From: a virus
Reading direction: 5' to 3' (one strand)
Length of the DNA: 23,724 nucleotides
IMG/VR virus record: IMGVR_UViG_3300013006_000127
Span: 1 to 23,724 of that record
Made by a program: the position numbers and the translations under genes. The notes beneath the pieces were generated by a model. The model ran no database searches and was not told the origin of the DNA. It was given only the letters and a program-made list of their open reading frames with translations. Shown here one piece after another: positions 1 to 23,724 of the stretch (its first letter is position 1; each line of letters starts with the position of its first letter).

Positions 1-8
1 ACAGCCAT
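1..8 (-). CDS. Possible start of the next leftward (tail) gene, partial
   Basis: An ATG on the minus strand at position 8 begins Met-Ala and runs off the left edge. A GGGAG ribosome-binding site stands six bases upstream, inside the short palindrome CGTCTCGGGAGACG (12-25). In phages of this layout the gene after the tail assembly chaperone is normally the tape measure, so this could be its start. Two codons are all that can be seen, so the call rests on the start signal and position only. Confidence 0.3.
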
Positions 9-80
9 GTTCGTCTCCCGAGACGATGGTGGTTAGAGCCGTCGTGGTGTTGGTAGCACCTCGGCGGCTCGCCGATGTAA

Positions 81-130
81 TGACATGCAATATTGCTTCA
101 TGTCAACACATGCATTAGTGTAGCGACATG
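81..130 (+). promoter_or_regulatory. Likely operator of the ribbon-helix-helix gene
   Basis: Four ACATG/CATGT half-sites cover this stretch: GACATG (82-87), CATGTC (99-104), ACATG (108-112) and GACATG (125-130), the last covering the start codon at 128. Starts are spaced 17, 9 and 17 bases apart. The outer arms TGACATG (81-87) and CATGTCA (99-105) form an inverted repeat around the palindrome GCAATATTGC (87-96). Arc/MetJ-type proteins bind tandem half-sites and often repress themselves, which fits, but binding is inferred. Confidence 0.5.
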
Positions 131-280
131 GCGTTACAGAATGATAAGGTTTTTCAGATGCGCGCTTCCGAAGATTGGCTTCGGAAGATCGACGACTGGC
201 GCCGCAAACAATCCGATCTCCCGAGCCGCGCCGAGGCCATTCGTAAGCTAGTTGAAGCGGGCCTTAAAACTTCGTTCTGA
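128..280 (+). CDS. Small ribbon-helix-helix (Arc-like) DNA-binding protein
   Basis: A 50-residue protein beginning MALQNDKVFQMRA. The pattern is that of Arc/MetJ-type ribbon-helix-helix proteins: a short beta strand (KVFQMRAS, about residues 7-14), helix A (EDWLRKIDDWRRKQ, 15-28), then a second helix that starts at PSRAEAIRKLVEAGL (33-47). Such proteins act as dimers that put the strand pair into the major groove. It is too short for most automatic gene calls. There is no clear ribosome-binding site; the start codon lies within the repeated ACATG elements, suggesting autorepression. The 3' end overlaps the convergent secreted-protein gene by 17 bases. No toxin-like partner is seen, so an antitoxin role is unsupported. 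Confidence 0.75.
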   Translation: MALQNDKVFQMRASEDWLRKIDDWRRKQSDLPSRAEAIRKLVEAGLKTSF

Positions 281-674
281 CGCTTGGAAAACCACCGAAC
301 GTCGCAACTTCGCATTTGGCTTTCACAGTGATCTGAAGTCCATGCCGGTCATCGCGGAAGGAAGAGTAGCTGCCATCTTCTCGGGAGAATCCTTCACTCT
401 TCGCGCTTTGCCCCGGAGAAGGCTCAAAGACACTTTTAGTTAGCGCTATGTATGTAGGGCTAACGTCGTCAATATCATACAGTACTTCGCAAGCGCCAAC
501 ACAATACTTCTTAGATGATAAGTCGAGGCGAAACTCTTCTTTGTAGGCTTCGTGCGTATCGGAAAGCGTTGGGATTGAAAGCACGTGTCGATCACCTGAG
601 CATCGCAAATTGAACCGATCGACCGCCAACGCGGGCGTGCCGATAAAAAACATAAGGATCAATAAGCGGTGCAT
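264..674 (-). CDS. Small secreted protein, unknown function
   Basis: A 136-residue protein with a clear Sec signal peptide: MHR, a hydrophobic core LLILMFFIGTPALA, and likely cleavage after ALA near residue 17. The mature part has four cysteines (C25, C58, C62, C121) that could form disulfides in the periplasm. No family is recognised. An in-frame TAA a few codons upstream fixes the ATG at 674; the GGAGG upstream is rather far away. Base composition is visibly less GC-rich than the structural genes to the right. It lies between the tail chaperone and the presumed tape measure, so it looks like an inserted accessory (moron) gene. Any role in lysogenic conversion is inference. Confidence 0.65.
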   Translation of the reverse strand: MHRLLILMFFIGTPALAVDRFNLRCSGDRHVLSIPTLSDTHEAYKEEFRLDLSSKKYCVGACEVLYDIDDVSPTYIALTKSVFEPSPGQSAKSEGFSREDGSYSSFRDDRHGLQITVKAKCEVATFGGFPSVRTKF

Positions 675-710
675 ACTGCGGGATTAACACCCTCCACTTA
701 CGTTGACAAT

Positions 711-1252
711 TCAAGTGCCAGCGTGACCCGGTCGCTTGTTGAACTGCTTCCACACCTCCCACGCCGCATAAAAGTCATGTGGGGTCGATCGCCAGAACTG
801 CTCTGCCGACCAGCCCAGCGCGACGGTGGCTATGCCTGCGAGCCTTCGTCTGCCCCGGACGGTGGGCTCTTCCTCTTCATCGTCTTCGTCCAGGGCTTCG
901 GTTTTCCCTCGGTGTCGTAGCCCCCGCTTACGGCCTTGAAGAGGACGATGCCGATCTGCGTGCGCAGGATCATGGTGCCGCCGTTCTCTGCCTGGATGAT
1001 GGACGCAATATTGGCATCCTTGAACAGCGCGGCCTCGGTGCCCTCGGCGCGCCCGTAAGCACGCAGGAAGGCGCCGATGACGGCCGCGAGTTCGCGCAAA
1101 AGGATGCGTCCGCCATTGGCGGCGTTCATCAGGGCCTCGGCCGACTTGCCGGTGAGCGCCTCGACCTCTTCGATCGCCTCCCATGTGGGCCGGAGGGTGT
1201 AATCGACACCCTCCAGCGTCACGGTTTCCTCGCCGCGCTCGCGGTTAGCCAT
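711..1252 (-). CDS. Tail assembly chaperone, long frameshifted form (G-T type)
   Basis: This is the predicted -1 frameshift product of the chaperone gene. Translation begins at 1252, reads 117 codons to the AAA codon at 904-902, slips back one base on GGGAAAA (908-902) and continues to the stop at 711, giving about 180 residues. The 63-residue extension starts with an acidic stretch (LDEDDEEEE). It then has RRRLAGIATVALGWSAEQFW followed by RSTPHDF, resembling the TAC proteins (Phage_TAC_6) encoded as a separate gene beside gp10 in gene transfer agents. In lambda the equivalent gpGT loads tail tube protein on the tape measure. The frameshift is inferred from signal and homology pattern, not observed. 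Confidence 0.7.
830..1252 (-). CDS. Tail assembly chaperone, short form (GTA gp10-like)
   Basis: A 140-residue protein starting MANRERGEETVTLEGVDYTL. It resembles the GTA gp10 family: an N-terminal beta part (ETVTLEGVDYTLRPTWEAIEEVE) followed by helices containing GRILLRELAAVIGAFLRA. The start at 1252 is preferred over an upstream in-frame start because the family's N-terminus begins here, and because it overlaps the preceding gene by 8 bases, as at other junctions in this operon. The last 23 residues (after GK at about 117) are basic and low complexity, which is what one expects when the conserved continuation lies in the -1 frame. It acts in the cytoplasm during tail assembly and is not expected in the virion. 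Confidence 0.82.
   Translation of the reverse strand: MANRERGEETVTLEGVDYTLRPTWEAIEEVEALTGKSAEALMNAANGGRILLRELAAVIGAFLRAYGRAEGTEAALFKDANIASIIQAENGGTMILRTQIGIVLFKAVSGGYDTEGKPKPWTKTMKRKSPPSGADEGSQA
852..908 (-). promoter_or_regulatory. Programmed -1 ribosomal frameshift signal
   Basis: On the minus strand the heptamer G GGA AAA (908-902) is a canonical X XXY YYZ slippery site in the reading frame of the chaperone. Five bases later starts a stem of ten pairs, GCCCTGGACG (896-887) with CGTCCGGGGC (861-852), containing one U-G pair and a 25-base loop. Heptamer, spacer and stem match the usual layout of bacterial and phage -1 frameshift sites such as lambda G/GT (GGGAAAG). The open -1 frame downstream encodes a chaperone-like tail. 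Confidence 0.8.
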
Positions 1253-1538
1253 GGTGGGCTTCCTCTTCCGATCCGAGCAGCTCCACCGCCATCGCAGCGA
1301 TCGGCTCAAGAGCTTCACCCTGCGGCAGCAGTTCGCCTATTCCGGCGACCGAGTAATCACCAGGCTCTTCGAGCAAGAGAAAGAGCGCCCGCGACACCAG
1401 CGCAGGCGTCGGATCGGGGCGACCGATGAACGCCGCCAGCTCGGCCGGCGAGCAGCCGGTGGCAGCGAACACGCGCGCCGCCAGATCGGCGGGGCGCGTG
1501 AGGGCGAGCTGCTGCCCGCCCACATCGACGCTACTCAT
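1245..1538 (-). CDS. Small tail-region protein, unknown
   Basis: A 97-residue, mostly helical, acidic protein starting MSSVDVGGQQLAL. No family is recognised. It has a helical segment rich in Ala and Leu (about residues 16-58) with the phrase GCSPAELAAFIGRP, and ends EEEAHHG. The start codon shares one base with the stop of the tail tube gene (TGATG), and its end overlaps the chaperone start by 8 bases, so translation is probably coupled to both. The position between tail tube and chaperone suggests a tail assembly accessory role, but no motif shows this. Confidence 0.7.
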   Translation of the reverse strand: MSSVDVGGQQLALTRPADLAARVFAATGCSPAELAAFIGRPDPTPALVSRALFLLLEEPGDYSVAGIGELLPQGEALEPIAAMAVELLGSEEEAHHG

Positions 1539-1972
1539 CAGACCGCCAGCGTGTCGGTCGTCGGTGCAGTCGCCGGCACGAATTCGAGGCTGACGCCGAC
1601 CGGCGCATTCTGCCCGAAATCGCCCGAGGTGATCCCCGCATACATCGAGCAGGCGAAGATTACGTCGCCGCTGGCTCCGGTGGTGCCGCCCTTACGGACC
1701 TGGATGTTGAAGGGATCACCTGCCTGGACGAGCGTTTCAAGGCGCGTGTAGCCGGTCGCATCAGGGAGATCGGGAATGAGATCGACGGTCCAGCCGAGAT
1801 CGGAGAGGTTCATCTGATAGGTCTTGTAACCCCCCGAATCCTTCGTCGAAGTCTCGACCTTATCGCGGCTGCCGCTGCGCTTCAGGTTCTTCTGGCCCTT
1901 CACCAGATTGTAAGTTCCTGGCGTCGCGCTCTCGATCCAGAGCATATATTTGTTTGCGTTACCCTTCGCCAT
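1538..1972 (-). CDS. Major tail tube protein
   Basis: A 144-residue protein beginning MAKGNANKYMLWIE. It fits the TP901-1/GTA gp9-type major tail proteins, which stack as hexamers to form the tube of long flexible tails. Typical features are the short N-terminus followed by a strand-rich domain, the segment VETSTKDSGGYKTYQMNL (about 39-56), and a late region SLEFVPA followed by a short tail. Family length is about 130-170 residues. A good ribosome-binding site (GGAG) precedes the ATG. A terminator-like hairpin lies just upstream (1990-2015). It sits between the DUF3168 tail terminator and the chaperone genes, the normal order. Confidence 0.85.
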   Translation of the reverse strand: MAKGNANKYMLWIESATPGTYNLVKGQKNLKRSGSRDKVETSTKDSGGYKTYQMNLSDLGWTVDLIPDLPDATGYTRLETLVQAGDPFNIQVRKGGTTGASGDVIFACSMYAGITSGDFGQNAPVGVSLEFVPATAPTTDTLAV

Positions 1973-1989
1973 CTTAGCTTCTCCATATG

Positions 1990-2015
1990 AAAAAGCCGCG
2001 CTGGCGAGGCGCGGC
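1990..2015 (-). terminator. Terminator-like hairpin before the tail tube gene
   Basis: Read leftward, the stem GCCGCGC (2015-2009) pairs with GCGCGGC (2001-1995) around a 7-base loop and is followed by five T residues (1994-1990). This is an intrinsic terminator shape, but it sits inside the late operon between DUF3168 and tail tube genes. It could attenuate readthrough or be the stable 5' end of a processed tail mRNA. Confidence 0.65.
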
Positions 2016-2044
2016 GGAGGTTGAACTTAAGGTGTGGTCAATCG

Positions 2045-2449
2045 TCAGCCGGACGCCTGGACGAAGGTCAGAAACGTCTGCGTACCGAGATAGACCGACG
2101 CATCGACCTGCTCGCACGTCGAAGATTGCTCGACAGGGTCATCGATCAGCACGCCATCGGCCGTGACGGACTGGCGATCGAGACTTGCCTTGATCCTCGC
2201 TTGGAGCAGGCGGACGGCTTTGCGCGATGACCCCTGACCCATGACGTGGATCGTCGGCTGATGCTGCTCGTAGGGGCTATCCTTCGAGCCGAGATCGGTA
2301 ACGGTGTGCGGGCCGAAATAGACGATGTTTTCGGGCAGGACTTCGTCCAGAGGCAGGGCATCGACGACCTTTACGGGGGCGACGGCCGCCTCGATCAGGG
2401 CAAAAAGCGCCGTTTGCAGCGTCCATGCGAAGTCGATCGTGTCAGTCAT
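2045..2449 (-). CDS. Tail terminator / completion protein (DUF3168)
   Basis: A 134-residue protein with the DUF3168 pattern: an N-terminal helix (WTLQTALFALIEAAVAPV, about 9-26), then strands with VYFGPHTVTDLGSK, a central HQPTIHVMGQGSSRKAVRLL motif, and a C-terminal domain with DDPVEQSSTCEQ. In lambda-type phages this family (gpU, SPP1 gp17, GTA gp8) caps the growing tail tube and joins it to the neck. The start overlaps the end of the preceding gp10-like gene by 8 bases. Length matches the family. Confidence 0.8.
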   Translation of the reverse strand: MTDTIDFAWTLQTALFALIEAAVAPVKVVDALPLDEVLPENIVYFGPHTVTDLGSKDSPYEQHQPTIHVMGQGSSRKAVRLLQARIKASLDRQSVTADGVLIDDPVEQSSTCEQVDASVYLGTQTFLTFVQASG

Positions 2450-2915
2450 CGCCTACGCCCCCCGCAGCCTTATGCAGCACCCGATCCATCAGCCCGCGAT
2501 ATTCCGGCAGGTACTGGCGCCGAAAATCATCGTAGCCGGCGCGCACGATATGATGCGCCGTGATCTGGCCTTCGATCATCGTGAACGGACGATCGCCGCG
2601 CCGATGGGGCACCCTCACTGCTTTGCTCGGCCTGCCGACATCCAGGATGTGGGCACCGAAGAATTGACGGCCCAGCGCCTTGGTCAGCAAGCCGACCTTC
2701 AGCGACATGGTCTTCGGCAAGAGGCGGTACGCAATCGCATTCGCGGTTTTGCCGGTTCGCTTGCCGACGCGGCTCCGCATGTTCGAAGCGAGGACCGGAC
2801 CGGCGCGGCCCAGCAACCCATTGCATTCCGCCACGGAGCCATCGGGCAACGCGCGCAACAGACGACGAAAGCTGGCGGCGCCCTTGATGCTCGAACGATG
2901 ACGATGCCCGCTCAT
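2442..2915 (-). CDS. HK97 gp10-like tail completion protein
   Basis: A 157-residue basic protein. The arrangement ASNMRSRVGKRTGKTANAI (about 43-61) and the later GAHILDVGRPSKAVRVPHRRG resemble the HK97 gp10 / GTA-type neck proteins, where a long helix precedes the K-R-T-G-K segment. These proteins act at the head-tail junction during tail joining. The gene overlaps its upstream neighbour by 4 bases (ATGA) and its downstream neighbour by 8. The family assignment rests on pattern and position, with the C-terminal part less certain. Confidence 0.72.
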   Translation of the reverse strand: MSGHRHRSSIKGAASFRRLLRALPDGSVAECNGLLGRAGPVLASNMRSRVGKRTGKTANAIAYRLLPKTMSLKVGLLTKALGRQFFGAHILDVGRPSKAVRVPHRRGDRPFTMIEGQITAHHIVRAGYDDFRRQYLPEYRGLMDRVLHKAAGGVGDD

Positions 2916-3253
2916 CCGTCCGCCGCTCCGCTTTCCGCCATAATGACGAGCTGCTCACGATCGCGGTTCGGATCTTCGCAGGATCGGATGTTGAGCGGCG
3001 CGCCCTTCAGCAGGATGCGGCAATCTGCGGTCACGGTGTCCCGAAACCGGATGCGGACACGATAGAATTGCGTTCGCCGTTCGACGCCGAGCCGGAAACT
3101 TTCACCCCCGGTAGTCGGGCTCACTTCGGCACGAAGCGGCTTGTCACCGCCCCACGTCGTGGTCTTGCCCCCTCCACCATCGGGCGTCTTGGTGGGCCAT
3201 TGGATAATAATCCGGTCGCGCAGATTCCCGGAACGAAGTCGCTCGTAGGGCAT
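2912..3253 (-). CDS. Head closure / head-tail adaptor protein
   Basis: A 113-residue protein with the typical pattern of the SPP1 gp16 / Phage_H_T_join family: N-terminal LRSGNLRDRIIIQWP (about 6-20), a central TTTWGGDKPLRAEVSPTTGGESFRLG, and a final strand LNIRSCEDPNRDREQLVIMA. It closes the portal-connector channel after DNA packaging and receives the tail. Length is standard (about 105-120). The start codon shares one base with the stop of the connector gene (TGATG), and the end overlaps the gp10-like gene, so the neck genes look translationally coupled. Confidence 0.85.
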   Translation of the reverse strand: MPYERLRSGNLRDRIIIQWPTKTPDGGGGKTTTWGGDKPLRAEVSPTTGGESFRLGVERRTQFYRVRIRFRDTVTADCRILLKGAPLNIRSCEDPNRDREQLVIMAESGAADG

Positions 3254-3825
3254 CAGAGCGACACCATCCGCCAGGCCGCGAGAAGATCACGAACGCCCAT
3301 AGGGACCTCGACCGCCGCAGCACGCTCGCCGACTTCGACCGAGGATCGGTTGCGATTGAGATGATCGACGATCATGAGGATCGCAGCATTGATCGCGGGC
3401 GGCACGGCGCCGTCGTCGAAACCGGCCTTGAAGGTGATAACGACCGAATCGAGCCCGCCGTCGGGATGGGTGCCGGGCCAGCATGTGCCGACTGCGGAGG
3501 AGAGGCGCGCGGGGCGTTGAACGGCCGCGAGCCGATACTTCTCCGCCGTGAGCGTCTGATTGGTGCCCGCGGCATCGATATACGCCACGGATACAATCGA
3601 ACGGATAGGCCAAGCGTAAAGCCGCAGGGCAGGGGTAAAAGCCTCGAACGCCTGCTGATGAACCTGATCATCGCCGAGATCCGGATCGAGCACGAGGCCG
3701 GTGTAGCTTTCGACGAACGCCTTCGCGCTTTCGATATAGCCTTCGATCAGATCGTCGAGATCGCTCTCGTCCTCCTCAAGCCCCAAGTGCTGCTTGGCAA
3801 GCTCGAGGGAGACGAGAGCGACCAT
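3253..3825 (-). CDS. gp6-like head-tail connector protein
   Basis: A 190-residue protein with the phage gp6/connector signature. The N-terminus SLELAKQHLGLEEDESDLDDLIEGYIESAKAFVESYTG (about 6-43) is the usual helical start. It is followed by a strand region with YAWPIRSIVSVAYIDAAG, and PPAINAAILMIVDHLNRNR (about 141-159) near the end. Proteins of this family (HK97 gp6, SPP1 gp15, GTA gp6) form a ring under the portal. It ends in RDLLAAWRMVSL, a common final phrase. Only 3 bases separate its start from the preceding gene. Confidence 0.85.
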   Translation of the reverse strand: MVALVSLELAKQHLGLEEDESDLDDLIEGYIESAKAFVESYTGLVLDPDLGDDQVHQQAFEAFTPALRLYAWPIRSIVSVAYIDAAGTNQTLTAEKYRLAAVQRPARLSSAVGTCWPGTHPDGGLDSVVITFKAGFDDGAVPPAINAAILMIVDHLNRNRSSVEVGERAAAVEVPMGVRDLLAAWRMVSL

Positions 3826-3828
3826 CGA

Positions 3829-4203
3829 TCAGGCCTGCGGCGCTTCGGCCCGCTTCGCCACGATGGCTTCGCGGATCGCGGCGGCATCGACGCCCTCGGC
3901 ATATTCGACATTCTCATCTGCGGCGATCTTGACGAGGTCGTCGCGGGTGAGCGTGTCGGTCAGCTCAGGGGGAAGCACGGGAGGCGGTGGCGGCGCAACA
4001 GGGGCCGGCGCGGGCGCTTCGACGTCGGTGACCGGACGGCCCTCGATGTCGGTCAGCCGACCCTTCTTGTCGAGGAAAGCGGCGACGCCCCGAACGACGA
4101 AATGTCGTTCGGAGCTTTCGCTGCGATCCTTGACCACCTGCCCGGCGGTGAAGCTCTCAGGCGACGCCGACCGGGTGCGGTAGTCCATCAGGAACTTGAT
4201 CAT
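3829..4203 (-). CDS. Head-region protein with proline linker and HeH/SAP-like end
   Basis: A 124-residue protein with three parts. Residues 1-60 form a small domain (MIKFLMDYRTRSASPESFTAG) that looks like a phage beta-rich module. Residues about 63-79 are an Ala-Pro linker (APAPAPVAPPPPPVLPP). Residues about 86-119 (TRDDLVKIAADENVEYAE, then IREAIVAKRAEA) resemble HeH, LEM or SAP-type helix-extended-helix domains found at the ends of some phage head proteins. It lies between the unknown 149-residue protein and the connector. A small head decoration or assembly factor is possible but the role is not established. Confidence 0.7.
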   Translation of the reverse strand: MIKFLMDYRTRSASPESFTAGQVVKDRSESSERHFVVRGVAAFLDKKGRLTDIEGRPVTDVEAPAPAPVAPPPPPVLPPELTDTLTRDDLVKIAADENVEYAEGVDAAAIREAIVAKRAEAPQA

Positions 4204-4214
4204 GATAAACCTCC

Positions 4215-4664
4215 TCAGCTGATGACGCTGTCGACGGTCGCGGCCTCATGCTTGTCGGCCGAGCCGTAACGCGGATCGAAGCCGAGCATGATCGCAGAGA
4301 CCAGCGAGGCGGCCGTCGCGACAGTCAACGACAAGCGCACGAAGCGAAAGCCATTCTCGCGATCGAGATCATCCTGCCGGACGTTGATCGCGGCCTGCTT
4401 GCCGCTGTCGCTGCTCGCCTGGGTAAGCTGCGTGATGGCCAGACCGGCGACGTCCTTTGCACCGGTACCGCTGCCGTCGGACGCCTGCTGGATCTTGGCA
4501 TCGACCGTTGCGCTCGATCCAAGCACGCCGACCGAAACCAGCGCCATAACGGTAAGGAAGTCGCGCATGTCGACCCAGCCGGTCGTGACGGTGCCGGCCG
4601 ACGCGCTGACGGGGGCGATGAGGCCCACGACAGCGACGCGCTGGGAGGGATTGAGATTGGACAT
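4215..4664 (-). CDS. Putative virion protein next to the capsid gene, unknown role
   Basis: A 149-residue protein starting MSNLNPSQRVAVVGLIAPVS. Its composition (many Ala, Val, Ser and Thr; no catalytic motif) and features such as IQQASDGSGTGAKDVAG and IMLGFDPRYGSADKH resemble conserved proteins of alphaproteobacterial prophages that always follow the major capsid gene. A decoration or minor capsid function is a plausible inference from position. It has a GGAG ribosome-binding site and begins 24 bases after the capsid stop. No signal peptide is seen despite the hydrophobic start. Confidence 0.68.
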   Translation of the reverse strand: MSNLNPSQRVAVVGLIAPVSASAGTVTTGWVDMRDFLTVMALVSVGVLGSSATVDAKIQQASDGSGTGAKDVAGLAITQLTQASSDSGKQAAINVRQDDLDRENGFRFVRLSLTVATAASLVSAIMLGFDPRYGSADKHEAATVDSVIS

Positions 4665-4687
4665 CGTGTGTCTCCTTCCGGTGTCGA

Positions 4688-5980
4688 TCAGGCGCGCTCA
4701 GCGAGCGCGACGAAGTGGCTCTTGGTAGTGCTGCCGTGGGCAGGCTGCACCGGGGCGGACAACACCGGCTGGCCGCCCGCGCGAAAGATCCAGCGGAAGG
4801 CACGGATGTTGTAATCGAAGTAGAGGTGGATCGATTCCGCGAAGCTGACACCGTTCTGCTTGCGGAACGCCTCGTACCCGTTCGGATTGACAAACATCAG
4901 ATCGCCGACGTCGCCGACCGACTGCGCATGCTCGGTGAACATGATCGGGCGGCCGAGCAGGGTGCCACCTGGGCTTGCCTGATAGTTCGGGAACCAGAGC
5001 GGCTGGCCGAGCTGCGACTGCAGCTCCATGATCGCGGGCATCGTGTCCGAATTGGCGAGCCACACCGCCTGCTGCGGATTGATCATGCGGGCGAACATCT
5101 TGGCAATGTTCTGACGGACGATCGAATCGGCGGCCTGCGAGCCTTCCTCCGCGACGGTGATGAGCGCGGACGAATTGAAGAAGCCGAGGGGCTTCGAGAT
5201 GCCGTCGCCGTAGATATAGGCATCGCTGAGCTTCCAGCGGATCGCGCCGGCCGCCTTGTTGGTGAGCAGATCCGCGACCCGGGGCGCGTCCTCGAGCAGC
5301 TCCTCGGTCGCCAGCACGAGCGCATAAAGCTCGTTGAGCGGGGTCTCGCGCGGGGTGAGGGACATGCGCGAGGGCTGCATCTGCTCGGCTTCGACGCGCC
5401 AATGCGCCTGGACACCGGAGGTGCCCCACGGCGTACTCTCGTCACCGAGACCGATGACGCGGTTCGACGCCGTCGGCGACGGATCGATCAGGTTCATGAA
5501 CGGATCGTCCTCGCCATAGACGAGGTCGACGATCTGCTGCCGGAATTCGGCGGGCACGAGATAGGAGCCCGCGGCGTCGCCGGTCTCCATATGGACGTTG
5601 GTCGGTGCGGCGAGGCGATCGTCGATGCGGAAAGCCTGACCCGCCTGTGGGTTGGCAAGCCGAACGGCGCTCGCGAAGTCAGCGACACTGGCGAAGCCGC
5701 CATTGTCGAGAGCGGGTCTAGCCGTAGCCGGGACCGTTGCGGGCGGGCCGGTGGCCGGCGGCGTCAGGGCGGTGGTCCCACCCAGGGCGGCCATCTGGTC
5801 GCTGAGCTGCTGGGCCTTTGCGATCTGCTTGGTCAGCCGATCGAGTTCGGCGGCGTCCTTGACGTCCTCCGCCTCTTCGTCCGCCGTCAGTTCACGGTTC
5901 TCTGCAATCGCCTTGGCGAGGCGATCCTGCTGGCGCTTGCCCACCGCACGCGCCTCGTTTCGTAGTGCTACGAGGTTCAT
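4688..5980 (-). CDS. Major capsid protein (HK97 fold)
   Basis: A 430-residue HK97-type capsid protein. The first about 65 residues are charged and helical (RNEARAVGKRQQDRLAKAI...), typical of the delta/scaffolding domain, followed by a Pro-Ala linker (about 74-90) where the prohead protease probably cuts. The rest is the Phage_capsid fold with typical segments: GSYLVPAEFRQQIVDLVYGEDDPF, RMSLTPRETPLNELYALVLATEELLED, a GDGISKPLGF phrase, LLGRPIMFTEHAQSVGD and a C-terminal FRAGGQPVLSAPV. It has a strong ribosome-binding site (GGAGG) and a terminator-like hairpin upstream, as expected of a very highly expressed gene. It follows the protease, the usual order. Confidence 0.93.
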   Translation of the reverse strand: MNLVALRNEARAVGKRQQDRLAKAIAENRELTADEEAEDVKDAAELDRLTKQIAKAQQLSDQMAALGGTTALTPPATGPPATVPATARPALDNGGFASVADFASAVRLANPQAGQAFRIDDRLAAPTNVHMETGDAAGSYLVPAEFRQQIVDLVYGEDDPFMNLIDPSPTASNRVIGLGDESTPWGTSGVQAHWRVEAEQMQPSRMSLTPRETPLNELYALVLATEELLEDAPRVADLLTNKAAGAIRWKLSDAYIYGDGISKPLGFFNSSALITVAEEGSQAADSIVRQNIAKMFARMINPQQAVWLANSDTMPAIMELQSQLGQPLWFPNYQASPGGTLLGRPIMFTEHAQSVGDVGDLMFVNPNGYEAFRKQNGVSFAESIHLYFDYNIRAFRWIFRAGGQPVLSAPVQPAHGSTTKSHFVALAERA

Positions 5981-6013
5981 TTCTTCCTCCAGAAACGGGC
6001 GCGCGCGCCCACG

Positions 6014-6039
6014 AAAAAGGCCGCCTCGTCGGCGGCCTT
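6014..6039 (-). terminator. Terminator-like hairpin before the capsid gene
   Basis: Read leftward, AAGGCCGCC (6039-6031) pairs with GGCGGCCTT (6025-6017) around a 5-base loop, and the run of T continues to 6014. It lies in the 93-base gap between protease and capsid genes. It has the form of an intrinsic terminator but is in the middle of the morphogenesis operon. Confidence 0.7.
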
Positions 6040-6073
6040 GCTTACCCCTGCCAATATCGGCGTCGGGGAACTC

Positions 6074-6946
6074 TTAGATGACGGCTGCGGCCTCCAGCGC
6101 CGCGGCGTGACGTCGCATCAGCGCCAGGCGCGATCGGCTGGATCCGTATTTCGCGACGACGTCGCGGAGCGTCATGACGCCGTCGATCGCGCCATTCTGC
6201 GTCGCTCGCTGCGCCGAGAAGGTCTTGCCCTGACCGTGAACGGCGGGAACGTCCGCCGCGGCCATGCCACGGCCGCGGGCGATGGCGGCAACGAAGTTCT
6301 GATTACTGTCGTCGACCGACTCCTGCAGCTCGGCGCGATCCTCATCGCTCAGCGGCGCATAAGGATGGCCCGCGATCTTATCGGGCGAGGATGCGATCAG
6401 CGTCGTCTTCATACCGATCTTGTCTTCGAAGCCCGAAACGTCGGTGTGGCCGCTGCGAACGCCGACCGAGCCGACCTCGGCCGAGGGCTCGGCATAGAAG
6501 GCGCTGGCCTGTGTGCCGGCCCAATAGGCGGCTGAGAAGGCAAAGGGTTTGGCGACCGCGACGACCGGCTTGAGCTGGCGCACGTCGAATATGGCATCGC
6601 CCATCTCCTGCATCCCGAAAACGAGACCGCCTGGGCTCGCGATCGGCATGACGATCGCGCCGACCTTGGGGTCGGCGCCAAACTCACGAAGGCGGTCGGC
6701 GAAGACATCGGAATAGGTGCCGGTGCCGCTGATGATGCCCTTGGGCGCGATCATCCCTTGGATCGGCATGATGACGGTCGCGCCATCACGGATCGGGTCG
6801 GCCTGCTTGGCCTCCTGCCGCAGGCCGCCCGCGAGCATCCGCAACGCCTCGGGCAGCATCGCTTCGAGCGTGCCGCGCTTGAGCATCGCGTCGAGAAAAG
6901 CAGGATGCATCGCCCAAAGGGCGGAGGAGGCGAGTAGATCACCCAT
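6074..6946 (-). CDS. S49-family prohead protease (SppA/ClpP fold)
   Basis: A 290-residue protein with the S49 signal-peptide-peptidase fold used by many phages as head maturation protease (lambda gpC type). Visible features: the oxyanion-type glycine motif SPGG (104-107), the nucleophile region AFSAAYWAG with Ser138, GSVGV (159-163), and Lys190 in SSPDKIAGHPY. The Ser-to-Lys spacing of 52 residues equals that of Bacillus SppA (S147/K199), supporting an active Ser-Lys dyad. It would remove the scaffolding part of the capsid protein in the prohead. No signal peptide. The start overlaps the portal gene end by 8 bases. Confidence 0.9.
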   Translation of the reverse strand: MGDLLASSALWAMHPAFLDAMLKRGTLEAMLPEALRMLAGGLRQEAKQADPIRDGATVIMPIQGMIAPKGIISGTGTYSDVFADRLREFGADPKVGAIVMPIASPGGLVFGMQEMGDAIFDVRQLKPVVAVAKPFAFSAAYWAGTQASAFYAEPSAEVGSVGVRSGHTDVSGFEDKIGMKTTLIASSPDKIAGHPYAPLSDEDRAELQESVDDSNQNFVAAIARGRGMAAADVPAVHGQGKTFSAQRATQNGAIDGVMTLRDVVAKYGSSRSRLALMRRHAAALEAAAVI

Positions 6947-8228
6947 TGGTCGTGCCCGTTCTGTCCTGTGGTGAGGTTTCCCCGCCGGTGAGCGTATCCC
7001 CGGCGTGGTTCGAATTGAGCGGTGTGCGTGGGTCTTTCGACCAATCGGTATTGAGCGGCTGCATATTGAACCAGCCGGTGCGGATGTCGTCGATCGACAA
7101 GATGCTGGACGTCCGTGCGAGCACGGCGTTGCGCCATTGCGTCGCGCTGTCGCCGCGCAAGATCGAATCCAGATTGAAGCGCACCTTCAGCGAACGGCGC
7201 TGGCTGGGCGTCATCAAGCGCTTTGGGATCGCCTGCTCGATCCGTCGACACCACGGGCGCAGCGCATGGCGAACGAACGCACGCGTTTCCTGCTCGTCGT
7301 TCTTCACGTCCGCGCCATCCTCGCCGTACATCGAGCGCGGGACACGCCAGTAGCGACCCATCTCGACAGTGCGCTGCTTGATCAGCTCCGCGAGCTGCGC
7401 GTCGACATTGGTCGAGGAGACCTGTGTGTACTTAAGCCCTTTTTCGAGGACGGGCGTCTGACCGCTACGCCATTCACGAACACCCTTTTTGAGGCGCTCG
7501 ACCGTCTCTTCGGTCTTGAACTCTTGCTCAGTCGATAGAATGCCGGATAGCCGCGCATTGTTCTGAAAGAAGCTGCGTCCCTGCATTTCGAGCGCGAGAG
7601 CGAAATCCATCGACCCTTTCGCCATCCGCCAGGGGCAGAGCGGGCGCAACGTCGCATCAGAAAGCCCTGTGAACCAAAAAAGCTCGCCCGGCCCAAGCTG
7701 GCGCGCAGGTGCGTTCCACGGTTGGTAGTTCACCGCCATGCCCCGCTCGCCCCACAGCGAAACAGTCCGCAGCGGATCAAGCAGCCACATCTGCATTTCG
7801 CCATCGGACCCGATAACCGGCTCGGCGAAGGCCTCGTTTCGAAGCGCCGCGGCGAAGGCCATGCTCGACCAAAATTCGGCGCTCGTCTGAAGAGGGTTAG
7901 GACCATAAGCAATCATGTCGGCGAAACTGTCTTCGACCGGGTTGCCCGCCATATCGGTGACATCGATGTCGACACTGCCGACCGCCTCCGCGATGATGCT
8001 CACGACGAAGTTGACCGCCGAGATCTTGGCGGCCTCCTGCGGCGTCGATACGCTTGTCGGGATCAGCGAGAAAGTTAGATCGGGATCACCCCAGAAGCGA
8101 CCGTCGACGATGCTGCCATCGGTGACGTTGGTCGGTGCCGACCGCGACGCGATCTGGATGCCGCGGGCGCTATTGAAGCGGTAATGGGCATCCTCCCGAT
8201 ATTTGTCGGGCGAGGTGTAACCGCTCAT
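6939..8228 (-). CDS. Portal protein (HK97 family)
   Basis: A 429-residue HK97-type portal protein, which forms the dodecameric ring at the capsid vertex through which DNA enters and leaves. Characteristic stretches are the helix VNFVVSIIAEAVGSVDIDV near residue 70, DSFADMIAYGPNPLQTSAEFWSSM (about 98-121), LLDPLRTVSLWGERG (about 149-163), a wing region with GPGELFWFTGLSD, and a long C-terminal part with YWRVPRSMYGEDGADVKNDEQETRAFV (about 291-317). Length is standard for the family. It begins 10 bases after TerL and overlaps the protease start, as is usual for the head operon. Confidence 0.93.
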   Translation of the reverse strand: MSGYTSPDKYREDAHYRFNSARGIQIASRSAPTNVTDGSIVDGRFWGDPDLTFSLIPTSVSTPQEAAKISAVNFVVSIIAEAVGSVDIDVTDMAGNPVEDSFADMIAYGPNPLQTSAEFWSSMAFAAALRNEAFAEPVIGSDGEMQMWLLDPLRTVSLWGERGMAVNYQPWNAPARQLGPGELFWFTGLSDATLRPLCPWRMAKGSMDFALALEMQGRSFFQNNARLSGILSTEQEFKTEETVERLKKGVREWRSGQTPVLEKGLKYTQVSSTNVDAQLAELIKQRTVEMGRYWRVPRSMYGEDGADVKNDEQETRAFVRHALRPWCRRIEQAIPKRLMTPSQRRSLKVRFNLDSILRGDSATQWRNAVLARTSSILSIDDIRTGWFNMQPLNTDWSKDPRTPLNSNHAGDTLTGGETSPQDRTGTTNG

Positions 8229-8238
8229 CTCGCCTCCA

Positions 8239-10026
8239 TCAGACCATGAGAATGCCGCGTTCCTCGTAGATCGAGGAGCCGGCGGCTTCCGGGTTTCGTT
8301 CCATCAGTTTGGTGGCGTTGAAACCCGCGACGAGCGGGTCGATCTTGGCCTTGCCCGCAGATTGCTTGGTGATCGCCACCGCATTTCCCTTTTGCTCGGC
8401 CTTCGCGTTCGAGACGCAGAAGGCCATCAGGCGCGTGCCGCCGTGTGCGGCAGTGCCGGCCTCCAGCTTTCGCTGGAAGGTGACGATCGCCGAATTCATG
8501 CTCATCGCGCCCTGGCTGATGCCGAGGATGTCGCCCTTGGCGCCGTCCGAGACTTCGAAGCCCGCCGCGATCAGCGCATCGAGCAGCGCACCGAGCGCGG
8601 CCGGATCGACGCCGATGCCCAACGTCTCGGGCAGCAGCCCGGCATCACGGACGCGAACGCAGATCGCGACCATGCCGGCGATGTCGGCATCGACCTCGCC
8701 CTCCGGACGGGCGAGAAACTCCTCTTCGCCGCCATCGTCGAGCAGGCGCTTGCTCACATTGGCCGAGACATCGGGATCGCCCCAGAAGGTCAAATCCTTG
8801 TCGGCCGCGAAATCCTGCAGCGCAGGAGCTATCTCCTTGCGAAGCTCCAGCACCTTGCGGTGCGCCCAGGCGTGAAACCAGTAGAGCCAGACCTTGGTGC
8901 GACGATCGCGGCCAAGCACACACAGGCCGCTCAGATCGTCCAGGCCGCCTCCGTCGATACCGATGACGACGACTTCGGCGCGGCGCAGCAGCTCGTCGAG
9001 ATCGCGCAGCGGCTCGAACGCCGCCGCCTCCCAGAAATCGGCGCCCGCCCAGCGGTCCCGCCTGAGGCGAAGACCGATCTCGACGTTCAGATGCTTGGCG
9101 AGGAAGACTTGCTTGCCTTCGCCCTCGCCACGAAGCTCCTTCTTCCACTCGCTTTCGAGCCATTCGCGATCGACCGAGCGGCCCATGTTCGGATTGGTGA
9201 CGTACCAATTGTCCGGATCGAGATAGGCCTGGCTTTCCAGCATCGCCTCGGGCCATTCGAAAAGCATGCCGATGCTGGACGGGTCGTCGATCTTGCCGTC
9301 GCGAACGTCGCGGAAATAATCGAGCTTCGATTTGAAGATCCCCGCAGGCGGCTCGTCGCTATGCGTGGTCAGATAGATGATGAAGCCCTCGGGTCGCGAG
9401 ATCGCGCCGCCAGTGGCTTCCCGAAACATCGAACCCGCGTTGGGCCGCTTCCCGAAAATCCATAGCTCGTCGATCAGGACGAAGCCGGCCTTCGTGCCCG
9501 ACACGGTATCGGTGTCAGCGGCGACGACTTTCAGCTCCGCCTCGGTCACGCGATGCTTGATCGTGCGGACATGGTCCATGACGTGCAGCAGCTCGACCAG
9601 CTCGGGATCGGCCCTGACCATGGCAGAGGCGGGGTTGTAGCTGTTGTTCGCGACCTCCTTCGTGGGCGCGAGGATCAACAGTTCGTTCTGGTGTCGCCAG
9701 TTGCGGATCAGCGCGGTGACCATGATGCCCGCGGCGAGCGTCGATTTGATGTTCTTCTTGCTGATCAGCAGCAGAAATTCGCGGATCAGACGGCGCGCGC
9801 GCCGGGCATCGTAGGCACCGAAGATCGCGAGCACAAAATCGAAGACGTAGGGCTCGCATGCCTCGCCGAACGTCGGCTGGCCGGGCACGTCGACGATGCG
9901 CAGCGACTTGAAGACGGCGAGTGCGGCCTCGGCCTCGTCCGGAAACAGTGGATCGAACGGGATCAGCGAGCGGCGCTCGACGATCCGCTCTTCCCAATCC
10001 GGGCAGGCGGTCGACCAGGTCGGCAC
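8239..10026 (-). CDS. Terminase large subunit
   Basis: A 595-residue ATPase-nuclease motor that packages DNA. The N-terminal ATPase has a Walker A-like segment SKKNIKST (89-96), as in HK97-type TerL where the loop is degenerate, and a Walker B FVLIDELW (182-189) with the catalytic Glu187. The RNase H-like nuclease starts near [16 protein letters not shown] (352-367), with Asp358 and Asp363/364 as likely metal ligands. A GTG at 10026 is taken as the start because an in-frame TGA lies two codons upstream and no better start follows nearby. The gene begins 8 bases after TerS. Confidence 0.93.
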
Positions 10027-10034
10027 GGATCAGG

Positions 10035-10511
10035 TCAGTTGAACAGCGGCGCCGGCGGCGGGGCGAACTTGCCCTTTACCTCGGCGGCGGCGATCTTGCG
10101 CTCCTCTTTCTTGCCGATCCGCTGCGCCTTCGGCTTGGCCTCCGCGCGGCTGGCGATGCGATCGGATAGCTGGCGAAGCGCACCCTTCTCGACGCGCTTG
10201 TGCAATTCCTTGTCGGCGGCGACGCTGCCGGCCTCGGCCGCCTTGTTGAGACGGTTCAGCTGCGTCGCCTCCAGCCGAAGCCGGGCGGTGCGCCACTTCT
10301 CGACCTCGGCAAAATAATGCTTTCGCAGGGTGGGCACTGAGATGCCGATCGACTTGGCGGCGGCCTTCACGTCATGGCCGGCTGCGAACATCAGATTGAT
10401 TTTATTGGAGTTTTCTTGGCTCCAGCAATGTTCGGGGCGACCGGGGCCGTCACGGGTCTCGCGCAGGGGCTCGCCGAACAGGTCGATCCGTCCGGAAATT
10501 CCGTCTGCCAC
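10035..10511 (-). CDS. Terminase small subunit
   Basis: A 158-residue protein that should recognise the packaging site and regulate TerL. Residues about 33-66 (SNKINLMFAAGHDVKAAAKS then IGISVPTLRKHYFAE) form a helix-turn-helix of the type used in TerS N-terminal domains. The middle is helical (WRTARLRLEATQLNRLNK) and would oligomerise. The C-terminus is basic and ends in a proline patch (APPPAPLFN), probably the TerL contact. A longer reading frame opens upstream, but the GTG at 10511 has a good ribosome-binding site (GGAG, 12 bases before). Identification combines the HTH and its place between HNH and TerL. Confidence 0.82.
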   Translation of the reverse strand: MADGISGRIDLFGEPLRETRDGPGRPEHCWSQENSNKINLMFAAGHDVKAAAKSIGISVPTLRKHYFAEVEKWRTARLRLEATQLNRLNKAAEAGSVAADKELHKRVEKGALRQLSDRIASRAEAKPKAQRIGKKEERKIAAAEVKGKFAPPPAPLFN

Positions 10512-10582
10512 GAAAAAAATCTCCAAATGCCATAGGCGCGGGTGTTGGAGCCCGGCGCCCGCGAACTTTTCACCCCCCCCGC

Positions 10583-10936
10583 CTATCGGGCGCCGCGCTC
10601 CTGCCGCTGCTTCCAGCCGTCGTGACAAGCCTTGCAGAGCAACCAGAGGTTGGTTGGGTCGAAGAACAGCGCCTCGTTGCCACGATGCGGCTCGCGGTGA
10701 TCGACGACCGCCTCACCCTTGCGCCCGCAGACCCGTCCGCATCCCTCACGCTGGCAGGTGTAGTGATCGCGCCGGCGCACCATCGATCGAAGCTCGCGCC
10801 ACCGCGCCGAATTGTACCACTCTCGCCAAGGAAGCGACGATCGCAGTTGATCGCGCTGCCGTTCGCCCTCGGGCATGTAAGCCACCGATGGGCGCAGGGT
10901 GCCGATCGATGGCTTCAGCGTCGTCAGTCGAGCCAT
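10583..10936 (-). CDS. HNH endonuclease, packaging-associated
   Basis: A 117-residue HNH nuclease. The core is AVVDHREPH (77-84), with His80 as general base, then NLWLLCKACHDGW (96-108). Four zinc cysteines, C61, C66, C101 and C104, are in place, and H105 completes the fold. In HK97-like phages an HNH protein beside the terminase stimulates cos cleavage by TerL and is needed for morphogenesis, and the gene lies directly before TerS here. A weak GGTGG precedes the ATG, and a perfect 14-bp hairpin ends 14 bases upstream. Start coordinate is well supported. Confidence 0.9.
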   Translation of the reverse strand: MARLTTLKPSIGTLRPSVAYMPEGERQRDQLRSSLPWREWYNSARWRELRSMVRRRDHYTCQREGCGRVCGRKGEAVVDHREPHRGNEALFFDPTNLWLLCKACHDGWKQRQERGAR

Positions 10937-10950
10937 GGGCCACCGAAAGC

Positions 10951-11003
10951 GCGACGCTCCATCGACGGGATCAGCGGGGGAGCCGGCACCGATGGAGCGT
11001 CGC
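10951..11003 (-). repeat. Perfect 14-bp inverted repeat upstream of HNH
   Basis: GCGACGCTCCATCG (10951-10964) is the exact inverse of CGATGGAGCGTCGC (10990-11003), with a 25-base loop. It has no T-run on either side, so it is not a normal terminator. It lies between the DUF6362-like and HNH genes, just before the HNH ribosome-binding site. It could be a translation-control hairpin or part of a cos/packaging site. Confidence 0.8.
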
Positions 11004-11072
11004 TAGTCTAGGAGAGTTCCGGTGCGTCGCCATAGCTTCGCCCCAGCCTGACAAGAAATACGCCCTACAGAC

Positions 11073-11135
11073 CCCTAAAACGAACACCCTAAATTTGATC
11101 GCATGCGAATTTTAGGGCTAGACATACCTTTAGGG
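11073..11135. promoter_or_regulatory. Four CCCTAAA/TTTAGGG boxes around a palindrome
   Basis: CCCTAAA occurs at 11073-11079 and 11087-11093, and TTTAGGG at 11111-11117 and 11129-11135. The palindrome TCGCATGCGA (11099-11108) sits between the inner pair. The block is AT-rich compared with its surroundings and lies in the only gap between the replication and packaging genes. This suggests a regulator-binding site (late promoter) or a cos region. No convincing -35/-10 pair could be fixed, so the promoter itself is not called. Confidence 0.55.
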
Positions 11136-11142
11136 TCTAAGA

Positions 11143-11679
11143 TCAATTGCTTACGGGCGACGCTCGCACAATGAGCGCGCGCACGATGCGGTCGATCGCC
11201 CGCCCATAGGTTACGCGCAGAACGTCCTTCGATTGCGCCGATCGCATCGTCCGCTGGATATCGCCCCACAGCACGCGCGAGCCCTGCTGGCCCTTCCACT
11301 GGCACACGGTATGGACGAGCTTTCGCATCTGACCTCTCGGCGGCAGCAGCTCCACCCAAGCGAGCGCTTCGTTCATTCGATCGACCTCGGCATTGTCGAG
11401 TGCGCCGCGCTGCTTCGCCATGTCGTCGATCACGTCGGCGAGCAGCTTGGCGTAGGAGGCCGGCTCGGCATCGGTCTGCCGGGTTACGTCGGCATGGCCC
11501 TGCCCGAGATGCCAGGGAGCATCGCCCGCGAAAGGCGAGTGTCCCGACCGAACATGCCGATCGAGGAAGCCCACCGCTTCGATCAGCCGCTCCTCGACGA
11601 GATCTGCCGTCCACCCGACCAAGCCAGAGCCCTGCTTGTCTTCTACTCCCACCACTACCCCCAACATATTGAATTCCAT
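11143..11679 (-). CDS. DUF6362-like protein, possible late regulator
   Basis: A 178-residue protein. The segment WTADLVEERLIEAVGFL (23-39) near the start and RMNEALAWVELLPPRGQMRK (101-120) followed by a helical end (DVLRVTYGRAIDRIVRALI, 152-170) resemble the DUF6362 proteins of alphaproteobacterial prophages. Those proteins have a C-terminal helix-turn-helix reminiscent of sigma-factor region 4. A role in transcription is inference from this similarity and from the place just before the packaging and head genes. It has a purine-rich GAGAGA ribosome-binding site, and one iteron-like repeat lies just upstream (11692-11703). The closest alternative is simply an uncharacterised phage protein. Confidence 0.65.
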   Translation of the reverse strand: MEFNMLGVVVGVEDKQGSGLVGWTADLVEERLIEAVGFLDRHVRSGHSPFAGDAPWHLGQGHADVTRQTDAEPASYAKLLADVIDDMAKQRGALDNAEVDRMNEALAWVELLPPRGQMRKLVHTVCQWKGQQGSRVLWGDIQRTMRSAQSKDVLRVTYGRAIDRIVRALIVRASPVSN

Positions 11680-11691
11680 TCTCTCTCATGA

Positions 11692-11987
11692 TGACGGCGG
11701 GTTAGGTGATGGCCGCCGCGCATGCCTGCGCTCGCCCATCTGAGCGCTTCCATTTGGGTTAAACCCGCCGTTCCGCCGTCAATCCGCCGTCATCCCTGCA
11801 ATTCCAATCACTTAGCGCCGCCGCAAACCGCCGTCGCACCCGCCGTCATCGTGCCGAAAAGCCGCCGTCGCGCGCCCTTTCCGGCTCCGAGAGGAGACCT
11901 CGCCGTACCCGCCGTCATCCCCGAACCCGCCGTCAAAGCGGCTGCTACGGCGGGTTGACGGCGGGTTGAGAAACCGATCCGCCGTCG
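11692..11987. repeat. Iteron-like array, candidate replication origin
   Basis: This non-coding stretch of about 330 bases (11680-12009) holds about twelve copies of a site close to AACCCGCCGTCA. Rightward copies start at 11762, 11771, 11782, 11826, 11838, 11860, 11907, 11924 and about 11977. Inverted copies are at 11692-11703, 11946-11956 and 11956-11967. The shared core is CCGCCGTC. Several start-to-start distances are near one or more helical turns (11, 44, 12, 22). Copies 11924-11935 and 11956-11967 form an exact 12-bp inverted pair. It lies immediately after the SF3 helicase gene. P4-type helicases bind iterons at their origin, which supports an origin; a regulatory array is the alternative. 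Confidence 0.75.
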
Positions 11988-12009
11988 CGTCCGCATCAAC
12001 ATCTTGTGG

Positions 12010-13662
12010 TCAGTCTGGGAGTTCATCGCGCGCGCTCCCGCCTGAAAAAGTCGAGGGCTCCGCCCGACCAACCACCCCACCATCAGATTGGGCCGGGGCG
12101 GCGGCAGACGGCGGCGCGGCAGGCGCGGGGGCCGCGTCACGCCCGCGCTCCTCGATCGTCTTGAGCCGGATGCCCATGCGATGGCGCTTGCCCACGCGAT
12201 CCTTCTTCTCGCCGTGCTGCTTGTCGCGCAGCCACCGGCCGAGCTTGGCGGGTGTCGGGATCGGGTCGATCTCGGCTCCCTCGCAATAGACCTTGAAGCT
12301 GGCGTGCAGCTCGCCGGAAGGCGTCATGGCGGTGGGGTCGCTGGTATCGCAGCAATCCATATACCATTCGCCCATCGGGCTCGCCGAGGCGCGATATTGC
12401 AGGCTGAATTCGGTCGCCGTCGTCGAGATCGGCAGGCGCCTGGTCTCCAGCCACTTCAGCGTGCCGGCGATCATCCAGTTCAGAATGCCGCTGCCCTCGT
12501 CGTCCACGAAATGAGCGACCAGCTCCTCGAACGGCTGCGAAGCCGCACCGCCCTTGTCGAACTGATAGCTCCACGGGATCGGCACGACGCGCCGCCAGAA
12601 GCCGTCGTCGTCGCTGGGCACGGCCGGAAGCTGGTTGACTTCGACGATGAGCTTCCACCGCGCCTTATATTCGATCTCGGTCTTGTTCATCGGCCGGCAG
12701 GTGATCGTGCTGCCCGTCACCTGCTTCAGCCGCCCACCATTCCACGTCGATCGCGCCGGGGGCTCGTCGCAGATGACGAGCCGGATATCGCCCTGCAGGC
12801 GCGCCAGGTCGCTCGAATGCTCGCTGCCCGATTTTTGCGTTCCCGATTGGAGGAAGGTTTCCACCTGGGCGTGACGATAATAGTCGCCGAAGAGCTTGCT
12901 GATCGTGTCGTCGGTCAGCGATTTGCCGTCGCCGCCGCGCCCCTGGAACGTCACCCATTTCTGTTCGCTGGTGAGGGCGGTCAGGCAATAGCCGTACCAG
13001 CATTGCAGCAGCTCGCGCTGGTCGGCGGCCGGCTGCACCAGCACCATGCGCGCTTCCCAATCCGGGCACTTCGCCTCGGGATCGTAGACCACGTTGGCGA
13101 TCTGCATGATCCGATCGGTCGGGTCGTGCGGCGCAAAGCGCCGCTCCCACCCACCACCCTCGACGAAATGGAAGCGGAGCGTGCCGTTGAGGGCGTTGAA
13201 GGCCAGAGGATCGCGGTCGAAATCCTCCAGCCGGGCCGAGAGCGGCGTCTTGGCCTGGCTGAGCATACCCGCCGTCATGCTGGCATTGCCGCTCTTCACC
13301 GCATGTTTGCGGAGCGCGACGGCGCGATCCTTGACGACGCCGATCGGCAGCGCCTTCCCGAACTCCTCTTCCGGAATCCACTCGGTCTTGCCGTCGTCAT
13401 AGCGATCGACAACCGATTCCAGCGCCAGCGCCTCGGCATCGATATGGTGGGCGACATCGTGCGCCAGCCGGATCGCCATCCGCTCGCCGTCGCGTGACGA
13501 CCAGCGGCGGCCATCATAGCCCACCCAGCCCACCTCCTCGACCCACAGCAGCAGGCCCTTCGCCAGCTTGTCCAGCCGCTTGGCATTGCCCAGGTCGTTC
13601 GTGTCGAACCACGCCATCGCGCGCGGGTCCTCGACCGGCATCGGGATCATCGCGCCAGTCAT
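12010..13662 (-). CDS. D5/P4-type SF3 replicative helicase
   Basis: A 550-residue protein of the phage/plasmid primase-helicase family (P4 family, D5-N domain). The D5-type region covers about residues 100-230. The SF3 helicase follows, with Walker A GRGGDGKS (241-248), Walker B RLVICDE (294-300) and a motif C-like LIVEVNQLPAV (338-348) with Asn343. WRRVVPIPW (356-364) is the usual arginine-rich following motif. The last about 45 residues are Ala-Pro-rich. It should unwind phage DNA at the origin. No primase motif is visible here; the CHC2/Toprim primase is a separate gene. It overlaps the GapR-like gene by 4 bases. Confidence 0.92.
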   Translation of the reverse strand: MTGAMIPMPVEDPRAMAWFDTNDLGNAKRLDKLAKGLLLWVEEVGWVGYDGRRWSSRDGERMAIRLAHDVAHHIDAEALALESVVDRYDDGKTEWIPEEEFGKALPIGVVKDRAVALRKHAVKSGNASMTAGMLSQAKTPLSARLEDFDRDPLAFNALNGTLRFHFVEGGGWERRFAPHDPTDRIMQIANVVYDPEAKCPDWEARMVLVQPAADQRELLQCWYGYCLTALTSEQKWVTFQGRGGDGKSLTDDTISKLFGDYYRHAQVETFLQSGTQKSGSEHSSDLARLQGDIRLVICDEPPARSTWNGGRLKQVTGSTITCRPMNKTEIEYKARWKLIVEVNQLPAVPSDDDGFWRRVVPIPWSYQFDKGGAASQPFEELVAHFVDDEGSGILNWMIAGTLKWLETRRLPISTTATEFSLQYRASASPMGEWYMDCCDTSDPTAMTPSGELHASFKVYCEGAEIDPIPTPAKLGRWLRDKQHGEKKDRVGKRHRMGIRLKTIEERGRDAAPAPAAPPSAAAPAQSDGGVVGRAEPSTFSGGSARDELPD

Positions 13663-14096
13663 GACCCGCTCTCCCGCGCGAGCCGGGCCATCTCGGCCAG
13701 CGCCATATGCCCCTTGCGGGCCTCCGTCGCCTTGGTCAGCTTCGCCGCCGCCACCTCGGGGGGGGCGATCGTCACCTCGAACACGCCCTGATCGTTGCGC
13801 TTGAAGTCCAGCGTCCCACCCGCCGCCGCGCCGGTACCGGAAGCCTGCTCATAGGTTTCCAGTAGCGCGTCGCCGGTCATCACCTCGTCGGGCGTCAGGC
13901 GCGCGCGCTCCGAAACCTTGTTCAACGTCTTCTGATCGAAGCCGTCGTCGCGCATTTCCTTGTTCAGCTCGCGCAGATCCGCGTTGATCGCCTCCCGATC
14001 ATCTTCGAGGGCGTGGCGCCGTTTGATATAGGCTTTGAGGCGATCGGCAGCGGCCATGTCGCTGCCGGGATCTGCCCGCTTTTCCGGTTCGGGCAT
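13659..14096 (-). CDS. GapR-like (DUF2312) nucleoid protein
   Basis: A 145-residue protein whose residues about 14-66 match the GapR/DUF2312 pattern: an amphipathic helix DRLKAYIKRRHALEDDREAI, then NADLRELNKEMRDDGFDQKT with LNKVSERAR. The phrase GFDxKTLxK is typical. GapR of Caulobacter clamps overtwisted DNA ahead of replication and transcription machines and stimulates topoisomerases. The usual GapR is about 90 residues; this one has an extra C-terminal part of about 60 residues (FKRNDQGVFEVTI and an Ala-rich helix) of unknown use. The ATG at 14096 (TGATG overlap) is preferred to an earlier start because the upstream extension lies inside the neighbouring gene. The place between primase and helicase supports a replication role. 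Confidence 0.85.
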   Translation of the reverse strand: MPEPEKRADPGSDMAAADRLKAYIKRRHALEDDREAINADLRELNKEMRDDGFDQKTLNKVSERARLTPDEVMTGDALLETYEQASGTGAAAGGTLDFKRNDQGVFEVTIAPPEVAAAKLTKATEARKGHMALAEMARLARESGS

Positions 14097-14416
14097 CAGG
14101 CGTCTTTCGCCTCCAATTCGGCAAGCAGCTTCGCGAGATCGGTCCGGTCGCCAATCAGGGAAAGCGTGAGCGGGCGAATGGCGGTGAGCCACAATCCGTC
14201 GATCGCTTCAGCCGTCGTGGCGCCATCGGACAGGGCGCGCAGCGTCCCGGCCGCGACTGCCATCGCCGAGGACGCACCTGCGATGGCGCACAGGGCGCAG
14301 CCATTGGTCGTCAATTGCAGCGCGAAGTTGCGATGAATCGCGTCCTCGACATCATCCGCGCATTTCATGGCGAGATCGTTCCCGATCACAGCGCGATCGC
14401 TGAGGCCAAAGCTCAC
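14096..14416 (-). CDS. Small protein in replication operon, unknown
   Basis: A 106-residue protein starting VSFGLSDRAVIGNDLAMKCA from a GTG. The GTG is preferred because it has a GGAGG site 7 bases upstream and overlaps the previous stop by 4 bases (GTGA). The protein is helical and fairly hydrophobic in the middle (CALCAIAGASSAMAVAAGTLRAL, about 40-62), but no clear membrane helix is called because it is broken by Gly/Ser. No family recognised. Three cysteines (C19, C40, C43) are present. Its last base is shared with the GapR start, so the two are probably translated together. Confidence 0.7.
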   Translation of the reverse strand: MSFGLSDRAVIGNDLAMKCADDVEDAIHRNFALQLTTNGCALCAIAGASSAMAVAAGTLRALSDGATTAEAIDGLWLTAIRPLTLSLIGDRTDLAKLLAELEAKDA

Positions 14417-14616
14417 TTTGCGGCCTCCAAGCTGGCACGTTCGACAACCTGATCGACAGCGACCTGCAATCGCTCCTCGGCCGCCTCGACTGCTGCCAGG
14501 GCGTCCTTTTCTTCCGTCTTGGCCGCATCAAAAGCGGTGATCGCGCGATCGTATCGTGCGCGGGCATCGACGAGGGCTTTCGCCGTCGACTCCACCGTGA
14601 ATTCTTCGGTCGTCAC
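14413..14616 (-). CDS. Small coiled-coil protein
   Basis: A 67-residue, strongly helical, charged protein beginning VTTEEFTVESTAKALVDARA and continuing as a probable coiled coil (residues about 10-62, many Ala, Glu, Lys with a regular hydrophobic spacing). The GTG at 14616 is chosen because it overlaps the primase stop (GTGA) and has a strong GGGGAGG ribosome-binding site. No enzymatic motif. Likely a partner or regulator in the replication operon, but nothing shows which. Confidence 0.7.
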   Translation of the reverse strand: MTTEEFTVESTAKALVDARARYDRAITAFDAAKTEEKDALAAVEAAEERLQVAVDQVVERASLEAAK

Positions 14617-15866
14617 CCCATCCTCCCCAGATCGTTGAAATCCATGCCCATCGGCGGGCGGGCCGCGGTGACGCGGCGAACCCCGGCAGCGCGCCAGCTC
14701 TTCACGAGCAGCTCGGCTGCGATCATCGCGCGTTCGCCCGTGGTGATCGCGCGCCGCACCACAGGGCCGCCGCGCCGTTCGATCACCGGCATGCCCAACG
14801 GCTGGCCGGTGACGCGATCGATCGTGCCGAGCAGCGGTTTCATGTCCGCATCGATCAGCCCCGTCACAGGCCCATCGTGGGCGAAGGTGAGGGCTCGCGC
14901 GCCGGTCGGCGTCGGGCGGATATCGTAGAGCGGCGTCACGCCACCCTTCAGCGTGGCCCACTTGCCCGTCAGATTGTCGAGGCTGAGCATCGCCAGCCCG
15001 CAGGCATCCTCGGGTGCCCGGCAGAAATCCATGCCGCTGAAGGTCGTCTCCGTGCCCTCGCCGTTGAACAGTGCCACGTCGGGCCGATAGCGGCCCAGCA
15101 CGGCGCACCCGCCCATCGCCGAACCGCACATCTTGCGCGCCTCATAATCCTCACCGTCCCAGCGCTTGCGCTCCATCTTGCCGGTCAGGTCGGGCGACAG
15201 GAACGTCAGGTGGATGCCGATCGGGCGCCATGGCCGCTGGTCGGGATCGTCGGGGAGAGCCACCGGCCTGCGGATCAGCAGCGCGATCGTCGGCGCCTGC
15301 GGCACGCTGCCGGGCTTCTTATCGACGGCCCATGCAGAGATCGGCGCCAGGCGCGCGAAGCGGAAGTCGCGCAGCCGCTCTTCGGTCAGCCATTCGGCGG
15401 GCACCTTGCGCGCCATAAAATAGGTGCGGATCGCGTCGAAATCGCGCGTTCCGGCCTCCCACACCGTCCGCCCAAACGTGGCGGAATCGACCATCTCGCG
15501 CGATGGTGCGCGACGCCGATGCGGGGATCGCTCGCGATGCACGGGCGAGGCCTGCAGGCCATCGAGCCCGTTATCCTCCTCCAGCCGCTTCAGCGCGTCG
15601 ATAAAGGGGACGTTGTAGAAATCCTGCACGAACTTGATCGCATCGCCATGCCAGGGGCATCCCCAGCAGCGCGCATACGGCGTGTCGCCATCGGGATAGA
15701 CGGCGAAGCTGTCCGACTTTGACTGATGGAACGGGCATTGCCCCCGTGGCTTGCTGCCGTTGCCGAGCTTCACCCCGGCGCCCGCGATCAGCGCGACGAT
15801 ATCGACCCGCTCGCGCACCTTATCGACACGGGCGCGGAAGGCTTCGGAGCTGCACGAGGTGTTCAT
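14613..15866 (-). CDS. CHC2/Toprim DNA primase
   Basis: A 417-residue primase. The zinc ribbon uses C44, H47, C67 and C70 (CPFH ... CWGC), the CHC2 pattern of DnaG-type primases. A Toprim-3-like region follows, with FNGEGTETTFSG (268-278; Glu270) and LIDADMK (337-343; Asp339 and Asp341) as metal-binding motifs, and MDFNDLGR (408-415) is the usual final motif. It makes RNA primers on the lagging strand. No helicase domain is present; the SF3 helicase is a separate gene further along the operon. The ATG at 15866 is well placed and the gene is divergent from the membrane protein by 29 bases. Confidence 0.9.
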   Translation of the reverse strand: MNTSCSSEAFRARVDKVRERVDIVALIAGAGVKLGNGSKPRGQCPFHQSKSDSFAVYPDGDTPYARCWGCPWHGDAIKFVQDFYNVPFIDALKRLEEDNGLDGLQASPVHRERSPHRRRAPSREMVDSATFGRTVWEAGTRDFDAIRTYFMARKVPAEWLTEERLRDFRFARLAPISAWAVDKKPGSVPQAPTIALLIRRPVALPDDPDQRPWRPIGIHLTFLSPDLTGKMERKRWDGEDYEARKMCGSAMGGCAVLGRYRPDVALFNGEGTETTFSGMDFCRAPEDACGLAMLSLDNLTGKWATLKGGVTPLYDIRPTPTGARALTFAHDGPVTGLIDADMKPLLGTIDRVTGQPLGMPVIERRGGPVVRRAITTGERAMIAAELLVKSWRAAGVRRVTAARPPMGMDFNDLGRMG

Positions 15867-15895
15867 ATCGACACCCGAAATGATACAGGTTCGTT

Positions 15896-16498
15896 ATGGG
15901 AAACGTAGCAAAGGCCTTGGGATTGATCGCAGCCGGCATCGCAGGCGGTTTGCTGTTTACCGCTGTATTTCGCCTGCTGCCGAGAGCCGACGCCGCCGCC
16001 TGGTTGAGTCTCGCTGGCACCGCGATCGGTATTTTTGGGGCGATTCTCACCGCCGTCTACATCGAGGATCGTAAGGCAAGCGCCGCCAGGCGGGCTGACC
16101 TCACGCTTTTGGCTCATGCGCTGTTCGATATCTCGACGCGTTTCGGCGTGTTGTTCGGCGGAGAGGCAACGAAGCAGGTGCTTTTCATGTCGATCGAAGC
16201 GCACGATGCGCAACTGGACAACTGCATCACGTTTCTTGACGAGGCGCGCTCGGCGCTGACGACACCGGACTTCGCTACGTTGAATGCGGTTAGGTTGGCC
16301 CGCAATGCCCTGCATGACAGTCGGTCGACTGCCGCCCGCCTGACTTCCAATGTGGCGCTGGCGGATGAGACCACCGACCTCACCGATCTCGGCGACATGG
16401 TGAATCGGCTCGGCCAATCGGTGCAGATCGGTATCGGCAACGCGCTCTCCGAGATCCGCTTCGACGAGCTGGCAAGGATGGCGGTTCGCCGAAATTGA
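15896..16498 (+). CDS. Two-helix membrane protein, opposite strand to its neighbours
   Basis: A 200-residue protein with two membrane segments (about 7-28, ALGLIAAGIAGGLLFTAVFRL, and about 35-57, AWLSLAGTAIGIFGAILTA). A soluble, mostly helical region of about 140 residues follows (LLAHALFDISTRFGVLF and so on), probably in the cytoplasm. No family is recognised. It is the only rightward gene in a 21-kb leftward series, with no clear ribosome-binding site at the ATG, and it is separated from the divergent primase by 29 bases. Membrane proteins in this setting can be superinfection exclusion or lysogenic conversion factors, but that is inference. The opposite-strand reading frame here looks unnatural in composition and was not called. 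Confidence 0.7.
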   Translation: MGNVAKALGLIAAGIAGGLLFTAVFRLLPRADAAAWLSLAGTAIGIFGAILTAVYIEDRKASAARRADLTLLAHALFDISTRFGVLFGGEATKQVLFMSIEAHDAQLDNCITFLDEARSALTTPDFATLNAVRLARNALHDSRSTAARLTSNVALADETTDLTDLGDMVNRLGQSVQIGIGNALSEIRFDELARMAVRRN

Positions 16499-16515
16499 GA
16501 ACGTAGCGAGTGAGA

Positions 16516-17157
16516 TCATGCCGTCACCTCGTCGGCAGGATAATCGTCTGGACGCTCGCGGCTTCGCCGGCAGGGCGCGATCCAGCGCAGCTGCGTAGGG
16601 AATTCGCCGTCGATCCAGACAAGCCAGGCGTAGGCCGTCGCGGTCGATCCCTCGGGAGCGAGTCGGCCCTTGTGCATCACGACGCGCTCGGTGAACTGTA
16701 GGACGAAAGTCGGCGGGTTCTTAGAGAAGAGGCGTTCATACCGCCCTTGGCCTTCGAGGAAGGCGACGCGAACGATGATCGCAAAGCCGATCCGGCTAGT
16801 GGCGGCGGCGCGCGCGATGAACTCTTCCGCCAAGCGAAAGGGCGGGTTCGTAATGGTCCAGTCGACGGTGTCGAGCGGTGCCGGAAACAGGAAATCGCGG
16901 ACGGGAAAGCCGGCGCCGTAATCGTGCACGTCGGACGCATCGACGCTCCCGAAATACTCCCGAAGGGGGCGGACCATATGGCCGCGATTCGCCGCGGGCT
17001 CGCGACACGTCATCGTGTCGAGCGCGAATTCGAAGCCGCTGTTCAGCAGCCAGACGCACAGCGCCCGCGTCGCCCAGGGCGGCGTCGGGAAATCGTCGAG
17101 GCTGTTATGGGGCTCGACACGCTGCTGCATCACGGCGCTGCTGCGGTTCTGGGTCAC
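16516..17157 (-). CDS. Phage DNA adenine methyltransferase
   Basis: A 213-residue class I SAM-dependent methyltransferase. The N-terminal DDFPTPPWATRALC (21-34) is a phrase common to phage N6-adenine methyltransferases. REPAANRGHM (52-61) is a motif I-like SAM site. TNPPF (103-107) is the catalytic motif IV (DPPY/NPPF class). A GTG at 17157 is used because it overlaps the upstream stop (GTGA) and has a GGGGG ribosome-binding site; the first ATG is 27 bases inside and has none. It could protect phage DNA from host restriction or mark it for regulation. The target sequence cannot be read from the protein. Confidence 0.85.
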   Translation of the reverse strand: MTQNRSSAVMQQRVEPHNSLDDFPTPPWATRALCVWLLNSGFEFALDTMTCREPAANRGHMVRPLREYFGSVDASDVHDYGAGFPVRDFLFPAPLDTVDWTITNPPFRLAEEFIARAAATSRIGFAIIVRVAFLEGQGRYERLFSKNPPTFVLQFTERVVMHKGRLAPEGSTATAYAWLVWIDGEFPTQLRWIAPCRRSRERPDDYPADEVTA

Positions 17158-18398
17158 AGCGCCCCCGTGGCGATACCGCCCAAGGTAAATTCAGGATCTG
17201 CGCGACGGACATCGACCTTTGAGATGATCTTCGCGCCGGCCGCGACGCGCGCGAGCTGCTCTTCGAACGTGCGCGGGCGAGCGCGCTCTGCGGCCACCTT
17301 GGCGGCTTCGGCCCGAATTTCTTCGCGATGCTCGGCCAGCACCATCGTGCGCGCGTCCTCGGCCGAGTGATCGACGCAAAGTGCCCGATAGCGGTAGATC
17401 CAACGCACCCCTTCGGGGAGCCAGTTGGCGCGACGCGACTCGAGGACAGCGTTTCGATCGCGGCCCGGCAAGATCGGCTTGGGTAATTGCTCGCCGACCG
17501 CGGCCAGCTCGCGGGCCAAATCATCGCGAATGCGGTAGGCGGAGCAAAGCCCGACCGCGAGTTCGAGCGCGGCGCGGCGCACCGGAATCCGATCGAGCAA
17601 CTTGGCCTTCAGCGCCGCGACCGTCTCGGGGGTGATGAACCGAGCGGACGCAATCTGCTTATGCCGCACACCCTTGATATCGCAGCCCGGCAGGCACTGA
17701 CCCTTGCGGGCCAGCCGCTTGATCAGTCGGTTGCGGGCCCGGCCGACGTGCGTGTTGCTGACGCCGGTTCGCGTCGACACCGTCGCGGCGCCATACCCTT
17801 CCAGCAATAGCTGCTCGACCTCCTTGCGCAGATCCGCAGAGATCTTGCGGCCCGAATAGGCTTCGCCAGCACCAGCGGCTGGAAGCGGCATCTTCCCGTT
17901 TTGCTTCAGCTCGGCGCGATACCGACGCCGCTGCTCTGCGACGCACGCCGCGCTGACGCCGAGGCGAAGCTGGATATCGACGCCCTTGATGCCGCGGCGA
18001 AGGGCGAGCCGCAGACGATCGAGCCCCTCTGGCAGCAGATGGCCGTGCTCGTCGCGCTGGGCGGGCGTGAAGCCCTTGCGCGGACAGAGCGCGATTAGGA
18101 TAGCGTTGCTGGCCGCGCTCTCACACACGCCGAATGTCGCGCCGATCCGTGCGAACGACCAACCTTCGACCTCGCGCAGTCGGATCGCCTCCTCAAGACG
18201 TGCGCCCTGCAGCTTGGGCTCGGGCGCGTTGCCGACGATCGGCGACTTGAGCTGCAGCTTAGACGCCATGACGTTGATCGCCTGCCACGACCGATCGGGC
18301 AGCGCGTCGGCAGCACCGTTCACCCCTTCGGCGGGGAACACGTCACAGAGGATGGCTATCTCCTGCGACGTCCAGGCCGGCGCCTTGCTACGCGGCAT
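17154..18398 (-). CDS. Large DNA-binding protein with five tandem HTH-like units
   Basis: A 414-residue protein starting MPRSKAPAWTSQEIAIL; a longer upstream reading frame is excluded because it overlaps the previous gene. The sequence reads as repeated helix-turn-helix-like units: a Myb/SANT-like start (8-50, WTSQEIAILCDVFP), then units at about 68-104 (IGATFGVCESAASN), 125-162 (IQLRLGVSAACVAE), 188-229 (VSTRTGVSNTHVGR) and 255-298 (AALELAVGLCSAYR). Each holds a hydrophobic helix followed by a turn and recognition-type helix. A basic C-terminal region follows. The gene overlaps its neighbours at both ends. I do not recognise a named family; a phage transcription or origin-binding factor is the best inference. 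Confidence 0.75.
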   Translation of the reverse strand: MPRSKAPAWTSQEIAILCDVFPAEGVNGAADALPDRSWQAINVMASKLQLKSPIVGNAPEPKLQGARLEEAIRLREVEGWSFARIGATFGVCESAASNAILIALCPRKGFTPAQRDEHGHLLPEGLDRLRLALRRGIKGVDIQLRLGVSAACVAEQRRRYRAELKQNGKMPLPAAGAGEAYSGRKISADLRKEVEQLLLEGYGAATVSTRTGVSNTHVGRARNRLIKRLARKGQCLPGCDIKGVRHKQIASARFITPETVAALKAKLLDRIPVRRAALELAVGLCSAYRIRDDLARELAAVGEQLPKPILPGRDRNAVLESRRANWLPEGVRWIYRYRALCVDHSAEDARTMVLAEHREEIRAEAAKVAAERARPRTFEEQLARVAAGAKIISKVDVRRADPEFTLGGIATGAL

Positions 18399-19407
18399 TG
18401 TTCGGAAATCCGTCGTGCTGGACGCCGTCAAGCAGCCGGCCCGCAGCTTTTTTCCTGAGGCGAGCGGCGTAGTGCACGCGCTCGCCGTGAAAGCCGGTGC
18501 CGCCTGCCAGATTGAGCCACTGTCCCGGCCGCCGCTGCTGGTCAGAGCACCGCCGCCAATCGGGGTCATCGCGCTCGCGATCGTATTCGAGAGAATGCGC
18601 GCCCCACTGCTTGAAGAAGAACGGAATGCCGGCCCCCGCACACTGATCACGAAGCGAACGAACCCAATCCGGGTGCATCGGACGCGCGCCCGCGCCGCTC
18701 TCGCCGCCGACGATCACCCAATCGATGGCCAGCTCGTCTCCGATCCCGGTGAAATCGCACTTGCGGCAGCATTCCTGCATCCCGGTCGAAGGATCGGTGA
18801 TCGGAGCGTAACCGTCCTCGTCGAGCCAGTTCTCGCAATCCTGCCAGAGCAGGTGCGCCCCAAAATCGACAGGGCCGAGAAGCGGTTCAATCGACAGGAA
18901 GGTGCGACCCACGATGCCGGCCTGCTTCAGCACCTTAAGCTTCGGAATATCGCGGTCTGCCTCGTCCTGATTGGCGATTGTCGCGCCGAGCAACACGTTC
19001 GGCGGCATCACCTTCATCTCGCCATCGGCCCAGATCATGCGCTCGACGTTGCCGATGCGCTTGGTCAGCAGCAGCCAGTCCAGGTTCGGTGTCCGGTTGA
19101 TCAGCTCGAAGAGATCGGACCGCCAATCCGGGTTCACCTCGTTATCGAACACGTCGGCAAGGCTGGCGCAGAATACGCGATAGCGCCGCCCTTCGGCCGC
19201 TGCTTTCCGATCCCACGCGATCGGGAGCTTCCAGTTCGCTTCGCTCGTGCGGATGCGCGGCTCACCCGCGCCCCACCGGACGCGCCCGTACCGCTGATCC
19301 ATCATCGCCCAAGCGTAGCAATGCTCGCATGCCGGGCTGACCTTCGTGCAGCCGATCCACGGATTGAACGTGTGGTCTGCCCACTCGATCGCGGTGTTTT
19401 CAGCCAT
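18388..19407 (-). CDS. DUF5131 (Gp37/Gp68-like) radical-SAM-like protein
   Basis: A 339-residue protein that starts MAENTAIEWADHTFNPWIGCTK and has the DUF5131 signature. The three cysteines C20, C27 and C30 (C-x6-C-x2-C, followed by Tyr) have the form of a radical SAM iron-sulfur site. The following core, FCASLADVFDNEV (79-91), LDWLLLTKR (109-117), LLGATIANQDEAD (139-151), FLSIEPLLGPVDF (170-182), VIVGGESGAGARP (231-243) and FFFKQWG (263-269), is typical of the family. Between core motifs there is an insert with extra cysteines (C191, C213, C214, C217), perhaps another metal site. The substrate is unknown. Start at 19407 is set by the family N-terminus and the 8-base overlap with the previous gene. 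Confidence 0.85.
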   Translation of the reverse strand: MAENTAIEWADHTFNPWIGCTKVSPACEHCYAWAMMDQRYGRVRWGAGEPRIRTSEANWKLPIAWDRKAAAEGRRYRVFCASLADVFDNEVNPDWRSDLFELINRTPNLDWLLLTKRIGNVERMIWADGEMKVMPPNVLLGATIANQDEADRDIPKLKVLKQAGIVGRTFLSIEPLLGPVDFGAHLLWQDCENWLDEDGYAPITDPSTGMQECCRKCDFTGIGDELAIDWVIVGGESGAGARPMHPDWVRSLRDQCAGAGIPFFFKQWGAHSLEYDRERDDPDWRRCSDQQRRPGQWLNLAGGTGFHGERVHYAARLRKKAAGRLLDGVQHDGFPNNAA

Positions 19408-20074
19408 CGCGGCCGCCCCGATCGATGTTGCCGCGAATGACGCGGAAGGTGAGCGCGACGACGAAGGGGTTATCTTGCCAGCGCGCGCCGGGATTGGTGT
19501 GGAGTCCATCCCAAAGCCAGTTGAACGCGTGCGCGCCGCCGCCGATGATGCCGGTGACGATGGCGCGACGGTCCTCGGCCGATACCTCTCCGAACTTCGA
19601 ACGCTGGCCGTCCTCGACCGCAGAGCAAACGCCCTCGGCCCAAGCGTCCTCCTCGCTGATCTCCTGCAGTCGCTCGACCTTTACGCCCTCGACGTGGAGC
19701 GTCAGGCGAGAAAACTCGCGTGGCATATGGATAGACGGCCAGAACTTTGTGCCCGCATCGGTTTCGTCGGTCGCACGATAGATCGGGCGGCCGTTGGTAT
19801 GCGCCGACCGACGCGCATCTTCGATTGTCCAGACCCCGGTGCCCGAGTGCGACCATGCCTCCCGGACGTAGAGCCGATCGCCAACGGCATAGCGCGGCTC
19901 CGCGACCATCTCTCTCGTCGCGCGATACCCTCCCTCGAAGGGCTCGCCGCGATCGATGAAATCTTGGATCGATAGCCCCGGCCTGACCTTCGCCAACCGG
20001 CGCGTCTGGGTTTTCCGCCCCGCCAGCAGCGCGCGCACCATCGGCGCCGAGAAGATGATCGGACGCTCAGTCAC
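19400..20074 (-). CDS. ASCH-like phage protein
   Basis: A 224-residue protein beginning VTERPIIFSAPMVRALLAG. The start IIFSAPMVRALLAGRKTQTRR (6-26) is the well-known N-terminus of a conserved phage family with an ASCH/PUA-like fold (motif G-x-K-x-x-T-R-R). The fold is thought to bind RNA or modified nucleotides. A later phrase FSRLTLHVEGVKVERLQEISEEDAWAEG is typical of the same family. The GTG at 20074 is used because it has a GGGGAG ribosome-binding site and overlaps the previous gene by 8 bases. The biochemical role is not known. Confidence 0.82.
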   Translation of the reverse strand: MTERPIIFSAPMVRALLAGRKTQTRRLAKVRPGLSIQDFIDRGEPFEGGYRATREMVAEPRYAVGDRLYVREAWSHSGTGVWTIEDARRSAHTNGRPIYRATDETDAGTKFWPSIHMPREFSRLTLHVEGVKVERLQEISEEDAWAEGVCSAVEDGQRSKFGEVSAEDRRAIVTGIIGGGAHAFNWLWDGLHTNPGARWQDNPFVVALTFRVIRGNIDRGGRDG

Positions 20075-20276
20075 CGCCCGACTCCCCGACATGCACGCCG
20101 GCCGCGATCCCGTCGCGCAGCGCGGCCATGCGATGGCCGGCCAGCCTGGCCGCCTCGTCGCCACGCTCTCCCACGCGGGCGTTCGCCGCCTGCACACGAT
20201 CGAACCAGGCGAGCACATCCTCGCGCTCTGCCTTCCGTCCCAACTCGACGCTCTGCTCGGTATCGCGATCGGTCAT
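20067..20276 (-). CDS. Small charged protein, unknown
   Basis: A 69-residue, mostly helical and charged protein (MTDRDTEQSVELGRKAERED...). The ATG follows directly after the stop of the previous gene, and its end overlaps the ASCH-like gene by 8 bases, so it is a member of the same coupled series. No family or motif recognised. Coding status is supported by tight packing and normal composition. Confidence 0.6.
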   Translation of the reverse strand: MTDRDTEQSVELGRKAEREDVLAWFDRVQAANARVGERGDEAARLAGHRMAALRDGIAAGVHVGESGGD

Positions 20277-20546
20277 TCAGCCCCCCCCAAGCTCGGCCTC
20301 GATCCGGGCGAGCGTCTCGGCCGCGTCGCGGCGCTCCAGTCGCTCCAGTTCGGGCAGGTAACAGCGCCACAGCGCGGCCTCGGCCGCCTTCAGTTCGGCC
20401 CGCAGGCGCATTATCCGCGCCGGCAGGCGGCGCTGGCGCAGATCCTCGCGGACGTGGCAGCGGTAGAGTTCCTCGCTTTCGGCATCGGTCAGCACGCGCG
20501 CCGACGAGAGCGTGTCCAGCTCCGAAAGGCGCGCATGCACGCTCAT
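20277..20546 (-). CDS. Small coiled-coil-like protein, unknown
   Basis: An 89-residue protein starting MSVHARLSELDTLSSARVL, helical and strongly charged, with a probable coiled coil from about residue 43 to 86 (ARIMRLRAELKAAEAALW...). The ATG overlaps the upstream stop by 4 bases (ATGA), and the next gene starts at the base after its stop. The reading frame can be extended upstream inside the neighbour, but that part is a shadow of the neighbouring protein. No known family. Confidence 0.65.
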   Translation of the reverse strand: MSVHARLSELDTLSSARVLTDAESEELYRCHVREDLRQRRLPARIMRLRAELKAAEAALWRCYLPELERLERRDAAETLARIEAELGGG

Positions 20547-21103
20547 CCCCGCGGCTCCGCCGTCTCGACACCCGACGCGAGGATGGTGATGACGCGCAGG
20601 CCCTTGGCCGCGTCGACGATCCGGCTGAGGATGAAGCCGCCCGCGACGAGCTTCTGGATCTGGTAACTCGGGTTCTGGACGCTCGCGCGCTGGCCGAGCT
20701 CGCGGTTCTGCGGGCAGGGCTGGCCGTGACGGGCGCAATCGCGCAGCACGCGCAGCACGCGGGCCATGTCGCCATCGAGGCGCGCGCGCCGCGGCGCGGG
20801 GGAACGGCCGATCGAGCCCTTCTCGATCTTCAGCCGCCGAATGATGTACTGCTTGATCCCGCCGCCGATCGGCTTGTGGAACAGCGTCGCGAAGCGCTGC
20901 TCTTCCAGCGTGCGGGCGAGCTTGGCGCCGTCGGAGAAGCGGGAGAGGTGACGCTCGCAGGCGTAGACCATCTGGTCGCCCGCCTTGGCCGTCGCCAACC
21001 AGGCGCGGATCTCGCCGGCCGAGAGCGTCCACGTTTCGGGCACGGCCGCGCCGATCCCGGCCGAGGGGATCAGCGAGACTTGCTTGGCGATCCCCCCTGC
21101 CAT
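20543..21103 (-). CDS. Winged-helix-like DNA-binding protein
   Basis: A 186-residue protein. The C-terminal part, about 109-176 (DGDMARVLRVLRDCARHGQP ... NRELGQRASVQNPSYQIQKL ... GGFILSRIVD), reads as a winged helix-turn-helix: helix, a recognition helix after NRELGQRA, and a wing ending VITILAS. The N-terminal part (TWTLSAGEIRAWLATAKAGDQMVYACERHLSRFSDGAKLART, about 24-65) is helical. The setting directly after early regulators suggests a transcription or replication regulator. Similar proteins occur in other alphaproteobacterial prophages, but I cannot name the family. Confidence 0.7.
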   Translation of the reverse strand: MAGGIAKQVSLIPSAGIGAAVPETWTLSAGEIRAWLATAKAGDQMVYACERHLSRFSDGAKLARTLEEQRFATLFHKPIGGGIKQYIIRRLKIEKGSIGRSPAPRRARLDGDMARVLRVLRDCARHGQPCPQNRELGQRASVQNPSYQIQKLVAGGFILSRIVDAAKGLRVITILASGVETAEPRG

Positions 21104-21105
21104 GA

Positions 21106-21603
21106 TCAGGGCCGCTCCCGGATCGCGGCGGCTTCCTGAATATACGCCTCCAGGCGCGGCATCAGTGCGGTCAGTCGGTCGGCAAGCGCCAGCGTCGCCT
21201 GCGGCGATCTGCGCCCGCGCGAGAGCGCTTCGGCCAGCTCGGACGAGAAGCGGCAGGTATCCGCCAGGGTGGCGGTATCGTTGTCGGGCTGGGCATCGAG
21301 ATCGACGAGCGCCTTGCCCTTGGCCGCCAGCAGCGGGGCAAGGATCGTGTCATCCTCGTCGAGCATGTTGAGGACGATATCGAGCCGGGGGAGCGAGATC
21401 CGCGCGAGCGCGTCCTGCAGGTATCGGCGGGTGCAGCCACCGGCCAGGGCCAGACGATCCTGACCCTCGCGCGTGCCGGCCGGGCCATCCAGCCCCTGCG
21501 CCAGCAGCTTCTTCGCACGATCCTTCGTCAGCCGCTCGCTTTTGCGAAGGATCGGCCCGTCGGATTGTGTGACGACGCGGATATGAGCGCTTCCCGCTGT
21601 CAT
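21106..21603 (-). CDS. Early protein with HTH-like centre, unknown
   Basis: A 165-residue protein starting MTAGSAHIRVV. The ATG at 21603 is used (TGATG overlap with the previous stop); a GTG one codon earlier is possible. The centre (LALAGGCTRRYLQDALARIS then LPRLDIVLNMLD, about 51-82) resembles HTH domains of phage early regulators, where residues after GGC would be the recognition helix. The remainder is helical. The place next to the Cro-like gene suggests a partner regulator. No family named, and the HTH call is tentative. Confidence 0.6.
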   Translation of the reverse strand: MTAGSAHIRVVTQSDGPILRKSERLTKDRAKKLLAQGLDGPAGTREGQDRLALAGGCTRRYLQDALARISLPRLDIVLNMLDEDDTILAPLLAAKGKALVDLDAQPDNDTATLADTCRFSSELAEALSRGRRSPQATLALADRLTALMPRLEAYIQEAAAIRERP

Positions 21604-21821
21604 CACGCCGCTTCCGTTTCCTGCCCCTGGGGCAGAAGGTGCGCGATGGACTTGCCGGCGCGATCAGCCGCGAGCCGGACATGATCCAAACGAGCGGGAG
21701 AAAGTCCAACGCGAAGCCAACCGTGAACCGTCGTCACGGGGGCCTTGGTCATATCAGCGACCTCGGGCGGGCCGCCAAGATAGTCGACGATGACCTTGGT
21801 GAGAGCGGGATCGGCTTTCAT
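21603..21821 (-). CDS. Cro/YdaS-like HTH early regulator
   Basis: A 72-residue protein, first gene of the leftward operon. Residues about 6-38 (ALTKVIVDYLGGPPEVADMT then KAPVTTVHGWLRVG) form a Cro/YdaS-type helix-turn-helix. The ATG at 21821 is preferred; the earlier in-frame TTG would run through the promoter. With the predicted promoter the mRNA would start only about 4-5 bases before the ATG, so the message would be almost leaderless. A probable counterpart to the CI-like repressor across the switch, but the exact role (Cro or CII) is not decided by the sequence. Confidence 0.8.
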   Translation of the reverse strand: MKADPALTKVIVDYLGGPPEVADMTKAPVTTVHGWLRVGLSPARLDHVRLAADRAGKSIAHLLPQGQETEAA

Positions 21822-21827
21822 AATGGA

Positions 21828-21860
21828 GGCGGATATTCCATAATCGAAAGTCCGCCGCAA
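21828..21860 (-). promoter_or_regulatory. Leftward early promoter and repressor operator
   Basis: Read leftward there is a TTGCGG -35-like box (21860-21855), a 16-base spacer and a GAATAT -10-like box (21838-21833). The region 21846-21828 carries CGATTATGGAATATCCGCC, which matches the rightward promoter in 18 of 19 bases. A weaker CATAATGG lies nearby at 21819-21826. A CI-type repressor is expected to bind here. Confidence 0.6.
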
Positions 21861-21877
21861 GCCAGTTTATTCTATCT

Positions 21878-21895
21878 TGGAAATTTCCATAATGG
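21878..21895. promoter_or_regulatory. Second operator next to the repressor start
   Basis: TGGAAATTTCCA (21878-21889) is a perfect 12-bp palindrome, and the overlapping TTTCCATAATGG (21884-21895) resembles the TTCCATAAT core of the promoter operator. It ends one base before the repressor ATG at 21897, so repressor binding would control its own synthesis. Confidence 0.55.
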
Positions 21896-21896
21896 T

Positions 21897-22493
21897 ATGC
21901 CCGGTCTAAACCGTGGCATGGGCTTTGAAGACCTCGACACAATCCGCGATCTCATCCGAACGCAGGGGATCACTCAGGCCGTCATTGGCGAAGAGCTGGG
22001 CCTTACCCAAGTGCAAGTTTCCAAATCGCTGGGCGGTACGAGGCGTTTCACGGTGCGCGAGATGGACAAGCTTCGTGTGCTGCTCGGCGCCGGCCTCTCT
22101 TCGCGCGAACCCTCGCTCCGTGTGCTTCCGGTTATCGGCATGACCGCTGCAGGTAATTGGCGCGAAGCGATCCAGCAGACGCGAGACTTCATGCCCGCGT
22201 TCGATCACAACACACCGAGGAACGCCTATTATCTGGACGTCGAAGGAGACTCGATGGATCTGATCGTTCCCGACGGTGGGAGGGTACTGGTCGATCCGGA
22301 CGACAAATCGCTCTTTCCTGGGCGACTGTACGTCATCCAAAACTCAGAGGGCGAAACCACCTTCAAAAAGTTTCTGGCCGATCCGGCGCGCCTAGCGCCT
22401 TGCTCGACTAATGATTCCCACCGAGAAATCCCTATGGGCGGTGAGCCCTTCTTGGTGGTTGGGCGCGTGATCTGGAGCGCTGCTCGCCACTAA
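21897..22493 (+). CDS. CI/LexA-type self-cleaving repressor
   Basis: A 198-residue repressor. The N-terminal HTH is about 13-50 (LDTIRDLIRTQGITQAVIGE then ELGLTQVQVSKSLGGTRR). The C-terminal S24 peptidase domain has the Ala85-Gly86 cleavage site in MTAAGNW, nucleophile Ser119 in GDSM and likely Lys157 in TTFKKF, nearly the same spacing as E. coli LexA (A84-G85, S119, K156). RecA-stimulated cleavage would induce the prophage. Residues N-terminal to 21897 in a longer reading frame do not belong to the family. An alternative ATG at 21918 would remove seven residues; no strong ribosome-binding site distinguishes them. It faces rightward and is flanked by operators. Confidence 0.88.
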   Translation: MPGLNRGMGFEDLDTIRDLIRTQGITQAVIGEELGLTQVQVSKSLGGTRRFTVREMDKLRVLLGAGLSSREPSLRVLPVIGMTAAGNWREAIQQTRDFMPAFDHNTPRNAYYLDVEGDSMDLIVPDGGRVLVDPDDKSLFPGRLYVIQNSEGETTFKKFLADPARLAPCSTNDSHREIPMGGEPFLVVGRVIWSAARH

Positions 22494-22758
22494 GATCCTC
22501 TCGACGCTTCCTGAGCAGCTGGGGAATTGGGAGGGGATCGTAGACAGGTGTGGCTTTGGCCAAGGCCTGCTGCAGCAGCCGGGTTTCAATTGATATCGTC
22601 TGGATGTTGCCGGGCACGGTGACATAAAAGGTGCCGTTCTCATACGAGCCTAGCTTCTCGTGAATGGCGTCCTGTTCGGCATATTTGCGCTCGCTACGCC
22701 ATGGGCCGAGCGCTCTCCCGAACATCACCAGCCGATGAAAAGTGACAGTCTGATACAT
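22432..22758 (-). CDS. Small protein between the repressor and rightward operon, unknown
   Basis: A 108-residue protein starting MYQTVTFHRLVMFGRALGPW. The first 70 residues (with LGSYENGTFYVTVPG, a possible beta unit) look like real protein, while the last about 30 residues are very basic (LLRKRREDLSG...). Its 3' end overlaps the convergent repressor by 62 bases. A GGGG lies about 10 bases before the ATG. No family recognised. It could be a small lysogeny protein; the overlap and the low-complexity end make the gene call moderate. Confidence 0.5.
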   Translation of the reverse strand: MYQTVTFHRLVMFGRALGPWRSERKYAEQDAIHEKLGSYENGTFYVTVPGNIQTISIETRLLQQALAKATPVYDPLPIPQLLRKRREDLSGEQRSRSRAQPPRRAHRP

Positions 22759-22852
22759 CCCTAACCCCGAGTCGCATGAAACGTAATTCGAACATGCTCA
22801 TCGGAAATTGCAACAGAGGGAATACGATAATTCGATAGTAGAATATTTGCCA

Positions 22853-22886
22853 TTGACGCGTGCCATTCGATTATGGAATATACGCC
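22853..22886 (+). promoter_or_regulatory. Rightward early promoter and repressor operator
   Basis: A TTGACG -35 box (22853-22858), 17-base spacer and GAATAT -10-like box (22876-22881) precede the 22911 gene. The stretch CGATTATGGAATATACGCC (22868-22886) nearly repeats that at the leftward promoter and overlaps the -10, as an operator should. A related AATATTTGCCAT is seen at 22842-22853. Confidence 0.6.
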
Positions 22887-22910
22887 TCGTTCCACTGAAC
22901 GGAGGCCGCA

Positions 22911-23291
22911 ATGGCTCGCACGACACGTACCCGCTCGACGCCCCGCAAGCGCAAGCCTGCTTCGGCGCCGCTGACCGATCCCAATCCCACTGTTGCCGTC
23001 GTCAGCGCGGAAGACAGTTATCGCGCCTGGCGCGATGCCCGCACCGAACAGGTGTTTTCGCCGGTTCAATATTCGGCCGTCACCGACCTGTTCGAGGATT
23101 ATAAGCTCTACACCGCCGCCACGCTGGGCACCCACTCGGTAATGAAGGAGGTGGAGTTCGGGCTGCTTACCAAGGCCTGGATGCACCACCGTGTCGAAAT
23201 GATGCCAATCCGCCGCGCTACCGGCGTGAAACCCGATTTCGGCGCCTGCCTCAACCGTCGTTTGATAGACGCCCGTCAGGCGGCGGCGTGA
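22911..23291 (+). CDS. First gene of the rightward early operon, unknown function
   Basis: A 126-residue protein. The N-terminus is basic (MARTTRTRSTPRKRKPAS), then a helical region with AEDSYRAWRDARTEQVFSPV and LFEDYKLYTAATLGTHSVMKEVEFG. It starts with a strong GGAGG site 5 bases before the ATG, downstream of the predicted promoter. Similar phage early proteins exist but I cannot name the family or function. Its stop shares one base with the next start (TGATG), so the two genes are coupled. A role in control of phage lysogeny or DNA metabolism is only a guess from position. Confidence 0.7.
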   Translation: MARTTRTRSTPRKRKPASAPLTDPNPTVAVVSAEDSYRAWRDARTEQVFSPVQYSAVTDLFEDYKLYTAATLGTHSVMKEVEFGLLTKAWMHHRVEMMPIRRATGVKPDFGACLNRRLIDARQAAA

Positions 23292-23724
23292 TGTCGGCCG
23301 TCCTGCAACCGTGGGTCAGAGATCTGACCATGATGCAGCAGACCGTGCTGCTGACTGCGATCCGTGGCCCCGATGGCGTGCCGAAATATGGCCCGACGAA
23401 GATGCTGCTGCGCTGGTATCGGCGCTGCGTACTGCTCTCGGCGATGGATCGTAGCGTAATACCCGATCCCATGCAGGATGCTGGCGGATCGTTCACCGGG
23501 CCCAGCCTTGTTTATGCGCGACTCGCCCAAGCCTTCAATGCGCGCCAACTGGCTCACGATGATGGCGGCGACTACGACACGCTCGAAAACGCTAACGCGA
23601 TCGTTGCCGAGGTCCGCGACGATCGCAACGGGTACGATCTATCGCTCGCCGAGCTGATCGAAGAGCAGGAGTATGAGGACGGCTGGGAGCCGCTGATGCA
23701 CGAGGTACTTGGCCAGTACCTCCG
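23291..23724 (+). CDS. Conserved early phage protein, cut by the window edge
   Basis: At least 144 codons, open to the right edge. It starts MSAVLQPWVRDLTMMQQTVL and contains AIRGPDGVPKYGPTKMLLRW then YRRCVLLSAMD. I recognise this phrase as a recurring element of conserved phage and prophage proteins of unknown function. A later part is acidic (EEQEYEDGWEPL). No catalytic motif visible. It shares a base with the stop of the gene before, so it is the second member of the rightward operon. The true end lies outside the window. Confidence 0.78.
   Translation, partial: MSAVLQPWVRDLTMMQQTVLLTAIRGPDGVPKYGPTKMLLRWYRRCVLLSAMDRSVIPDPMQDAGGSFTGPSLVYARLAQAFNARQLAHDDGGDYDTLENANAIVAEVRDDRNGYDLSLAELIEEQEYEDGWEPLMHEVLGQYL

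What the first reader, a model, noticed from the sequence alone, without database searches (positions are those of the whole stretch)
11692..11987. Iteron-like array of about twelve AACCCGCCGTCA-type sites next to the SF3 helicase
The only long non-coding stretch of the replication region carries nine direct and three inverted copies, partly phased by helical turns, with an exact 12-bp inverted pair. One more exact ACCCGCCGTCA occurs at 13267-13277 inside the helicase gene. This is how helicase-bound phage origins look, and the sequence is not one I recognise. The five-HTH protein or the helicase itself could bind it.
Basis: partly seen in the sequence, partly recalled or inferred. Interest (0 to 1): 0.65.

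Follow-up and report, generated by a model that had tools for sequence, protein, structure and literature searches.

The report
Phage origin read by its helicase
The repeats are most likely the landing sites of the phage's own replication helicase, an origin placed directly behind the helicase gene; the same layout recurs in about a hundred related phages and prophages, each with its own repeat sequence, and the repeat changes together with the DNA-reading end of the helicase.

Summary
Window 11692-11987 carries 12 CCGCCGT cores (9 plus, 3 minus) where about 1 is expected. A DNA-only search of viral contigs found the same array, with matching order, orientation and most spacings, in another record. 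There it again lies directly behind a 72%-identical helicase gene, although that phage has a different terminase. Across 135 non-redundant helicase relatives, the strongest repeat cluster of the whole locus lies within -150..+350 bp of the helicase stop in 101 (chance about 5%). The repeat differs by lineage but keeps one register (AACCCGCCG, AACCCTCCG, AACTGTCCG, AACTGTCTG, GACTGTTCG). P4's annotated crr, directly behind its alpha gene, has ACTGTTCACC in the same register. Repeat sequence follows the helicase's C-terminal winged helix better than its ATPase or the downstream gene; terminase and five-HTH protein are uncoupled from it. The best reading is an iteron replication origin recognised by the helicase itself. 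That layout is known from P4, SaPI/PICI islands, SCCmec Cch2 and phage Sfi21. It is a new member of a known kind, with a large natural data set hinting at a specificity code. Binding and origin function are inferred, not shown.

The parts
11692..11987 (.). Iteron array: 12 sites of the type AACCCGCCGTCA (cores at 11765, 11773, 11784, 11828, 11840, 11862, 11909, 11927, 11979 on +; 11694, 11947, 11958 on -); proposed helicase-bound origin
   Evidence: same order, orientation and most spacings in L049; same place in relatives
12010..13662 (-). D5-type SF3 helicase, 550 aa, proposed initiator
   Evidence: Pfam D5_N E 8.5e-19 and DUF5906 E 3.2e-9; model pLDDT 89 with best matches AsfvPrimPol and MPXV E5
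12145..12510 (-). C-terminal winged helix of the helicase (residues 385-506); recognition helix 471-480, wing strands 485-487 and 493-496
   Evidence: model pLDDT 88; RFX5 match probability 1.00, E 0.006; Pfam Pox_D5 in 44 of 54 and RFX in 21 of 54 relatives; covaries with repeat sequence
14613..15866 (-). Primase with DnaG-type zinc ribbon, 417 aa, likely partner
   Evidence: PF01807 E 4e-17
11663..11692 (.). AT-rich stretch next to the outermost iteron, candidate melting site; overlaps the start of p178
   Evidence: GC 0.30 here; mean GC dips to about 0.48 near +320 bp in 42 relatives
12001..12013 (-). CCACAAGATGTTG element at the edge of the array, function unknown
   Evidence: ACAAGAT[AG] is 0.548 per kb around arrays against 0.031 per kb elsewhere in the same loci
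11143..11679 (-). p178, next gene downstream, unknown function; rival binder
   Evidence: phrog_6836 E 1e-10; family present behind 37 of 63 array-bearing helicases

Best explanation
The array is the phage's replication origin, or the helicase-loading part of it. The D5-type SF3 helicase encoded immediately upstream binds the 8-10 bp iterons through its C-terminal winged helix. Sites about one or two helical turns apart, on both strands, gather helicase subunits, probably into one or two hexamers. The ATPase then opens nearby DNA, perhaps the AT-rich stretch at 11663-11692, and the neighbouring DnaG-like primase primes synthesis. Shown here: the array, its conserved place behind the helicase gene, its uniqueness, and its covariation with the winged helix. 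Inferred: binding, loading, melting and origin function.
For: Same array behind a 72% identical helicase, found by DNA pattern alone. Strongest cluster of the locus within -150..+350 of the helicase stop in 101 of 135 non-redundant relatives, 73 of 82 when the score is at least 10, chance about 5%. P4 crr, annotated as required in cis for replication, directly behind alpha with repeats in the same register; Sfi21 annotated origin directly behind its putative primase; the scan finds all of these known regions. Motif follows the winged helix given the ATPase (partial r 0.36, p 0.001) but not the reverse (-0.08); top columns 483, 487, 488 and 493 lie after the recognition helix and in the wing. 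One cluster in each of six related virus records. Literature: P4 alpha binds origin repeats by a winged helix (PMC4234260); SaPI Rep and Cch2 bind iterons directly behind their genes with their C-terminal domains (PMC7581432); PICI rep-ori supports plasmid replication (PMC6092414).
Against: No binding or replication experiment. Motif classes were assigned by eye and the relatives are not independent, so permutation p-values are optimistic. Several columns in the ATPase part also score highly. p178 keeps a weaker but significant correlation (0.20). L071 and L150 break the simple rule: both have LRDK[HQ]H, but L071 has AACCCTCCG and L150 a mixed array. About a quarter of the relatives, mostly remote ones, do not show their top cluster at this place.
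Confidence: 0.85

Rival explanations
1. The array is a set of operators for the downstream gene p178, bound by p178 or another regulator, controlling the switch to downstream genes.
For: The array lies just before p178. p178 similarity keeps a small correlation with the motif after allowing for the winged helix (0.20, p 0.002). A double role, origin plus autoregulation, is not excluded.
Against: p178-family genes are missing from 26 of 63 array-bearing loci. The winged helix explains more (0.44). No sigma-70-like promoter was found at the array (other promoter types are not covered). In P4 the equivalent array is annotated as a cis replication region.
Confidence: 0.08
2. The array is a packaging site (pac or cos) bound by the small terminase subunit.
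For: It lies about 1.1 kb from the terminase small-subunit gene in this window.
Against: L049 keeps the array with an unrelated terminase. L064, L074, L066 and L134 have terminases 61-69% identical but different helicases and different repeats.
Confidence: 0.02
3. The five-HTH protein (17154-18650) is the binder and the helicase is only recruited.
For: It is a multi-HTH protein in the same gene cluster, with only weak HTH-type family hits.
Against: No relative at any other helicase locus and none in named phages, although the array is conserved.
Confidence: 0.03
4. The pattern is a by-product of a coding or RNA constraint: a short overlapping ORF or an RNA structure.
For: Short ORFs overlap the array in the window and in L049 with partly similar peptides; the RNA fold is modestly more stable than shuffles (z -2.9).
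Against: The window-L049 alignment has a 1-base gap inside the ORF, and spacings of 8, 11 and 20 bp do not keep a frame. Inverted repeats alone can explain the fold. No credible Rfam match. Relatives vary in spacing and keep sites on both strands.
Confidence: 0.02

Closest known systems
Phage P4 alpha protein with its type-1 repeats, ori and crr
   Same: Directed repeats on both strands directly behind the helicase gene (crr 4291-4590 behind alpha 4636-6969); same motif register, ACTGTTCACC against AACTGTCCG and AACCCGCCG; winged-helix C-terminus that binds the repeats (PMC4234260)
   Different: P4 fuses primase and helicase and has a second, distant repeat cluster at ori; here primase is separate and only one cluster is seen
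SaPI and PICI rep-ori replicons
   Same: Iteron origin immediately 3' of the initiator helicase gene; iteron sequences differ between elements (PMC6092414; PMC7581432)
   Different: PICI origins are described as two iteron sets flanking an AT-rich part; here the AT-rich part lies at one end. This is a phage record with terminase, portal and protease-like genes, not a satellite island
SCCmec Cch2 helicase and its putative origin
   Same: D5_N-type helicase whose isolated C-terminal domain binds direct repeats directly downstream of its gene (PMC7581432)
   Different: Only three AAGTG iterons there; 12 longer sites here
Streptococcus phage Sfi21 origin
   Same: Annotated 302-bp non-coding origin directly behind a putative primase/helicase gene (NC_000872); its repeats are the top cluster in the same scan
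   Different: AT-rich phage with GTAACTAA-type repeats around a long AT tract

Membership tests
Iteron origin directly 3' of an SF3/D5 helicase gene (SaPI/PICI/SCC rep-ori type) | Repeat array immediately downstream of the helicase gene | tested here: met
   Array about 20 bp behind the stop; 101 of 135 relatives likewise
Iteron origin directly 3' of an SF3/D5 helicase gene (SaPI/PICI/SCC rep-ori type) | Helicase with C-terminal DNA-binding domain | tested here: met
   Winged-helix model, RFX5 structural match, Pox_D5 in 44 of 54 relatives; domain call, not a binding test
Iteron origin directly 3' of an SF3/D5 helicase gene (SaPI/PICI/SCC rep-ori type) | Helicase binds the iterons specifically | not testable with these tools
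   Only covariation
Iteron origin directly 3' of an SF3/D5 helicase gene (SaPI/PICI/SCC rep-ori type) | Region plus helicase supports autonomous replication | not testable with these tools
   Needs a plasmid test
PICI-type origin | Two iteron sets flanking an AT-rich part | tested here: inconclusive
   GC dip lies at the far end of the array in 42 relatives and also holds the next gene's start
Phage P4 alpha system | Primase and helicase in one protein | tested here: not met
   Separate DnaG-type primase gene 14613-15866
Phage P4 alpha system | Two separated repeat clusters, ori and crr | tested here: not met
   One cluster in the window and in six related records, which may be fragments
Phage P4 alpha system | Repeats of the type-1 register | tested here: met
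   ACTGTTCACC aligns with AACTGTCCG/GACTGTTCG/AACCCGCCG
Plasmid iteron Rep proteins without helicase activity | Initiator lacks its own helicase | tested here: not met
   The adjacent gene is a helicase with conserved Walker A GxGGDGKS

The most novel reading that the evidence does not exclude
The wing and recognition helix of D5-type helicases read the iterons by a simple, transferable code. Examples: a K-D pair at 487-488 goes with C-G at motif positions 8-9, its loss with C-C or T-G, and H or F at 483 with G at position 6. Origins of many uncultivated phages and prophages could then be located and matched to their initiator from sequence alone.
Probability: 0.45. Interest if true: 0.66.

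Novelty: new member of a known kind. Interest (0 to 1): 0.52.

Why it matters
Phage origins in uncultivated hosts are rarely known. The layout found here places one directly behind most D5-type helicases examined, mainly in alphaproteobacterial phages, with remoter and less tested cases in acidobacterial and archaeal genomes. [quoted passage not shown] the core of that layout, iterons directly behind the initiator gene, now appears common in temperate phages. The diverging repeat with a covarying DNA-reading domain is a natural experiment on how initiators and origins change specificity together. L229 against L205, L190 and L191, with helicases 71-73% identical, shows the pattern: K487 with TGTCCG against L487 with TGTCTG.

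Tried and rejected
Scanning viral and genome contigs with the single helicase sequence found nothing; an alignment query was needed. DNA similarity to named phages: none. Protein searches of named phages with the five-HTH protein and with p178: none. Packaging-site reading rejected because array and terminase are uncoupled. Coding reading rejected through a frame-breaking gap and spacings that do not keep a frame. RNA-family reading rejected. The helicase-internal site 13267-13277 was considered as a second origin element and judged incidental. Curtobacterium phage SpecialK, a remote helicase relative, had its top cluster elsewhere. 1KA8, the P4 origin-binding domain, appears only weakly by sequence (E 0.58) and not among the listed structural matches.

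Full report
WHAT IS THERE. The array is real and as described: nine direct and three inverted CCGCCGT cores in 11694-11985, where an order-2 Markov model of the region gives 1.1 on average and never more than 5 in 2000 trials. It starts about 20 bp behind the stop of a 550-aa helicase gene (12010-13662, minus strand; D5_N and DUF5906) and ends at the start of a 178-aa gene of unknown function (11143-11679). Upstream in the same direction are a GapR-like gene and a primase with a DnaG-type zinc ribbon. The window is a 23.7-kb virus record.

AN UNBIASED REPLICATE. A scan of viral contigs with a DNA pattern only, two CCCGCCGTCA within 32 bp, returned 54 stretches. The densest cluster, in L049, again lay between a helicase (72% identity) and a p178 homologue (42%). 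Most spacings and orientations match from end to end: 11, 20 and 18 bp in the helicase-proximal group, the 8/11 triple, and 71 bp to the last inverted copy; the middle of the array differs. The window's terminase found no match in L049, which has another large terminase, so the array travels with the replication genes and not the packaging genes.

A GENERAL LAYOUT. Helicase relatives were collected from viral contigs and from bacterial and archaeal genomes. In each locus the strongest 8-mer cluster in any 350 bp was sought with no use of gene position. In 101 of 135 non-redundant loci it lies between -150 and +350 of the helicase stop, where about 5% is expected; of clusters scoring 10 or more, 73 of 82 do. 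The repeat differs between lineages. As controls, the same scan found the annotated ori and crr of phage P4 and the annotated ori of phage Sfi21.

ONE REGISTER. The repeats line up: AACCCGCCG (window type), AACCCTCCG, AACTGTCCG, AACTGTCTG, GACTGTTCG, AACCGTTCC, and P4's ACTGTTCACC. In 30 arrays examined there is a median of 10.5 sites, on both strands, with same-strand neighbours mostly 8-12 bp apart. Remote relatives have arrays of other sequence (for example AACCCTCGC, CCTCCCAA, AACTGGTG).

WHO READS IT. The helicase C-terminus (385-506) is modelled as a winged helix (pLDDT 88). Its best structural match is the RFX5 DNA-binding domain (probability 1.00, E 0.006); 44 of 54 relatives match Pfam Pox_D5 and 21 match RFX. 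Motif differences follow winged-helix differences after allowing for the ATPase (partial r 0.36, p 0.001), and not the reverse (-0.08). In the subset with p178, the winged helix given p178 is 0.44 and p178 given the winged helix is 0.20, both significant. p178 is missing from 26 of 63 array loci. The five-HTH protein has no relative at any other helicase locus. Specific columns stand out: 483 with motif position 6, 487 with positions 7-8, and 488 with position 9, although some ATPase columns also score highly. On a tree of the ATPase alone the motif string changes 20 times and position 9 changes 4 times; all seven arrays with C there lack D or N at 488, and 42 of 45 with G have it. L229 and L205/L190/L191 (71-73% identical helicases) differ as K487/TGTCCG and L487/TGTCTG. 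These are correlations in related sequences with motif classes assigned by eye, so they point to the helicase without proving it. Exceptions exist: L071, and L150 with a mixed array.

HOW IT LIKELY WORKS. By analogy with P4 alpha (PMC4234260), SaPI Rep and SCCmec Cch2 (PMC7581432) and PICI replicons (PMC6092414), the helicase binds its iterons through the winged helix, assembles as hexamers and opens DNA; the primase then starts synthesis. A dip in GC to about 0.48 some 320 bp behind the helicase stop in 42 relatives (11663-11692 here) is a candidate melting site, but it also holds the next gene's start.

RIVALS. An operator for p178 is the only rival with some support, and a double role is possible. 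A packaging site is ruled out in practice by the uncoupling from the terminase: L064, L066, L074 and L134 have terminases 61-69% identical to the window's but other helicases and other repeats. Coding or RNA constraint does not explain frame-breaking spacing and the varied arrays of relatives.

STANDING. It works like the known helicase-bound origins and meets their positional, repeat and domain criteria; binding and replication were not testable. It is not a P4 system proper (one cluster, separate primase), and whether it matches the PICI origin in full is open (the AT-rich part lies at one end). What is added is a new repeat type, the breadth of the layout in phages, and the covariation.

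Noticed in passing
12001-12013 (minus strand); edges of arrays in 15 of 63 relatives: A second element, ACAAGATRTTG or CCACAAGATGTGG, lies at one or both edges of the array: 0.548 per kb around arrays against 0.031 per kb elsewhere. In L224 it is a perfect palindrome (CCCACAAGATGTGGG). Possible host-factor site, terminator or start-codon context.
   Followed up: partly
L150, around 7490-7990: Mixed array holding AACCCGCC-, AACCCTCC- and AACTGTCC-type sites, perhaps an intermediate in a change of specificity.
   Followed up: partly
17154-18650: The 498-aa multi-HTH protein has no relative at the other helicase loci or in named phages, and its listed start overlaps the DUF5131 gene 18388-19509; the true start is probably internal.
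   Followed up: partly
13659-14192: A GapR-like protein (PF10073, E 4e-12) is encoded directly before the helicase; GapR-like genes were also found in 28 of 173 helicase loci.
   Followed up: no
L049 7343-9448: The closest helicase relative carries a different large terminase (701 aa), a clear case of a replication module joined to another packaging module.
   Followed up: no
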